Below the pieces are notes generated by a model, which worked only from the letters and a program-made list of their open reading frames with translations, ran no database searches and was not told the origin of the DNA. The position numbers were made by a program, and so were the translations under genes. From assembly GCA_022729855.1 (NCBI GenBank), contig DZBG01000004.1:1-64000 (forward strand): a stretch of DNA of 64,000 nucleotides, given 5' to 3'. This document shows positions 1 to 64,000 of this stretch, in pieces; the stretch's first letter is position 1, and each line of letters starts with the position of its first letter. The stretch comes from Bdellovibrio sp. (GTDB lineage Bacteria; Bdellovibrionota; Bacteriovoracia; Bacteriovoracales; Bacteriovoracaceae).

Positions 1-38
1 CGCTGGGCCGTAAGTGGCCGAAAACTAATTCAAATTAG

Positions 39-347
39 ATGCGTAGCCCCTGCCCTCTCCTTGGTTTTATCCCGGCCATCCTCGTTATTTTTCTCAATCC
101 ACAGGCTTCTGAGCATCTTTTTGCTGTGAGCATGGTTTATCTGATCGCTAATGCAGTGGATATGTTCTTGGTATTTCCATTATTGGTTTCAAAAATAGTG
201 AATTTACATCCAATACTTGTTATTGTGAGTGTCATTGTTGGTTCTCAACTTGGTGGTGTCGTCGGAATGATTGTTTGTATTCCTGTGACGGCTTTTGTTA
301 AACTAATGGTTATCGAGATTTATAAAGATCTTTATTACCAATACTAG
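39..347 (+). CDS. AI-2E family transporter, C-terminal fragment
   Basis: The roughly 95 C-terminal residues match the last part of an AI-2E/PerM-type membrane permease: a PLLGFIPAIL stretch like the segment after the conserved IPxxGP motif, then hydrophobic helices and a short KDLYYQY tail. A normal family member has about 350 residues, so most of the protein is missing. In this frame a TAG sits at 36-38 directly before the ATG at 39, and none of the three frames of bases 1-45 gives a plausible transporter sequence. The ATG is therefore not a trustworthy start; this is either a gene cut at an assembly edge or a broken copy. It ends 9 bp before bamD. The substrate cannot be told from the fragment. 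Confidence 0.6.
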   Translation: MRSPCPLLGFIPAILVIFLNPQASEHLFAVSMVYLIANAVDMFLVFPLLVSKIVNLHPILVIVSVIVGSQLGGVVGMIVCIPVTAFVKLMVIEIYKDLYYQY

Positions 348-356
348 AAAAGATTT

Positions 357-1130
357 ATGAAATATTTATTGTTTATTTTAATTGTTTTAGCAGGATGTTC
401 TTCGGATAAACCTGATGGAAGAACTGAGGCCGAGGTTTTATACCGTGAAGCCGAGGAGCTGGTGAGTTCTGAGCGTTATATTTTGGCCACTGAAAAGCTG
501 AATACGATTAAAACTCAACACCCTTATAGTTTTTATGCCACTCCAGCTGAGCTGATGCAGGCAGATATTCTGTATCTTCAAGAAAATTTTGTTGAGGCAG
601 CGGCTTCTTATATTTTGTTTAGGGACTTCCATCCTCGCCACGAAAAGATCTCTTATGTCGTTTTTAAAATCGCGGAGTCTTATTTTAAACAAGTTCCGGA
701 TACGATTGACCGTGATCTAGAGCCTGCGATTGAAGCGATAAAATACTTTCAAGAGGTTATAGCGAAATATCCTGAATCTAGTTACAAGGCCGATGCTGAG
801 AAAGAAATCATCGAATGTAATAATATGCTTCGCCAGAAAGATCAGTATATTGCTGACTTTTATTTCAAAACAGAAGTCTTTGGCCCAGCTAGGTATTGGT
901 ATTTAGATATTCTAAGTAATCACGCTGAAGAAAAAATTCGTTACCACTCGATGGAGCGAATCGTAAGTGCAAGTTATGAGCTTAAAGAGTACAGTGCTTG
1001 TATAAATTACTCAGAAAAATTTTATGAGTTGGTTGATAAAAAGACCAAGAAAGTCATACAATCAGTAAAAGAGAAATGTCTTAAAAATGATACTGGTGAA
1101 AGTTCTACTGACACCGCAGAGGAGAGCTGA
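357..1130 (+). CDS. bamD: Outer membrane assembly lipoprotein BamD
   Basis: The 257-residue product begins with a lipoprotein signal ending in LAGC (Cys at residue 14), followed by SSDKPDG, as expected for anchoring in the inner leaflet of the outer membrane. The body is a series of TPR-like helical hairpins (for example the FVEAAASYILFRDFHP and AIKYFQEVIAKYPESSY regions), and the length is close to the usual ~245 residues of BamD. BamD is the essential lipoprotein partner of BamA in folding outer-membrane beta-barrels. The last ~30 residues are acidic and Ser/Thr-rich. The downstream TPR gene starts 1 bp after its stop, so the two are probably translationally coupled. YfiO/ComL is the same family; a generic TPR lipoprotein is the alternative. 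Confidence 0.85.
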   Translation: MKYLLFILIVLAGCSSDKPDGRTEAEVLYREAEELVSSERYILATEKLNTIKTQHPYSFYATPAELMQADILYLQENFVEAAASYILFRDFHPRHEKISYVVFKIAESYFKQVPDTIDRDLEPAIEAIKYFQEVIAKYPESSYKADAEKEIIECNNMLRQKDQYIADFYFKTEVFGPARYWYLDILSNHAEEKIRYHSMERIVSASYELKEYSACINYSEKFYELVDKKTKKVIQSVKEKCLKNDTGESSTDTAEES

Positions 1131-1131
1131 G

Positions 1132-1863
1132 TTGGAAAATTTTAAACAATCTGATTTGTTAAAAAAAGCTAAAGAGGCCTTTCAAAAAAACGATCTCAAA
1201 ACATCTAGCTTAATTTTAAACGAATTAATTGAATTAAATTCTTCACACACTGAGGCTTATTTCTATCTGGCCAACGTCTTTCACCTTCGTGGGGAAATAG
1301 GGAAGGCAATTAAGGCCTTTAACCGCGTTTTGGAGCTTGATCCTAACCACACAGACGCTTCAATTTCACTTTCAGTTCTTTTAAACGATATCGGTCGTTA
1401 TGAAGAGGCGAAAACGATTTTCGAGAAAGCGAATAATCACGTTAAAAATTCTCAGAACCAAGGTGTGGTTGATCCTCACCTTAATAAGAAGTTCTCACTT
1501 AAGCATTATGAGCTAGCTGAATCTTATGCTTCTTATAATCGATTTGATGAAGCTCTATTTGAATACAATAAATCAATTAACCTAGACCCTGATAACCTCG
1601 AAATTCGCATTAAGGTGGCCAAGCTCTACTCTAAGAAGGGTTTCACTTCAAAATCATTTGAAGAGCTTAAAAAGCTTAAAAATGAGCATCCAGGATACAT
1701 CCCAGCTCGTATTGCCTTAGGTCTTCTATTTTACGGATCAGGCAATATCATTGAAGCTCAAGCTGAGTGGCAGAATGTTCTTTCTCGTGAGCCAAATAAT
1801 CAAGAGGCCGTGATGTATATTAATTTATCTCGTGGGGCGACTGAGACTCATATTTCTTTATAA
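1132..1863 (+). CDS. TPR-repeat protein, function unknown
   Basis: A 243-residue soluble protein made mostly of tetratricopeptide repeats: one clear set near residues 40-90 (AYFYLANVFHLRGEIGKAI, then FNRVLELDP) and another near 130-200. No signal peptide or enzyme motif is seen. I start at TTG 1132 because AGAGGAG lies 7 bases upstream and the TTG follows the bamD stop directly; the upstream ATG at 1087 lies inside bamD and would add 15 residues with no ribosome-binding site. TPR proteins act as protein-binding scaffolds. Its place behind bamD suggests, but does not show, a role connected with envelope assembly. A strong hairpin terminator follows at 1901-1930. Confidence 0.75.
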   Translation: MENFKQSDLLKKAKEAFQKNDLKTSSLILNELIELNSSHTEAYFYLANVFHLRGEIGKAIKAFNRVLELDPNHTDASISLSVLLNDIGRYEEAKTIFEKANNHVKNSQNQGVVDPHLNKKFSLKHYELAESYASYNRFDEALFEYNKSINLDPDNLEIRIKVAKLYSKKGFTSKSFEELKKLKNEHPGYIPARIALGLLFYGSGNIIEAQAEWQNVLSREPNNQEAVMYINLSRGATETHISL

Positions 1864-1900
1864 ATAATTGTTAGTAAGAACTAAGTTAGTAGATACAAAT

Positions 1901-1930
1901 AAAAAAGCCACCTTTAAAGGTGGCTTTTTT
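1901..1930. terminator. Bidirectional intrinsic terminator
   Basis: The 18-base perfect palindrome GCCACCTTTAAAGGTGGC is flanked by six A on the left and six T on the right, so it works as a hairpin plus U-run in both directions. It lies between the convergent TPR gene and fliW and probably ends both transcription units. Confidence 0.9.
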
Positions 1931-1955
1931 ATTATCTATTTTTGTCTAGAGAAGA

Positions 1956-2507
1956 TTAAGCTTCAGCGATTGTTGCGCGAGCAGCAGATGCTGGTTTGAA
2001 TTCTCCAGCTTCAAGAGTGATGCTTGGAGCGAAGTCCGTACGTTTTGCATCATCAGAAGAGAAGTTTACGATATAAGTCTTAAGCTCTTTGTACATTTCA
2101 TGCTTAACAGACAGCTTAGAATCTTGAAGAACAATTTGTTTTCCAATTTTCTTCTGAGAGTTAATCACTATTGGTGCTTTCACGTTTGCAGACATTTCAG
2201 TTACGTTCGCTGGGATCGTAAGAATGCTGTAAAGTTTTGCATTTGTAAGTGCTTCTAACTCTAGACCGTTAAGATCTGCAGGAAGAAGTTTTGCAATATA
2301 ATCTGGCTTAAAGATTTTAGGTTCGATGATTGGGAAAGCTACTTTCTCGTCTTCAATTGATTGAAGCCAAAGAATAAGTGTGCTGTCACCTGGATCAACA
2401 ACGAAATACTTTTTAAGGTTTTCGAAGCCGAGTAACCCTTCAGGGAAGGCGACAATATCTGTTGGGTTTACGTCCAGTTCCCCAAATCTTGATGTATTAA
2501 CTTTCAC
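1956..2507 (-). CDS. fliW: Flagellar assembly factor FliW
   Basis: The 183-residue product carries the FliW pattern: an early TSRFGELDV strand, then FPEGLLGFENLKKYFVVD, and a later LYSILTIP segment with IVINSQKKIGKQIVL. FliW binds CsrA and also flagellin; free FliW removes CsrA from flagellin mRNA, tying flagellin synthesis to export. The start is a GTG (2505-2507) with GGAGGA 6 bases upstream. It is the last gene of the flg cluster and directly follows csrA, the arrangement expected for partners. About 35 C-terminal residues (from HEMYKELKTYIV onward, Ala-rich at the end) go beyond the usual ~145-residue family length; their role is unknown. Confidence 0.92.
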   Translation of the reverse strand: MKVNTSRFGELDVNPTDIVAFPEGLLGFENLKKYFVVDPGDSTLILWLQSIEDEKVAFPIIEPKIFKPDYIAKLLPADLNGLELEALTNAKLYSILTIPANVTEMSANVKAPIVINSQKKIGKQIVLQDSKLSVKHEMYKELKTYIVNFSSDDAKRTDFAPSITLEAGEFKPASAARATIAEA

Positions 2508-2527
2508 GGATTATCCTCCAAAACAAA

Positions 2528-2548
2528 ATGGTAAGGTATTCTTACCAT
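2528..2548 (-). promoter_or_regulatory. Hairpin in csrA-fliW intergenic RNA
   Basis: Arms ATGGTAAG and CTTACCAT (8 bp) enclose a 5-base loop just upstream of the fliW Shine-Dalgarno on the minus strand. There is no U-run, so it is not a standard terminator. A nearby GGAGGA forms the fliW ribosome-binding site and could also be a CsrA contact; that is inference. Confidence 0.45.
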
Positions 2549-2596
2549 AGCATCTTGATGTTACCAGTCAAACAATAAAATGTGCAAGGAGGAAAA

Positions 2597-2827
2597 TTAT
2601 TTCTTCTTTAGCTCTTCGCCTAGACGCCCTATGTCATCCATGCTAGTCTGAACAGCTTCAGTATTTTGATCTTGAATGGCCTGATAGACCTCTTCGCGGT
2701 GAATTTTCGTCTCTTTAGGAGCTTTGATACCCAAGCGTACTTGCTTACCTTTTATTTGCACCACAACAATCTTGATATTATCGTCAATTGCGATGCTTTC
2801 TCCTAGCTTCCTTGTTAGAACGAGCAT
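2597..2827 (-). CDS. csrA: Carbon storage/translational regulator CsrA
   Basis: The 76-residue protein starts MLVLTRKLGESI and contains the CsrA core (IKIVVVQIKGKQVRLGIKAP, then HREEVY), including the conserved R44-type arginine in the strand that contacts GGA motifs in RNA. CsrA is a homodimer that blocks or stabilises mRNAs. I start at the ATG at 2825-2827 because the family begins exactly at this MLVLTRK motif and AAGGAA lies 8 bases upstream; an in-frame upstream extension of 12 residues is not conserved in the family. The C-terminal tail of about 20 residues is longer than in E. coli. It has its own promoter-like sequence upstream and lies between flgL and fliW. Confidence 0.95.
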   Translation of the reverse strand: MLVLTRKLGESIAIDDNIKIVVVQIKGKQVRLGIKAPKETKIHREEVYQAIQDQNTEAVQTSMDDIGRLGEELKKK

Positions 2828-2855
2828 TATATATTCCTTGTGAGTCTTTTTTGGC

Positions 2856-2879
2856 TGAGTCAAATTTCTGACTGACTCA
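2856..2879 (-). promoter_or_regulatory. csrA leader hairpin
   Basis: TGAGTCA and TGACTCA form a 7-bp stem with a 10-base loop in the predicted csrA 5' leader, about 30 bases before the start codon. It may shape access to the leader or contribute to autoregulation; no direct evidence. Confidence 0.35.
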
Positions 2880-2900
2880 ATAAACTTACTATTGGCAGTG

Positions 2901-2928
2901 TGTATAACAGATTGGAGGAGTTGTGCAA
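2901..2928 (-). promoter_or_regulatory. Promoter-like sequence for csrA-fliW
   Basis: On the minus strand TTGCAC is followed after 16 bases by TATACA, close to the sigma-70 consensus. Transcription would begin near 2893, giving a leader of about 65 bases. This would allow csrA and fliW to be made apart from the long flg transcript. Confidence 0.5.
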
Positions 2929-2968
2929 GGGTTTTATGGAAAAAAGGTTAAGACATTGTAAGAATTTC

Positions 2969-3967
2969 TTAGCGCAGGAAGTCCATAAGGTTCGTATTCA
3001 TCAAATTAGCACTAGCTTTATAGGCTGCCTTAAGGACGGTCTGCTCTTTTTGGAGGTCACTGAAGAGTTCAGTGACATCAGCGTCTTCAATTTTTGACTT
3101 ATATGACTCATTAAGAAGTTTAGTTTTCTCAATATTTGTTTCCGAGTTCGCAATAGTGTTAGTAAGCGCCCCAATCTCAGTTCTTAATGTTGTCACACGG
3201 TCCATACTTGTATCTAAATTTACAAGCAAGCCTTGGATAATTTCATGGTTATCAGTTAATAGTGCATTTTCTAGGCTTCTGAGTTCATCAAAAATATTAG
3301 AGGTACTGTTGTCAGAGGCTTCAACATTTTCACCTGAAGCCAGATTTCTGCCTTGATCAGGAAGCTCCATATCTGGGCCTTGCTGAATCTCTAATTGTTT
3401 TCTTGTGACTGGAGCTTTGGGTTTAGTAAAAAAGACCTCGGCTCCACTAAGATTAATAGGTACCAATACATCTTTATTTACTTCAACAAACATTTTGCTC
3501 GTATCACCTTGGTAGCTGCCCTCTTTATCAAAAGGACGAGTGAGAATCTTTTGTCCTGCAAAGAGGTAGCGATTCCCCATACGTTTATTGGCGATACTGA
3601 GGGCCTGCTCACGAAGTTGGTGAATCTCTTTGGCCACACCAGATCTAATCTCAACATTATAAATAGAAGAAGCTTGCCCAACAGCAAGCTCTTTTGCTTT
3701 TAATAAAATATCTGTGAGTTCACCCAAAACATTTTCAGTAAATGAGAGTTGAGTATTAGCGAAGTTAACATTACGAAGATATTGTCCAGCATCGATATTC
3801 TGAGAACGAATAGCAAGCAAATCAATATTCCCAACAGGATCATCTGAGGGTTTTGTGATTCTCTTTAATGTCGATCCTCTCATCTGCAAATCTTCCACGC
3901 GCGACTTTGTCTTTCCTACTGCGTAGTTGATTGCACCGACAGAACTATTTTCAGATACTCTCGACAT
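2969..3967 (-). CDS. flgL: Flagellar hook-filament junction protein FlgL (HAP3)
   Basis: The 332-residue product has the flagellin-like N-terminal coiled region (LKRITKPSDDPVGN, LAIRSQ, then QLSFTENVLGELTDILLKAKELAVG) and a matching C-terminal helix ending NTNLMDFLR. The middle segment YLFAGQKILTRPF is typical of FlgL. It joins hook to filament together with FlgK, whose gene lies 8 bp upstream. Compared with filament flagellins it lacks their conserved C-terminus, which supports FlgL over FliC. The minus-strand operon order flgN-flgK-flgL is the usual one. No flagellin gene is in the window. Confidence 0.93.
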   Translation of the reverse strand: MSRVSENSSVGAINYAVGKTKSRVEDLQMRGSTLKRITKPSDDPVGNIDLLAIRSQNIDAGQYLRNVNFANTQLSFTENVLGELTDILLKAKELAVGQASSIYNVEIRSGVAKEIHQLREQALSIANKRMGNRYLFAGQKILTRPFDKEGSYQGDTSKMFVEVNKDVLVPINLSGAEVFFTKPKAPVTRKQLEIQQGPDMELPDQGRNLASGENVEASDNSTSNIFDELRSLENALLTDNHEIIQGLLVNLDTSMDRVTTLRTEIGALTNTIANSETNIEKTKLLNESYKSKIEDADVTELFSDLQKEQTVLKAAYKASANLMNTNLMDFLR

Positions 3968-3975
3968 ACTTTACC

Positions 3976-5442
3976 TTAGTTCATGATCCCTAGGACCGCT
4001 CTGAACATTTCATCTGAAGCTTTAATGACTTTTGCACTGGCTTCATATGCATTTTGATATCTTACCATATTGGCCGCTTCCTCATCTAAAGAAACTCCCG
4101 CGAGTCTTTCTTTGAATGATTTGGCCTGAGCTAAAATTCCTGATGATTGTTCAGTGTCAATTTTAGATTTTCCAGAAAGAAGTCCCACTTGCCCAACAGA
4201 CTTTAAGTACTGTTCTTCAAATGTAGTTGTTCCTTCACCTAAAACTTTTTCATGTTGAAGTTTTGAGATCGCGAGAGCAATGCGGTTATCTCCAGGCTTA
4301 TTGGCCTCAAGAGCTGTCGCAATATTATTCGCATCTTCTTTAACAACATCTGAAAGATCGATATATTCAGCTGCTCTCTTTACATCAAGTGGCTCTTTAA
4401 AAAAATCAAGTCCAGTCACAGGTCTTGCCGCTGCATTTGGAACAGGATTTCCTTGAGCGTCAGTAGGGACTTGAAAATTAGCAAATCCACGACGGTGAAC
4501 GGCATTGGTTGAAAGAACTAATCCGTGAGCAAGCTCATCGACTTGTTTTTCAAGTGCACTAAGTTCATCATCACGAGTTTTAATGAGAGATCCAATTGAT
4601 CCCGTTTTGATTTGATCTGTAATAGATTTACTAGGGCGTGAAGCAAAAAAGATTTCAACATTCCCTTTGTCTGCAGAGCTATCTCCAGGTTTTACTGATG
4701 AACCAGCTCTCAGTTCTTGGGCCACTTCACCTGCTACGAGTGATCCAAGGCCTTCAATATTTACAACATAGCGTCCTTGCTCATCTGAGTAAGTAGAAAC
4801 AGTGAACATCTCGGCCAGAGTTCTGACTGCATTATCACGCTGATCTTGGAGATCGTTCGCTTCTCCACCACCAACTTCAAGAACAGCAATTTCTTTATTT
4901 AATTTTGCGACAGTTTTAGCAAGGCTATTAGCATCTTGAACTTGAAGAGAAATCTTACGGTTCATTGAGGCACGTACTTGATCAAGACTTTCAGTAATAC
5001 GGTGAAAATCTTCAGTCACGATCTTTGCGTTTTCACGAACAATATTTCTTACAGTTTCATTTTCTGGTTGATTTGAAAGTTCTCTGAATGAATTGAAAAA
5101 ACGATTAAGAACTTTGTTTAACCCATCAGAGTTCACTTCATTGAAGATCTCTTCAACGTGTCCAAGCTGAAGAGCACGCTCTTCATTGTACTTATGATTG
5201 GCCGTAGCTACATTGAGTTTCTTTTCGATAAGATCATCATGTGATCTTCTGATTGACTGGATATCTACACCCGTACCAACGACATAATCACCCTCAGAGA
5301 GAGTGATCCCGTTTTTCATACGAACTTCTTGGCGTGAGTATCCGTCAGTATTGGCGTTAGCAATGTTATGCGATGTCGTAGACATCGATTGCTTGGCCGC
5401 TGAGAGCCCCGACTTACCAATATTTAAAAGATCTGCACCCAA
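3976..5442 (-). CDS. flgK: Flagellar hook-associated protein FlgK (HAP1)
   Basis: The 488-residue product opens with the rod/hook/HAP signature (LLNIGKSGLSAAKQSMSTTSHNIANANTDGYSRQEV split over residues 5-40) and closes with the matching helix (NMVRYQNAYEASAKVIKASDEMF). The middle contains the FlgK-specific LNRFFNSFRELSNQPEN segment. It forms the first junction ring between hook and filament. The start is TTG (5440-5442) with AAGGA about 8 bases upstream. The FlgN chaperone gene precedes it by 26 bp, and FlgL follows; these three form a normal secretion unit. The length is a little shorter than the ~550 residues in enterics. Confidence 0.94.
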   Translation of the reverse strand: MGADLLNIGKSGLSAAKQSMSTTSHNIANANTDGYSRQEVRMKNGITLSEGDYVVGTGVDIQSIRRSHDDLIEKKLNVATANHKYNEERALQLGHVEEIFNEVNSDGLNKVLNRFFNSFRELSNQPENETVRNIVRENAKIVTEDFHRITESLDQVRASMNRKISLQVQDANSLAKTVAKLNKEIAVLEVGGGEANDLQDQRDNAVRTLAEMFTVSTYSDEQGRYVVNIEGLGSLVAGEVAQELRAGSSVKPGDSSADKGNVEIFFASRPSKSITDQIKTGSIGSLIKTRDDELSALEKQVDELAHGLVLSTNAVHRRGFANFQVPTDAQGNPVPNAAARPVTGLDFFKEPLDVKRAAEYIDLSDVVKEDANNIATALEANKPGDNRIALAISKLQHEKVLGEGTTTFEEQYLKSVGQVGLLSGKSKIDTEQSSGILAQAKSFKERLAGVSLDEEAANMVRYQNAYEASAKVIKASDEMFRAVLGIMN

Positions 5443-5468
5443 AGGACAATCCTTGTCTTAGGTCAATA

Positions 5469-5966
5469 TTATCGTGGAATAGACTTCGTCATTCCATCTG
5501 AGCCATACGTCATGTAAGGCTTTTTCTTTCCACCAAATGATTCTTTAATATCGCGAATTGAGACCATCGCTTTATTTAAGAAATGTTGGTTTTTCTTATT
5601 CTGTGTTTGTAGTCTCACTACAATATCAATAAGGAGGGCATTTAAATTCTTAAGTGCACTCACTCCCATTTCTGCTTCAATTTCATCAAAATAGTCTAAA
5701 AGATCAGACACCTTATCAAGGGGCTGATCCATGATTTCTCTTGTATTTAATGTATGAATAAGAGCTGCGCGCTCATTCTCAATTAACCCAATCCTATGGA
5801 TAATATCTTCCTTCTCAGGAAGCATTGATTCTAATTTTTCAATATCAGAAGCAAGAAGAACTAGGTACTCGTCACAAGTGAGATCAAAAAGATCTCTGTG
5901 CAGTTGGCAGAACTGTTCCCAGATCATAATTGCTTGTTGATAATAGAGCTTCTTCATAGCTGACAT
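5469..5966 (-). CDS. flgN: FlgN-like flagellar export chaperone
   Basis: A 165-residue, mostly helical acidic protein with the features of FlgN: an N-terminal helix (YYQQAIMIWEQFCQLHRDLFDLT), a central heptad-rich part (IEKLESMLPEKEDIIHRIGLIENERAALI) and a C-terminal helix (QTQNKKNQHFLNKAM), followed by a disordered basic tail. FlgN keeps FlgK and FlgL unfolded and delivers them to the export gate. Sequence similarity in this family is weak, so position directly before flgK and after flgM is a main part of the evidence. The start ATG at 5966 has GAGG 8 bases upstream; an inner ATG at residue 4 is possible. Confidence 0.8.
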   Translation of the reverse strand: MSAMKKLYYQQAIMIWEQFCQLHRDLFDLTCDEYLVLLASDIEKLESMLPEKEDIIHRIGLIENERAALIHTLNTREIMDQPLDKVSDLLDYFDEIEAEMGVSALKNLNALLIDIVVRLQTQNKKNQHFLNKAMVSIRDIKESFGGKKKPYMTYGSDGMTKSIPR

Positions 5967-5977
5967 AGGATGTCCTC

Positions 5978-6310
5978 TTAGAATTCAGAAGTTAAGATTT
6001 TATCAGCAAGTGCGTCGTAATCTACTTCGTAAGTTCCAGATTGAATTTGCGCTTTAAGTCTCGCAATCTTTTCTGAATTATCAACTGGCTCAGAAGCATC
6101 TACGGCTTTTTTAATGCGCGCAAATTCTTTTACACCATCGTTGATGTTTACTTTAGCATCAGATGAAGTCCTATCCATAATTTGCTCAGTCTTCTCAACC
6201 GAATTACGGCGAATTTGACCAGCATTTTGACCACTTTTTGTGGCCCCTGTTTCTCCTGTGCGAGAGCGAGGAAAGAAGGGAGAGCGAGTAGTATCAATTC
6301 CATTACTCAT
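5978..6310 (-). CDS. flgM: Anti-sigma-28 factor FlgM
   Basis: A 110-residue small polar protein. The last third has the FlgM pattern that binds sigma-28: a helix with EFARIKKAV, then NSEKIARLKAQIQSGTYEVD and YDALADKILTSEF. The first 50 residues are Ser/Thr/Arg-rich and likely disordered, as in other FlgM proteins. FlgM holds FliA inactive until the hook is finished and then is exported. The gene overlaps the 3' end of flgJ by 8 bp and is followed 11 bp later by flgN, so its production is tied to basal-body gene expression. Confidence 0.88.
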   Translation of the reverse strand: MSNGIDTTRSPFFPRSRTGETGATKSGQNAGQIRRNSVEKTEQIMDRTSSDAKVNINDGVKEFARIKKAVDASEPVDNSEKIARLKAQIQSGTYEVDYDALADKILTSEF

Positions 6311-6686
6311 GAGATATCTCCTTCGCAGAATCAGCTCGTCCTGAGACAGATTCGTATTTAGCGATTTGCTGTTGTGGCGCTACTTGGTTTCTGAGTTGCT
6401 TAAGATGTTGTGGAAGAATTTGATCTAGGATCATTCCTTTCACTCCAAGACCGTTTTTTGAACCGGCCATCATCTTTGAATGCTCATCATCCATTAGCGA
6501 ATTATAGTAATCAGTCGCGGCAGAATCAGGAGTTTCCTTATTCACAGCTTTTCTCATCTCACTAAGCATATGATTAGTAAAATTAGCTTCCATGCCTTCA
6601 GCGACGTCTTCATATTGTTTAAGGATTTTTTTAGCAGTAGTAGCTTGATCTACGTTTGCTTGTGGATTTATTTTCAAAATCACCAT
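6303..6686 (-). CDS. flgJ: Rod-binding protein, FlgJ N-domain only
   Basis: A 127-residue protein that corresponds to the N-terminal rod-cap half of FlgJ: EGMEANFTNHMLSEMRKAV, DYYNSLMDDEHSKMMAG and GLGVKGMILDQI are the typical motifs. The C-terminal glucosaminidase (peptidoglycan-cutting) half found in enteric FlgJ is absent, as in many non-enteric bacteria where a separate enzyme serves. It follows flgI after 107 bp, the largest gap inside the operon, which holds a 12-base direct repeat. The ATG at 6684-6686 has only a close AGG before it; the GTG one codon later is an alternative start. Confidence 0.85.
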   Translation of the reverse strand: MVILKINPQANVDQATTAKKILKQYEDVAEGMEANFTNHMLSEMRKAVNKETPDSAATDYYNSLMDDEHSKMMAGSKNGLGVKGMILDQILPQHLKQLRNQVAPQQQIAKYESVSGRADSAKEISHE

Positions 6687-6736
6687 CCTGGTTCTTTTTA
6701 AGGGTCCTTCTCGTCCTGAGAATCCCTATTAAAATC

Positions 6737-6772
6737 TTAGCATTTTTTCTAACTGGGGTGTTAGCATTTTTT
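6737..6772. repeat. 12-base direct repeat in flgI-flgJ gap
   Basis: TTAGCATTTTTT occurs at 6737-6748 and again at 6761-6772, 24 bases apart, inside the only sizeable gap of the flg operon. It may be a protein-binding site or an internal promoter element for flgJMNKL; nothing further can be shown. Confidence 0.4.
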
Positions 6773-6793
6773 GACAGTGGAAAAATTGACCGA

Positions 6794-7792
6794 CTAGATC
6801 AACTCAATATCGGCAACTAATGCCCCCTGGCCTTTGAGGGCCTGGAAAATTGAGATAAGGTCTTCGGGGGTAGTCCCTAGTGCATTCAATGCTTTAACTA
6901 GGTCATTTATTGTAGTTGTTTGCTCAATCATGTGAACGGCCTGTTTGCCACCGGCTTCACTGCCTTTGACTTCAAGAACCAGATTTCCGTGAGCAATAGC
7001 TGACTTTTTAAGAACGATTTCCCCACCAGCAACCACTGTCCCAGTTCGCTCATTGATAACAATTCGAGCGGCGACATCAGCAGCAACACGATAGTTTTCA
7101 ACATGGGCGATAAGTTCAACAACTTTTCTTTCGTAGTAAGTAGGGATGATAAGATCAATTGTTGTTGAGTCTGAAGCCGTCGCATACTTTCCACCAAGCT
7201 CTTGGTTGATGGTTTTTTCAATTCGAGCAGCAGTAGTAAAATCGGGAGTATTTAAAGCAAGACGAAGGGCCTTCTTTTCGTTAAAGCTCATTTCAAGTTC
7301 TTTCTCAACTGTTCCACCATCAGGGATGCGTCCAGTAGTCGCAAATTTCTTCCCTTTCTCAAGACCACCGATAGACAGGGCCCCAGAAGAAACAGCGTAA
7401 ACTTGGCCGTCTCCGCCTTTAAGAGGTGTCACAAGAAGTGTTCCGCCTGCAAGTGAAGAAGCATCTCCAATTGAAGAGATTGTCACATCTAGTTTTTGGC
7501 CTACGCGACCAAAAGCTGGAAGCTTAGCAGTGACGATAACTGCCGCCACATTTTTTGAAGTCACTTCTTTTTGTGGGTTAAGTCCCAAGGTTTGAAACAT
7601 CTTTTTGAGTGAAGTGTTGGTAATCTCACCACCACCGTCTCCTGTTCCATTAAGGCCAATCACTAAACCATAACCAATAAGAGCGTTCTCACGAACACCT
7701 TTAATCGTTACTAAGTCTTTGATTCTACTTGTTGTAGCAACCGCAGATAGGCTTAATACGGAAAGAGAAAGAAGGGCGAAGAGTTTATTCAT
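6794..7792 (-). CDS. flgI: Flagellar P-ring protein FlgI
   Basis: The 332-residue precursor has a Sec signal peptide (residues 1-19, ending SAVA) and then the FlgI hallmark RIKDLVTIKGVRENALIGYGLVIGLNGTGDG (residues 22-52). The conserved VAAVIVTAKLPAF, GGTLLVTPLKG and VVAGGEIVLKK segments follow, and the C-terminus has the usual LVKALNALGTTPEDLISIFQALKGQGAL pattern. FlgI forms the ring in the peptidoglycan layer around the rod. It lies directly after flgH (7 bp), as P-ring and L-ring genes usually do. The length (usual ~350-370) shows it is complete. Confidence 0.96.
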   Translation of the reverse strand: MNKLFALLSLSVLSLSAVATTSRIKDLVTIKGVRENALIGYGLVIGLNGTGDGGGEITNTSLKKMFQTLGLNPQKEVTSKNVAAVIVTAKLPAFGRVGQKLDVTISSIGDASSLAGGTLLVTPLKGGDGQVYAVSSGALSIGGLEKGKKFATTGRIPDGGTVEKELEMSFNEKKALRLALNTPDFTTAARIEKTINQELGGKYATASDSTTIDLIIPTYYERKVVELIAHVENYRVAADVAARIVINERTGTVVAGGEIVLKKSAIAHGNLVLEVKGSEAGGKQAVHMIEQTTTINDLVKALNALGTTPEDLISIFQALKGQGALVADIELI

Positions 7793-7799
7793 CCTGAAT

Positions 7800-8558
7800 T
7801 TACCTCACAACAAAAACTCGGGATTCTAAAATTTTGTCCGAGTTTACATAATCATTTTCTAAAATATCTCGACGAGACACAAGGGCCTCAATTTCGATGG
7901 ACCTTTTTTCCTTCTTAAAAATAACTTCCTTCCGACCTCTAACTATGAGGTAGTCCTTATTGATCTCCTCAACGACAGTCCCAGAAACCTTGTCATAGAC
8001 TTTTACATCTACATCATCAGCGGCTGAAGCAGCAGCTGCGGCAGCAGGATTTACAGCTGCTGTGGCAGCCGTTTTAGCGGTGTCAGTAGTCTTTTTCACA
8101 GGAGCATCAGGAAAAGCACGTTTAAGTTCATTTGAAATTTGGTTTCTCAGATTGTCTAAAACGTTGATGATAACAACATCACCATTTCTTTTATCGTTAG
8201 TGTTTGTGAACAACTCTGCAGATGATCCTTGATTGGCCCATAAAGATCCAGCAGGATCACCATCCACAAAATCACCACGAGTGTATCTTTGTGGTTTGTA
8301 GTCACGCTTCACATTTGGGCGCATTTCACTATTAGGCCCACTGCCGTTAAGACTGAATGTAACAGGATTATTGATAGGACGTTTGTCACGTGCTCTGTCT
8401 TGGCGATTATTACTTTGTCTAAAAGCATCGATTCCATCTTTCGGTGGAGGACCAGCTTTTGCATGTCCTTCTTCGCGATCAATTTGACGATGGAGAGAAT
8501 CCACATAACCTGCGCAACTAACTAACGACAATAAACTTAAAACTAATAAAACTCTCAT
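7800..8558 (-). CDS. flgH: Flagellar L-ring lipoprotein FlgH
   Basis: The 252-residue protein has a lipoprotein signal (LSLLSLVSC, Cys16) and the L-ring core: GSLWANQGSSAELFTNTNDKRNGDVVIINVLDN near residues 104-136 and the C-terminal strands KDYLIVRGRKEV and IEALVSRRDILENDYVNSDKI. FlgH forms the outer-membrane ring. Compared with enteric FlgH it has a long polar N-terminal linker (residues 20-95) and an alanine-rich insert (about residues 155-180). The start ATG overlaps the flgA stop (ATGA, 4 bp). Loss of this gene would be expected to prevent outer-membrane passage of the rod. Confidence 0.9.
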   Translation of the reverse strand: MRVLLVLSLLSLVSCAGYVDSLHRQIDREEGHAKAGPPPKDGIDAFRQSNNRQDRARDKRPINNPVTFSLNGSGPNSEMRPNVKRDYKPQRYTRGDFVDGDPAGSLWANQGSSAELFTNTNDKRNGDVVIINVLDNLRNQISNELKRAFPDAPVKKTTDTAKTAATAAVNPAAAAAASAADDVDVKVYDKVSGTVVEEINKDYLIVRGRKEVIFKKEKRSIEIEALVSRRDILENDYVNSDKILESRVFVVR

Positions 8559-9439
8559 AAGTGAACGACTACCTTGTGATCATCAATTATTTTACCTAAG
8601 TATTTTTTATTTTTCCCTGGAACAAACACTTCAATTGAATCACCATGACCGCCATTATTGCGAGCGATACCACTGGTCTTAATTGTAATTTGAGTGTTCT
8701 CAAAAATAAGCTCCGTCTGATCTCCGGCACGAACTAAATTCATGGGAGTGAGATCTGCTTTACGAATATAGTCACCTGCTTTAAGAGGCTTATTCGTTTT
8801 AAAAAATTTTAAAGTAGAAGCATCTTGAACGAGCTCAGTTTGAGGGATGACTTCAATATAATCTTCTTGATAAAGAGAAGAATTTTTTAATTCAGCAAAT
8901 CCTTGAAGGGGCTGAGTGAGTCTATAGGCCTTCGTTAATTTTCCAAAACTGATGGTTAATAAATGCTGGGCCTTGTCTCCAATAAATGGAGTATGAGTCA
9001 TCACAAGTCTTTGGTTAAGGCCATACAGGCAGCCTTCACAAGAAAGCGAAATATTATCACCATTTTTCAAAGCAAAGAGTGGTTTCATTCCAATTGCAGG
9101 ATGAATTTCTTTAACAAAAATTGACTGAGGAAGAGGAAGTTGAGTTCTTGCAAAATTATTTAAATGATCTATTTGAATAAAATGGGGCGCAATTGTGAGA
9201 GCAACATCGGCTTGAGCTTGAATCATTCTCATCATCTGAAGAGCAGTGATTTTTCCTTCAGTAGACATCAAAATTTCATGGAGCTTTTCTTTTTCCACCA
9301 AAGTACAGTCATTCGAATTTTGATAAGAGAGATCATTATTATTGTTTTCAATAATAAGAATTCTCTCTGGAAGTTCTATATGACAAGCAAAGCTTGTAAA
9401 ACTAAAAATAAATAGGGCGAGTGTAATTAATCTTTTCAT
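8555..9439 (-). CDS. flgA: P-ring assembly chaperone FlgA
   Basis: A 294-residue secreted protein with a signal peptide (residues 1-18, FTSFA) and a C-terminal SAF/FlgA domain: the segment KTNKPLKAGDYIRKADLTPMNLVRAGD and the closing ARNNGGHGDSIEVFVPGKNKKYLGKI fit the family's typical pattern of a G-x-I-V type core. FlgA helps FlgI polymerise in the periplasm. The N-terminal half is poorly conserved and contains a CEGCLYG pair of cysteines. Its start overlaps the flgG stop by one base (TAATG), and its stop overlaps the start of flgH, so translation of the three genes is probably coupled. Confidence 0.82.
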   Translation of the reverse strand: MKRLITLALFIFSFTSFACHIELPERILIIENNNNDLSYQNSNDCTLVEKEKLHEILMSTEGKITALQMMRMIQAQADVALTIAPHFIQIDHLNNFARTQLPLPQSIFVKEIHPAIGMKPLFALKNGDNISLSCEGCLYGLNQRLVMTHTPFIGDKAQHLLTISFGKLTKAYRLTQPLQGFAELKNSSLYQEDYIEVIPQTELVQDASTLKFFKTNKPLKAGDYIRKADLTPMNLVRAGDQTELIFENTQITIKTSGIARNNGGHGDSIEVFVPGKNKKYLGKIIDDHKVVVHL

Positions 9440-10224
9440 TATCTCACATTGTTAACTGTTTGTAGCATTTGGTCGGCAACACCCATGACTTTTGAATTCA
9501 TTTCATAAGCACGTTGGGCCTTAATTAAATCCGTCATCTCATTCATTACGTTTACGTTAGAAGCTTCAATCGCTCCTTGCATCATCACACCACTGCTATT
9601 TTCACCAGCGATCTGTTGTTGCGCTTGTCCACTTCCTGCTGTGGCCCCCAGAAGGTTTCCACCTTCACTACGAAGACCAGTAGGGTTAACAAAAGTAAAA
9701 ACAGGGATCTGACCTAGATTAATTGGTTCTGGAGAGTTACGTGTAAAGGCTTCAACAGTTCCGCTATCAGAAATATTGATACTCATGACATTCGGAGGAA
9801 CGACCACTCCAGGGAAAACTTTGTGTCCTGCTTTAGTCACAAGAGTTCCTTGGGCATCCACATTAAAACTTCCATCACGAGTAAATTTTAATTCACCATT
9901 AGGGGCCACAATTCCAAAAAAACCTTCTCCGTTGATCATGAGATCGTATGGATTATTAGTCATTTGAGGAGCACCTTGAGTGTGTTGGGCACGAGTGGCA
10001 GTAACTTTCGCTCCTGAACCGACTTGAAGTCCAACATTATATTCCGAATTTCCAGAAGATTTAGCTCCTGCTTCTTGAACAGTTTCATAAAGTAAATCAT
10101 CAAACTCAGTTCGTGATTTTTTAAATCCTGTCGTGTTCACGTTCGCAATATTATTGGAAATCGTGTTCACGTTCGATTCCTGTGCCGACATTCCTGTCGC
10201 TGCTGTTTGTAGAGCACGAATCAT
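9439..10224 (-). CDS. flgG: Flagellar distal rod protein FlgG
   Basis: The 261-residue product is a textbook FlgG: MIRALQTAATGMSAQESNVN at the N-terminus, NISNNIANVNTTGFKKSRTEFDDLLYE, then QHTQGAPQMTNNPYDLMINGEGFF and the C-terminal NVNVMNEMTDLIKAQRAYEMNSK. It builds the distal rod that spans the periplasm and P/L rings. It follows the flgF-like gene by 13 bp. Length equals the usual 260-262 residues, which matters because rod length is set by FlgG polymer length. Confidence 0.97.
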   Translation of the reverse strand: MIRALQTAATGMSAQESNVNTISNNIANVNTTGFKKSRTEFDDLLYETVQEAGAKSSGNSEYNVGLQVGSGAKVTATRAQHTQGAPQMTNNPYDLMINGEGFFGIVAPNGELKFTRDGSFNVDAQGTLVTKAGHKVFPGVVVPPNVMSINISDSGTVEAFTRNSPEPINLGQIPVFTFVNPTGLRSEGGNLLGATAGSGQAQQQIAGENSSGVMMQGAIEASNVNVMNEMTDLIKAQRAYEMNSKVMGVADQMLQTVNNVR

Positions 10225-10237
10225 TTAAAATCCCCTG

Positions 10238-11086
10238 TTAAAATTTACCAAGATCGTTTGATATTTTTCCAGAAATACTGTCATAGGCATTAATAGCTTT
10301 TTGAATCGATTCAAAATGGCGATGGGCCTTAATAAGCTCACTCATCTCTTCAATCGCATTCACATTTGAACCTTCAAGAAATCCTTGATTTACCGTTGTA
10401 AGAACATTCTCACGCACGATATTTTTCTCATCAGGAGTGATAAAAAGAGAATTTCCTTCTTTCTTTAGTGCCTGATGATCTTTAAATTCAACGACTGACA
10501 TCTTTCCAATGCTTCCATTGGCCGAAGTCAAAATTTCACCCTCAAGCGAGATAGTGATTCTTGTGTTACTTGGAATTTTAATAATTCTATCAGCAGGATT
10601 TTGTTCAGGGGCCGAAGCTGGATCACGAAGTGCTTCCGCACTTACCGTTGTGGCATTTAAAACTTTAAATCCCTGATCATTAACTAAGCTTCCTTCACGA
10701 TCTATTGAGAGATTTCCTTTACGAGTAAATCTCACTCCATTAGGAGTCAGAACTTCAATAAATCCTTTTCCTTTCAGGGCGACATCGAGTGGGCTTTGAG
10801 TCGGAATAAGCTGACCTTGTTCAAAAATAGTATAACTACCATCAATGGCAACGTAAGCATTCTCAGCACCTTGCGAGTGATAAAAATCTTCTGGTGAAAA
10901 TTCACCACGAGGAATATCGATATCCTCGACACCTTTATTGAGCGCAGTTAAATGTTCTTTAAAAACAAGCTGATCTTTTTTAAATCCAACAGTGTTGGCA
11001 TTGGCCACGTTGTTGGCAATCGTTTCAACTTTTCTTTGTTGAGCAATTTGTCCTGAAAGATTAACCCAGATATTATTGTTACCCAA
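10238..11086 (-). CDS. flgF: FlgF-like proximal rod protein
   Basis: The 282-residue product has the rod-protein N-terminal motif (SGQIAQQRKVETIANNVANANTVGFKKD), a central D1 core (PLDVALKGKGFIEVLTPNGVRFTRKGNL) and the C-terminal NVNAIEEMSELIKAHRHFESIQKAI helix. It is a paralogue of the next gene, flgG, but with a more divergent middle, which fits FlgF. It is the first gene of the minus-strand flagellar operon. The start is TTG (11084-11086) with AAGGAG about 9 bases upstream. It could also be called a second FlgG copy; position and divergence favour FlgF. Confidence 0.88.
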   Translation of the reverse strand: MGNNNIWVNLSGQIAQQRKVETIANNVANANTVGFKKDQLVFKEHLTALNKGVEDIDIPRGEFSPEDFYHSQGAENAYVAIDGSYTIFEQGQLIPTQSPLDVALKGKGFIEVLTPNGVRFTRKGNLSIDREGSLVNDQGFKVLNATTVSAEALRDPASAPEQNPADRIIKIPSNTRITISLEGEILTSANGSIGKMSVVEFKDHQALKKEGNSLFITPDEKNIVRENVLTTVNQGFLEGSNVNAIEEMSELIKAHRHFESIQKAINAYDSISGKISNDLGKF

Positions 11087-11119
11087 AGATACGACTCCTT
11101 CGCTTCCTTAGATTTATGG

Positions 11120-11140
11120 TCGGACCAATCCTTGGACCGA
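11120..11140. repeat. Inverted repeat in flg operon leader
   Basis: TCGGACCAA and TTGGACCGA read toward each other with a 3-base centre (one mismatch in the arms). It lies 34 bases before the first flg start codon, in the presumed leader. It could be an operator or an RNA hairpin. Confidence 0.5.
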
Positions 11141-11192
11141 TAGGTAAATTTTAACAGGGGGGATGTCATAAACATATGTAGGCAATTTCTTT

Positions 11193-11207
11193 AGCATGAT
11201 TAAGTCC
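11193..11207 (-). promoter_or_regulatory. Weak sigma-54-like site before flgF
   Basis: On the minus strand GG is followed after exactly 10 bases by GC (GGACTT...ATGCT), the spacing of -24/-12 promoters, but the -24 half departs from TGGCAC. Hook/basal-body operons are sigma-54 driven in many bacteria. No better promoter is visible between here and the start codon. Confidence 0.25.
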
Positions 11208-11286
11208 TTGAAACCTTGTCTTAAGGGCCATGACATGGGAAAATTTATCTACAAGAGATGTCAAACCTTCAACTCAGGACCCCTAT

Positions 11287-11514
11287 ATGGCGACAAAAAA
11301 AGCAGAGCAATCTAATCAAGATTTTGAATCTTCACTAAAAGAACTAGAAAAGCTGGTTCATGATTTAGAAAGTGGTGAACTACCTCTTCAAGATAGTCTG
11401 CAAAAATTTGAACGTGGAGTTGAACTGTATAAAAACTGTCGGGGAACATTGGATCAAGCTGAGAAGAAGATAAAAATACTCAATGATTCATTAAAAGAAT
11501 TAGATTACCAGTAA
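11287..11514 (+). CDS. xseB: Exodeoxyribonuclease VII small subunit
   Basis: The 75-residue product has the XseB pattern: FESSLKELEKLVHDLESGELPLQDSLQKFERGVELYKNCR, then QAEKKIKIL. XseB binds the XseA catalytic subunit; the complex degrades single-stranded DNA. I start at ATG 11287 because the family usually has 75-85 residues and AGGA lies about 9 bases before it; an in-frame ATG at 11230 would add 19 poorly conserved residues. xseA is not in the window, which is not rare. The gene is divergent from the flg operon and lies 66 bp upstream of the PBP1A gene. Confidence 0.88.
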   Translation: MATKKAEQSNQDFESSLKELEKLVHDLESGELPLQDSLQKFERGVELYKNCRGTLDQAEKKIKILNDSLKELDYQ

Positions 11515-11580
11515 TCCTTTCATTTCTTATAGATGTCTTTAAAATAGACTTAGTTATTTTTTCTTCTCCATGAGGTAATT

Positions 11581-14298
11581 TTGAAACGTTTAGTAAAAAC
11601 ACTCGCTGTTCTTGCGGCCCTGGCCTTTGCAGGTCTTTTTGCAGTTTTGGGGTTGTTCTTTTATATCTCAATCGATCTCCCGCAGATTAATTCTTTAAAA
11701 GATTATAACCCTCCTATGAATTCACAGATTCTTTCAAAAGATGGTGAGGTTCTTCTAGATATCGGAAAAGAAACTCGCGACGTTGTGGACTTTAAAGATA
11801 TTCCTCCACGCGTAGTAGGAGCATTTCTTTCAGCAGAGGACGATAACTTTTATAATCACCAAGGAATTGATTATCTGGGGATTGCTCGTGCTTTCATTGT
11901 GAATATGAAAGAGGGGCGTCTCGTTCAAGGTGGATCGACGATTACTCAGCAGGTTGCAAAATCATTATTACTTTCAAAAGAGCGAACTCTCTCGCGTAAA
12001 GTAAAAGATCTAATGCTCGCTCGCAAAATTGAACAAAAATTTTCGAAAGAAGAAATTCTCTTTTTATATTTGAATCAAGTTTATCTTGGTGGTGGATACT
12101 ACGGCGTGAAAGCCGCTTTTAGAGGCTATTTTGATAAAAGCTTAAGTGAAGCGACGATTGCTGAGTCAGCACTTGTGGCCGGACTACTAGTGGCGCCAGG
12201 CAGATATTCTCCATACGTTAGTCCAAAGTATGCAAAAGTTCGCCAAACTTATGTGTTAGGAAGAATGTTTGCTACAAAAAAAATCACGAAAGAAGAGTAC
12301 GACGCTGCTCTTGCTGAAAATATCAAAATGAGAATTAGAAGAAGCTCAGATATGAAGGGTGGGCATTTTACAGACTGGGTAAGACAAGAAGTCATGACTT
12401 TAGTGAGTAGCGATGAATTTTTAACGGAAGGTTTTAAAGTTGTAACAACTCTTGATTGGTCTCTTCAGCAAAAAGCTGAAAAAGCCGTTGTCAGAAGAGT
12501 GAAAGAGCTTGATAAAAGACAAGGCTTTAAAGGGCCTATTAAGCATATTGAAGGTGACGAAGAACTTAAAAACTATGTTCGTGAAAATAGAAAAAGTATT
12601 TTAAAAGAAAAATCTACATTTTTTACATTTTCAACAGAAGGAAAAAACTTCTACGAGTTCAATGAAGCTGATGATCAGTATGAAAAAACTCTCGCCTATA
12701 CTGAAGAGCAAGAAAGTAAACTGAGTGATCGTTTCAAAAAACTTGTGATTATCGGAAATAGAAGTGATGAATCACTTCTTGGGTTCTTGCAAAAAGGTGA
12801 GTCGTATCAGGCAATCGTTCTTGATGTTGATAATTTAAAAAGAACTATCCTGGCCTCAGTTGGTGGAGTGAAGGTTGTCATTGCTGAAAAAGGATTTGCT
12901 TGGGCCCACGATAGAAAGCTAAGTGATGAGCCTGTTTATTTTGGTTCCCAAAAAATTCCTTCAAAAATAGTAAAAAGAGGAGATGTTATTCTTGTGACTA
13001 TTGAGTCTCTAGAAGAGTCAGCTTCAAGTTTGATTAATGATGATTTTTTCAAAAAATATAAAGACAAAAAACTAGCTCAAATTCAAGCCAAACAAAAAGT
13101 GGTTCAAGCCTCACTTGATCAAGAGCCTGATGTCGAGGGGGCCCTTGTGGCGATTAACCCTGATAGTGGAGATATTGTCACTCTTGTAGGCGGAGTTGAT
13201 TTTCAAAAATCACAATTTAATCGGGTGATTCAATCTGCGAGACAACCTGGATCATCTTTTAAACCATTTATTTATGCAGCAGCTTTAGAGAATGGCTATA
13301 CACCTTCTACTTCGCTTCTTGATATGCCACAGGCACTTGGTGGAGCTGAAGATAATTTAAGCTGGAAGCCTCGTAACTATGATGGAGAATTTAAAGGTCC
13401 AATGACTTTTAGACATGCTTTAGAGGTCTCTCGAAATATTCCGACTATTCGTTTACTTCAAGATATTGGCGTTAATAAAATGAGCGAATTTGTAAGTCGC
13501 TTGGGTATGAAAACGACACTTCCAAAAGATATGACAATTTCTCTTGGGTCATTTGGTATCTCACTGGCTGAACTTGTTCGTGGTTATGCTGTCTTTCCGA
13601 ATGGTGGAAAACGCATTCCACTACGTTCAATTATTTCCATTAAAGATCGTAATGGTAAAACCTACGCGCCACCTACTTATAAACCAGAAGAAACAGAACT
13701 GCCTAAAGTTGAAGTAGTTGAAAGTGGAGTAGAGGGAGAGCCGGCGAAAAAAATTGGAAATCCATTGCACCAAAATCTTCATGATAACCAAGTATATGAT
13801 GAACGATTGGCCTATGTGATGACTAATCTTATTAACGGAGTTGTCCTTTACGGTACTGGTGGAGCTGCTGCTAGTTTAAGTACAAATTTAGGTGGAAAAA
13901 CCGGAACAACAAATAATTTTGTCGATGCTCTCTTTGTCGGTTTCTCACAAAATTTAGTTGTGGGTGCTTGGACTGGTTTTGATGACAATAGAACTTTAGG
14001 TTACGGTGAGACTGGGGCCAGAGCTTCGCTTCCTATCTGGATGGATTATATGTCAGCTGCGATTGAAAAATATGGAGCTCCAGAATTTAAAGTTCCAAAT
14101 GGTATTGTTCAAGTGATGATCAATAAACAAACAGGCCGTGCATTACCGGCGGGATCTGAAGGTGGATTCATGGAATCCTTTGTTGAGGGATATGATCCTA
14201 ATACCGTTCCTTCTAGTTATAGTACTCCCTCAGACTCGGAAGATGGCGTAACTCCAGCACCGGCCCTCGATGGCGATGATTACTATATGAATCAGTAG
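11581..14298 (+). CDS. mrcA: Class A penicillin-binding protein (PBP1A type)
   Basis: A 905-residue bifunctional peptidoglycan synthase. One membrane helix (about residues 8-30) is followed by the GT51 glycosyltransferase domain: catalytic E86 in SAEDDNFYNHQG and the QGGSTITQQ motif at 116-124. The transpeptidase domain has the nucleophile in SSFK (S558, K561), an SRN motif in EVSRNIP and KTG at 773-775. An OB-like insert lies between them. It makes and crosslinks cell-wall glycan in the periplasm. The start is TTG (11581) with GAGGT before it. The tail is rich in Pro/Ser/Asp. In predatory bacteria wall synthesis also serves filament growth inside prey, but nothing here shows a special role. 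Confidence 0.95.
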   Translation: MKRLVKTLAVLAALAFAGLFAVLGLFFYISIDLPQINSLKDYNPPMNSQILSKDGEVLLDIGKETRDVVDFKDIPPRVVGAFLSAEDDNFYNHQGIDYLGIARAFIVNMKEGRLVQGGSTITQQVAKSLLLSKERTLSRKVKDLMLARKIEQKFSKEEILFLYLNQVYLGGGYYGVKAAFRGYFDKSLSEATIAESALVAGLLVAPGRYSPYVSPKYAKVRQTYVLGRMFATKKITKEEYDAALAENIKMRIRRSSDMKGGHFTDWVRQEVMTLVSSDEFLTEGFKVVTTLDWSLQQKAEKAVVRRVKELDKRQGFKGPIKHIEGDEELKNYVRENRKSILKEKSTFFTFSTEGKNFYEFNEADDQYEKTLAYTEEQESKLSDRFKKLVIIGNRSDESLLGFLQKGESYQAIVLDVDNLKRTILASVGGVKVVIAEKGFAWAHDRKLSDEPVYFGSQKIPSKIVKRGDVILVTIESLEESASSLINDDFFKKYKDKKLAQIQAKQKVVQASLDQEPDVEGALVAINPDSGDIVTLVGGVDFQKSQFNRVIQSARQPGSSFKPFIYAAALENGYTPSTSLLDMPQALGGAEDNLSWKPRNYDGEFKGPMTFRHALEVSRNIPTIRLLQDIGVNKMSEFVSRLGMKTTLPKDMTISLGSFGISLAELVRGYAVFPNGGKRIPLRSIISIKDRNGKTYAPPTYKPEETELPKVEVVESGVEGEPAKKIGNPLHQNLHDNQVYDERLAYVMTNLINGVVLYGTGGAAASLSTNLGGKTGTTNNFVDALFVGFSQNLVVGAWTGFDDNRTLGYGETGARASLPIWMDYMSAAIEKYGAPEFKVPNGIVQVMINKQTGRALPAGSEGGFMESFVEGYDPNTVPSSYSTPSDSEDGVTPAPALDGDDYYMNQ

Positions 14299-14335
14299 TT
14301 GAGTTCTCTAATCAATAATTCTTTTATTTAATGCC

Positions 14336-14370
14336 ACCTCTCTTTTATCCGAAAAGATAAATAGAGAGGT
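14336..14370 (+). promoter_or_regulatory. Strong hairpin covering the TonB-domain gene's Shine-Dalgarno
   Basis: ACCTCTCTTTTATC pairs with GATAAATAGAGAGGT (14 bp with one bulged A) around a CGAAAA loop. The 3' arm contains the AGAGAGGT ribosome-binding site of the gene starting at 14377. No U-run follows, so a translational role is more likely than termination. Confidence 0.6.
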
Positions 14371-14376
14371 AGTTTC

Positions 14377-15267
14377 ATGACTGAACACTTAAAAAAGTGG
14401 TCAACAAATTTTTGGGCCTTCTTAGGCTTTATTGTTTTTCTTCACTTAGCAATGCTGGTGATGAGATCAATTGAATCTAGGCCCCACGTCCGTGTAGTCA
14501 GCGATTCAACTCTGATTAAAGTGAAACTACTTCAAGATCATTTTTTACAAAAAGAAGAACAGAAAAAGAAAAAACAAATTGTTCAGTCTGAGGATTCTCC
14601 GACTGATGCCACTCCTATTGATTCAAAATTTTTGAGTGATAAGACTCGCGCCTTTGACCGCCAAACAGTGGCGAGAAATGTTGATACATTTCAAAGTGCT
14701 ACTCAAGGGGCGACATCTCAGGTTTCAAAAGAGATCCACAAGAGCAAACAGAAACAAGGTAAACGAAACGTTGATCTCACTAAGCTAGGTCAGCATGCCT
14801 TTGGTGAGGAAAATCCGTATAAAGAGGCCACTCTGGCCAAACTGGGGCAGAAAACAAACCCTAAGAAGGCCACTGTGAGCGCTTCTAATGATTATCTTCA
14901 AGAAATTCCAATGGGTGACTTTACCCAAGTGAACACAACTGAGTTTAAGTTCTTTGGTTACTACCACCGTATACGTCAAAAACTAGAGCAATTCTGGGGA
15001 CGTAGTATTCAAGAGAAAGCAGCAGCACTGAATAGAGCAGGGCGCAGACTTCCGGCCAGTGAAGACTTAATAACATCTCTTAAAATTACATTGGATGAAA
15101 AAGGCCAGATAGTTCACGTGAAAGTATTAAGTACAAGTGGTGTGCGTGAGCTAGATGATGCCGCGATTGAATCATTCAATAAAGCTGGTCCATTTCCAAA
15201 TCCACCAAAAGATTTATTGGTTAATGGAAAAGCGACAATTGAATGGGGCTTTGTAGTTAAATCTTAA
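14377..15267 (+). CDS. TonB C-terminal domain protein
   Basis: A 296-residue protein with one N-terminal membrane helix (about residues 12-31), a long polar Lys/Gln-rich spacer (residues 45-180) and a C-terminal TonB/AgmX-like domain (LITSLKITLDEKGQIVHVKVLSTSGVRELDDAAIESFNKAGPFPNPP, residues ~228-275). This is the layout of a periplasm-spanning energy transducer or scaffold. ExbB/ExbD genes are not next to it, so it may work with a motor encoded elsewhere or have a structural role. Its Shine-Dalgarno is inside a strong hairpin (14336-14370). Its stop codon abuts the stop of the opposite-strand gene at 15268. Confidence 0.8.
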   Translation: MTEHLKKWSTNFWAFLGFIVFLHLAMLVMRSIESRPHVRVVSDSTLIKVKLLQDHFLQKEEQKKKKQIVQSEDSPTDATPIDSKFLSDKTRAFDRQTVARNVDTFQSATQGATSQVSKEIHKSKQKQGKRNVDLTKLGQHAFGEENPYKEATLAKLGQKTNPKKATVSASNDYLQEIPMGDFTQVNTTEFKFFGYYHRIRQKLEQFWGRSIQEKAAALNRAGRRLPASEDLITSLKITLDEKGQIVHVKVLSTSGVRELDDAAIESFNKAGPFPNPPKDLLVNGKATIEWGFVVKS

Positions 15268-15546
15268 TTACTGTTGATTTTTAAGAAGAGACTTTAATTT
15301 ATCTATCCCTTCCATCATTACATAATCAGACCAGATAGAATCAAGTTCACGAATTGACTCAATCACTTGAAGTGCCGCTTGATCACGGGACATTTTTTGA
15401 GTTTCAGCATATTGAGTAATACACTTATTCAAAGCTTCAATAGCGGGCGATTGGCAAATTTTGTTAAGACGCTCTTCAAAAGAGTGGTTAACTTTTTGTT
15501 CTTTGCTTTTAATGATCGCTGTATTTAGTAGCTGAATAGATTCCAT
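15268..15546 (-). CDS. Small helical protein, unknown
   Basis: A 92-residue predicted cytoplasmic protein, not recognised. It is mostly alpha-helical with charged and Gln-rich stretches (KSKEQKVNHSFEERLNKIC near the start, LKSLLKNQQ at the end) and two cysteines. The ATG at 15544-15546 has GAGGAA about 8 bases upstream, which supports it as a real gene; a TTG one codon earlier is less likely. It converges on the TonB-domain gene with no bases between the stop codons, and lies about 200 bp from the gcvH end. No function can be proposed. Confidence 0.6.
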   Translation of the reverse strand: MESIQLLNTAIIKSKEQKVNHSFEERLNKICQSPAIEALNKCITQYAETQKMSRDQAALQVIESIRELDSIWSDYVMMEGIDKLKSLLKNQQ

Positions 15547-15710
15547 CAAAAATTTCCTCGCCTACTGACTGATGAGATATGAAAACGAAACCGCAGTATG
15601 GACTATTCCCTATCAAATCGTAAAGAACGATCTGCCTAAGGTAATACTTTTTTCAGAGTAGTTTTTTTCTATTGAGAAGGAATTTTAGAAAGTTTAAATA
15701 ATTAGAGGGA

Positions 15711-15732
15711 GATGGCGCATTTTGTGCGCCAT
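15711..15732 (-). terminator. Hairpin after gcvH (terminator-like)
   Basis: GATGGCGCA and TGCGCCATC form a 9-bp GC-rich stem starting 9 bases past the gcvH stop. A U-run is missing on the minus strand, so it may be a transcript end-protecting structure rather than a full intrinsic terminator. Confidence 0.55.
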
Positions 15733-15741
15733 CTATAAAAC

Positions 15742-16131
15742 TTAGTGAGATGTATTACAAAATTCTTGATATTGAGCAGCAGTTAAAAGTGAGTCTAATT
15801 CTGAAGGATTTTTTACCTTGACTTTAATTAACCACGATCCGTAAGAGTCTTGATTAATTTTTTCAGGATTACCTTCAACGTCAGAATTTTTCGCAATAAC
15901 TTCACCAGAAACTGGTGCATAGAGATCACTTACTGACTTAATTGATTCAACCACACCAAAAGTTTTTCCAGACATTACATCTGAACCAACATCTGGAACT
16001 TCAACAAAAACGATATCGCCAAGAGCAGACTGTGCAAAATCAGTGATTCCCACTGTGAGTACATCCCCTTCAAGGAGTGTCCACTCGTGCTCTTTAGTGT
16101 ATTTAAGGTTAGCTGGTACGTTAGTGCTCAT
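15742..16131 (-). CDS. gcvH: Glycine cleavage system H protein
   Basis: The 129-residue product has the H-protein pattern: YTKEHEWTLLEGDVLTVGITDFAQSALGDIVFVEVPDVG and the lipoylation motif VVESIKSVSDL with the lipoyl lysine at K65. It shuttles the aminomethyl group between P, T and L proteins. The start overlaps the gcvT stop by one base (TAATG), so both come from one mRNA with folD. gcvP is not in the window; a hairpin follows gcvH, so it is presumably elsewhere. Confidence 0.97.
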   Translation of the reverse strand: MSTNVPANLKYTKEHEWTLLEGDVLTVGITDFAQSALGDIVFVEVPDVGSDVMSGKTFGVVESIKSVSDLYAPVSGEVIAKNSDVEGNPEKINQDSYGSWLIKVKVKNPSELDSLLTAAQYQEFCNTSH

Positions 16132-17195
16132 TATTTATGTCCTCCGGTTACAAACGCTTTTTTAGTTAATGTAGTGTTATAAAATTTTCCGCGAATATCT
16201 ACAAAAAAGACTTCATCTTTTGGGAAGTTCGCAATTTCTACTTGAGCAAAGGCAATTCCTTGATTCAGAACCACTGACATGGTGCCACTAGTGACTGTTC
16301 CAATTGGTTTGTGATCAGAATTGACAATTTTATAACCTTCGCGAGGAATGCCTTTTTCAACGAGAAGCTTAACAAGTTTGTATTTAGGCTTCGTTTCTGC
16401 GAGTGCATTCTTTCCAATAAAGCTTTTTTTATTTAGTTTTACCGTCCAACCAAGCGCAGCATCTAGGGGAGTGACTGAATCACTAAGCTCATGGCCATAA
16501 AGTGGGTAACAAACTTCAAGGCGGAGGACATCACGAGCGGCAAGACCACAAGGAGTTACTTTTCTCTCCATGAAATCATTCCACAATTTTTTAATTTCTT
16601 CATGAGTGCCAAAAACTTCAAATCCATCCTCACCTGTGTAGCCAGTTCTGGCAAAAATGAATTTTCCCATTTCTGCTACTGAGTAATACTCCATGGCCGG
16701 TAGATCTTTAAAAATATCTCTTAAAATTTCTTCTGACTTCGGCCCTTGTATGGCAAGAAGTGAAAAATCATTTGAGCGATTGACGAGTGAACATTTAAAC
16801 CCTGAATGCTTTGATTGCATCCAAGAGAAATCCTTTTCAATATTTGAAGCATTCACACAAATCATGATTCTGTTTTCAGCGAGCTTATAAACAATTAAGT
16901 CATCAACTACTGTTCCGTCTTCACGGCACAGAGGAGAATAGATAGCTTTTCCAATAGGAGCAGTCGCAATATCGTTAGTTACCAGTTGATCAACAAAATC
17001 AACGGCGTCGGTACCTTCAATAAAAAACTCACCCATATGTGAAACATCAAAAACACCTACATTGTTTCTCACAGCAAGTGCTTCATCTTTTACCGATGTA
17101 TACTGAACAGGCATTTTCCAACCAGCAAAAGGAACAAGTTTAGCGCCAAGTTTTTGGTGCTCACTAAAAAGAGAAGTTCTAAAAAGTTCAGTCAT
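16131..17195 (-). CDS. gcvT: Glycine cleavage system aminomethyltransferase (T protein)
   Basis: The 354-residue product matches GcvT: an N-terminal FAGWKMPVQYTSVKDEALAVRN, GVFDVSHMGEFFIEG, the core segment GYTGEDGFEVF and the C-terminal barrel with GKNAL and IGTVTSGTMS. It moves the methylene group from the H-protein-bound glycine remnant to tetrahydrofolate, releasing ammonia. The length is near the usual ~364. It lies 11 bp after folD, which uses the methylene-tetrahydrofolate product, and overlaps gcvH. This grouping indicates a one-carbon supply operon. The related YgfZ family is excluded by the close fit of the whole chain. Confidence 0.96.
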   Translation of the reverse strand: MTELFRTSLFSEHQKLGAKLVPFAGWKMPVQYTSVKDEALAVRNNVGVFDVSHMGEFFIEGTDAVDFVDQLVTNDIATAPIGKAIYSPLCREDGTVVDDLIVYKLAENRIMICVNASNIEKDFSWMQSKHSGFKCSLVNRSNDFSLLAIQGPKSEEILRDIFKDLPAMEYYSVAEMGKFIFARTGYTGEDGFEVFGTHEEIKKLWNDFMERKVTPCGLAARDVLRLEVCYPLYGHELSDSVTPLDAALGWTVKLNKKSFIGKNALAETKPKYKLVKLLVEKGIPREGYKIVNSDHKPIGTVTSGTMSVVLNQGIAFAQVEIANFPKDEVFFVDIRGKFYNTTLTKKAFVTGGHK

Positions 17196-17206
17196 GATTT
17201 ATGTCC

Positions 17207-18064
17207 TTAAGATTTTTTTTCAGTAGCGAGAATAAGGTTTTCAACTAATGAGATCACTGTCATAGGTCCCACTCCACCAGGGACAGGAGAAATAGCAGCG
17301 ACAAGAGGGGAAACTTCATCAAATTTAACGTCCCCTACGAGTTTCCCATCGAGAGTATTCATTCCCACATCAATAATCACAGTTTTTCTTTGAGGGTTGA
17401 TATGCGAAACAGTAATTAACTCTGCTCTCCCAACGGCCGAGATAATAATATCTGCAGACTTAGTCAGTTCAACGAGGTTTTCAGTTTTTGAGTGGGCCAG
17501 AGTTACAGTGGCGTCTCTGTTAGAGAGAAGCATTGAGATAGGTTTCCCAACAATCAAACTTCTTCCGATGACAACAGCGTGTTTTCCTTTAAGAGGAATT
17601 TGATAGAAATCAAGCAGTCCAATAATCCCTTTCGGTGTACAAGGAAGAAGATGGTTTGTTTGGTATGAACCTTCATAAAGCCATTGAGTATTTTTACTAT
17701 GAAATCCATCGATATCTTTTTCTGGATTTACTAAATTGGTAATTCGAAGAGTTTTAAGTTCTGGAGACACAGGAAGTTGAATAATAATTCCAGTCACTGC
17801 AGGATCATTATTTAGTTTTTCGATATGCTTTAAAAATTCATCTTTGGTAATTTTATCGTCAAGTTGGTCGAGCTCAAATTTGGCCCCCACCATTTCGCAG
17901 ATACGTTTTTTATTTTTAATATAGGTAAGGCTCGCTGGATTGTTTCCAACAAGGACCACTTTCATAAAAGGAGTGCGTCCATTTTGAATAAGAGTCTGAC
18001 AACGCTTAGTTAAGTCCGCAATTTTCTGATCAACTAATGGCTGAGCTTTTAAGAGTGTCGTCAT
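17207..18064 (-). CDS. folD: Methylenetetrahydrofolate dehydrogenase/cyclohydrolase FolD
   Basis: A 285-residue bifunctional enzyme. The active-site lysine lies in the SLTYIKNKKRICEMVG motif, GIIIQLPVSPEL follows, then EKDIDGFHSKN, the nucleotide-binding GRSLIVGKPISMLL and the C-terminal PVPGGVGPMT. It interconverts methylene-, methenyl- and formyl-tetrahydrofolate with NADP. One family detail differs: the common GRSxIVGxP is intact, but the LPLP of many members is LPVSP here. It is the first gene of the folD-gcvT-gcvH unit; AAAGGA precedes the start. Confidence 0.96.
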   Translation of the reverse strand: MTTLLKAQPLVDQKIADLTKRCQTLIQNGRTPFMKVVLVGNNPASLTYIKNKKRICEMVGAKFELDQLDDKITKDEFLKHIEKLNNDPAVTGIIIQLPVSPELKTLRITNLVNPEKDIDGFHSKNTQWLYEGSYQTNHLLPCTPKGIIGLLDFYQIPLKGKHAVVIGRSLIVGKPISMLLSNRDATVTLAHSKTENLVELTKSADIIISAVGRAELITVSHINPQRKTVIIDVGMNTLDGKLVGDVKFDEVSPLVAAISPVPGGVGPMTVISLVENLILATEKKS

Positions 18065-18128
18065 ATCAAATTCCTTTGAAATTACTATAAGATGGCGCCG
18101 ACAAAAAGTCCTTCCTTATTTCTCATTG

Positions 18129-18326
18129 ATGCGGTATCACCACAGGATGAAAGCAAAATTTTATATTGGCCTTGGAATGCAAATTTTTGGTCTAACAGCA
18201 GTTGGGCTTTGTTTTATTTCTGGTATTAGAAATGGGGATTATGGACAGTTTGAGCTCGCTCAATTAGTTTTTGGATCTTTTGTCTTTTATGCTGGAAACT
18301 ACCTTAAAGGTCGCGCAAGTAATTAA
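18129..18326 (+). CDS. Small two-helix membrane protein, unknown
   Basis: A 65-residue hydrophobic protein with two predicted membrane helices (about residues 12-30 and 40-58) and a short basic tail (LKGRASN). It is not a recognised family. The ATG at 18129 lacks a clear ribosome-binding site, and an inner ATG at 18147 gives a 59-residue form; both are possible. It stands alone between divergent folD and the protease gene. Amino acid composition and intact reading frame are the only support. Confidence 0.45.
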   Translation: MRYHHRMKAKFYIGLGMQIFGLTAVGLCFISGIRNGDYGQFELAQLVFGSFVFYAGNYLKGRASN

Positions 18327-18379
18327 TATCTTATAAGGCTGACTAGTTCTTAAACGGCCTTAGTAAATTCTACTCCCAA

Positions 18380-18395
18380 TGGCATTACTCCTGCT
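18380..18395 (+). promoter_or_regulatory. Sigma-54-like promoter for the metalloprotease gene
   Basis: TGGCAT and CTGCT have the GG-10 bases-GC spacing of the -24/-12 consensus, with one substitution in each half. The start site would fall near 18406, leaving a 28-base leader with GGGGAGAT before the ATG at 18434. A sigma-70 -10-like TATACT at 18405-18410 is a rival reading. Confidence 0.45.
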
Positions 18396-18433
18396 TCGTT
18401 GAACTATACTTTAAGTTCATCGGGGAGATATTT

Positions 18434-19504
18434 ATGTCTAAGTTTTTCATCATTACCTTAAGTTTGTTGTTTGCCTTAAGCTCTTTGGCACAAACAACCT
18501 CTGCTCCCAAAAAACGATCATCGATTTTTCAGTTTGATAAAGATATTTCCAAAATTTTTACAAAGAAAAAGAAAGCCCCAAAGAAAACAAAATCCAAAAA
18601 AATAGCCCAAACAACTCCTGCTTCCACTCCAAAAAAAGAAGTAGCAGTCCCTCCCAAAGTAGTGATTGCTCCTTTGAATGATAATATGGCCGTTTCCTCA
18701 ATGCCAAAATTTTATAAAAAAAGATCTCAAGCAATTTTTAATATTGGTCTTATTTATTATGGGGATTTGTATACGGATGAAAACTTTTCAAAGGTACAAG
18801 ATCTTCTAGAGAAACGATTCGAACTTGCGACCAATGGAGAACTTAAGCTGAATGTCATTTTTAGAGCCATTCTCCCATTTAAAAACCAAATCAAAGATCT
18901 CCCTGACTATAAGTTTGAACAAATTGTTCAGAAAGAGCCGGTTTTAATTACTGAGCCTGTGACTGATATGGATAAGCTTCAACGAATTTGGTATGCGGAA
19001 AATAAAGGAATGAGCGTAGTAAATGAAGTTTATCAAGAAGCAAAAACACATAATCTTTATGGAAAAGATTTTTCTAAATTAGATGCTCTGGCCGTAGTAA
19101 CTGGAGCTCAGTTTGAAGGTCTTGGTTTTGCTTCGGGACGAGTTGCCATTACTGAAAATCCAATGGAAATTGCGTATGGTCATAAATATGGACGAACAGA
19201 AATTCAAAGTGATGCAAAAGTTGTTGATGAACTTCTTCATGAACTTGGACACAGTCTTTCACTAGGTCATGCTACAGAACAGTGTTTTGCTAATGGTATT
19301 GACTACAAAGAGACACAGGCTTGTTGTGCTTTGGCCGAAAATAAAAATGATGTTCTTAGTTATTGCCGACAAAGAGATATGGTTAATGAAAATTTCTTTT
19401 ATGGTTTTGAGGCCTGTAATATGAAGACTATTCGAGAAAAAATTATTCCCGCCATGTTAAAAGGTGGAGAATGGGAACTCAAAGATGTTGCTAAATGTGA
19501 ATAG
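18434..19504 (+). CDS. Secreted metzincin-like zinc protease
   Basis: A 356-residue exported protein. Residues 1-19 are a Sec signal peptide (ending LSSLA), followed by a Lys/Pro/Thr-rich linker (residues 25-75) and a C-terminal peptidase domain. The zinc site is HELGHSLSLGH (H269, E270, H273, H279), the H-E-x2-H-x5-H spacing of metzincins, but the usual Gly at the eighth place is Ser. The expected Met-turn place has VLSYC (307-311), Leu instead of Met. Six or more Cys in the tail suggest disulfides. It probably cuts proteins in the periplasm, outside the cell or in prey; the substrate is unknown. A sigma-54-like promoter lies upstream. Archaemetzincin-like or M10/M12-like placement is uncertain. 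Confidence 0.75.
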   Translation: MSKFFIITLSLLFALSSLAQTTSAPKKRSSIFQFDKDISKIFTKKKKAPKKTKSKKIAQTTPASTPKKEVAVPPKVVIAPLNDNMAVSSMPKFYKKRSQAIFNIGLIYYGDLYTDENFSKVQDLLEKRFELATNGELKLNVIFRAILPFKNQIKDLPDYKFEQIVQKEPVLITEPVTDMDKLQRIWYAENKGMSVVNEVYQEAKTHNLYGKDFSKLDALAVVTGAQFEGLGFASGRVAITENPMEIAYGHKYGRTEIQSDAKVVDELLHELGHSLSLGHATEQCFANGIDYKETQACCALAENKNDVLSYCRQRDMVNENFFYGFEACNMKTIREKIIPAMLKGGEWELKDVAKCE

Positions 19505-19522
19505 AATATTCTAGACCGATGC

Positions 19523-19543
19523 CCATTCTCATCTATAGAATGG
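19523..19543 (+). promoter_or_regulatory. Small hairpin at the ruvC ribosome-binding site
   Basis: CCATTCT and AGAATGG form a 7-bp stem with a 7-base loop; the 3' arm overlaps the GGAAG ribosome-binding site of ruvC (start 19548). It also might be the weak end of the protease transcript. Confidence 0.3.
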
Positions 19544-19547
19544 AAGT

Positions 19548-20120
19548 ATGATTGTACTCGCTATCGATCCTGGTTCTGTGACAGCTGGCTATGCTTTACT
19601 TGAAAAGCAAGGTCGTCATGTGCGATATATCACTTCTGGCATTATGAAATTTGATGCAAAAAAAGAATTCCTTCTTCGTGTGAAAGATATCGTCACACAA
19701 ACTCAAAGCTTAGTTGACCTTCACCAACCTGATCAAATTGCTCTTGAGTCATTAATCTTTGTTAAAAGTCCAACGGCCCTCATTAAGCTAGCTCAGTCAC
19801 GTGGAGCGATGCTTGGGGTGCTTTCTCAAAACTATGAAGGAAAAATATTTGAATATTCTCCCAATTTAGTAAAATCAACGGTGGTAGGACATGGACATGC
19901 TGATAAAGAAGGTGTTCAAAAGTTTCTTCAAACCTATTTAGGTCTCAGTGATTTTAAAACTCACGATGAATCTGATGCCATTGCGATTGCTCTTTGCCAT
20001 ATTCTCCAAAATCAAAATATCAGTTTGGCCACCGCTCTTGCTAAAGAAGGGCGTGGAAAATCTAAAGGCAGAGGGCTTGCTGCTTCTCTGGCCCATAAAG
20101 TTAAAGGAAAACAATTATGA
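19548..20120 (+). CDS. ruvC: Holliday junction resolvase RuvC
   Basis: A 190-residue endonuclease with the acidic active-site residues D7 (AIDPGS), E67 (LESLIF), D140 and D143 (HDESDA), matching the four-residue set of the family. It cuts four-way junctions symmetrically as a dimer. The C-terminal 25 residues are Lys/Arg/Gly-rich. It is the first gene of ruvC-ruvA-ruvB; its stop overlaps the ruvA start (ATGA). The usual length is about 173, so a short basic tail is the only extension. Confidence 0.96.
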   Translation: MIVLAIDPGSVTAGYALLEKQGRHVRYITSGIMKFDAKKEFLLRVKDIVTQTQSLVDLHQPDQIALESLIFVKSPTALIKLAQSRGAMLGVLSQNYEGKIFEYSPNLVKSTVVGHGHADKEGVQKFLQTYLGLSDFKTHDESDAIAIALCHILQNQNISLATALAKEGRGKSKGRGLAASLAHKVKGKQL

Positions 20121-20740
20121 TTGGTTATCTTCAAGGTACGGTCATCTATAGTGAAACTCAGATGAGTATTATTCACACAGCATCTGGAATCGGTTATCAA
20201 GTGAACATGTCTCAACCATTAGTTCCAGGGAAACAAGTAGAAGTTTTTATATCTCATATCATTCGTGAGCAGTCTCAGGATCTTTATGGGTTTATCTCTA
20301 TTGAAGACAAACTTTTTTTTGAACTTTTACTTGATGTGAATGGCGTGGGACCTAAAAGTGCTTTCAATCTCGTCGCTAGCCTTGGTGTTCAGCAAATTAT
20401 TCAGGCGATTACTTTTGAGAACGCAAATATTTTAAAATCTGCTCCAGGAGTAGGAAAGAAGAGTGCTGATCAGATTATTCTTTCTTTAAAAGATAAAATT
20501 CAAAAAATGAATTTAGGTTTCTCATCTATCGCTCCTCAAACAGAAGTAAAGAAAACGAATACTAAAGAAGATCCTAAAACAAAAATGGATCCGGCTTTAT
20601 TTAAAGATACCTTATCTGCTTTAGTGGAGCTGGGGTTTAAGGATCAAGATGTTCTTCCACTTATTCAAAAGCATCTTGTGAGTGAAACAACAAAAAAACC
20701 TGAAGAATTAGTCAGAATCATTTTAAAAGAAATAAGATAA
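20117..20740 (+). CDS. ruvA: Holliday junction branch migration subunit RuvA
   Basis: The 207-residue product has the N-terminal OB-fold (MIGYLQGTVIY, ASGIGYQV), the paired helix-hairpin-helix region (LLDVNGVGPKSAFNLVASLG and LKSAPGVGKKSADQIILSLK) and, after a flexible Lys/Thr/Asp-rich linker, a C-terminal UBA-like domain (DTLSALVELGFKDQDV) that contacts RuvB. It forms a tetramer on the junction. It overlaps ruvC by 4 bp and lies 4 bp before ruvB, a compact operon. Confidence 0.97.
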   Translation: MIGYLQGTVIYSETQMSIIHTASGIGYQVNMSQPLVPGKQVEVFISHIIREQSQDLYGFISIEDKLFFELLLDVNGVGPKSAFNLVASLGVQQIIQAITFENANILKSAPGVGKKSADQIILSLKDKIQKMNLGFSSIAPQTEVKKTNTKEDPKTKMDPALFKDTLSALVELGFKDQDVLPLIQKHLVSETTKKPEELVRIILKEIR

Positions 20741-20744
20741 AACT

Positions 20745-21728
20745 ATGAATGAAGAAAGAATTTTAGGAACAGAAGGCAATATTAAAGAACGTGAGTATGA
20801 AGCTGGTCTTCGCCCTCAGTCTTTTAAAGAATATATCGGGCAAGAACGAGTCGTTCAAAATATTGAACTCATGGTTCATTCTGCAAAAGTTCGTAAAGCG
20901 GCCATGGATCATGTACTTCTCTCAGGTCCTCCAGGCCTTGGGAAAACATCTTTGGCGATGCTTATCGCAAAGGAAGTTGGTTCTGAGCTTCATCTGGTTT
21001 CAGGCCCGGGGATTGAGCGCAAGGGCGACCTCGCTGCGGTTCTAACGAATCTGAAAGCAGGGGATGTTCTTTTTATCGATGAAATTCATCGTATGCATAT
21101 TACGGTTGAAGAACTTTTATATTCAGCGATGGAAGATTTCCGCCTTGATATCTTAATTGGCCAGGGAGCTTCGGCCCGCACTATGCAAATTGATCTGGCC
21201 CCTTTTACTTTAATTGGAGCAACGACAAGAAGTGGACTCTTATCTAATCCCCTCCGTGATCGTTTCATGGCCCATTTAAATTTTGATTTTTATGCGCCGG
21301 CGACCTTAGCAGTGATTCTTGAAAATAATGCCAAGAAGATGGGTTTAAAGCTCATAGGGGATGCGAAATTTGAGATTGCTCGTCGATCGAGAGGAACGCC
21401 AAGAATTGCCAATCGTATTTTAAGACGAGTTCGTGACTTTGCCTTAGTGAAAGGTTCAATGGAAGTAGAAATGCTAGAAGTAAATTCAGCCTTAGAACTT
21501 TTAGATATTGATAATTTGGGTCTTGATAATATGGACCGTAAAATTTTAACTGTGATGAAAAATTATTATCAAGGTGGCCCTGTTGGTATTGAAGCCTTGA
21601 GTGCCACTTTGGGTGAAGATAAGCAAACGATAGAAGAAGTCTATGAGCCTTATCTTTTAAAAGAAGGCCTAATCCTGAGAACTCCCCGTGGGAGAGTTCT
21701 CTCGGAATTGGCGTTGAAGCATATTTAG
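20745..21728 (+). CDS. ruvB: Holliday junction helicase motor RuvB
   Basis: The 327-residue AAA+ ATPase begins with the typical LRPQSFKEYIGQ, has Walker A GPPGLGKTS (about residues 66-74), Walker B LFIDEIHR, sensor I IGATTR, sensor II RGTPRIANR and a C-terminal winged helix (GGPVGIEALSATLGED and LIRTPRGR-type ILRTPRGRV). Hexamers pump DNA through the RuvA-junction complex. It ends 8 bp from the convergent prepilin-like gene, without an obvious terminator between them. Confidence 0.98.
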   Translation: MNEERILGTEGNIKEREYEAGLRPQSFKEYIGQERVVQNIELMVHSAKVRKAAMDHVLLSGPPGLGKTSLAMLIAKEVGSELHLVSGPGIERKGDLAAVLTNLKAGDVLFIDEIHRMHITVEELLYSAMEDFRLDILIGQGASARTMQIDLAPFTLIGATTRSGLLSNPLRDRFMAHLNFDFYAPATLAVILENNAKKMGLKLIGDAKFEIARRSRGTPRIANRILRRVRDFALVKGSMEVEMLEVNSALELLDIDNLGLDNMDRKILTVMKNYYQGGPVGIEALSATLGEDKQTIEEVYEPYLLKEGLILRTPRGRVLSELALKHI

Positions 21729-21736
21729 ATTAGGAA

Positions 21737-23224
21737 CTAGGGGCTATTTACCGTTCCAAAGAGTACTGGGTCCGTTTTACAAGTTTTGGTGACTTCTCTA
21801 TAGGTTTTTCCAGAAGGACCACAGTTTCCTCCACCAGGATATCCCATTGCTTTTGCTTCGGTGGTTCCCATATCTTTATAAATTGTTGAGTCGCAGCCAG
21901 GGTCACATGGAGTTGCTGCTGGCGCTCCATTTCCTCCACTACAATAAACACAAGTCCTTTGGACTGTTCTTGGTATTGATTCAGTCGTAAGTGTATTATC
22001 AATATGTTTGTAGATTTTTATAGAAGTTCCTCCTGAGCCACCTCCGAATAAACACTTTGTCCCTGTCCAACTAAAGCCTGACATGCGTTCACAAATTTTT
22101 TGTGCTGTTTGATCAATAGTCTTTCTTGTCCATGAACCTGTTGAAGTGTCATAACCATCAGCGAATGAATAATCATCTACAGTTAAACCACCTGCAGCTG
22201 GTACCGCCCCACAAACAAGAGTTCCGTCACCTTTTACTTCTTTTACATATTGTCCTGATCCGCACTGACCATTTGGAATCGTTTTACAAACGGCTGTTCC
22301 ATTTGAATTAATTCCTTGTAAATATTGATTCACACCACAGGTTGATGTTGAGCAATCAAAACTGCCATCAGGTCTAGAAAAAAGAACGGTGTTAATAGGA
22401 TACGATGGGATAACAACACAAGCGAGAGCTCCACCTGTTAATATTTTAAGATAACTTCCGGCCGTACAACCGGTGACTAGATCTGAGCATATTGGTGAGC
22501 CGCTAGCATCGATTCCATTAATAAATTTTCCAGCGGGACATGAGAGAGCATTAAGAGCAGCTTGGCATCTGATTCGTAATGTTCCACCGGATGTACTTAT
22601 TTCTTTATAGGCCTGATTGGGCCCACAGATATCTGCTGGGTCTCCAACGACGTCATGATAACATTCACCGGAAACTGCATCGTAGCGAGCTGTATTCCCC
22701 TGACAAGCTTTTTGAACAGCCGTTGAGATCATGCTATCTGTGTCACTGAAGCAGCTTGTGATATTTCCTGAGTCAACAACGGCCTTGAGTGGGATTCGTT
22801 TGGTGATAGATTTTGATCCATAAACGACATCATTATTTCTTGTGATCCCAAAAACTAAATTGGTGTCGGTTCCAACTGTTTCAGTTTGCATAGATGAAAT
22901 CGTGAAGGTTCCATTTCCATAAACCGTGCCTGGGACGTACTTAGTGATTAATGGTGGGCCCACTCTTCTAATTCCTGAAATCGCTGCCCCGTTTGCAGGA
23001 GTTCCGGAAGGGATAGAAGCATTACAGTTATCCTTGTCTGATAAGATGTAAGCAACGTCATTGAGCATGAGGTTTATTTCATTATTACTTTCTGTAGTCT
23101 TAGTGACACGATTGGCATTCTGACTAAGCTTTGCAATAGTCAGGGCCAATCCACCTGCAAGACCAGCAGCAATGAGTACTTCAACTAAACCGAATCCAAG
23201 CATATTTCTAAGAATTTTTTTCAT
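21737..23224 (-). CDS. Prepilin-like protein with Cys-rich fibre repeats
   Basis: A 495-residue protein with a class III (prepilin) signal: ten-residue leader MKKILRNMLG, then FGLVEVLIAAGLAGG with Glu at mature position 5, followed by the hydrophobic helix. Residues 28-200 resemble a minor pilin domain. From about 227 to 340 there are four or five copies of a Cys/Gly repeat of the form C-x2-G-x-[YF]-...-G-x3-C. The C-terminal 150 residues are Gly/Ser/Cys-rich with no known domain. I start at ATG 23224 to fit the signal. The first ~80 residues are almost the same as in the divergent gene at 23528, but their codons differ widely. Likely displayed outside the cell as a minor pilin or pseudopilin; its binding target is unknown. 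Confidence 0.75.
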   Translation of the reverse strand: MKKILRNMLGFGLVEVLIAAGLAGGLALTIAKLSQNANRVTKTTESNNEINLMLNDVAYILSDKDNCNASIPSGTPANGAAISGIRRVGPPLITKYVPGTVYGNGTFTISSMQTETVGTDTNLVFGITRNNDVVYGSKSITKRIPLKAVVDSGNITSCFSDTDSMISTAVQKACQGNTARYDAVSGECYHDVVGDPADICGPNQAYKEISTSGGTLRIRCQAALNALSCPAGKFINGIDASGSPICSDLVTGCTAGSYLKILTGGALACVVIPSYPINTVLFSRPDGSFDCSTSTCGVNQYLQGINSNGTAVCKTIPNGQCGSGQYVKEVKGDGTLVCGAVPAAGGLTVDDYSFADGYDTSTGSWTRKTIDQTAQKICERMSGFSWTGTKCLFGGGSGGTSIKIYKHIDNTLTTESIPRTVQRTCVYCSGGNGAPAATPCDPGCDSTIYKDMGTTEAKAMGYPGGGNCGPSGKTYREVTKTCKTDPVLFGTVNSP

Positions 23225-23527
23225 CAGTAAACTATAAATCAAATGCGCTTATTCTTGGCCGGTCGGGAATATTAAAGTGAGGCACCCTAAGTGCCCCGCA
23301 AGTTTAATAGCAACTTGCTTAACAGAATCTTAACATCGGCTTAACTTCGTTTTTGCTCTAAGAAGGTAAAAAATTACATACTTAAGAAAGCTTTTCTGAT
23401 GAGAAATAACAGACATTTATGCGACCAATTCTAAAGATTTAAGACTAAAAAATGAGATTTTAGAGCATCAAAACCAGTGTTTGCAGTCTTAACAATTAGA
23501 TTTTCAAATCCCTGCTAAATTTTCTAT
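23225..23527. other. 303-bp divergent control region of the prepilin/fibre pair
   Basis: This AT-rich gap has no open frame worth calling. It holds a palindrome at 23281-23295, and on the plus strand TTGCAG near 23482 followed by a poor -10. Neither flanking start has a clear Shine-Dalgarno. It must hold both promoters and is the natural place for coordinated or alternate control. Confidence 0.6.
23281..23295. promoter_or_regulatory. GGCAC/GTGCC palindrome, sigma-54-like on both strands
   Basis: GGCACCCTAAGTGCC has 5-bp inverted arms and GG-10 bases-GC spacing on either strand. On the minus strand it would start RNA about 45 bases before the gene ending at 23224; on the plus strand the leader would be about 220 bases. 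It may instead be an operator or hairpin. Confidence 0.35.
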
Positions 23528-25636
23528 ATGAAAAAACTTTTTAAAAACACATTTGGTTTTGGTCTCGTTGAAGTACTTATTGCAGCCGGTTTGGCAGGAG
23601 GGCTCGCTCTCACCATTGCCAAGCTCAGTCAGAATGCAGGGAGGGTGACGAAAACCACAGAGTCCAATAATGAAATAAACATGATGATGAATGATGTGGC
23701 CTATATCCTTTCTGATAAAGGAAATTGTTTGGCCACAATTCCACCAATGACACCTGCAAATGGAGCAAATATTCCTTCAATTAATCGGAATGCAGGAGGA
23801 ACGGCAGTTCCGGTTTTTAAAGCAGATGGTACAAAATATGGAAACGGGACTTTTACGATTTCATCTATGAACACGGAGAGAATTGGGGTTACGGATGATG
23901 TAAGACTTGTCCTCAACATTACAAGGCTTAACAGTGTTGTGAATGGAGCCAAATCAATTACCAAAAGAATTCCATTAAAAGTTGTTTTAACAGGTGCAAA
24001 TATTGATAGTTGTTACTCCGATACTGAAAATATCATAACAACTGCAGCACGAGCGGCTTGTCATGGTAACTCTGCCAGATGGGACGCTACAAATAGCGAA
24101 TGTCACCATGATATTGAATTTGTCGGTGTCACAGGAAACCCTCTTGTCTGTCCAATTTATACGACACCTAAACAAGTAGACACAACTGATGGTGTAGCTA
24201 CTTTCACCTGTGCTCCAATTTTTGATAGTTCATGTGGTACTGGAAGTTTTATCAATGGTTGGGATGCAGATGGTGAACCTCGTTGTAATCCAATTGTATC
24301 GAATAATTGTGGTTTAGGTCAGTACACGAGGACTCTATCTACAGGAGCTTTAGTTTGTGTCGACATTCCTAAATGTGGTGTTCAAGGTGTCCTTAGATCT
24401 GATGCAACATCTGGTGAGCTAATCTGCCAAACGGTTCCATGTAATTCTGTGAACCAGTATTTTGCGGGATTTAATTCTATGGGGAGTCCAGTTTGTAAAA
24501 ACTTTCCTGATAGCTCATGTGGTGCTGGCCAATATATAAAAGAAGTTCGTCCTAATGGTACTGTTGTCTGTGATACTGTTCCTAATCCTGCCCAAGGAGT
24601 AGTTGCTTCAAATGAATACTTACGTGGATATGCAGCTGATGGGACAAAAATTGCTGGAACAATTGATGTTTGTTCTGGCACGAATCAATTCTCGTATTTT
24701 GATGGAACACATTTTGCCTGCGGAAGCGCGACAGGATTATGGCAATTAATATCAAATAAACTTACTTACACCCCAACAAGTTCTCCTACAAAACCTGTTC
24801 GAATTGATTATGATGGGAAAATTTTAGGTAGTAATGGTTTAGATCTCGCTGATGGTGATGTGAATGCGAGTAAAGGATATTTTCGTGGAGCCGGAGCCTC
24901 TATTACTGGGCCATATACTGAAGCAAGGATAAGAATTACTAATACAAGTGGAGAGCAGGATGCTCAATCCTTTATTGAATTTAGGGTTGATAATCCTAAT
25001 GGTGGAGGATCTTTAGAAGTAGGGGTATCAAGACCAAATGGTTCGGCTGTTTATCGTGAAAACAATGCTGGCTATCTTAATGGAAATCTTTTTATGCCAA
25101 GTATCGCAAGTAATAAACCACTTGTTCCAACTCCAACACATTATTATGCTAGTGGATTCGTTTATCCAGGTCTTGGTAAATCAACTTACAGATGGGCCAA
25201 TATTTTTCTAAGTTCATTTCCAAACGTTTCATCTGACAGACGTTTGAAAAAAGAAATTAAAGATTTAGATCTTGGACTTAGTTTTATTGAAAGTTTAAAA
25301 CCCGTAAGTTTTAAACTTAAAAATGATAATAAGATGGGGAATAAAACTAAATACGGTCTAATAGCTCAAGATGTAGAAAAAAGTTTAGATGAGGCCGGAG
25401 TTAGTAAGTTAACAACAGAGATTGTAACGAAAGATGATAATGGATTCTTAGGAATGAGTTACGAGGCATTAATCTCACCAATTATTAAGGCGATCCAAGA
25501 ACTTAGTGATAAAGTAGATTCACTCTTTAACCAGCAAGATAAAGCGATTAAAGATCTCGAGTTAAGAATGAATCAATTAGAAAAAGAGAATAGGATGTTA
25601 AAACAAGAATTAAGAGCGACAAAAAAGAAGAAATAA
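23528..25636 (+). CDS. Prepilin/tail-fibre chimera with S74 chaperone domain
   Basis: A 702-residue mosaic. Residues 1-27 are a class III prepilin signal (leader MKKLFKNTFG, then FGLVEVLIAAG, Glu+5). A pilin-like domain runs to about 200. Cys/Gly repeats (C-x2-G-x-[YF]) occupy about 235-350. A beta-rich fibre section (about 400-560, with WQLISNKLTYTPTSS and STYRWANIFLSS) resembles phage tail-fibre shafts. Then comes a peptidase S74 intramolecular chaperone: SDRRLKKEI with the probable Ser569/Lys574 dyad, YGLIAQDVEK, and LGMSYEALISPIIKAIQEL. A coiled coil ends the chain. S74 domains trimerise fibres and cut themselves off. I infer a surface-displayed trimeric adhesin carried by a pilus or pseudopilus. 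Whether it is cleaved at both ends is unknown. Confidence 0.8.
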   Translation: MKKLFKNTFGFGLVEVLIAAGLAGGLALTIAKLSQNAGRVTKTTESNNEINMMMNDVAYILSDKGNCLATIPPMTPANGANIPSINRNAGGTAVPVFKADGTKYGNGTFTISSMNTERIGVTDDVRLVLNITRLNSVVNGAKSITKRIPLKVVLTGANIDSCYSDTENIITTAARAACHGNSARWDATNSECHHDIEFVGVTGNPLVCPIYTTPKQVDTTDGVATFTCAPIFDSSCGTGSFINGWDADGEPRCNPIVSNNCGLGQYTRTLSTGALVCVDIPKCGVQGVLRSDATSGELICQTVPCNSVNQYFAGFNSMGSPVCKNFPDSSCGAGQYIKEVRPNGTVVCDTVPNPAQGVVASNEYLRGYAADGTKIAGTIDVCSGTNQFSYFDGTHFACGSATGLWQLISNKLTYTPTSSPTKPVRIDYDGKILGSNGLDLADGDVNASKGYFRGAGASITGPYTEARIRITNTSGEQDAQSFIEFRVDNPNGGGSLEVGVSRPNGSAVYRENNAGYLNGNLFMPSIASNKPLVPTPTHYYASGFVYPGLGKSTYRWANIFLSSFPNVSSDRRLKKEIKDLDLGLSFIESLKPVSFKLKNDNKMGNKTKYGLIAQDVEKSLDEAGVSKLTTEIVTKDDNGFLGMSYEALISPIIKAIQELSDKVDSLFNQQDKAIKDLELRMNQLEKENRMLKQELRATKKKK

Positions 25637-25641
25637 AAAAA

Positions 25642-25667
25642 AGCCCCTCATTGAGGGGCTTTTTTTT
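25642..25667. terminator. Intrinsic terminator after the fibre gene
   Basis: AGCCCCTCA and TGAGGGGCT pair around one base, with eight A before and eight T after, working in both directions between the fibre gene and the convergent gene at 25673. Confidence 0.92.
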
Positions 25668-25672
25668 GCAAA

Positions 25673-26128
25673 CTATTTACATAAAAATTTTGGTTTCACT
25701 TTATAGGCCTTCTCACACATGCTCACCCATTTATCTTTTACTAAATGAGCGTAACTATAAACCCATTGAATTTTTTTATCAGAGGGCTTGAGATAAAATT
25801 TATTGGCGTAATCTAAGCTCATCTCACCATCTACAAAATAGCACCATCCATAACTTCTCATTTCTGTGTCAGAGAGAACTTCAAGTGAGTCCATTCCAAC
25901 GGGAGTTCCAAAGGCGCTATTGATTCCTTGCTCATCACCAAGATACTTCACATTGTTTTTATCAAGAGCATAAACAGTAAGATCTCCAACCGTTTCAAAC
26001 TTCGCTCCAAGCTCTACTGAGAGAAGGGGAGTGGCCGAACAAGGGCCGATAAACTCAATAGTATGAGCAAATGCACTTGAGCAAAGGAGACAGGTACCAA
26101 GGAGAACAGCGTGTAATTGAATTTTCAT
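25673..26128 (-). CDS. Secreted DUF4430-like protein
   Basis: A 151-residue exported protein with a signal peptide (residues 1-21, SSAFA). The mature part has an early GPCSATPLLSVELG, then FGTPVGMDSLEVL and SYGWCYFVDGEMSLDYANKFYLKPSDKKIQWVYSYAHL, the pattern I associate with DUF4430/transcobalamin C-terminal-like domains (a W-x-[FY]-x-[VF]-[ND]-G strand and a closing I-x-W-x-Y). Four cysteines could form two disulfides. ATG 26128 is chosen over an upstream GTG because it gives a standard signal peptide. The role is not known; in other bacteria such domains occur in surface or cobalamin-related proteins. Confidence 0.6.
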   Translation of the reverse strand: MKIQLHAVLLGTCLLCSSAFAHTIEFIGPCSATPLLSVELGAKFETVGDLTVYALDKNNVKYLGDEQGINSAFGTPVGMDSLEVLSDTEMRSYGWCYFVDGEMSLDYANKFYLKPSDKKIQWVYSYAHLVKDKWVSMCEKAYKVKPKFLCK

Positions 26129-26216
26129 GGGCCAGTCATACACTAAAAAAGGCTTAAAAAACTTAAGGTTATGTAAAGATTATATATTGACCAGACAAGT
26201 CATAAAGTTGTACAAC

Positions 26217-26239
26217 ATGCACAATTTTCTATCGTGCAT
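26217..26239. repeat. Inverted repeat upstream of lpxC
   Basis: ATGCAC and GTGCAT are separated by 11 bases in the AT-rich leader of lpxC, with a -10-like TATACT at 26256-26261 shortly after. It could be an operator; the promoter itself is uncertain. Confidence 0.35.
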
Positions 26240-26293
26240 TTTTATAAAATTCATTTATACTCGTAAAAGCACGACTTTATATAGGGTTACGCA

Positions 26294-27211
26294 ATGATAT
26301 ACCAAAGAACTATAGCTAAAGATGTAAAAGTAACCGGAATTGGTCTACATTCTGGTAAAAAAGTGACGATGAAACTGATCCCAGCTGAAGCTGATTTTGG
26401 TATTCAATTCGTACGTACAGATATTCCACACTCAAAACCAATGAAGGCCAATGCATTAACAGTAGGAACTACTGAAAATGCCACAACACTTGGTTCAGGA
26501 GCTGAAGCAGTTCACACAGTTGAGCATTTATTAGGAACACTTTACGGTCTTGGGATCAATAATGTTTTTATTGAAATCGATGGTCCTGAAGTTCCAATTA
26601 TGGATGGCTCAGGCGCTTCGTTTGTTTTCCTTTTAAAGGAAACAGGTCTTAAGAATTTAAATAAATCAAAAAAGTTTCTCGTTATTTTAGATAAAGTTCG
26701 TGTTGAAAAAGATGATAAATGGGCGGAATTCACTCCTAACTCAAATCTTGCCATCGAATCGACAATTGTTTTCCCACATCCAGTCATTAAGACTCAACAT
26801 TTTGATTTTGAATTCTCATGTGAGAATTTCATTAATAATATTGCTCGTGCTCGTACTTTTGGATTTGCTCGTGACGTGGATTATTTAAAGCGTAAAGGCC
26901 TTATTAAAGGTGGTTCTTTAGATAATGCAATTGTGCTTGATGAATTCAAAGTAATGAACCCTGAAGGTCTTCGTTTTGATAATGAATTCGTCCGTCATAA
27001 AATCTTGGATACAATCGGAGACGTAAGTCTTCTTGGTTATGAGATCGCCGGAAAAATTACGACTTATAAGTCAGGGCACAATATCCATAATCTTCTGTGT
27101 CGCAAGCTTCTTGAAACTCCATCAGCTTATGAGATCGTCTCGGCTTCTGCCCTTACGCAGGAAGTTCGTGAGGCCCACAAACTGCCGCAGTTCATCACAG
27201 TTAGCCATTAA
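26294..27211 (+). CDS. lpxC: UDP-3-O-acyl-N-acetylglucosamine deacetylase LpxC
   Basis: The 305-residue zinc enzyme carries HTVEHLLG (catalytic E77, zinc ligand H78), the second zinc pair in FVRHKILDTIGD (H235, D239) and the general acid-type histidine in SGHNIHN (H262). It makes the first committed step of lipid A synthesis, confirming a Gram-negative envelope with lipopolysaccharide. The N-terminal TIAKDVKVTGIGLHSGKKV is typical. The gene stands alone, not in a mur/fts cluster, with an AT-rich leader and GGGTTA before the ATG. Length is the standard ~305. Confidence 0.97.
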   Translation: MIYQRTIAKDVKVTGIGLHSGKKVTMKLIPAEADFGIQFVRTDIPHSKPMKANALTVGTTENATTLGSGAEAVHTVEHLLGTLYGLGINNVFIEIDGPEVPIMDGSGASFVFLLKETGLKNLNKSKKFLVILDKVRVEKDDKWAEFTPNSNLAIESTIVFPHPVIKTQHFDFEFSCENFINNIARARTFGFARDVDYLKRKGLIKGGSLDNAIVLDEFKVMNPEGLRFDNEFVRHKILDTIGDVSLLGYEIAGKITTYKSGHNIHNLLCRKLLETPSAYEIVSASALTQEVREAHKLPQFITVSH

Positions 27212-27222
27212 TTAAAATTCTC

Positions 27223-27278
27223 ATTCCTCATCGGTTTTTTTAAGGTAGGATATTTCTATCAAAAATCCACGGATGAGG
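27223..27278 (+). promoter_or_regulatory. Leader pairing that could mask a ribosome-binding site
   Basis: CCTCATC at 27226-27232 can pair with GATGAGG at 27272-27278, and neighbouring bases extend this with a bulge. The second arm is part of the GAGGAG ribosome-binding site of the gene at 27287. Loop of about 40 bases includes a seven-T run. Confidence 0.3.
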
Positions 27279-27286
27279 AGAATCTT

Positions 27287-27673
27287 ATGCGCTCACTTTT
27301 AGTGCTATTAGCTATTGTTTTAAGTTCACAGGTTTATGCAGGAAACTGGAATGATCTCGAAATCGGTCAAGACTACACTTTAAACCAAGAAATTCAGTTA
27401 ATTTCAAACTCACCAAGCAATGGACAATTTCATATTTTAGCCGGAACAAAATTGAACCTTACTGATCTTATTCCTTTGGACATGATCAGTGTGTTGCTTT
27501 ATCAATTTTCACTTCCAGGATGTCCCGGAAATGACTTTGAAACTCAAATGGAAATTATTCCTGTTCAAGAAACTTCACCATTGGTAGAAATCGGAGCTCA
27601 AGTCGCTTCAAACTGCAAACTTGAAATTTTCATTGAAACAAAAGATATCTACTCAGAAGCTATCGTTAAATAA
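27287..27673 (+). CDS. Small secreted protein, unknown
   Basis: A 128-residue protein with a clear signal peptide (residues 1-18, SSQVYA). The mature 110 residues look beta-rich (DLEIGQDYTLNQEIQLI, FHILAGTKLNLTDL, KLEIFIETKD) with two cysteines that could pair. Not recognised. GAGGAG lies 6 bases before the ATG. Its stop is 13 bp before the proS start, so the two probably share a message, although a functional link to tRNA charging is not apparent. Confidence 0.65.
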   Translation: MRSLLVLLAIVLSSQVYAGNWNDLEIGQDYTLNQEIQLISNSPSNGQFHILAGTKLNLTDLIPLDMISVLLYQFSLPGCPGNDFETQMEIIPVQETSPLVEIGAQVASNCKLEIFIETKDIYSEAIVK

Positions 27674-27686
27674 TTTAAGAGGTACT

Positions 27687-29417
27687 ATGCGTCTGTCTCA
27701 GGGCTACTGGCAAACTTACAAAGAAACTCCATCTGATGCTGAAGTTATCTCTCAGCAGCTGATGCTTCGTGCAGGTCTTATTTATAAGACGGCAGCGGGG
27801 CTTTATACTTATCTTCCTATGGCGTTTCGCACTCTAAAAAAAGTGGAAGCGATCGTTCGTGAGGAACTAGATAGAATTGGTTGTTTTGAAATTCAAATGC
27901 CAGTAATGACTCCTGCAGAACTTTGGAAAGAGTCTGGCCGTTGGGATTCAATGGGCGGTCAGATGCTAAAGGTAAAAGACCGTGCAGAAAGAGATCTTTG
28001 TTTCTCTCCGACAAATGAGGAAACTGTGACGGATCTTTTCCGCCGTACAGTAAGCTCTTATAAGCAGCTTCCAGTTTGTTTATATCAAATCAATACAAAA
28101 TTCCGTGATGAAATTCGTCCACGCTTTGGACTTCTTCGAGCGCGTGAGTTTTCAATGAAAGATGGTTACTCATTTCATGTTGATAAAGACTCACTCGATG
28201 ATTTCTATAATAAAATTTATGGTGCCTATGAGGCGATCTTTACACGTTTGGGCCTTGAGTTCATCGCGGTAGAAGCCGATGGTGGTGCCATGGCCGGTGG
28301 AGGAGCTAAGACTCATGAATTTCAAGTTGTCGCCGACAACGGGGAAGATGTGGTTGTGACAGTTCCAAAAACTAAGTTTGCCGCCAATATTGAAAAGGCC
28401 AATACAACTCGTAAGAACCTAGAGTTTTTACCAGCTTCAGATCTTGTAAAATTTGCAACTCCGGATCAGAAAACATGTGAAGAAGTTTGTGAAGCTCATG
28501 GTTTTAAAATTACTCAAAGTTTAAAGTCCCTTGTGATGCATGCTTTGATCAAAGGTAAAGATCAGTATTTTATGGTGATGCTTCTTGGAGATGATTCATT
28601 AAACGAAGTGAAATTCCAAAATAAAGTAGCGGCGGAACAAATTCGTCCCGCTCAACAATCTGAACTTGAGCGCCTGGGTCTTATTAAAGGTTATATGGGG
28701 CCAACAACGGAGAGTGCTGATCTTAAAGTTATCTTTGATGAATCAATTGATATGAAATCTTCATTCGTGATTGGGGCGAATATTGAAGGTCATCACCTAA
28801 AGGGATTTGTTCCTGAACGTGATACAAAAGCAAAGTTCTTCCGCGCCGATATGCGCATGAGTAAAGAAGGCGATTATATTGGTGACGATCAAATCGTGCT
28901 TAAAAAAGGAATTGAAGTTGGACATGTGTTCCAGCTCGGTGACAAATATACAAAAAGCATGAAGGTGACTGTTCTGAATGAAACAGGAAAAGCCGTGACT
29001 CCACTTATGGGATGTTATGGAATTGGTGTTTCTCGTGTGATTGCTTCAGCAATTGAGCAACATAATGATAAAGACGGAATCATCTGGCCAGCTTCAATTG
29101 CGCCTTATGATGTCTACTTCTGTTTTATTGGAAAAACTCAAGAGACAAAAGATCTAGCAGAAGAAATCAATACAGAATTAAAGAAAGCTTCACTGGATAC
29201 AATTTTTGATGATCGCCAATTGGGCCCAGGATTCATGTTTAAAGACTCTGACCTTCTAGGTCTTCCTCTACGTATCACTCTTGGAGAAAGAGATTATGTG
29301 GCCACTGGTGAGATTGAAATTAAAGTTCGTAAAACAGGTGAAGTCCTTAAAGTAAAAAAAGATCAACTGGTTGCAACAGTAAAAGAAAAACTTAAAGAGC
29401 TTGGGAAGTGGGCATAA
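27687..29417 (+). CDS. proS: Prolyl-tRNA synthetase (bacterial type)
   Basis: The 576-residue class II synthetase starts MRLSQGYWQTYKETPSDAEV. Motif 1 is near GCFEIQMPVMTPAELWKESGR, motif 2 includes FRDEIRPRFGLLRAREFSMKDGYSFH, and motif 3 includes GCYGIGVSRVIASAIEQ. A YbaK-like editing insert sits in the middle (residues ~225-390, with the FVIGANIEGHHLKGF stretch), which marks the bacterial type. The anticodon-binding domain ends the chain. Start at ATG 27687 is fixed by AAGAGGT and family alignment; an upstream in-frame start overlaps the previous gene and adds 22 unrelated residues. Confidence 0.97.
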   Translation: MRLSQGYWQTYKETPSDAEVISQQLMLRAGLIYKTAAGLYTYLPMAFRTLKKVEAIVREELDRIGCFEIQMPVMTPAELWKESGRWDSMGGQMLKVKDRAERDLCFSPTNEETVTDLFRRTVSSYKQLPVCLYQINTKFRDEIRPRFGLLRAREFSMKDGYSFHVDKDSLDDFYNKIYGAYEAIFTRLGLEFIAVEADGGAMAGGGAKTHEFQVVADNGEDVVVTVPKTKFAANIEKANTTRKNLEFLPASDLVKFATPDQKTCEEVCEAHGFKITQSLKSLVMHALIKGKDQYFMVMLLGDDSLNEVKFQNKVAAEQIRPAQQSELERLGLIKGYMGPTTESADLKVIFDESIDMKSSFVIGANIEGHHLKGFVPERDTKAKFFRADMRMSKEGDYIGDDQIVLKKGIEVGHVFQLGDKYTKSMKVTVLNETGKAVTPLMGCYGIGVSRVIASAIEQHNDKDGIIWPASIAPYDVYFCFIGKTQETKDLAEEINTELKKASLDTIFDDRQLGPGFMFKDSDLLGLPLRITLGERDYVATGEIEIKVRKTGEVLKVKKDQLVATVKEKLKELGKWA

Positions 29418-30169
29418 TGTTTGATTTAATTTTTGGAATCCATTCAATTGCAGCAGCACTAGAAAATCCAGCAAGAGATTGCCTTCAATTAGTTGCGAGC
29501 GAAGAAGGCTTGTCAGAACTGAATAAAAAACATCGTATTCAAAAACAACATATCAAATGTGATATCAAAATAGTTTCAAGTCATGAAATTCAAGAGCAAG
29601 CGGGACGTTGGTGTCGTGAGTTAGGAGTTGAATACTCGCGAGTTCCTTCTCAAATCATGCTTCAAACTGAGCCACTTAAAACTTATACAATTCAAGATTT
29701 ATTACATGATCAACCCACAAGAATTTTGGCCCTCGATCAAATTTCTGACGTTCATAATGGTGCTGCAATTTTAAGATCTGCTTCATTCTACGGAGTGGAT
29801 GCAGTGATTATTCCTCAAGAAAGAAGCTTTGGTTTAACACCAAGTTTTTATCGTATTGCCTCTGGAGCGACAGAAGGAGTGAAACTATATCGCTCGTCTT
29901 CACTCTCAAAAGCCGTCACTCAATTAAATAATCAAGGCTATATGACCATTGGTTTATCAGAGCATGCTGAAAAAAAATTAGCGTCTGAAGATTTAAAAAG
30001 GCAAAACCTCTGTTTAGTTTTGGGTGCAGAAGAAACGGGACTCTCAAACGCGGTGCTTCGTGTAGTGGAGCGAACTCTTTCACTTGAATCGCAGGGAATG
30101 ATTAAGTCATTAAATGTTTCGGCCGCTGCGGCAATCGCTATGGAAAAGTGTTTTTCTCGTTTAAACTAA
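29417..30169 (+). CDS. rlmB: RlmB/TrmH-family RNA 2'-O-methyltransferase
   Basis: A 250-residue SPOUT methyltransferase: N-terminal substrate-binding region (FGIHSIAAALENP), then motif 1 HNGAAILRSASFYGVDAVII, motif 2 LCLVLGAEETGLS and motif 3 SLNVSAAAAIAMEKC forming the knot that holds S-adenosylmethionine. The layout fits RlmB (23S rRNA Gm2251), although TrmH-like tRNA methyltransferases are close relatives. The ATG at 29417 overlaps the proS stop (TAATG); the GTG at 29408 is less likely. Located directly before the tRNA gene cluster, which could also fit a tRNA target. Confidence 0.82.
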   Translation: MFDLIFGIHSIAAALENPARDCLQLVASEEGLSELNKKHRIQKQHIKCDIKIVSSHEIQEQAGRWCRELGVEYSRVPSQIMLQTEPLKTYTIQDLLHDQPTRILALDQISDVHNGAAILRSASFYGVDAVIIPQERSFGLTPSFYRIASGATEGVKLYRSSSLSKAVTQLNNQGYMTIGLSEHAEKKLASEDLKRQNLCLVLGAEETGLSNAVLRVVERTLSLESQGMIKSLNVSAAAAIAMEKCFSRLN

Positions 30170-30178
30170 AAAAACATC

Positions 30179-30207
30179 TTGATTTCCGCATTAATCCCCA
30201 TTATAAA
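30179..30207 (+). promoter_or_regulatory. Promoter of the tRNA cluster
   Basis: TTGATT is followed after 17 bases by TATAAA, a good sigma-70-type match, 35 bases before the first tRNA. It probably drives the four tRNAs and may reach tuf. Confidence 0.65.
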
Positions 30208-30241
30208 TTTCAACTCATCACTTGTTTGGTGCAAGTTAAGA

Positions 30242-30317
30242 GCTGCTCTAGCTCAGTTGGTAGAGCAACGGTTTTGTAAACCGTAGGTCGCAGGTTCGAC
30301 TCCTGTGAGCAGCTCCA
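30242..30317 (+). tRNA. tRNA-Thr (UGU)
   Basis: The 7-bp acceptor GCTGCTC/GAGCAGC closes a full cloverleaf; the D-loop has AGTTGGTA, the anticodon loop TTTGTAA gives UGU, the T-loop is TTCGACT and CCA is encoded at the end. First of four tRNAs. Confidence 0.97.
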
Positions 30318-30323
30318 TGTTTG

Positions 30324-30409
30324 GGCGTGGTTCCCGAGTGGTCAAAGGGAGCAGACTGTAAATCTGCCAGCGCAAGCTTTCGTTGGTTCAAATCCATCCC
30401 ACGCCACCA
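30324..30409 (+). tRNA. tRNA-Tyr (GUA)
   Basis: Acceptor GGCGTGG/CCACGCC, anticodon loop CTGTAAA giving GUA, and a long variable arm (class II, as normal for bacterial tRNA-Tyr). T-loop TTCAAAT; CCA encoded. Confidence 0.97.
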
Positions 30410-30443
30410 TTTGAGTTTGATGAGTGTTAGAAAATTTTTAAAA

Positions 30444-30519
30444 GCGGGTGTAGCTCAGTTGGTAGAGCACCAGCCTTCCAAGCTGGGGGTCGAGAGTTCG
30501 AACCTCTTCGCCCGCTCCA
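30444..30519 (+). tRNA. tRNA-Gly (UCC)
   Basis: Acceptor GCGGGTG/CGCCCGC (one G-U pair), anticodon loop CTTCCAA giving UCC, T-loop TTCGAAC, CCA encoded. Confidence 0.97.
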
Positions 30520-30553
30520 TTACCAAACAAAACCCCATTTATTCAGGTTCTTC

Positions 30554-30628
30554 GCTCGCGTGGCTCAGTGGTAGAGTACTTCCTTGGTAAGGAAGAGGTC
30601 ACGAGTTCGATCCTCGTCGCGAGCTCCA
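30554..30628 (+). tRNA. tRNA-Thr (GGU)
   Basis: Acceptor GCTCGCG/CGCGAGC, anticodon loop TTGGTAA giving GGU, T-loop TTCGATC, CCA encoded. Last tRNA before tuf; Thr-Tyr-Gly-Thr-tuf is the order known from the E. coli tufB operon. Confidence 0.97.
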
Positions 30629-30658
30629 CTGAAATGAATGAGGATTATTAGTTTTTTA

Positions 30659-30687
30659 TTGTCAAAATTTAGGCGCTAGAGCATACT
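30659..30687 (+). promoter_or_regulatory. Promoter-like site for the first tuf gene
   Basis: TTGTCA is followed after 17 bases by CATACT. The -10 lies within a small hairpin (GCTAGAG/CTCTAGC, 30675-30692), so this may be either a promoter or a processing stem between the tRNAs and tuf. Confidence 0.4.
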
Positions 30688-30746
30688 CTAGCAGTTCAAC
30701 ATTGAATGAATTGATAAAACGACTTTTCTTATAAGGAGAGCTAGTC

Positions 30747-31937
30747 ATGGCAAAGGAAAAATTTGATCGTAGTAAACCGCACGTTAACATCGGTACTATC
30801 GGTCACGTAGATCACGGTAAAACAACTCTAACAGCTGCTATCACAATGACGATGGCAAAAGTTTACGGTGGAACAGCGAAGTCATATGCAGATATCGACT
30901 CAGCTCCAGAAGAAAAAGCTCGTGGTATTACAATTAATACAGCTCACGTAGAATATAGTACAGCTAACCGTCACTACGCTCACGTAGACTGTCCGGGACA
31001 TGCGGATTATGTGAAGAACATGATTACGGGTGCAGCTCAGATGGATGGTGCAATTCTTGTTTGTTCAGCGGCTGATGGTCCTATGCCTCAGACTCGTGAG
31101 CATATCCTTCTTGCTCGTCAGGTTGGTGTACCAGCGATTGTTGTATTCATGAATAAAGTTGATCAGGTTGATGATGCAGAACTTTTAGATCTAGTAGAAA
31201 TGGAAATTAGAGAGCTTCTTTCTAAGTACCAATTCCCTGGAGATGATATTCCTGTAGTTAAGGGATCTGCTCTTGCAGCGGTAGAAGGTAAAAATCCTGA
31301 TATCGGTGAGAAAGCGATCATCGCACTTATGGATGCAGTTGATGCTTATATCCCAACTCCAGCTCGTGATATCGATAAGCCATTTCTTATGCCAGTTGAG
31401 GACGTGTTCTCAATCTCTGGACGTGGAACAGTGGTAACAGGTCGTATTGAGCGTGGGATTGTTAAAGTTGGTGAAGAGATCGATATTATCGGTATCAAAG
31501 CAGCTCAAAAATCTACAGTAACTGGTGTTGAGATGTTCCGTAAGCTTCTTGATGAAGGTCGTGCGGGAGATAACGTTGGTCTTCTTCTTCGTGGAACGAA
31601 GAGAGAAGATGTAGAGCGTGGTCAGTGTATGATTAAGCCAGGAACAGTTAAGCCACATGCTAAGTTTCGCGCAGAAGTATATATCCTTACAAAAGAAGAG
31701 GGTGGAAGACACACTCCGATTTTCAAGGGTTACCGTCCTCAGTTTTACTTCCGTACAACGGATGTGACTGGTGCGATTACGTTGAATGATGGTGTTGAGA
31801 TGATTATGCCAGGTGATAACACTAGTTTTGGTGTTGAACTGATTGCTCCAGTAGCTATGGAGAAAGGTCTTCGTTTCGCGATTCGCGAGGGTGGACGTAC
31901 AATTGGTGCTGGTACAGTATCTGATATCGTTGAATAA
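30747..31937 (+). CDS. tuf: Elongation factor Tu, copy 1
   Basis: The 396-residue GTPase has the P-loop GHVDHGKT (residues 19-26), switch motifs RGITINT and [12 protein letters not shown] specificity and SAL base-binding motifs, then domains 2 and 3. It brings aminoacyl-tRNA to the ribosome. AAGGAG precedes the ATG. The protein equals the copy at 46820-48010, and the DNA reads the same except the third base of codon 2. It follows four tRNA genes and ends at a strong terminator (31954-31996). Confidence 0.99.
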
Positions 31938-31953
31938 TATTTAGACGCAATTG

Positions 31954-31996
31954 GCCAAGTAGTTCTTCTAAAGGACTACTTGGCTTCTTTTTTTTG
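31954..31996 (+). terminator. Terminator after tuf copy 1
   Basis: GCCAAGTAGT and ACTACTTGGC make a perfect 10-bp stem, followed by TTCTTTTTTTT. tRNA-Trp begins 11 bases after the T-run, so some read-through or a hidden promoter must serve it. Confidence 0.88.
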
Positions 31997-32006
31997 TTCT
32001 CGGTCT

Positions 32007-32082
32007 GGGCGTATAGCTCCAACGGTAGAGCGGCTGATTCCAAATCAGTAGGTTGGGGGTTCGAATCCCTCTGCGCCCGCCA
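32007..32082 (+). tRNA. tRNA-Trp (CCA)
   Basis: Acceptor GGGCGTA/TGCGCCC (with a G-U pair), anticodon loop TTCCAAA giving CCA, T-loop TTCGAAT, CCA end encoded. tRNA-Trp just before secE is a widespread bacterial arrangement. Confidence 0.97.
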
Positions 32083-32111
32083 GACAAAATCACAAAATCC
32101 TCATTTTTTTG

Positions 32112-32140
32112 TAGACAAAATTGGTGCCATTTCGGATAAA
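32112..32140 (+). promoter_or_regulatory. Promoter-like site for secE-nusG
   Basis: TAGACA and GATAAA are 17 bases apart, about 35 bases before the secE start. Moderate match only. Confidence 0.4.
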
Positions 32141-32175
32141 TGGGGCTTTAATCCATATTTTTTAAGGAATTAAGC

Positions 32176-32565
32176 ATGTCAGTTGCTTCACAAAACGACG
32201 GCAAGAAGTGGATCCAAACATCAGTTGCTGGTGCATGTATCTTGCTAGGTTATATTTTAATTAGTTTTTTTGAAAAGATGGGTGAGTGGTTTACGCTAGA
32301 AGCGCGCATTCCATATTTCTTCGCTCTCTCTCAAGTTATCTCTGTAGTAGTGAGTGTAGTTGTCTTTGGATATATTTTTAAAACTCCAAAAATTTCTACT
32401 TTTCTACAAGAAGTTTACAATGAGACTGTAAAAGTTGTTTGGCCAGACAGGCAACAAACTTGGCGCCATACATTTGTAATCATGATTGCAGTAACAATCA
32501 TGGGATTCATCTTTGGATTTTTTGATTTTGGTGCGAACTATCTTCTTGGTCTTGTTAATAAATAG
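32176..32565 (+). CDS. secE: Preprotein translocase subunit SecE
   Basis: A 129-residue membrane protein with three predicted helices (about residues 16-33, 44-67 and 98-125), the longer form known from E. coli rather than the one-helix form of most bacteria. The conserved cytoplasmic amphipathic part is FLQEVYNETVKVVWPDRQQTWRHT before the last helix. It clamps SecY, whose gene lies at 57370. AAGGAATT precedes the ATG. It shares a message with nusG, 11 bp downstream. Confidence 0.95.
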   Translation: MSVASQNDGKKWIQTSVAGACILLGYILISFFEKMGEWFTLEARIPYFFALSQVISVVVSVVVFGYIFKTPKISTFLQEVYNETVKVVWPDRQQTWRHTFVIMIAVTIMGFIFGFFDFGANYLLGLVNK

Positions 32566-32576
32566 GAACGTTTTAA

Positions 32577-33158
32577 ATGAATGAAACAAATGAAACAGAA
32601 GAAAGAGTATTGGCCTTAGGTGATACACCAGACTTCCAATGGTACATCGTTCATGTCCTTAGTGGATTTGAGAACCGCGTAGCGAAGACTCTTAAAGAAA
32701 GAATTGTTAATCACACGATGACTGAGTACTTCTCAGATATTCTTGTTCCTGAAGAAAGCGTGATTGCAAACGTAAATGGTAAGAAAAGAACAATGAAGAA
32801 GAAATTCTTCCCTGGATACGTTCTTATCAAAATGATCATGTCTGAAAAGACATGGCACTTAGTGAAAGATACAGACAAGATCACAGGCTTCATTGGCGGT
32901 ACTAAAGACAAGCCAATGCCAATAACTGAGGCTGAGGCTGCGGCCATGACTCAAAGTATGCAGGATGGCTTTAAAAAGCCTCGTAGCGTGGCGAATTTTT
33001 CTGAAGGTGATCAAGTTAAAGTTATCGAAGGGCCATTTGCTTCTTTCGTGGGAACTGTGGAAACAATTTCTGAAAAAGGTAAAGTTAAGGTTCAGGTATC
33101 GATCTTTGGTCGTCCAACACCAGTAGAACTAGAGTTTTCTCAAGTCGAGAAAGTTTAA
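32577..33158 (+). CDS. nusG: Transcription termination/antitermination factor NusG
   Basis: The 193-residue product has the NGN domain (WYIVHVLSGFENRVAKTLKER, then KKFFPGYVLIKM and WHLVKDTDKITGFIG) and the C-terminal KOW domain (FSEGDQVKVIEGPFASFVGTVETI). It couples RNA polymerase to Rho or ribosomes. It has about 20 acidic residues at the N-terminus before the domain. It lies between secE and rplK, the normal order. Confidence 0.97.
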   Translation: MNETNETEERVLALGDTPDFQWYIVHVLSGFENRVAKTLKERIVNHTMTEYFSDILVPEESVIANVNGKKRTMKKKFFPGYVLIKMIMSEKTWHLVKDTDKITGFIGGTKDKPMPITEAEAAAMTQSMQDGFKKPRSVANFSEGDQVKVIEGPFASFVGTVETISEKGKVKVQVSIFGRPTPVELEFSQVEKV

Positions 33159-33168
33159 TATTAACTAG

Positions 33169-33195
33169 CGGGAGACGTAAGTCGTTAGCACCGAG
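33169..33195 (+). promoter_or_regulatory. L1-type mRNA site before rplK
   Basis: CGG-GA-(GAC GTAA GTC)-GTTAGCA-CCG forms an outer 3-bp stem, an asymmetric internal loop and an inner hairpin with a GNRA-like loop, directly followed by the GAGGAG ribosome-binding site. The same architecture occurs before rplA. It resembles the 23S rRNA L1-binding element used for autogenous control. Confidence 0.6.
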
Positions 33196-33203
33196 GAGTA
33201 TTT

Positions 33204-33632
33204 ATGGCAAAAAAAGTTACAGGCTTTATTAAGCTACAAATTGCTGGAGGGAAAGCAAATCCATCTCCACCAATTGGACCAGCACTAGGTCAGCGTGGTG
33301 TAAACATTATGGAATTCTGTAAGGCGTTCAACGCTCGTACACAGAAAGACATGGGTGTAACACTTCCAACGATCATTACAGTGTATTCAGACAGAACGTT
33401 TACGTTCATTACTAAGACACCTCCAGCAACTTATTTACTTAAGGACAAGTTGAAGCTCGCGTCTGGTTCTAAAAAACCAGGACATGATGTTGCAGGAACT
33501 GTTGCAGAGAAAGTTGTGACTGAAGTAGCGAAAGCTAAAGAAGTAGATCTTTCAGCAGCGTCTCTTGAGGCAGCTAAACGTACGATCGAAGGATCAGTTC
33601 GTTCAATGGGTCTTAAACTAGATTATAAATAG
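33204..33632 (+). CDS. rplK: 50S ribosomal protein L11
   Basis: The 142-residue protein shows the L11 N-domain ([36 protein letters not shown]) and the C-domain that binds the GTPase-associated rRNA ([14 protein letters not shown]). It sits in the factor-binding stalk base. Start context GAGGAG, with a likely L1-binding structure just upstream. It begins the L11 operon after nusG. Confidence 0.98.
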
Positions 33633-33650
33633 TCACTAAGTTAAATTAAT

Positions 33651-33681
33651 CGGGAGATCCTTCGGGATCGTTGGAACCGAG
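33651..33681 (+). promoter_or_regulatory. L1-type mRNA site before rplA
   Basis: CGG-GA-(GATCC TTCG GGATC)-GTTGGAA-CCG repeats the architecture seen before rplK but with a longer inner stem and a UUCG loop; it lies just before the GAGG ribosome-binding site. Differences in the inner stem keep base pairing, as expected of a conserved RNA structure. Confidence 0.6.
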
Positions 33682-33692
33682 AGGAATAAAAA

Positions 33693-34397
33693 ATGAAAAA
33701 GATTTCCCCTAAGTATACAGCAGCAGTAAAGAAAGTTGATTCAGCTAAGCTTTATACTGTTACTGATGCTATCAAGTTAATAAAAGAAGTAGCTTTCGCT
33801 AAGTTCGACGAAACAATCGATCTAGCTTTCAGACTTGGTATTGATCCTCGTCACGCTGACCAAATGGTTCGTGGTGCGATCGTTATGCCTGCTGGAACAG
33901 GAAAGAAAACGACAATCGTAGTAATCGCTGCTGGTGAGAAAATCACTGAAGCTGAAAAAGCTGGAGCGGACTTTGCTGGTGGTGAAGACATCATCAACAA
34001 AATCGCTGGTGGTTGGATGGATTTCGATCGCGTGATCGCAACTCCAGATATGATGGGTAAAATTGGTAAAATCGCACGTATCCTAGGACCACGTGGACTT
34101 ATGCCTAACCCGAAACTTGGTACTGTTACTGCAGACGTTACTAAAGCTGTTACTGAGCAAAAAGCTGGTAAAGTTGAGTACCGCGCTGATAAAAACGGTA
34201 TCGTTCACGTACCTATCGGTAAAAAGTCTTTCACTGAAGAGCAGTTAATTTCTAACTTCAAGGCCGTAACAGGAGCAATCCTTCGTGCGAAGCCATCTTC
34301 AGCTAAGGGAACATATGTTAAGTCACTTTGTATGAGTGCAACTATGTCTCCAGGTGTGAAACTTGATACTGTAGACGCTTCTACTGTTTCTGTTTAA
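33693..34397 (+). CDS. rplA: 50S ribosomal protein L1
   Basis: The 234-residue product has the L1 pattern: FDETIDLAFRLGIDPRHADQMVRGAIVMPAGTGK near the start and the signature KIARILGPRGLMPNPKLGTVT in the second domain. L1 forms the mobile stalk next to the E-site and often represses its own operon; the two hairpin sites at 33169 and 33651 fit that. Length is standard. Confidence 0.98.
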   Translation: MKKISPKYTAAVKKVDSAKLYTVTDAIKLIKEVAFAKFDETIDLAFRLGIDPRHADQMVRGAIVMPAGTGKKTTIVVIAAGEKITEAEKAGADFAGGEDIINKIAGGWMDFDRVIATPDMMGKIGKIARILGPRGLMPNPKLGTVTADVTKAVTEQKAGKVEYRADKNGIVHVPIGKKSFTEEQLISNFKAVTGAILRAKPSSAKGTYVKSLCMSATMSPGVKLDTVDASTVSV

Positions 34398-34490
34398 TTA
34401 TTTTTAGTTGTTGGGGTTGAAGAAAACCGGTCTCTTCCACATGAAGTGTAAAGCCTGTCGAAACTCCCCTCCAATATTTTATTAGGAGGT
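34398..34490 (+). promoter_or_regulatory. L10 leader region (rplJ)
   Basis: The 94-base gap before rplJ is the usual place of the L10/L12-bound leader. It contains GGTT...AACC pairing near 34416-34430, and at 34468-34489 CCTCC pairs with the AGGAGG ribosome-binding site of rplJ (AAT/ATT extends the stem, one bulge). This would lower translation unless opened. Confidence 0.55.
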
Positions 34491-34497
34491 TTTGATT

Positions 34498-35004
34498 ATG
34501 ATGACTCGTACTGAAAAAGACGTAGTAGTATCAGCAATTAGAGCGCAAATTGAGAAATCACAAGCTGTTTTCTTAACAAACCTAGTAGGGATCCCTTCTC
34601 CAGACGCTGTTCGTATCCGTAAAGGTGTACGTTCTGTGAATGGATTTGTAGCCATCACGAAAAACACATTGTTTGCTCGTGCTGCTAAAGGAACTTACGC
34701 GGAAGAATTGCTATCTAACTTGACTGGAACTAACGCCGTAGCATTTGCATATGAAGATGCAGCTGCTGTCGCAAAAGTTGTTAATGATGCTAGCGGAGAA
34801 TTCGCTAATATCGTTACGGTTAAAGGCGGAATGCTTGGAACAAAGAAATTAAGTTCAGCTGAAGTTATTGCTCTAGCTAAGTTGCCATCTCGCAACGAAA
34901 TGCTTGGAACATTACTTGCTACTTTCAATGCCCCAGTATCTGCATTTGCACGTGTTTTATTTGCTATTAACGAACAAAAAGAAAAAGGCGCTGTTCAAGC
35001 GTAA
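34498..35004 (+). CDS. rplJ: 50S ribosomal protein L10
   Basis: The 168-residue protein has the L10 pattern (KSQAVFLTNLVGIPSPDAVRIRKGVRSVNGFVAITKNTLFARAAKG, GTNAVAFAYEDAAAVAKVV). It anchors L7/L12 dimers to the stalk through its C-terminal helix. I start at ATG 34498, 8 bases after AGGAGG; the next codon is also ATG. The leader upstream has a stem covering this ribosome-binding site. Confidence 0.96.
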   Translation: MMTRTEKDVVVSAIRAQIEKSQAVFLTNLVGIPSPDAVRIRKGVRSVNGFVAITKNTLFARAAKGTYAEELLSNLTGTNAVAFAYEDAAAVAKVVNDASGEFANIVTVKGGMLGTKKLSSAEVIALAKLPSRNEMLGTLLATFNAPVSAFARVLFAINEQKEKGAVQA

Positions 35005-35034
35005 TTTTAAATTTAAAATTTTAAGGAGATTTAT

Positions 35035-35400
35035 ATGTCTATCACTAACGAACAACTAATTGAGCACGTATCTAAAATGACGGTTCTTGACCTTGCTAAC
35101 CTTGTTAAAGAACTAGAAGAAAAATTTGGTGTATCAGCGGCTCCTGTAGCTGTTGCTGGTGCAGCAGCTGGTCCAGCTGTTGAAGCACAAACTGAATTTA
35201 CTGTTATGCTTCTTGAAAAAGGTGCAACACCAATCAACGTAATTAAAGAAGTACGTGCTATCACTGGCCTAGGTCTTAAAGAAGCAAAAGATCTAGTAGA
35301 AAGCGCTCCTAAGGCAGTTAAAGAAGGAATCTCTAAAGATGAATCTGCTGACCTTAAGAAGAAACTTGAAGCTGCTGGTGCAAAAGTCGAAGTTAAATAA
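35035..35400 (+). CDS. rplL: 50S ribosomal protein L7/L12
   Basis: The 121-residue acidic protein has the dimerising N-domain ([26 protein letters not shown]), an alanine-rich hinge ([11 protein letters not shown]) and the factor-binding C-domain ([23 protein letters not shown]). AAGGAG precedes the ATG. It recruits and stimulates translation GTPases such as the EF-Tu and EF-G of this cluster. Confidence 0.98.
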
Positions 35401-35432
35401 TTTTGACCTAGATATTTTTCGGGGAATTATTC

Positions 35433-35465
35433 ATGGAAGCGTGTGAAAACATGCTTCCATTTTTT
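35433..35465 (+). terminator. Attenuator-like hairpin between rplL and rpoB
   Basis: ATGGAAGC and GCTTCCAT (8 bp, with additional TG/CA pairs further in) are followed by six T. A partial terminator here, as known in E. coli, would make less rpoB than ribosomal-protein mRNA. Confidence 0.75.
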
Positions 35466-35507
35466 GCGTTTAGATAAAAAGCCTTCACATACTGAGGAGT
35501 CATTAAG

Positions 35508-38500
35508 ATGACAAAAACATTCCACCCCAACTCATGGACACGTAGAAGTTTCTCGAAGAACGACTATGTGATGGATCCACCGAGTCTGATGAAATTACAA
35601 ATCAGCTCGTACGAGGATTTCTTACAAAGAGACATCCCACCTGTAAAACGTGAAGACAAAGGTCTTCAGGCAGTTTTCAAATCTATCTTTCCTATTTTTG
35701 ACTTTAACAAGACTGTATCGCTTGAATTCGTAAGCTATACACTTGAAGAGCCAAAATATACGGTGCCTGAATGTAAGGCACGTGGTCTTTCTTATGAATC
35801 ACCATTGAAAGTAACTGTTCGTCTTATTTTCTACGATCTAAACACCGAGAAAGAAGATGGACAAAAAACAATCTCATCAATCAAAGAACAAGAAGTTTAC
35901 CTTGGGAATATTCCACTTATGGCCCCAACAGGGTCATTCGTGTTTAACGGAACTGAGCGAGTAATCGTTTCTCAGCTTCACCGTTCTCCAGGGATTATTT
36001 TTGAGCACGATTCAGGTAAAAAGCATTCTTCTGGAAAACTTCTTTATTCTGCTCGTATCATTCCTCATCGTGGATCATGGTTAGATTTTGAATTTGACCA
36101 TAAGAACATTCTTTACGCTCGTATCGATCGTAAACGTAAGTTCCACGCAACTGTTATCCTTAAAGCTATGGGATACTCAGTTTCAGACCTTCTTAAAGCA
36201 TTCTACCCACTTGAGAAAATCAATCTTTCAGATAAAGGTTACTCTCGTGAATTAGACTATGACCTTCTTACTGGTTCACGTGTTGAAGATGATATTCTTC
36301 ATCCAAAATCAGGTGAAGCTCTCATTAAGAAAGGTAAAAAAATCACGAAGGCTGCTGTAAAAAAACTTCAGGAATCAGGACTGAAAGCTCTTCCACTTAA
36401 ACCGGAAGAAGTGATCGGAAAAGTTATTGCTGATGATATTTACGATGAGTCTACAGGTGAAGTTATTGCTTCAGCTAACGAAGCTCTAACAGAAGCTAAA
36501 ATTTTCGAACTCATGAAAGCAGGACACAAGTCAGTAGAGTGTATCTATATTGATAACGTGAACTACTCTGATCAGATCAGAAATACTCTTTGTCTTGATA
36601 AAACAAATTCATCAGATGAAGCTCTTGTGAAAATTTTCGAAAGACTTCGTCCAGGTGAACCTCCTACGGCTGAAGCTGCGGACAATCTTTTCAAAGGTCT
36701 TTTCTTCAATGCAACTAAATACGATTTATCTCGTGTTGGACGTATGAAGATTAACTACAAGTTTGGATTAAATGTTCCTGTTGAGAATACTGTTCTCACT
36801 AAGGAAGACATCCTTATGACAGTTAAATACCTTGTTGATCTTAACAATGGTAAAGGTCAAGTTGATGATATCGATCACCTTGGTAACCGTCGTGTTCGTG
36901 CAGTTGGTGAACTTCTTGAGAACCAATTCCGCGTTGGTCTAGTAAGAATGGAGAGAGCTGTTAAAGAAAGAATGGCAATCCAAGAACTAGATACAATGAT
37001 GCCACACGATCTAGTAAATCAAAAACCAGTTGCTGCTGCAGTTAAAGAATTCTTCGGATCTTCTCAGCTGTCTCAGTTTATGGATCAGACAAACCCACTA
37101 TCTGAAGTCACTCACAAGCGTCGTCTTTCGGCACTTGGGCCAGGTGGTTTAACTCGTGAGAGAGCAGGGTTTGAAGTACGTGACGTTCACGCGACTCACT
37201 ACGGACGTATGTGTCCGATTGAGACGCCGGAAGGACCAAACATTGGTCTAATTACGTCACTCGCTACATATGCAAAAGTTTCTGAGTACGGATTCATTGA
37301 AACTCCTTACAGAGTTGTAAATGAAGATCGCTCTCTTGTTAAAAATGTTAAGTACTTCTCTTCTTTCGAAGAAGAAGGAAAAATTATTGCTCAAGCAGAT
37401 AACAGCTCAGTAAAAGATGGAAAAATTCACGGACATTTAGTACCTGCTCGTAAGCAAGGTGAACTTGCCCTTGTTGATGCATCAGAAGTTCAATTGATGG
37501 ACGTTTCACCGTCTCAGATGATCTCGATTGCAACATCACTTATTCCATTCCTCGAGCATGATGATGCTAACCGTGCCCTAATGGGATCAAACATGATGAG
37601 ACAGGCCGTGCCTGTTATCAGAACTGATGCTCCTCTTGTAGGTACTGGTGTAGAAGCAAAAGTTGCTCACGATTCAGGAGCGATTCTTTTTGCTGAGTAC
37701 GACGGAAAAGTAATCTTTGTTGATTCTAACCGTATCGTAATCCAAAGAGATAACTTCAAAGAAGATCAATCAGGTGTAGATATCTATAAACTGATTAAGT
37801 ACCAACGCTCTAACCAGAATACTTCAATCAATCAACGTGCCCTCGTTAAAGAAGGCGATATCGTTAAGATTGGTGATGTAATTGCTGATGGTCCTGGTAC
37901 TCAATTTGGTGACCTTGCCCTTGGACAAAACGTTCTTGTAGCGTTCATGCCATGGGGTGGATACAACTACGAAGATTCAATTCTTATTTCTGAAATGATG
38001 CTTGCTCGTGACGTGTTTACGACAATCCATATTGAGTCATACGAAGTTGAAGCTCGTGATACTAAACTTGGTAAAGAAGAAATCACTCGTGATATTCCAA
38101 ACGTATCTGAAGAAGCTCTAAAAGATCTTGATGATGCTGGTGTTATCCGTGTTGGTGCGATCATTAAGCCAGGGGATATCCTTGTTGGTAAGATCACTCC
38201 AAAAGGTGAAACTCAACTTTCTCCAGAAGAAAAACTTCTTAAAGCTATCTTCGGTGATAAGGCCGGAGATGTTAAAGATACTTCTCTTCGCGTTCCTTCA
38301 TCAGTTCGTGGAACAGTTATTGATGCTCACGTGTTTACACGTGAAGGTGTTGAGCTAGATTCACGTTCTAAAGGAATCATCGAGAGAGAAACTTCTCTTA
38401 TCCGTCGTGACGAAGCTATTGAGATTAAAGCTATCCAACGTTCAGCTATTAAGAAAATTGCTGAGCTACTTGGTAATACAGTAACTGAAGATAAACTCGT

Positions 38501-39629
38501 TTCTGAAGATGGTTCATCTGAACTTCTTAAGAAAGGTTCTAAAATTACTGAAGAAGTTCTTTACTCAATTCCTTTCGAACTTATTGGATACCTTCCACTT
38601 AAAGTTGATATGGAAGAAAAACTTTCTGAATACTTTGCTGATATTCGTAACCGTATTAATCGTGTTCGTTCAAAAGCAAACGATGAGATTGCAAAACTTC
38701 ACAAAGGTGATGAGCTTCCTCCTGGTGTTATTAAGAAAGTGGTTGTTTATATCGCTATTAAGAGAAAGCTTCAGGCCGGTGATAAGATGGCCGGACGCCA
38801 CGGTAACAAAGGTGTTATCTCACGCGTTCTTCCTATGGAAGACATGCCGTTCATGGCCGATGGTCAGCCAGTAGAAATCGTACTTAACCCACTAGGGGTT
38901 CCGTCACGTATGAATATTGGTCAGCTTTTCGAGCTTCACTTAGGTTGGGCCGGACGTGGTCTTGGTGAGAAAATCAAGTACATGATGGAAGAGCAATATG
39001 AGATCCACAGAATTAAAGATCTGATCTCTAAAATTTATAAAACTGCTGAAACAGATGCATGGTTGAAAAAAGCTTCAGACCTTCAAGTGAAAGAGCTTGC
39101 TGAAAAACTTCAATCAGGTGTTCGTTTCTCTTCTCCAGCTTTCGACGGCGCAACTGAAGAAGATATCGAAGAAATGTTTGAACTTGCTGATCTAGATAGA
39201 TCAGGAAAAGTAACACTTTTCGACGGTATTACAGGGGATGCTTTCTCAGAAGAAGTAACTGTTGGTTCAATGTATATGTTGAAACTTCACCACTTAGTTG
39301 ATGAAAAAATTCACGCTCGTTCTACTGGACCTTACTCACTCGTTACTCAGCAGCCTCTTGGTGGTAAAGCTCAGTTCGGTGGTCAGCGTCTAGGAGAGAT
39401 GGAAGTTTGGGCACTTGAGGCCTACGGAGCAGCTTATACTCTTCAAGAGTTCTTAACTGTGAAGTCGGATGATGTTGTTGGGCGTACAAGAATGTATGAA
39501 TCGATTGTTAAAGGTGAGCAAGTTCTTGAACCTGGTCTACCTGAATCATTTAACGTTCTTATTCGCGAGCTTCAAGCACTTGCACTAGATGTAAAGCTTG
39601 AAGAACCAAACGTAGAACCTAGTCTTTAA
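35508..39629 (+). CDS. rpoB: RNA polymerase beta subunit
   Basis: The 1373-residue subunit shows the usual regions: FDLYD-type [15 protein letters not shown] near the start, [14 protein letters not shown], the rifampicin-pocket region [16 protein letters not shown]...[13 protein letters not shown] with the common sensitive-type residues, [16 protein letters not shown], and the C-terminal [25 protein letters not shown]. It forms one half of the catalytic cleft. It follows an attenuator-like hairpin after rplL and precedes rpoC by 24 bp. A GAGGAG ribosome-binding site is present. No intein or large insertion was seen. Confidence 0.99.
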
Positions 39630-39653
39630 TTTTAAAATAGGGAGCTTTGCTCG

Positions 39654-42600
39654 ATGAAAGACTTATTAAACTTTTTTGATAAACCTAAAGATCCTGTAAG
39701 CGTGCAGGCCGTTGCGATAGCAATGGCCTCACCTGATACCATTCGTGAATGGTCATTTGGCGAAGTAAAGAAGCCAGAAACTATTAACTACCGTACTTTC
39801 AAACCAGAAAGAGATGGTCTTTTTTGTGCCAAAATTTTTGGGCCAATTAAAGATTACGAATGTATCTGTGGTAAGTATAAGCGTATGAAACACCGTGGTG
39901 TTGTTTGTGAAAAGTGTGGCGTTGAAGTGACACTTTCTAAAGTTCGCCGCGAGCGTATGGGACATATTGAGCTAGCTTCTCCAGTAGCTCATATCTGGTT
40001 CCTTCGTTCACTTCCATCTCGTATTGGAGCTCTTCTTGATCTTTCTTTAAAAGATCTTGAAAGAATTCTTTATAACGAAGCTTATATCGTTATGAGTTCA
40101 GCAACTGCTGAAGTAGATGGTGGATTAGCAGTAGGTTCAATTCTTACTGAACAAAAATTTGCTGAACTTAAAGCAGCAAACGTTGATTTCAAAGCTGGAA
40201 TGGGTGGGGAAATCGTTAAAGAACTTCTTGCAAAAGTTGATCTAGATACCCTTAACAAAGAGCTTCGTCGCGGTCTTCGCGATTCAACGACAGATCTTTC
40301 AAAAGCTAAAATCATTAAGCGTCTTAAAGTAGTTGAATCACTTTTAAAATCTTCGAATAAGCCTGATTGGTTTATGATGGATGTGATTCCTGTTCTTCCA
40401 CCAGATCTTCGCCCTCTAGTTCCTCTAGAAGCAGGAAGATTTGCGACTTCAGATCTTAACGATCTTTACCGTCGTGTGATCAACAGAAATAACCGTCTTA
40501 AGCGTCTTAAAGAACTTAATGCTCCAGAAATCATCATCCGTAACGAGAAGCGTATGCTTCAAGAAGCTGTTGATGCACTTTTTGATAACGGTCGCCGTGG
40601 AAAAGTTTTCACAGGTGCTAACAAGCGTCCACTTCGTTCACTTTCAGATATGTTGAAAGGAAAACAAGGTCGTTTCCGTCAGAACTTACTTGGTAAACGT
40701 GTAGACTATTCTGGTCGTTCGGTTATCGTGGTTGGTCCTTACTTGAAACTTCACCAATGTGGACTTCCAAAAATGATGGCGCTTGAGCTTTTCAAGCCTT
40801 TTATTTACAACAAGCTTATTGAGAAAGGTCACTGTACAACAATCAAAGTTGCAAAACGTATGGTTGATCAACAGAAGCAGGAAGTTTGGGATATCCTTGA
40901 AGAAGTAGTTCAAGAGCATCCAATTCTTCTTAACCGTGCTCCTACTCTTCACAGACTTGGTATTCAAGCTTTTGAACCAATTCTTATTGAAGGTAAAGCA
41001 ATCCAACTTCACCCTCTAGTATGTACAGCGTTCAACGCTGACTTCGATGGGGATCAGATGGCGGTTCACGTTCCTCTTTCAATTGAAGCTCAAATTGAAG
41101 CTCGTGTTCTTGTTATGTCGACAAACAATATTCTATCTCCAAAAGATGGAACTCCAATTATCGTTCCTTCACAGGATATCGTTCTTGGTATGTACTACAT
41201 GACTCGTATTCGTCCTTTCGCTCGTGGATACGATAAAGTATTCGCTTCTAAGGAAGAAGCACAGTTTGCTTACCATTCTGGTAACCTTCACCTTCAAGCT
41301 CCAATCAAAATCCGTCTTGACGGTAAACTGATTGAAACTTCTGTTGGCCGTACATTCGTTTATGACATCTGTCCTAAATGTATGTTCTTTGATGATATCA
41401 ACAAGATCCTTAATAAGAAGGAACTTGCTAAGTTAATCGATATTGCTTACCGCCGCGGAACTGAGAAAGAAACAGTGATGCTTGCGGATTCAATTATGAA
41501 GCTTGGTTATGAGTATGCAACTAAGGCCGGGATTTCGATCAACATTAAAGATATGACGATTCCAGCTGAGAAACCAATTATTCTTGGTGAAGCTCAAGCT
41601 GAAGTTGATAAAATTACGAACGAGTACAACGAAGGTTCAATTACAAACGGAGAGCGATACAACAAGATCGTCGATGTTTGGGCACAAACTAACGAAAGAC
41701 TTTCAAAAGTTCTAATTGAAAACTTATCTAAAGATACATTCACGTCTGATGACGGTAAGAACACGATGAAAGCTCCATCATTCAACGCTATCTTTATGAT
41801 GGCCGATTCTGGGGCCCGTGGATCGAACGTTCAGATTCGTCAGTTAGCTGGTATGCGTGGTCTAATGGCAAAACCATCTGGTGAGATCATTGAGACTCCA
41901 ATTACATCTAACTTCCGTGAAGGTCTTACAGTTCTTCAGTACTTCGCTTCTTCACACGGTGCTCGTAAAGGTCTTGCCGATACAGCTCTTAAGACAGCGA
42001 ACTCTGGATACCTTACTCGTCGTCTAGTAGACGTTGCTCAGGACGGTATTATCCGTAACCCTGACTGTGATGCTACTGATGGAATCATGCTTACTTCACG
42101 AGTTGAAGCAGGTGAGATTGCAGAGCACGTTGCAAGTCGCGTACTTGGTCGTGTGAACCTTGAAGATATCACTGGAAAAGAAGGAAAAGTTCTTTTCCCA
42201 AGAAACTATCTATTCACAGAAAAAGATGTTCCTTCAATTATGAAAGAAGAGATCGATCAGATTAAAGTTCGCTCTGTTCTAACATGTAAGGAAAAATTCG
42301 GTTACTGTGCTCTTTGTTTTGGTCGTGACTTAGCTCGCGGTAAACTAGTTTCGATTGGAGAGGCAGTTGGTACAATTGCAGCTCAATCAATTGGTGAGCC
42401 AGGAACTCAGCTTACAATGCGTACATTCCACATTGGTGGTACTGCAACAGCTGGTGCTCAAGTTAACAAGATGGAAGCTAAGACAGCAGGAACAATCGTA
42501 TTTGATAACGTTAAAGTCGTAACTCGAGTTGATGGTCAAATGATCATTATGAACAAGACGGGTGAGATTATTATCAAGACTGAAACTGGGACAGAGAAAG

Positions 42601-43772
42601 AGCGTTACCCTGCTATTTACGGGGCAACAATCTTCTTCAAAAACGAAGAGAAAATCAACGTTGGGGATAAGATTCTTGAATGGGATCCGTTCGCAATGCC
42701 AATTATTTCTGAAGTTGCTGGTACAGTTAAATACGAAGATCTAGTTGTTGGTGCAACGTTTACAGAGGTAGTGGATTCAGTAACGGGTCTATCACACAGA
42801 GTTGTAAACGAAGCTAAAGCAAAAGAAGATCTATCGAAACAACCACGTGTTGTTATCGTAGATGATAACGGAACGCCTCTAATCGTTCCGGGAACAAAAC
42901 GTATTGCCTCTTATTCATTACCTGTTGGTGCGAACATCGTAGTGAATCCAGGAGATAAAATTGACGGAGGTATTGTCCTCGCAAAAGTTCAACGTGAATC
43001 GACGAAAACGAAAGATATCACAGGGGGTCTACCTCGAGTTGCTGAACTTTTCGAAGCCCGCAGACCTGCGAACTCCGCTCAAATTGCAGATATTGCTGGT
43101 ACAATCGAGTACGGTCCAGAAGTTCGTGGATCTCGTAAGATTATCATTAAGCCTGAGGATGGAAGTGATCCTGTGATCTACACTATCCCTAAGGGCCGTT
43201 ATGTAATCGTTAACGAGGGTGACTACGTTCGTCCAGGTGATCAAATCATGGATGGACCGACTAACCCACACGATATCCTTCGCGTTCTTGGAGAGAAAGC
43301 TCTTGCTCGCTACATCGTAGATGAGATTCAAGAAGTTTACCGTCTTCAAGGTGTGAAGATCGATGATAAACATATCGAAGTAATCGTAAGCCAGATGTTA
43401 AAGAAGGTTGAGATTACTAGTGGTGGAGATTCGATCTTTGTTGAAGGTGACTCTGTGACTAAGCGCGAGCTTAAGGAAGAAAATGAACGTCTAATTGCTC
43501 AAGGTCTAAACCCAGCGGCTACTAAGCCACTTCTTTTAGGTATTACGAAAGCATCACTTACGACGGAATCTTTCCTTTCTGCGGCATCGTTCCAGGAAAC
43601 TACGAAAGTTCTTACTCAAGCAACTCTTGAGGGTAAAAAAGATACCCTTATTGGGCTTAAAGAAAATGTACTTATGGGCCGTCTGATTCCAGCAGGAACA
43701 GGATTACCTAAATACAAAGACTTTGACGCGGAAGTGGAGAAACAAGAGAATCCATTTAGTATGACGCTATAA
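39654..43772 (+). CDS. rpoC: RNA polymerase beta' subunit
   Basis: The 1372-residue subunit has the N-terminal zinc site ([19 protein letters not shown]), the clamp region, the catalytic NADFDGDQM with metal ligands D463, D465 and D467, the second zinc site ([16 protein letters not shown]), trigger-loop segment GTAATAGAQ nearby, and a C-terminal [17 protein letters not shown] followed by [16 protein letters not shown]. It contributes the active-site magnesium. A hairpin (43790-43822) separates it from rpsL. beta and beta' are separate chains here, not fused. Confidence 0.99.
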
Positions 43773-43789
43773 TAATTTTTGACTTGCTT

Positions 43790-43822
43790 TAGCTGGAGCC
43801 ATTTGTTACAAGGCTCCAGCTA
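43790..43822 (+). promoter_or_regulatory. Perfect 11-bp hairpin between rpoC and rpsL
   Basis: TAGCTGGAGCC and GGCTCCAGCTA flank an 11-base loop. A five-T stretch comes only 8 bases later, so it may be a weak terminator, an RNase processing site or a leader element of the str operon. Confidence 0.6.
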
Positions 43823-43850
43823 CAGTAAATTTTTGAAGGAGCATTAGAAA

Positions 43851-44707
<857 letters not shown>

Positions 44708-44723
44708 TCACTCTTTCTAATAC

Positions 44724-46808
44724 ATGAAATCATCAGATCTCTATAAGGTTCGTAATATCGGCATCATGGCCCACATTGATGCCGGTAAGACGACCACCAC
44801 AGAACGCATTCTTTTTTACACCGGAAAAAACTATAAAATGGGTGAAGTCCACGATGGGACTGCAACCATGGACTGGATGATCCAGGAGCAAGAGCGTGGT
44901 ATTACTATTACTGCCGCTGCAACAACTTGCCTTTGGGGTCAGTCTGTTATCAATATTATTGATACTCCAGGACACGTAGATTTTACGATTGAAGTAGAAA
45001 GATCACTAAGAGTGCTTGATGGCGCTGTTGGTGTCTTTTGCGCTGTTGCTGGAGTGGAGCCTCAGTCAGAAACTGTTTGGGGCCAGGCCGATAAATATCA
45101 CGTTCCAAGAATTGCCTTCGTTAATAAAATGGACCGCACAGGTGCAGATTTTCTCAATGTCCTCACTGAAATCAGAGAGAGACTTGGAAAAAAAGCAGCC
45201 GCGATTCAGATGCCAATTGGTTCAGAAGAAACATTTAAAGGGATTATAGATTTAATCACGCTGAAGGCGATGATTTGGTCTGGAAATACTCAAGGTGATA
45301 AATTTGAATTAGTTGATCTAGAAGGGGCTGAACTTGATGAAGCAAAACTTTATCGAGATGAACTTCTAGAAAATTTAGCAGACTTTGACGATACTCTTGC
45401 AGAAGAGTATCTAGCAGGAAATGAAATTTCTGCGGCCGTGATTGAAGCGGCCATTCGTAAAGCAACTATTCAGCATGGTTTTATTCCTGTGCTTTGTGGA
45501 TCTGCTTTTAAGAATAAAGGTGTTCAACCACTTCTTGATGCTGTTGTGAAATATCTTCCTTCACCACTTGATCGTGGAGAGGTGAAAGGTCACGATGCTA
45601 AAAATTTCGAAAATATAATTTCAAGACAGCCTGATGACCAAGATCTATTCTCGGCCATCGCTTTTAAAATAGCCTCAGATCCATTCGTAGGTCGTATTAC
45701 TTATATTCGTATCTACTCTGGAACTTTGAAAAACGGCGAGCAAATTTATAATCCGCTTGAAAAAAAGAAAGAACGAATTACAAAAATTCTTCAGATGCAT
45801 GCAAACAAACGCTCGGAGCTTGAAGAAGCTTCGGCCGGAGATATTGTTGCTGTTTCTGGTCTTAAAAATACAACAACGGGCCAAACTCTTTGTGGTGAAC
45901 ACAAACCAATTATTTACGATCTTATGGAATTTCCTGAGACTGTTATTTCAATTGCAATTGAACCAAAAACGACGGCCGACGAAGAAAAACTTAACTCAAC
46001 TCTTGAATACTTAAAAATAGAAGATCCATCTTTTACTTTTAGAATGAATAAAGAAACTGGCCAGCTACTTATTTACGGAATGGGCGAGCTCCATCTGGAT
46101 ATTATTGCTGATAGATTAGAGCGCGAATTTAAAGTGGGTGTGAACAAAGGTTCGCCTCAAGTTTCATATCGTGAATCTATCAGTGGCAATGGTTCAGGTG
46201 AGAATACGTTTCAACGTGAAGTTGCTGGAAAAAATCAATTTGGTCATTGCTCAGTGAGTGTTGAACCTATTCATCACGGTAGTGAAATCAAGGTTGAATT
46301 TGGCAAAAAGAGTAGAGCTATTCCAGAAGATATTTACGAGGCCATTCAACGCGGAATCATGGAAGCAGCTCCTGGTGGCGCCATGGCCGGATATCCTCTC
46401 ATTGGAATTAAAGTCACTGTTCACGAGCCTCAATACAATGATGCTGAGTCAAATGAAGTGACCTATAGCATCGCGGCCTCTATGGCCTTCAAAGAAGCTT
46501 GTCAAAAAGCAGGGCTTCTCTTGATGGAACCTGAAATGAGCCTAGAGGTTATAACGCCAAGTGAGTATGCAGGCGACGTAATTGCAGATATTAATGCAAA
46601 ACGGGGCAAAATACTCGGGATTGAGCCTAAAAATAATAAAGATCTTTTAAAAGCAGAAGTTCCGCTTTCAGGAATGTTCGGGTACAGTACTCAACTCAGA
46701 TCTAGAACCCAAGGTCGAGCGAGCTTTACTCTAACGTTTAAGCGTTACGAAGCTTTAACTAATAACCAAGCAAAAGAAATCCTACTTAAACGAGGAATTT
46801 ACATTTAA
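44724..46808 (+). CDS. fusA: Elongation factor G
   Basis: The 694-residue GTPase has P-loop [10 protein letters not shown] (residues 17-26), switch [14 protein letters not shown] specificity and the EF-G domains IV and V ([26 protein letters not shown] and [17 protein letters not shown]). It drives translocation. It is in the normal str-operon position between rpsG and tuf. Unusual: the 16 bases between the rpsG stop and ATG contain no Shine-Dalgarno-like purine run, so initiation may depend on coupling to rpsG. Codon choice looks less restricted than in the flanking tuf and ribosomal genes. Confidence 0.97.
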
Positions 46809-46819
46809 GGAGAAGCCCC

Positions 46820-48010
46820 ATGGCTAAGGAAAAATTTGATCGTAGTAAACCGCACGTTAACATCGGTACTATCGGTCACGTAGATCACGGTAAAACAACT
46901 CTAACAGCTGCTATCACAATGACGATGGCAAAAGTTTACGGTGGAACAGCGAAGTCATATGCAGATATCGACTCAGCTCCAGAAGAAAAAGCTCGTGGTA
47001 TTACAATTAATACAGCTCACGTAGAATATAGTACAGCTAACCGTCACTACGCTCACGTAGACTGTCCGGGACATGCGGATTATGTGAAGAACATGATTAC
47101 GGGTGCAGCTCAGATGGATGGTGCAATTCTTGTTTGTTCAGCGGCTGATGGTCCTATGCCTCAGACTCGTGAGCATATCCTTCTTGCTCGTCAGGTTGGT
47201 GTACCAGCGATTGTTGTATTCATGAATAAAGTTGATCAGGTTGATGATGCAGAACTTTTAGATCTAGTAGAAATGGAAATTAGAGAGCTTCTTTCTAAGT
47301 ACCAATTCCCTGGAGATGATATTCCTGTAGTTAAGGGATCTGCTCTTGCAGCGGTAGAAGGTAAAAATCCTGATATCGGTGAGAAAGCGATCATCGCACT
47401 TATGGATGCAGTTGATGCTTATATCCCAACTCCAGCTCGTGATATCGATAAGCCATTTCTTATGCCAGTTGAGGACGTGTTCTCAATCTCTGGACGTGGA
47501 ACAGTGGTAACAGGTCGTATTGAGCGTGGGATTGTTAAAGTTGGTGAAGAGATCGATATTATCGGTATCAAAGCAGCTCAAAAATCTACAGTAACTGGTG
47601 TTGAGATGTTCCGTAAGCTTCTTGATGAAGGTCGTGCGGGAGATAACGTTGGTCTTCTTCTTCGTGGAACGAAGAGAGAAGATGTAGAGCGTGGTCAGTG
47701 TATGATTAAGCCAGGAACAGTTAAGCCACATGCTAAGTTTCGCGCAGAAGTATATATCCTTACAAAAGAAGAGGGTGGAAGACACACTCCGATTTTCAAG
47801 GGTTACCGTCCTCAGTTTTACTTCCGTACAACGGATGTGACTGGTGCGATTACGTTGAATGATGGTGTTGAGATGATTATGCCAGGTGATAACACTAGTT
47901 TTGGTGTTGAACTGATTGCTCCAGTAGCTATGGAGAAAGGTCTTCGTTTCGCGATTCGCGAGGGTGGACGTACAATTGGTGCTGGTACAGTATCTGATAT
48001 CGTTGAATAA
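46820..48010 (+). CDS. tuf: Elongation factor Tu, copy 2
   Basis: Protein identical to the copy at 30747-31937 (396 residues, same GTPase motifs). The DNA also reads the same from codon 3 to the stop; only codon 2 differs (GCT here, GCA there), and upstream and downstream flanks are unrelated. AAGGAG precedes the ATG. It is 11 bp after fusA and ends the str group; the S10 group starts after a hairpin at 48024-48050. High-identity pairs of tuf genes are kept alike by gene conversion in many proteobacteria. Confidence 0.99.
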
Positions 48011-48023
48011 TTGAAAATAAATC

Positions 48024-48050
48024 AGAATGGGCTTTACAAAGGCCCATTCT
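48024..48050 (+). promoter_or_regulatory. Hairpin between tuf and rpsJ
   Basis: AGAATGGGC and GCCCATTCT form a 9-bp stem with a 9-base loop followed by a pyrimidine-rich stretch without a clean U-run. It may be a partial terminator separating str from S10 genes. Confidence 0.6.
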
Positions 48051-48086
48051 TCCTTTACTTTCCATCAAAATTTCTCTGGAGATAGT

Positions 48087-48395
48087 ATGAAAACTAATAA
48101 GCTTAGAATCAAGCTTCGTGCCTATGACTTCAATGTTCTTGACGCTTCTGTACAAGAAATCGTTCAAACAGCAAAGAACACTGGTGCGAGAGTAGCGGGA
48201 CCAATCCCTTTACCTACTGAAATTAACCGTTATACGGTTCTTCGTTCACCTCATATTGATAAAAAATCACGTGAGCAGTTCGAAATGAGAACTCACAAGC
48301 GTCTAATCGACATTGTTGAGCCAACTCAACAGACTGTAGACAGTCTTATGAAGTTAGATCTTTCGGCTGGTGTTGACGTAGAAATCAAATACTAG
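48087..48395 (+). CDS. rpsJ: 30S ribosomal protein S10 (NusE)
   Basis: The 102-residue protein has the S10 core [21 protein letters not shown] and the signature [36 protein letters not shown]. It belongs to the 30S head and also joins antitermination complexes with NusB. I start at ATG 48087 (TGGAGAT before it), which gives the standard length; a longer in-frame reading begins inside the preceding hairpin region. Confidence 0.97.
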
Positions 48396-48454
48396 TATAA
48401 AGCTCGGACTCGAAAAAATTTGTTTTTTTGTAGATCCTAATATCAACCATGAAT

Positions 48455-48477
48455 GCATCCCTATAAAAGGGTGATGC
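48455..48477 (+). promoter_or_regulatory. Leader hairpin before rplC
   Basis: GCATCCC and GGG-T-GATGC pair around TATAAAA, 13 bases before the rplC start. The 94-base rpsJ-rplC gap is the longest within the S10 genes, and could hold an extra promoter or a regulatory leader. Confidence 0.4.
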
Positions 48478-48489
48478 TGTGGAGGCCTA

Positions 48490-49143
48490 ATGTCAGACGC
48501 TAAAGTTAGTCTGCCCGCCTTTTACGGAATCAAGGCTGGCATGACCAGAATTTTCGACTCGAATGGGAACAACGTTCCTGTAACAGTTGTGAAACTAATT
48601 CCAAATCTCATCTCACAAGTTAAAACTGCTGAGAAAGATGGCTACACATCTTACCAAGTAGCTTATGCTGAAAAGCGTGAGTCACTTCTAACGAAGCCAG
48701 TTAAGGGTCACCTTAAGAAAGCTAATGTAGAATTAAACCTCTCTCATTTCTCAGAAATTCGTCTTCCAGAAGTATCAGTAGATGCTCTTGGTAAAGAAGT
48801 TTCTCTTGAGGATTTTCAAGCATCTACAATCATCGATGTAACTGGTACCTCTAAAGGTAAAGGTTTCGCCGGAGTTATGAAACGTTATAACTTCCAAGGT
48901 GGACCTGCATCTCACGGTTCTCACTTCCACCGTCGCGTTGGTTCTATCGGATGTCGTGCAACTCCTGCTCGTGTATTCGCTAACAAGAAGATGCCTGGTC
49001 ACCTTGGTGATGAGATTGTAACGGTTCAGAACCTTTCGGTTGTTGAACTTAATCTCGAGCAAGGTTATATGCTTATTAAAGGCTCTATCCCTGGCTCTAA
49101 GAATGGTTTTGTAAAAGTTACAAAAGCCATTAAGAAAGCATAA
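48490..49143 (+). CDS. rplC: 50S ribosomal protein L3
   Basis: The 217-residue product has the L3 features FYGIKAGMTRIFDSNGNNVPVTVVKL and the signature GKGFAGVMKRYNFQGGPASHGSHFHR, in the loop that reaches the peptidyl transferase centre. GGAGG precedes the ATG. It opens the uninterrupted run rplC to rpmC. Confidence 0.98.
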   Translation: MSDAKVSLPAFYGIKAGMTRIFDSNGNNVPVTVVKLIPNLISQVKTAEKDGYTSYQVAYAEKRESLLTKPVKGHLKKANVELNLSHFSEIRLPEVSVDALGKEVSLEDFQASTIIDVTGTSKGKGFAGVMKRYNFQGGPASHGSHFHRRVGSIGCRATPARVFANKKMPGHLGDEIVTVQNLSVVELNLEQGYMLIKGSIPGSKNGFVKVTKAIKKA

Positions 49144-49158
49144 GGGCGGAGGTAGATT

Positions 49159-49776
49159 ATGACTGAAATTACATTATTAAATAATAAATTTGAAAAATCA
49201 GGATCTTTAAAAGTTTCTGCTGATCTTTCAGTAGAAAAAGTTAATGTTCCAGTTGTTCACCAGGTTGTTAAGGCTTTATTAGCTGGAAGACGTCAGGGAA
49301 CAGCGATGACAAAAACTAAAGGTTTTGTTTCTGGTGGTGGTAAAAAACCATTTAAGCAAAAAGGAACTGGTAACGCTCGTCAGGGTTCTACTCGTTCTCC
49401 TTTAATGCCAGGTGGTGGTACAGTTTTTGGACCTACTCCACGTGATTATACTCAGAAAGTGAATAAGAAAGTTGCTTTACTTGCTATCAACGCAGTAATC
49501 GCTGACAAGTTCCAATCTGGTAAATTACATATCGTGGATAAGATCGAAGCTACTGGTAAAGTGAAAGATATGTATAAGACATTAACAGAAAGAAATCTTC
49601 TTCCTGCTCTTGTGATTACTGCGGAAGTAAATGAAACAGTTAACAAGTCAGTAAGAAATCTTGAAAGAGCGAAGTATGCTCCTGTAGATGGTTTTAGTGT
49701 TTACGAAGCTGTTAAGTTTGAAAACCTAATCATTGAAAAAGCTGCTTTCGAAAAATTAATCAGCAGGCTGGTATAA
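49159..49776 (+). CDS. rplD: 50S ribosomal protein L4
   Basis: The 205-residue protein has the extended loop that lines the exit tunnel (GTAMTKTKGFVSGGGKKPFKQKGTGNARQGSTRSPLMPGGG) and a globular domain (ALLAINAVIADK). In enterics L4 represses the S10 operon; no such leader hairpin is clear here. It overlaps nothing and lies 1 bp before rplW. Confidence 0.97.
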   Translation: MTEITLLNNKFEKSGSLKVSADLSVEKVNVPVVHQVVKALLAGRRQGTAMTKTKGFVSGGGKKPFKQKGTGNARQGSTRSPLMPGGGTVFGPTPRDYTQKVNKKVALLAINAVIADKFQSGKLHIVDKIEATGKVKDMYKTLTERNLLPALVITAEVNETVNKSVRNLERAKYAPVDGFSVYEAVKFENLIIEKAAFEKLISRLV

Positions 49777-49777
49777 T

Positions 49778-50068
49778 ATGACAGGATTAGAAAACGTTCT
49801 TGTAAAGCCACTTCTCACTGAGAAGAGCTCAAAAGAGACAGAATTAAATAATAGATATGCCTTTGTTGTAAATTTAAAGGCCAATAAAAACCAAATCAAG
49901 ACAGCAGTTGAAAAATTCTTCAATGTAAAAGTTGAGAATGTTAGGACTTCTGTTCTTCCTGGAAAAACTCGTAGAACGGCTAAAGGTTATAAAAAACTTA
50001 GCTCTACGAAGAAAGCTTACGTTCAGCTTCAGGAAGGCCAAAAGATTGAGTTCTTTAAAGGCATCTAA
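49778..50068 (+). CDS. rplW: 50S ribosomal protein L23
   Basis: The 96-residue protein has the L23 pattern (LLTEKSSKETELNNRYAFVVNLKANKNQIKTAVEKFFNVKVENVRT) and a basic loop (KTRRTAKGYKKL). It is the docking site of SRP and trigger factor at the tunnel exit. The ATG lies 1 base after the rplD stop. Confidence 0.97.
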   Translation: MTGLENVLVKPLLTEKSSKETELNNRYAFVVNLKANKNQIKTAVEKFFNVKVENVRTSVLPGKTRRTAKGYKKLSSTKKAYVQLQEGQKIEFFKGI

Positions 50069-50083
50069 GGTAAAGGATAAGTT

Positions 50084-50905
50084 ATGGCTATTAAAAAATT
50101 TAGACCAATCACACCCTCGCAAAGAGAAATGGTTGTTGTAACAGGTGATTTAACTAAAGGTGCTCGTTCACCAAAATCTCTTCTTTCTCCAAAGAAGAAG
50201 AATGCTGGCCGTAATGCACAAGGTGTAATTACGACTCGTCACCATGGTGGCGGAGCTAAGCAAAAATATCGTTTAATCGATTTCAAAAGAAATAAGCTTG
50301 AAATCCCAGCGACAGTAAAAGCGATTGAGCACGATCCAAATCGTACTTGTAACATCGCTCTTGTTTTCTACGCTGATGGACACAAAGCATACATCATCGC
50401 ACCAGTAGGACTTAAAGTTGGCGACGTTGTTATTTCTTCAGATACTGCGGATATCAAAGCTGGAAACTCTAAGCTCTTAAAAGATATCCCAGTTGGTACT
50501 CTTGTTCACAACGTAGAACTTAACCCAGGTTCTGGCGGACAAATGGCACGCTCAGCAGGTGCCTATGCACAACTTATGGCCAAAGAAGGTGAGTATGCCC
50601 TTCTTCGTTTACCATCTGGAGAGCTTCGTAACGTGAAAATCGTTTGTCGCGCTACTATTGGTCAGGTCGGAAAAATTGAGCACGAACAAGAAAATGTTGG
50701 TAAAGCTGGTAAAAACCGTCACCGTGGTATTCGTCCAACCGTTCGTGGTGTTGTGATGAACCCAGTGGATCACCCGCATGGTGGTGGTGAAGGTCGTACA
50801 TCTGGTGGGCGTCATCCTGTTTCTCCTTGGGGACTTCAAACTCGTGGATTCAAGACAAGAAAGAATAAGCGCACTAGCAAATTTATTGTTAAGAGAAGAA
50901 AGTAA
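50084..50905 (+). CDS. rplB: 50S ribosomal protein L2
   Basis: The 273-residue protein contains [21 protein letters not shown] and the C-terminal signature [25 protein letters not shown] with the conserved histidine near the peptidyl transferase centre. It is needed for subunit joining. Length is standard; GTAAAGGATAAG precedes the ATG. Confidence 0.98.
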
Positions 50906-50919
50906 TAGGGGAATAAACA

Positions 50920-51189
50920 ATGGCACGTTCGATTAAAAAAGGCCCATTTGTAGATAATTACCTCTACAAAAAAGCTGAAGAAGCTCGTAAAAATGCTAAA
51001 GGTAATACAGTGATTAAGACTTGGTCGCGTCGTTCTACGATTCTTCCAGACTTTATCGGTCTTACTTTTGCGGTACATAACGGCAAAAAATTTATTCCAG
51101 TTTATGTAACTGACAATATGGTCGGTCATAAATTTGGAGAGTTTGCCTTAACTCGTCAGTTCTCTAGCCACACGGCTGACAAGAAATAG
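50920..51189 (+). CDS. rpsS: 30S ribosomal protein S19
   Basis: The 89-residue protein has [19 protein letters not shown] and [45 protein letters not shown], the S19 signature. It binds the 30S head with S13. 14 bp after rplB. Confidence 0.98.
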
Positions 51190-51199
51190 GCGGTATAAA

Positions 51200-51532
51200 A
51201 TGATAACAGTAAAAAATAACAACGTAGGTATTTCTGCTCGCAAAGTTCGCCAAGTGGCTGACCTTGTAAGAAGAAAAAAAGTTGAAGAAGCGCTTAAGAT
51301 CCTTCGCTTTTCTGAGAAAAAAGAAATTGCGATTATTATCTCTAAGTTAATCAACAGCGGTCTTGCAATTGCTTCTGAGTCAAAAAAGTATGACCTAGAT
51401 AATTTAATCCTTGAAACGATTAAAGTAGATGAAGGTCCTTCTCTTAAACGTGTTATGCCACGTGCACAGGGTCGCGCTTTTAGAATCAGTAAGAAATCAA
51501 GTTACGTAACACTAGCTCTTAAAGAAGCTTAA
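51200..51532 (+). CDS. rplV: 50S ribosomal protein L22
   Basis: The 110-residue protein has the L22 N-terminal domain (NNVGISARKVRQVADLVRRKKVEEALKIL) and the tunnel hairpin ending RVMPRAQGRAFRISKKSSYVTLAL. Residues of the hairpin contact the macrolide-binding tunnel. Normal length and place between rpsS and rpsC. Confidence 0.98.
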   Translation: MITVKNNNVGISARKVRQVADLVRRKKVEEALKILRFSEKKEIAIIISKLINSGLAIASESKKYDLDNLILETIKVDEGPSLKRVMPRAQGRAFRISKKSSYVTLALKEA

Positions 51533-51548
51533 TCAAGGGAAAAGACAA

Positions 51549-52175
51549 ATGGGACAAAAAGTACATCCATATGGCTTTAGATTAGGATATATCAAATCTT
51601 GGCACTCAAATTGGTATGTTAAAAACAATTACGCTACTATCTTCCAGCAAGATCTTGCGATTCGTAAGTATATCGATACGGAGCTTTCAACAGCTTCTAT
51701 CGCTAAGACTGACATCACTAGAACTTCTGACCAGGTAAAAGTTACAGTATATTCGGCTAAGCCGGGTGTAGCTATTGGTAAGAAAGGTACAGGAATCGAG
51801 AAAATTCGTAACGATTTGAAAAAAATCACGAATAGTCCTTTATTTTTCAATATTGCCGAGGTAAAGCGTCCTGACTCTGAAGCAAAACTTATTGCGGAAA
51901 ATATTGCTCAACAACTTGAGAAACGTGTGGCTTTCCGTCGCGCGATGAAAAAGGTGATGACATCAGCATTCCGTTCAGGTGTTAAAGGTATCAAGGTTAA
52001 ATGTTCTGGCCGTTTAGGTGGAGCAGAGATGGCCCGTACTGAAGGATACTCTGAAAGAAAGGTTCCTCTTCATACACTTCGCGCTGATATCGATTACGCT
52101 ACAGCAGAAGCCAAAACTACTTACGGTATTATTGGTGTGAAGTGTTGGGTTTATAAGGGCGAAATTTATAAATAA
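51549..52175 (+). CDS. rpsC: 30S ribosomal protein S3
   Basis: The 208-residue protein contains GQKVHPYGFRLGYIKSWHSNWY, a KH domain (VYSAKPGVAIGKKGTGIEKIRNDL) and the C-domain (SGRLGGAEMARTEGYSERKVPLHTLRADIDY). It lines the mRNA entry path. The C-terminus is short compared with E. coli (233). Confidence 0.98.
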   Translation: MGQKVHPYGFRLGYIKSWHSNWYVKNNYATIFQQDLAIRKYIDTELSTASIAKTDITRTSDQVKVTVYSAKPGVAIGKKGTGIEKIRNDLKKITNSPLFFNIAEVKRPDSEAKLIAENIAQQLEKRVAFRRAMKKVMTSAFRSGVKGIKVKCSGRLGGAEMARTEGYSERKVPLHTLRADIDYATAEAKTTYGIIGVKCWVYKGEIYK

Positions 52176-52197
52176 TTAGAATTGAACAGAGGTCGTT

Positions 52198-52638
52198 ATG
52201 TTAAGTCCTAAAAGAGTAAAATATAGAAAGATGCAGAAAGGTCGTATGACTGGTGCTGCACTTACTGGAAATAAGATTACGTTTGGAGATTACGGTCTTC
52301 AAGCTCTGACTTGTGGTTTTATTACAAACCGCCAGATTGAAGCAGCTCGTATCGCTATTTCTCGTGAGACAAAGCGTGGTGGTAATCTTTGGATCAAAAT
52401 CTTTCCTGATAAGTCACTTACGAAAAAACCTGCAGAGGTTCGTATGGGTAAAGGAAAGGGAGCTCCGGAAGAGTGGGTTGCTGTAATTAAGCCAGGTCGC
52501 GTACTTTTTGAAGTTGGTGGAGTAGAGAAGCCAATTGCAGAAGCAGCACTTCGCCTAGCTAAGTATAAGCTTCCAGTTAGAACGAGAATCGTATCAAAAG
52601 CGGACCTTGAAGTTGAGGCCGCAAAATCTGGTAATTAA
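52198..52638 (+). CDS. rplP: 50S ribosomal protein L16
   Basis: The 146-residue protein has [19 protein letters not shown] and the signature [27 protein letters not shown]. It positions A-site tRNA. Gly and basic residues dominate, as usual. 22 bp after rpsC and 23 bp before rpmC. Confidence 0.98.
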
Positions 52639-52661
52639 TTACTAGAATAGCAGAGGTAGTT

Positions 52662-52847
52662 ATGTTAAAAAGCAGCGAGATTTCTAACCTTTCATCGAAA
52701 GAGATTAGCGAAAAAGTTTCTAACCTGAAGCTTGAATTTTTTAATACAAAATTCAATAAGCACACAACAGGTGTTGAGAAACCACATAAGCTAAAAGAAA
52801 TCAAAAAAGATATCGCAAGACTTTTGACTGTAAAGAACAGCAAATAA
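52662..52847 (+). CDS. rpmC: 50S ribosomal protein L29
   Basis: The 61-residue helical protein has LSSKEISEKVSNLKLEFFNTKFNK and KEIKKDIARLLTV, the L29 antiparallel helices. It borders the tunnel exit next to L23. Start at ATG 52662 follows AGAGGTAG. Confidence 0.95.
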   Translation: MLKSSEISNLSSKEISEKVSNLKLEFFNTKFNKHTTGVEKPHKLKEIKKDIARLLTVKNSK

Positions 52848-52863
52848 TAATAAGGTGAGCAAC

Positions 52864-53115
52864 ATGAACCAGAAAGAAACGTTTAAAAGAACATTAACTG
52901 GTATAGTTGTGAGTGCAAAATCTTCTAAAACTCTAGTAGTTAAAGTTGACCGTAAAACGATGCACTCCAAGTATAACAAGTTCGTAACAACATCAAAGAA
53001 GTTCCACGCACACGATGAAAAGTCGTTGGCACAAGAGGGGAATACGGTTGAGATCATTGAGTCTCGTCCATATTCAAAGCTCAAGAAGTTTGAACTGCTT
53101 TCGATTGTTAAGTAA
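52864..53115 (+). CDS. rpsQ: 30S ribosomal protein S17
   Basis: The 83-residue OB-fold protein has LTGIVVSAKSSKTLVVKVDRKTMHSKYNKFVTTSKKFHAHDE and SRPYSKLKKFELLSIVK. I start at ATG 52864, which has AAGG 8 bases upstream; a GTG three codons earlier lies on that Shine-Dalgarno and is unlikely. Confidence 0.96.
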   Translation: MNQKETFKRTLTGIVVSAKSSKTLVVKVDRKTMHSKYNKFVTTSKKFHAHDEKSLAQEGNTVEIIESRPYSKLKKFELLSIVK

Positions 53116-53125
53116 GAGGTAGTAT

Positions 53126-53494
53126 ATGATTCAACAACAGACAAACCTAGACGTTGCAGACAACTCAGGTGCAAAAACTGTTCAGTGTATTAAGGTATTA
53201 GGTGGTTCGAAAAGAATGTCAGCTAATATCGGAGATGTAATCGTTGTAGCAGTACAAACGGCTATCTCAGGTGGAAAAGTAAAAAAAGGTGACGTAAAAA
53301 AAGCAGTTATCGTAAGAACTGTTTACCCTGTTAAAAGAGAAGATGGCTCGTACATCAACTTCGATACAAACAGTGTAGTTTTATTAGCCGCAAATAATGA
53401 ACCTATTGGAACTCGTATTTTTGGACCAGTAGCACGCGAACTTAGAAATAAGAATTTTTCTAAAATTTGTTCACTTGCTCACGAAGTGCTGTAA
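53126..53494 (+). CDS. rplN: 50S ribosomal protein L14
   Basis: The 122-residue barrel protein has [30 protein letters not shown] and the closing [22 protein letters not shown]. It lies at the subunit interface and contacts RsfS. It opens the second half (spc-type) of the cluster; GAGGTAG precedes it. Confidence 0.98.
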
Positions 53495-53520
53495 TCAGCG
53501 AGTTTAAGTAAGAGGAAAGT

Positions 53521-53832
53521 ATGCAAAAGATTAAAGTAAATGACACCGTTGTTGTTCTTGCTGGTAAAGACAAGGATAAACAAGGAAAAGTTAAGACAAT
53601 TAACTTTAAAACAAACCGCGCTCTAGTTGAAGGTGTGAACGTTCTTAAAAAAGCGACAAAACCTTCTCAGCAAAACCCTCAAGGGGGAATTGTTGATCTT
53701 GAGAAAGCAATCCACATTAGCAATATTGCTCTTGTTGATTCTAAAACAGGAAAAGCAACTCGCGTAAAAATTAAAGAAGTTAGTGGTAAGAAAGTTAGAG
53801 TTGCTGCAAAAAGCGGTAACGAAATTAAATAA
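53521..53832 (+). CDS. rplX: 50S ribosomal protein L24
   Basis: The 103-residue protein has a KOW motif (KVNDTVVVLAGKDKDKQGKVKTI) and VNVLKKATKPSQQNPQGGIVDLEKAIHISNIALVD. It starts 50S assembly. 26 bp after rplN. Confidence 0.97.
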   Translation: MQKIKVNDTVVVLAGKDKDKQGKVKTINFKTNRALVEGVNVLKKATKPSQQNPQGGIVDLEKAIHISNIALVDSKTGKATRVKIKEVSGKKVRVAAKSGNEIK

Positions 53833-53845
53833 TTGAGGTCCTGAT

Positions 53846-54388
53846 ATGGCACGCTTAAAAGCTCTGTATGAATCAGAGATAAAAAAACAGATGATGAGCA
53901 AGTACTCATACGGAAACGTTCATCAAATCCCTAAGCTAGAAAAAATCATTGTTAACTGTGTTACTCGTGAAGCAGTTACTAATGGAAAAATCGTAGAATC
54001 AATCGTAGAAGATCTTGCTACTGTAACTGGTCAAAAGCCAGTTGTTGCTAAAGCAAAAAAATCTATCGCTTCATTCAAACTTCGCCAAGGTCAAGCTCTT
54101 GGTGCGTTCGTTACTTTACGTGGCGAGCAAATGTATGAATTCCTAGATCGTTTAATTAACTTTTCTCTTCCTCGCGTAAAAGACTTTCGTGGTCTTTCAC
54201 CTAAAGGATTTGATGGAAAAGGTAACTATACAATGGGTGTTAAAGAGCAAATTATGTTCCCAGAAATTAACTACGATAAAATTGAAAAAGTTCGTGGTAT
54301 GGGGATTAGCTTTGTAACTACTGCTACTAACAATGAAGAAGGCCGCGAAATGCTAAAACTTTTCGGCATGCCTTTCAGAGAAAGATAA
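53846..54388 (+). CDS. rplE: 50S ribosomal protein L5
   Basis: The 180-residue protein shows [17 protein letters not shown], the [30 protein letters not shown] block and [32 protein letters not shown]. It binds 5S rRNA. One family position usually NxGxG is NCVTREA here, a mild variation. 13 bp after rplX. Confidence 0.97.
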
Positions 54389-54401
54389 GAAGGAACATTG
54401 T

Positions 54402-54707
54402 ATGGCTAAATTAAGTACAGTAATTAAAAATAAAAAACGCGAAAAACTAGCAGCAAAATATGCTCCTCTTAGAGCTACGCTTAGAGCTAAAGCAATTGAT
54501 GAGAAACTTTCTGATGAAGAAAGAGATGCAGCAAGAGCTAAGCTTCAAAAGCTACCACGTAACGGTCATCCGAACAGAGTTCGTAATCGTTGTGAGCTAA
54601 CTGGTAGATCAAGAGCCGTGTACAGAGATTTCAAACTGTGCCGTAACAAATTCAGAGAGCTTGCACTTCAGGGATTAATTCCTGGCGTGACAAAAGCTAG
54701 CTGGTAA
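54402..54707 (+). CDS. rpsN: 30S ribosomal protein S14 (long, zinc-independent form)
   Basis: The 101-residue protein is the long form: a helical N-terminal half and the C-terminal [40 protein letters not shown] split by the standard bend. Only two cysteines are found, not the CxxC pairs of the zinc-binding short form. It fits next to S3/S10 in the head. Confidence 0.97.
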
Positions 54708-54723
54708 GAAGGAGAACCTATTT

Positions 54724-55107
54724 ATGATGACAGATCCTGTAGCAGATATGCTAACAAGAATCAGAAACGGAAGCAAAGCCGGTCTGGATAAAGTGGATGT
54801 TCCAGCTTCAAAAATCAAAGCTAACATCTGTAAAGTTTTAAAAGAAGAAGGATTTATTAAGTCTTTCAAAATCGTGGCGAAGTCTCCATCTGATATCACT
54901 ATTAAAGTAGGGATCAAGGAAGGCGGAATTGCTGGAATTAAACGTGTTTCGACTCCTGGTCTTCGCGTATACAAGGGCTATACAGATATGCCACGTGTAC
55001 TAAGTGGACTAGGTGTTTCAGTGGTTTCAACATCATCTGGAATTATGTCATCACGTAAAGCTGTCGAGAAAAAACTCGGTGGTGAAATCCTTTGTAACGT
55101 TTGGTAG
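54724..55107 (+). CDS. rpsH: 30S ribosomal protein S8
   Basis: The 127-residue protein has TDPVADMLTRIRNG and the C-terminal signature VSTSSGIMSSRKAVEKKLGGEILCNVW. S8 nucleates the 30S body and in E. coli represses the spc operon. The ATG at 54724 lies 9 bases after GGAG; the next codon is also ATG. Confidence 0.98.
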   Translation: MMTDPVADMLTRIRNGSKAGLDKVDVPASKIKANICKVLKEEGFIKSFKIVAKSPSDITIKVGIKEGGIAGIKRVSTPGLRVYKGYTDMPRVLSGLGVSVVSTSSGIMSSRKAVEKKLGGEILCNVW

Positions 55108-55116
55108 GAGTGAACT

Positions 55117-55656
55117 ATGTCACGTATTGGTAAACAACCGATTAATGTTCCTGACAAAGTTGAAGTAAAACTTTCAGGGAACCACATTGATGTTAAAGGA
55201 CCTAAAGGTCAGTTAACTTATACATTTAAAAATCTAGTAAAGATTGAACACAAAGATAAAGTTCTTAATGTTCTTCCAGCTGATGAGTCAACTAAAGCGA
55301 GAGCTTTCTGGGGTCTTTCTAGAACAATTCTAAGTAATATGGTAAGCGGTGTAACAACTGGTTTCACTAGAACTCTAGAATTCAATGGTGTTGGATACAA
55401 GGCTGCAGTGTCAGGGTCAAACCTTACGCTTAACCTTGGATACTCTCACCCAATTGAATACAAACTTCCACAAGGTGTTGAAGCTAAAGTTGAGAAAAAC
55501 TCAATTCACTTCAGCGGATGTGATAAGGAACTAGTAGGTTTTGTAGCGGCACAAGTACGTTCTTTCCGTGAACCAGAGCCATATAAAGGAAAAGGTCTTA
55601 AGTATTCTGATGAAAAAATCATTAGAAAAGCCGGTAAAACAGGCGCTAAGAAGTAA
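55117..55656 (+). CDS. rplF: 50S ribosomal protein L6
   Basis: The 179-residue protein has SRIGKQPINVPDKVEV at the start and the C-terminal signature YKGKGLKYSDEKIIRKAGKTG. It supports the sarcin-ricin loop base. 9 bp after rpsH. Confidence 0.98.
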   Translation: MSRIGKQPINVPDKVEVKLSGNHIDVKGPKGQLTYTFKNLVKIEHKDKVLNVLPADESTKARAFWGLSRTILSNMVSGVTTGFTRTLEFNGVGYKAAVSGSNLTLNLGYSHPIEYKLPQGVEAKVEKNSIHFSGCDKELVGFVAAQVRSFREPEPYKGKGLKYSDEKIIRKAGKTGAKK

Positions 55657-55669
55657 TAGGTAAAAAATT

Positions 55670-56044
55670 ATGAGAAAAAATCTTGCAAAAATTAAGAATC
55701 CAACTAAAGCGAAAGAAGCTAGAAGAAAGCTTTCAATCCGTAAAAAAGTTATCGGGAGTGCAGATCGTCCACGTCTATGCGTGACTAAATCTAACAAGCA
55801 CCTTCGTGTACAAATCGTAGACGATGCTAAATCAACTACGCTTTTTTCTGTCCAAACTTTTGGAAAAGAAAAAGCTGCTGATCAAGCAAATGCTGACGGA
55901 GCGAAGAAAGTTGGAGCTGCTGTTTCGGGCTTACTTAAGAAGAAAAATATTACTCAAGCCGTTTTCGATCGTAATGGAAAACAGTACACGGGCGTTATTA
56001 AGGCCCTTGCTGACGCCATTAGAGAAAACGGTATTACAATGTAA
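55670..56044 (+). CDS. rplR: 50S ribosomal protein L18
   Basis: The 124-residue protein has the 5S rRNA-binding pattern: RPRLCVTKSNKHLRVQIVDDAKSTTLFSVQT and the ending AVFDRNGKQYTGVIKALADAIRENGI. The basic N-terminal tail is usual. 13 bp before rpsE. Confidence 0.97.
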   Translation: MRKNLAKIKNPTKAKEARRKLSIRKKVIGSADRPRLCVTKSNKHLRVQIVDDAKSTTLFSVQTFGKEKAADQANADGAKKVGAAVSGLLKKKNITQAVFDRNGKQYTGVIKALADAIRENGITM

Positions 56045-56057
56045 TTAAGAGGAAAGT

Positions 56058-56687
56058 ATGAGCGAAGAAACACAAAACGATAATGTAGAAAACACAGAAA
56101 CAGATTCAAAGAAGGGTGGCAAAAAACGTGCCCCTAGACCGAATCAAGATAAGAAACCAGCTAAAGCCCAAGCTTCAGCGGACGGAATGGCAGTAGATCT
56201 TGAAGAAAGAGTTGTTGCAGTAAACCGTGTTGCTAAAGTTGTTAAGGGTGGACGTAGATTTTCATTTGCAGCATTAATTGTTGTTGGTGACAAAAACGGT
56301 AAAGTTGGATACGGATTAGGAAAAGCAAAAGAAGTACCTGATGCTATTCGTAAAGCTGGTCAAAAAGCTTCTAAGCGTATGATCAAAGTATCAATTGAAA
56401 ACGGAACAATCCCTCACGAAATTCTTGGAGAATTTGGTGCCGGTAAAGTTCTTCTTAAACCTGCCGGAGACGGTACAGGGATTAAGGCTGCTGGTGCTTG
56501 TCGTTCAATCCTTGAACTTGCAGGGGTTAAGAACGTACTAACTAAATCTTTACGTGGATCTAATCCACATAACATTGTAAAAGCTACATTTCAGGCTCTT
56601 AAAGGTTTGAGATCGGTTGAAGAAATTGCTACTGCTCGCGGGACTGAAACTAAAGGTTTAAGACTTAAAGCAAAAGCTACAAAATAA
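56058..56687 (+). CDS. rpsE: 30S ribosomal protein S5 with N-terminal extension
   Basis: The 209-residue product has the S5 double-stranded RNA-binding domain ([52 protein letters not shown]) and the C-domain ([33 protein letters not shown]). About 45 residues of charged, disordered sequence (acidic then Lys/Pro/Ala-rich) come before the conserved part, making it longer than the usual ~167. AGAGG precedes the ATG, and no other start with a ribosome-binding site is seen. Confidence 0.96.
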
Positions 56688-56697
56688 TAGGTGACGT

Positions 56698-56877
56698 ATG
56701 AATAAGCAAATTACGCTTAAGCTAATTAAAAGCACAATTGGTTGTACAGATAAACAAAAAGCAACGATTAAGGGCCTTGGTCTTAGAAAAATTAATCACG
56801 TTCGCACACTTGAGAATACTCCTGCTGTTCGCGGAATGATTAAAGCTATGATCCAATGGGTAGAAATCGTTAAATAA
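56698..56877 (+). CDS. rpmD: 50S ribosomal protein L30
   Basis: A 59-residue protein starting MNKQITLKLIKSTIGC, with KATIKGLGLRKINHVRTLENTPAVRGMI, the L30 signature. It is a small 50S surface protein, missing in some bacteria but present here in its normal place between rpsE and rplO. GTGACGT before the ATG is a poor ribosome-binding site; AATAGGTG is slightly upstream. Confidence 0.93.
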   Translation: MNKQITLKLIKSTIGCTDKQKATIKGLGLRKINHVRTLENTPAVRGMIKAMIQWVEIVK

Positions 56878-56894
56878 TTGAGATAGAGGTTGTT

Positions 56895-57347
56895 ATGTTA
56901 ACTCTTAAAAATCTTCAAAGTCCAGGCGCTCATAAAAATATCAAGCGTATTGGCCGCGGTCAGGGTTCTGGCCAAGGTACTCAGGCCGGTAAAGGTCACA
57001 AAGGTCAAAAAGCTAGAAATGGCGGCGGCGCTCGCGCAGGCTTCGAAGGTGGACAAACTCCACTTTATCGTCGTCTTCCGAAGGTCGGATTTAACAATAG
57101 CGTTTTCGCTACTGTTTATGCTGTTATCAACCTTGAAAAACTTGCTGAAAAATTTGATAAAGAGCCTGTTACAAAAGCATCTCTTATCGATAAAGGCTAC
57201 CTAAGTGGTGCAAATAAGCATCTGCCTATTAAAATCCTTGCAAAAGGTGAGTTTAATAAGGCTTTAACTTTCAAAGGTATTGAAAAATTCTCTGCGAAAG
57301 CATTAGAATTGATCAAAAAAGCTGGCGGCTCAGTAGAGAACGCTTAA
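56895..57347 (+). CDS. rplO: 50S ribosomal protein L15
   Basis: The 150-residue protein has the glycine-rich N-terminal tail (IGRGQGSGQGTQAGKGHKGQKARNGGGARAGFEGGQTPLYRRLPKVGF, partly quoted by segments GRGQGSG and GFEGGQTPL) and a globular C-domain. It is needed late in 50S assembly. 22 bp before secY. Confidence 0.96.
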   Translation: MLTLKNLQSPGAHKNIKRIGRGQGSGQGTQAGKGHKGQKARNGGGARAGFEGGQTPLYRRLPKVGFNNSVFATVYAVINLEKLAEKFDKEPVTKASLIDKGYLSGANKHLPIKILAKGEFNKALTFKGIEKFSAKALELIKKAGGSVENA

Positions 57348-57369
57348 TTAAAGCCTGAGGAAGACAAGG

Positions 57370-58686
57370 ATGACGACACTCTCTAAGTTAGAAGAGCTTA
57401 AGAAAAAAGTATTTTTCACTATTTTAATGCTAGGTGTATATAGAGTAGCGACTCAAGTCCCGACACCGGGAATTGATGGTGCTGCTCTACAATCATTCTT
57501 TCAAGGAATGAAGGGTTCAATCTTTAGTGTATTTAATACATTTTCAGGTGGAGCCCTTGAGCGTTTCTCAGTGCTTGCACTTGGGATTATGCCTTATATT
57601 ACTTCATCAATTATTTTCAGTCTCCTCTCATACTCTATCCCTGCATTGGGTGAGTTACAGAAAGAGGGTGACGGACATAAAAAAATCGCTCAATACACTC
57701 GCTACGCAACAGTCCTTCTTTGTTTCTTTCAAGGATACGGACTGTCTGTAGGGCTTGAGAGTATCAAGAGTCCAAACGGCCTTCCTGTGGTTATTGACCC
57801 AGGATATGCTTTCAGATTCTTAACAGTAATTAGCTTAACTGCAGGAACAATGTTCGTAATGTGGTTAGGCGAGCAAATTACTGAGCGTGGAATTGGGAAC
57901 GGTATCAGTTTAATTATCTTTGCTGGTATTGCAGCAGGAATCCCAAGAGGGCTAGGTGATACCCTTAATCTTCTTCAGAATGGTGAGTTAAATGCTGTTA
58001 CACTTTTAGCTGTATTAGCTATCATGCTCGCTTCATTTTGGTTCATCATTTATGTTGAGAGAGGCTTTCGAAAAGTACCTGTTCAGTATGCTAAGCGTGT
58101 AGTGAATAATAGAGTGTTTGGTGGTCAGTCGTCTCACCTTCCAATTAAAGTAAATATTTCTGGTGTTATGCCACCTATTTTTGCTTCAGCACTGCTAGGA
58201 TTTCCAACAACAATTTCTCAGTTCGTGCCACAGAATAGCCCGGCTAAAGTTTACTTCTCTCAAATTGAGCAGTTATTTTACCCTGGTCGTATGCTTTATA
58301 ATTTAACGTTTATTGCACTTATCGTTTTCTTTGCTTACTTCTATTCAACAATTCAGTTTAAAACTGAAGATGTGTCAGAATCACTTAAGAAAAATGGTGG
58401 ATTTATTCCTGGAATTCGTCCAGGTGAGCAAACTGCTCAGTTCTTAGACAATGTAGTTAATAGATTAACTCTTGTTGGTGCGATTTATGTATCGGCGATT
58501 TGCCTTCTCCCAGCAGTTCTTTTTAATTATGCTAAGGTTCCGTTCTATTTTGGTGGTACATCGCTTCTTATTTTAGTTGGTGTTGCGATCGATACAATGG
58601 CCCAAGCAGAAAGTTTCATGATTTCTCAACGTCTAGATACTGCATACAAAGTTAAAGGTAAGTATTCTGGCGCGAAAAGGTTTTAA
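57370..58686 (+). CDS. secY: Preprotein translocase channel SecY
   Basis: The 438-residue membrane protein has ten predicted helices. Signatures include GGALERFSVLALGIMPYITSSII, the plug region (IDGAALQSFFQGMKG), GEQITERGIGNGISLIIFAGI and the conserved cytoplasmic loop RRVPVQYAKR-type FRKVPVQYAKRVV. The last cytoplasmic loop GIRPGEQTAQFLDNVVNRLT is present. It is the export channel for Sec-dependent proteins including FlgI, FlgH and the protease found in this window. AGGAAGACAAGG precedes the ATG. Confidence 0.98.
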   Translation: MTTLSKLEELKKKVFFTILMLGVYRVATQVPTPGIDGAALQSFFQGMKGSIFSVFNTFSGGALERFSVLALGIMPYITSSIIFSLLSYSIPALGELQKEGDGHKKIAQYTRYATVLLCFFQGYGLSVGLESIKSPNGLPVVIDPGYAFRFLTVISLTAGTMFVMWLGEQITERGIGNGISLIIFAGIAAGIPRGLGDTLNLLQNGELNAVTLLAVLAIMLASFWFIIYVERGFRKVPVQYAKRVVNNRVFGGQSSHLPIKVNISGVMPPIFASALLGFPTTISQFVPQNSPAKVYFSQIEQLFYPGRMLYNLTFIALIVFFAYFYSTIQFKTEDVSESLKKNGGFIPGIRPGEQTAQFLDNVVNRLTLVGAIYVSAICLLPAVLFNYAKVPFYFGGTSLLILVGVAIDTMAQAESFMISQRLDTAYKVKGKYSGAKRF

Positions 58687-58689
58687 TCA

Positions 58690-59325
58690 ATGAAATCACA
58701 TTTGATTTTCATTGGAGCACCGGGATCAGGAAAGGGAACACAGGCAGCAAGGCTTGTTAGTTTAAAAGGCCTAAAGCAAGTTTCCACAGGCGATTTACTG
58801 AGAGGTGAAATCGCTAAGGGAACTAAGCTTGGCGAAGAAGTAAAATCAGTTATGGATACAGGGAACCTTGTATCAGATGATCTGGTTGTAAGATTACTTC
58901 AAGCAAATATTAATTTAGAATCTGAGCAATATATATTTGATGGATACCCTAGAAACCTTGCTCAAGCTCAAACGCTTGATAAAGAGGTTTTAAAAGGTGT
59001 GAAGGCCACGGCAGTATTTTTTGATATCGATCAAAAGAAACTTATTGAGCGCCTAACTAATCGTCGTACATGCAAAGATTGTACTAGTATTTATAATTTA
59101 ATTTCTAAGAAGCCTAAGATAGAAGGCGTATGTGATAAATGCGGCGGTACCAACTTGGTACAAAGAGCCGACGATAAAGAAGATGTCATCAAAAACCGCC
59201 TTGAAGTATTTCAAAAGACGGTTGACCCAGTGCTTGATTACTATAAGCAGTCTAATAGGCTAGTAATAGTAAACGCAGACAGCTCGGAAGATGAGATCTT
59301 TAGCAAAATTTCGTCAATTTTGTGA
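58690..59325 (+). CDS. adk: Adenylate kinase, zinc-lid type
   Basis: The 211-residue enzyme has the P-loop GAPGSGKGTQ (residues 9-18), FDGYPRN for AMP binding, and a long lid with four cysteines (C128, C131, C148, C151) in CKDC and CDKC pairs that bind zinc. It turns AMP and ATP into two ADP. It begins 3 bp after secY, the typical place, without its own promoter visible. Confidence 0.97.
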   Translation: MKSHLIFIGAPGSGKGTQAARLVSLKGLKQVSTGDLLRGEIAKGTKLGEEVKSVMDTGNLVSDDLVVRLLQANINLESEQYIFDGYPRNLAQAQTLDKEVLKGVKATAVFFDIDQKKLIERLTNRRTCKDCTSIYNLISKKPKIEGVCDKCGGTNLVQRADDKEDVIKNRLEVFQKTVDPVLDYYKQSNRLVIVNADSSEDEIFSKISSIL

Positions 59326-59346
59326 CGTTTTAGTTTAGAAAAGACA

Positions 59347-59375
59347 TTGTCTAATAGATTTTATTTTTATATAAG
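59347..59375 (+). promoter_or_regulatory. Promoter-like site before infA
   Basis: TTGTCT and TATAAG are 17 bases apart in the 78-base adk-infA gap, about 30 bases before the infA start. It could add transcription of infA-rpmJ-rpsM-rpsK-rpoA-rplQ. Confidence 0.45.
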
Positions 59376-59403
59376 GTCACTTACTTTTTTTGGAATTTTA
59401 AAA

Positions 59404-59628
59404 ATGGCAGAATCTGCGGACACGATTGAAGTGGAAGGCGAAGTTGTTGAACTCCTTCCCAATACTCGATTTAGAGTAAAAATCCCTAACGGGCATATTG
59501 TTTTGGCCCACATTAGTGGAAAAATGAGAATGAATTTTATCAAGATCCTACCTGGAGATAAGGTGGTGGTCGAAATAAGTAAATATGACCTAGATAAAGG
59601 TCGAATAATTTTTAGAAGCAAGGGTTAA
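59404..59628 (+). CDS. infA: Translation initiation factor IF-1
   Basis: The 74-residue OB-fold protein has [58 protein letters not shown], the family core. It binds the 30S A site during initiation. I start at ATG 59404 because the upstream in-frame extension of 19 residues is hydrophobic and absent from the family; the ribosome-binding site (GGAA 10 bases before) is weak. Confidence 0.96.
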
Positions 59629-59630
59629 TC

Positions 59631-59747
59631 ATGAAAGTAAGATCATCGGTGAAAAACATTTGTAAAGACTGCAAAGTTGTAAAACGCAAAGGTGTTTTAA
59701 GAGTAATTTGTAAAACAAATCCAAAACATAAGCAAAAACAAGGCTAG
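59631..59747 (+). CDS. rpmJ: 50S ribosomal protein L36
   Basis: A 38-residue zinc-ribbon protein: [14 protein letters not shown] at the start and [15 protein letters not shown] at the end, with the C-C-C-H zinc set (C11, C14, C27, H33). The ATG is 2 bases after the infA stop, with AAGGG inside the infA end as ribosome-binding site. This is the zinc (C+) form. Confidence 0.95.
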
Positions 59748-59759
59748 TAGGGGAATATT

Positions 59760-60140
59760 ATGGCACGTTTATTAGGTGTAGATTTACCTCGTAATAAAGT
59801 AATGAGAGTAGCACTCCGTTCACTTTATGGCGTAGGTCCAAAAGTAGCAGTAGACGTTCTTGCGAAAGCAGGAATCGATCCACTAAAAAGTTCAAATGAC
59901 ATTACTGAAGAAGAAGTTCAGTTAATTCGTTCATGTTTAGAAGCTTATTCAGTTGAAGGTGATCTTCGTCGTGAAGTTGGCCTAAATATTAAGCGTCTTA
60001 AAGATCTTGGTTGTTATCGTGGAATTCGTCACCGTAAAGGACTTCCTGTACGTGGACAAAGAACACATACAAACGCTCGTACGCGTAAGGGCCCTGCTGT
60101 TGCAATCGCAGGAAAAAAATCAATTAAGGCGATGAAATAA
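59760..60140 (+). CDS. rpsM: 30S ribosomal protein S13
   Basis: The 126-residue protein has [25 protein letters not shown] and the signature [27 protein letters not shown]. It bridges to the 50S subunit. Starts the alpha-operon genes; GGGGAATATT precedes. Confidence 0.97.
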
Positions 60141-60156
60141 TTTAAGGTAGGAACAT

Positions 60157-60570
60157 ATGGCAGTTACAAATCAACAGTCGTCAGCAAAAAATGCTAAGAC
60201 AACTAAGAAAAAAGCTAAGAAAAATATCTCACATGGTACGTGTCACATTCACGCATCTTTCAACAACACAATCGTAACGATTTCTGATGTTGATGGAAAT
60301 GCTGTTGCTTGGGCCTCTGCTGGTGGACTAGGTTTCCGTGGTTCTAAAAAATCAACTCCGTTTGCTGCTCAGGTAGCATCTCAGGAAGCTGCTAAAAAAG
60401 CTGCTGAGCACGGACTTTCTTCAGTGGAAGTAAAAGTTAAAGGTCCTGGAGCTGGACGTGAGAACGCTATTCGCGCTCTTCTAGCTGCTGGTCTTCGTAT
60501 TACTTCTGTAGCCGACAAATCACCAATGCCACACAATGGCTGTCGCGCTCCGAAAAGAAGAAGAGTGTAA
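60157..60570 (+). CDS. rpsK: 30S ribosomal protein S11
   Basis: The 137-residue protein has [14 protein letters not shown]-like [43 protein letters not shown] and the ending [16 protein letters not shown]. It forms the platform. rpsD, normally next, is absent: rpoA follows after 37 bp. Confidence 0.98.
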
Positions 60571-60607
60571 TCTAAAACTGATTTTTTACGAATAGGGAGT
60601 GTAATTG

Positions 60608-61633
60608 ATGAACTCATTTATGGCAAAAAACTGGAACGGAATGATTCGTCCAGCTGCTTTAGAAGTAGATACTGAATCGCTTAAAACTAACTACGGTAAG
60701 TTTACAGCAAAACCATTAGAGAGAGGCTACGGGCTTACTCTAGGGAACTCTCTTCGTCGCGTTCTTCTATCTTCACTTCAGGGTGCAGGTATTGTTGCTG
60801 TTAAAATCGATGGTGTTGAACACGAATTCGGTACAATTAACAACATCAAAGAAGAAGTTTCTGAAATCATTCTGAATCTTAAAGAGATTCGTTTCAAAAT
60901 TGCTGACAAAGATGAAGTAACTCTAGTTCTTGAAAAGAACTCAGAGGGAGCTGCAAAAGCATCTGATATTCAAGAAAACTCAAGTGTTAAAGTTCTTAAC
61001 CCTGAACACTCAATCTGTAACGTTTCTTCAGGCGGATCTATCCGTATGGAGCTTAAGATTGCTCGTGGTAAAGGTTATGTGACTGCTCTTGATAATAAAG
61101 AAGCATACGATCTTCCTGTTGGATGGATCTATGTTGATACTCTTTTCTCACCTATACACCGTGTAAATTACACAGTGACTAATGCACGTGTTGGTAAGAG
61201 AACTGATTACGACAGACTTACTCTAGAAGTTTGGACTAATGCTGGTATTGATCCAGTAGATGCAGTTGCTATTTCAGCAAAAATTCTACGTGATCAACTT
61301 GCAGTTTTCCTTAACTTTGAAGATAAGGATGCTCCAGCTGAAGTTAAGCCAACAGCTACTTCTTCTGGTTCTGTTGCTAACGAAGCTCTTCTTAAGCCAG
61401 TTTCTGAGCTTGAGTTGTCAGTTCGTTCAGCTAACTGTTTACAAAACGCTAATATTAAATATATTTACGAACTTGTATCGAAGACTGAAGGTGAAATGCT
61501 TAGAACTAAGAATTTTGGACGTAAATCTCTTAACGAGATCAAAGAAATTCTTACGGCTATGGGACTTGGCCTTGGTATGAAGGTCGACAACATTATGAAG
61601 CAAGTTCAGCAGCAACAACAAAACGCTGAATAA
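60608..61633 (+). CDS. rpoA: RNA polymerase alpha subunit
   Basis: The 341-residue subunit has the dimerising N-domain ([41 protein letters not shown]), a linker rich in Pro/Thr/Ser, and the C-domain ([48 protein letters not shown]) that binds UP elements and activators. A Gln-rich tail ends the chain. ATG 60608 has GGGAG 8 bases upstream; the ATG at residue 5 is an alternative. Confidence 0.98.
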
Positions 61634-61651
61634 TTCTTTTTAGGAGAATTT

Positions 61652-62008
61652 ATGAGACACGGTAATTACAAATACAAATTAGGCGTTAAGCCACAACACA
61701 GAAAGGCTCTTTTAAAGAACCTTGCTATTGATCTTATCGAGCACGGAAAGATCAAGACAACTGAAACGAAAGCGAAAGCTCTTCGTTCATTCGCTGAGAA
61801 GCTTGTAACAATCGCTAAGATTGATTCAGTTGCTAATCGTCGTCTAGTTTTCACTAAACTAAACAACGCTTCAGCTGTTAAGTTTCTTTTTGAAAATGTT
61901 GCTCCAAAATTTAAGCAAAGACCGGGTGGATACACTCGTATTCTTAAGCTAGCTGATCCACGTGTTGGAGATGGTGCTAAAGAATCGATCATTGCTTTTG
62001 TTGAATAA
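61652..62008 (+). CDS. rplQ: 50S ribosomal protein L17
   Basis: The 118-residue protein begins MRHGNYKYKLGVKPQHRKALLKNLAIDLIEHGKIKTTETKAK and ends with RPGGYTRILKL and a short tail, the L17 pattern. It lies near the tunnel exit. TAGGAGAATTT precedes the ATG; a strong terminator follows. Confidence 0.98.
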   Translation: MRHGNYKYKLGVKPQHRKALLKNLAIDLIEHGKIKTTETKAKALRSFAEKLVTIAKIDSVANRRLVFTKLNNASAVKFLFENVAPKFKQRPGGYTRILKLADPRVGDGAKESIIAFVE

Positions 62009-62034
62009 TTTTTAAAATTATAAAAAACATAAAA

Positions 62035-62067
62035 ACCTTCTCTGGTCATTCGGAGAAGGTTTTTTTA
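62035..62067 (+). terminator. Terminator of the ribosomal protein cluster
   Basis: ACCTTCTC and GAGAAGGT form an 8-bp stem with a 10-base loop, then seven T. The A-run before the stem makes it work on both strands. Confidence 0.9.
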
Positions 62068-62078
62068 TTTTTAGGTCT

Positions 62079-62657
62079 ATGATTTATCGAATTGCTGTTG
62101 TCCTAGTTCTTGTAGGACTTACTATTTTCTACTCAGTTTACCAGTCTCAGTCATTGGAGTCTAAACTGGTGTCAGATTCGGCACAGTCACCAATTTTAAA
62201 AATCCTTCCCTCTACTCAGTTTACAAGTTTAAAAAATGAAGTCTTCTCGCTTGAAAAATTTTATCAAGATGAAAAAGTAGAGCTCCTTTTTGTGCACTTC
62301 TGGGGAACTTGGTGTGGGCCATGTGAAGCGGAACTGCCTGAGCTTCTCCATTTCATTAAAACCTTCGAAAACCGCCCTGGAATCAAGTTTCTCTTAGTAG
62401 CGGTCAATGACGAGGCCCGACTAGTTGAAAAGAAAATGCGGGCCCTTCCTGTGCCTCGTATGAGCAATCTCTACTGGCTTCTAGATAATACAAATGCTCA
62501 TAGAGATGCCTTCGGGACAACTCGTGTTCCTGAGTCTTTTGTCTTTTCTTCAAATAAAACTACTCTCAGAAAATTTCAAGGCCCTCAAGATTGGAATAAA
62601 CCTCTGTTTTTACAAGCATTAGACGAACTCCATCAGTCAAGTATTCATCCCCTGTAA
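62079..62657 (+). CDS. TlpA/ResA-like membrane-anchored thioredoxin
   Basis: A 192-residue protein with an N-terminal membrane anchor (about residues 4-21) and a thioredoxin fold: strand VELLFVHFWGTWCGPCEAELPEL with the redox pair C79/C82, and the cis-proline region TTRVPESFVF. Such proteins reduce or shuffle disulfides in the periplasm, for example in cytochrome c maturation. No cytochrome gene is nearby, so the partner is unknown. The ATG is 11 bases past the terminator's T-run; TTTTTAGGTCT gives a weak ribosome-binding site. Confidence 0.85.
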   Translation: MIYRIAVVLVLVGLTIFYSVYQSQSLESKLVSDSAQSPILKILPSTQFTSLKNEVFSLEKFYQDEKVELLFVHFWGTWCGPCEAELPELLHFIKTFENRPGIKFLLVAVNDEARLVEKKMRALPVPRMSNLYWLLDNTNAHRDAFGTTRVPESFVFSSNKTTLRKFQGPQDWNKPLFLQALDELHQSSIHPL

Positions 62658-62706
62658 ATAAAATAAGCAAAGTTTCCAAAGTTCATGTCAAGAAAATCGT
62701 CAATCT

Positions 62707-62714
62707 GCCGATAA
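62707..62714 (+). promoter_or_regulatory. Sigma-28-like -10 element
   Basis: GCCGATAA is an exact match to the flagellar sigma-28 -10 consensus, 58 bases before the next ATG. The -35 at the expected distance (TCAAGAAA) is only a partial match to TAAAGTTT. Confidence 0.4.
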
Positions 62715-62771
62715 GTTAGACGAACATACGGACAAATGTCCAAGGATTGGCCATTTTTACAGGAGCTTCTC

Positions 62772-64000
62772 ATGATTGATTGGAAAACTATTAAAGACCT
62801 TCACGCAAGTAAGAGCTTAGAAAAAATCATTGGTAATTGGTATGGGCTTGATGTGGTTTATGTAGATCATCAAGGGCGTCCACAATTTGTTAATGATTCA
62901 GCTCATAGTTTTAAGTCACCATTTTTTAAATTACAAATGTCTCAGTCATTCGGACATGATTGGCTAGAAGCCGATATTGAGAAAGTTTTTGAAGCTTTTC
63001 ATTCATCTCAAGAAACAAGTTTTGAGTTTGATGCTTTTTTTCCAGGAACTCATGGCTTTGCTTGCAAAGTAATGGTTGATGGAGACTTTGCAGGAGCGGT
63101 TATGGCCTATCCATATTTCCATGGAGAAGTCACAACTAAAGAGATGGAAAATGTAGTTTCTAAAATGGTTGAGCTTGGCATTGATGTTAATGATGCTAAA
63201 TCTTCTGTTGATAAAGTCAAAAAATTCTCAGGTAGATACTATTCAGAAATGAAAGAGTTGATCTCAATTGTTGCTGATGAAGTAGGAACATTTCATACAG
63301 AAATTTCAAAACGCGAATCAAGAATTAGTGAGCTGAACTCTGAGCTTGGACATAAATTTCGTTACCATAATATCATTGGTAAATCGAAAAAGATGCAAGT
63401 CATCTATAACCTTCTAGGTAAAATTGCGAACTCTGAATCAACAATTCTCATTCAAGGTGAGAACGGAACAGGGAAGGAGATGGTAGCCAAAGCAATTCAT
63501 TATAATTCTCCTCGTAAAGACATGGTTTTCATGGCCGTGAACTGTTCGGCCTTTAACGATAACCTTCTAGACTCTGAACTTTTTGGACACGTAAAAGGAT
63601 CTTTTACGGGTGCTATTAAAGATAAAAAAGGTGTTTTTGAAGTGGCCAATGGTGGAACACTTTTCTTGGATGAGGTTGGTGATATGACACCATCTATGCA
63701 AGTAAAACTCCTTCGTATTCTACAAGAAGGAACATTTATGCAAGTAGGTGCTACGGCCCCTAAAAAAGTAAATGTACGAGTTATTGCAGCTACGAACAAA
63801 CCACTTAAAGAGATGATTGCAAAGGGTGAGTTCAGAGAAGATCTTTATTACAGAATTAACGTGATTAACGTAGGTCTTCCATCACTTCGTGAGCGTCAAG
63901 ATGATATTCCAGTTCTTATGGATTTCTTCTTACAAAAGCGTTGTGAAGAAGTTGGAATGCCACTGAAAACTTTCTCTAAGAAAACGCTTGAGAAAATGAT
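62772..64000 (+). CDS. Sigma-54-dependent transcription activator (cut at window end)
   Basis: The first 409 residues of a protein that runs off the window. An N-terminal sensory region (residues 1-130; YGLDVVYVDHQGRPQFVN looks PocR- or PAS/GAF-like, placement uncertain) is followed by a helical linker and the AAA+ domain: Walker A GENGTGKE (229-236), the sigma-54 contact loop GSFTGA (276-281, Ser in place of the common Ala) and Walker B GGTLFLDE (294-301). It uses ATP to open sigma-54 polymerase at -24/-12 promoters. No receiver domain is present, so it is not a classical response regulator. AGGAG lies 6 bases before the ATG. The DNA-binding end is outside the window. Confidence 0.92.
   Translation, partial: MIDWKTIKDLHASKSLEKIIGNWYGLDVVYVDHQGRPQFVNDSAHSFKSPFFKLQMSQSFGHDWLEADIEKVFEAFHSSQETSFEFDAFFPGTHGFACKVMVDGDFAGAVMAYPYFHGEVTTKEMENVVSKMVELGIDVNDAKSSVDKVKKFSGRYYSEMKELISIVADEVGTFHTEISKRESRISELNSELGHKFRYHNIIGKSKKMQVIYNLLGKIANSESTILIQGENGTGKEMVAKAIHYNSPRKDMVFMAVNCSAFNDNLLDSELFGHVKGSFTGAIKDKKGVFEVANGGTLFLDEVGDMTPSMQVKLLRILQEGTFMQVGATAPKKVNVRVIAATNKPLKEMIAKGEFREDLYYRINVINVGLPSLRERQDDIPVLMDFFLQKRCEEVGMPLKTFSKKTLEKM

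Follow-up and report, generated by a model that had tools for sequence, protein, structure and literature searches.

Positions 23528-25636 on the plus strand of the window (the whole stretch of 64,000 nucleotides of Bdellovibrio sp. DNA analyzed here) hold one open reading frame, free of stops throughout, whose 702 aa product begins with a prepilin leader and ends with an S74 module. Reading of the ORF and its translation confirmed that this prepilin-S74 fusion is real, and the same architecture, with its catalytic residues, a conserved base and a diverging tip, recurs among related genomes. We favor, at a probability of about 60%, the interpretation that the protein is a modular minor pilin in which the S74 module zips three copies together and then cuts itself off, producing a homotrimeric adhesive fiber at the tip of a pilus.

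Parts of the protein and its locus

The product begins with MKKLFKNTFG followed by FGLVEVLIAAGLAGGLALTIAKL, and thus carries the small residue at -1 (Gly10), the Glu at +5 (Glu15) and the subsequent hydrophobic stretch of a class III leader. The leader residues (MKKLFKNTFG/FGLVE, with the predicted cut after Gly10) are those that an initial annotation, made from the sequence alone, had claimed. The parts of the gene and its surroundings are as follows.

23528-23557 (+), class III prepilin leader, aa 1-10, putative cut after Gly10 (sequence; Gly at -1 in 41 of 41 relatives)
23558-23713 (+), pilin alpha-1 helix, aa 11-62, Glu15 at +5 (AlphaFold helix 12-61; profile matches to solved pilins)
23714-24112 (+), pilin-like head with a six-stranded sheet, aa 63-195 (AlphaFold model; invariant Cys67 and Cys162)
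24140-24592 (+), Cys-pair beta-hairpin repeats, aa 205-355, period ~22-26 aa (cysteine positions; hairpins in the model)
24593-25231 (+), shaft and presumed tip region, aa 356-568 (phage-fiber matches from ~aa 488-558)
25232-25492 (+), S74 intramolecular chaperone, aa 569-655, SDxxxK motif S569/D570/K574, predicted self-cut just before S569 (Pfam, PHROG, model)
25460-25630 (+), C-terminal coiled-coil helix, aa 645-701 (AlphaFold helix)
25635-25667 (no strand assigned), terminator-like strong hairpin with T/A tracts, directly 3′ of the stop codon (sequence)
21737-23224 (-), divergent paralog of 495 aa with a shared pilin base and Cys-pair repeats, another Cys-rich C-terminus and no S74

The S74 assignment of the C-terminus is firm, and the 702 aa protein belongs to the S74 proteins. 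PF13884 matches aa 569-624 with 56.9 bits (cut-off 22), its sole match in the 2.8 Mb assembly, and this stretch is also matched by many PHROG tail-fiber and tail-spike families. All three residues of the triad S569-D570-K574 are present within VSSDRRLKKEI, which contains the Ser569/Lys574 pair pointed out in the initial annotation, and each of them is at least 90% conserved in 38 aligned proteins that include the S74-less paralog. In the full-length AlphaFold model, the S74 region (∼aa 570-655) has a mean pLDDT of about 75-95, mostly 85-95, and the coiled coil that had been proposed appears as a long final helix, aa 645-701, for the most part at about 88-93. Structure prediction had been suggested as a check on whether an S74 fold is present at all, and the chaperone fold was found: in the PDB the full model came closest to chains of 3GW6, the endosialidase intramolecular chaperone (probability up to 1.00, E 0.017), and comparison with viral models retrieved phage long-tail-fiber and S74 proteins (E 6.6e-10).

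A model of the first 215 aa, built on an alignment of 41 N-terminal domains, comprises a helix at 12-61, a short helix and then six antiparallel strands (AlphaFold; mean pLDDT 81). Although the 41 N-terminal domains compared are only 15-66% identical to that of the window protein, every one of them keeps Gly at -1, Cys67 and Cys162; the two cysteines likely form a disulfide. The earlier proposal of a pilin-like domain is in keeping with the leader and with the confidently modeled helix and sheet, but Foldseek found no PDB fold match for this domain below E 0.08, and profile matches to solved pilins span the helix only. The weak helix-and-sheet PDB matches of the pilin domain are unrelated folds and were treated as uninformative, and 2MTD, a weak sequence match of the 702 aa protein, is helix-rich and was rejected as a chance match. 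Profile searches with both terminal domains, also suggested earlier, came out on opposite sides, with PF13884 above its cut-off and Pfam N_methyl, at 13.7 bits, under its cut-off of 21.2. What identifies the protein as a pilin is its leader, its helix and the two invariant cysteines; the modeled beta-sheet head has the layout expected of a pilin, and its identity as a pilin head is plausible rather than proven. By membership, the 702 aa protein is very probably a modular minor pilin.

Between the two ends, the Cys repeats that had been noticed are Cys-pair hairpins (aa 205-355) that are regular in the model at a pLDDT of about 55-70, followed by a stretch (aa 354-563) that is mostly below 50. 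The description of this part as a tail-fiber-like shaft is only partly right, in that matches to phage fibers begin at ∼aa 488-558.

The gene and its paralog sit between ruvCAB and lpxC, with no pilus cluster nearby, and promoter-like sites at the gene showed no excess over shuffled sequences. The paralog is 53% identical to the 702 aa protein over aa 1-402, lacks S74 by Pfam and has a different C-terminus. Protein identity between the two reaches ∼87% within their first 60 aa, yet identical residues are encoded by identical codons in fewer than half of the cases. Because the protein is kept while over half of the matching residues differ in codon, the comparison points to an old duplication with the base under selection, and recent gene conversion between the paralogs was rejected on account of the same codon differences. 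The paralog shares its layout with three other proteins (L039, L040 and L025) that have a pilin leader, similar Cys-pair repeats and other C-terminal ends without S74, the genes sometimes lying as adjacent pairs. Three further pilin-leader genes with terminal Cys-pair repeats, one with Gln at +5, are present elsewhere in the window's own genome (L042, 6844-9573).

Recurrence of the fusion and divergence of its tip

The search of predator genomes for the same fusion that the initial annotation had proposed was productive. PF13884 is present in 84 of 129 genomes of the order, and at least 42 distinct prepilin-S74 proteins were obtained after removal of duplicates, a lower bound in that the S74 ORFs read were those of up to ∼1100 aa. 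Forty-one of these proteins belong to the window's family, where they are spread over 30 genomes and 18 genera, including members named Bacteriovorax and Halobacteriovorax. A contig scan with a single protein gave no matches; a scan with a three-row alignment found relatives. Within the family, a prepilin leader is present on 40 of the 66 S74 ORFs with a complete 5′ end (34 with Glu at +5, 6 with Gln or Ala), the others having a lipobox (8), a Sec-type leader (6) or an unclear start (12), as classified by a simple motif rule in a selected sample that is skewed to ORFs under 1100 aa and contains six found using the window protein itself. Since such a leader occurs on only 1 of 73 S74 ORFs outside Bdellovibrionota, we conclude that the fusion is commoner in the family than expected by chance. 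The pilin-domain profile also matches in other Bdellovibrionota families, where four ORFs that were read (L223, L226, L227 and L228) combine a prepilin leader with S74 motifs. An alphaproteobacterial MAG has a prepilin-S74 protein as well (L101, ORF 3591-5348, +) whose N-terminal domain is only weakly related to the Bdellovibrionota pilin domain (17.6 bits); judging from this low similarity, it probably arose separately.

Surveys based on N_methyl would undercount this group, because the Pfam model at E 0.01 finds 16 of 38 proteins and the window protein itself falls short of the cut-off (13.7 versus 21.2 bits). One relative bears a YadA_head repeat, a module of trimeric adhesins, which is in keeping with the trimer favored here. 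One genome, a single contig of 4.15 Mb with 19 S74 matches, has three prepilin-S74 genes of ∼525 aa in tandem (L135, L147 and L203; G136:C1:348689-354279).

Between tandem copies, divergence tends to be concentrated in the tip, with the pilin base far better conserved. In one tandem pair (L072) the pilin part is 95-98% identical versus 63-67% for the rest, and in another (L103) the values are 60-63% versus 27-35%; for L077 and L141, identity falls from 88-94% in the pilin to 59% in the shaft and 34% in S74. The contrast between base and tip is weak or absent among the three tandem genes of G136, and in several tandem pairs S74 has diverged as much as the shaft or more.

Relation to known pilins and fibers

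The prepilin-S74 fusion as such is already on record. Raynaud et al. (2021) list IPR012902-IPR030392 (prepilin plus S74) among the 15 commonest modular pilins and suggest a peptidase activity (PMC8179133). Like the window protein, these modular pilins combine a prepilin N-terminus with S74 in a single chain; however, the architecture was derived from domain hits, S74 was read as a peptidase, and the paper draws no link to trimers, chaperones or predators. A survey relying on N_methyl could, moreover, miss the window protein. This was the sole description of a modular pilin with S74 that we found in the open-access literature, in which we found no description of S74 as a self-removing trimerization chaperone on a pilin, of the abundance of the fusion in Bdellovibrionota, or of the pattern of constant base and variable tip. 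The novelty of the protein is reduced by the 2021 listing and by the trimeric tip pilins TcpB and CofB.

The initial annotation had set a pilin-anchored S74 fiber apart from the mosaic adhesive trimers (MATs) of Bdellovibrio, a distinction that we can sustain. In MATs, which are typically ∼1000 aa long, a signal peptide precedes a beta domain of ∼130 aa; in Bd3182, S74 cuts itself off at the catalytic Ser and the fiber tip is a symmetric trimer (PMC10769870). The S74 group of B. bacteriovorus MATs shares with the window protein a C-terminal S74 with SDxxxK, a repertoire of varied tips and a predatory lineage, and variable C-terminal tips with S74 in a subset, characteristic of MATs, are found in the group of the window protein. 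Because the N-terminal MAT domain is absent, replaced by a prepilin leader, a long helix and a pilin-like head, the 702 aa protein is not a MAT, although it may work like one. The anchor of MAT fibers was described as unknown and an interplay with type IV pili was raised (PMC10769870); pilins that end in a MAT-type S74 module make such interplay directly testable and would offer a simple way to pre-form a tip homotrimer.

The type IVb minor pilins TcpB and CofB are likewise large and form homotrimers at the pilus tip (PMC9565799, PMC10191384), as would be expected here, but their third domain is H-type-lectin-like and they have neither S74 nor self-cleavage; no Pfam or PDB sequence match to an H-type-lectin-like domain was obtained for the 702 aa protein. 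PilV of IncI plasmids also joins a constant pilin base to a variable C-terminal adhesin, but there the variation arises by DNA inversion in a shufflon and no S74 is described (PMC9045228). Phage tail spikes and fibers with S74 (endosialidase 3GW6, Gp37-type long tail fibers) share the fold and motif, but are virion-borne and without a prepilin leader.

Proposed assembly and alternatives

For the favored reading, we envisage that the prepilin enters the inner membrane, where the genome's prepilin peptidase would take off the leader, and that in the periplasm the C-terminal S74 chaperone and coiled coil would join three copies. After folding of the fiber, S74 would cut itself off before Ser569 and depart, and the left-over subunits of ∼558 aa would make up a homotrimeric adhesive fiber whose pilin bases cap a type IV filament at its tip, much as CofB and TcpB do. 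Such a fiber could serve in touching or recognizing prey or surfaces, with paralogs presenting varied tips on the same base. The genome encodes a prepilin peptidase, several T2SSE-family ATPases and nine N_methyl proteins above the cut-off. How a trimer could fit the pilus assembly line, left as a question in the initial annotation, is less open given the homotrimeric tip minor pilins CofB and TcpB (PMC9565799, PMC10191384); these set the precedent for a trimeric tip pilin, and the proposal joins them with S74 self-cleavage in a trimeric Bdellovibrio fiber. According to a review, the subunit that caps the tip complex of type 4 filaments lacks Glu5 (PMC10191384), which fits a tip position at least for the six of 42 fusions without Glu at +5 (five Gln, one Ala). 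Weighing against the favored reading are the distance of the gene pair from any pilus cluster, the head with no PDB fold match, the low-confidence shaft and the strong divergence of S74 in several tandem pairs. Also less easily accommodated are relatives such as L146, which before the S74 cut are almost all pilin (∼202 aa) and little fiber. L146 and L153 are very short, at 304 and 320 aa; the cut would leave them with little beyond such a pilin, and S74 in them may trimerize the pilin head itself.

The strongest competing explanation is that the leader is an inner-membrane anchor only, or marks a part of a type II secretion pseudopilus, with the trimer periplasmic and never on a surface pilus. 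The gene pair is unlinked to a pilus cluster or to the cluster on C96, where four N_methyl genes beside a T2SSE-family ATPase gene are consistent with type II secretion. We nevertheless consider this explanation unlikely, since the long shafts and the evolution of a conserved base with a variable tip suit an exposed adhesin, and S74 modules elsewhere terminate surface or virion fibers (PMC10769870).

Subunits might instead lie along the filament, or the tip complexes might be heteromeric. A mixed trimer could, for example, include the divergent paralog, which has the same base and hairpins; Myxococcus Kil pili, for which exchangeable tips in predation have been shown, have tips that are heterotrimeric (PMC12075869). 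The paralog, however, has no S74 and ends differently. Known S74 fibers are homotrimers, and we regard a mixed or lateral arrangement as improbable.

That the pilus displays S74 as a working peptidase, in keeping with the placement of IPR030392 on pilins under peptidase activity (PMC8179133), appears very improbable. The coiled coil is retained, and the closest solved fold is the endosialidase chaperone 3GW6. In all cases known to us, S74 acts as an auto-processing chaperone. The existence of a family of pilins ending in a MAT-type S74 module suggests that S74 pilins filed as peptidases merit rereading. That the fusion is accidental, an assembly error or left over from a prophage might be considered on the grounds that S74 domains are typical of phages, but this is so strongly disfavored by recurrence in 30 family genomes, by the open frame and by the housekeeping neighbors ruvCAB and lpxC, with no phage structural genes around, that we give it almost no weight.

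Returning to the pilus-tip fiber, the dozens of related fusions suggest changeable, three-stranded, sticky pilus tips, which bears on prey recognition by predators and on the role of the tips of their pili; predation by Bdellovibrio depends on type IVb (Flp) pilins (PMC5430801). We put forward only tentatively the wider idea that such diversifying fibers extend across Bdellovibrionota, with S74 joining three prepilins before assembly and then being discarded, so that each pilus would start from a quality-checked, prey-specific tip. If true, this would constitute a second, pilus-borne recognition system beside MAT fibers.

Also in the window, beside ruvC, an ORF at 18434-19504 (+) encodes a secreted-looking protein of 356 aa with a zinc-metalloprotease-like motif, HELGHSLSLGH.
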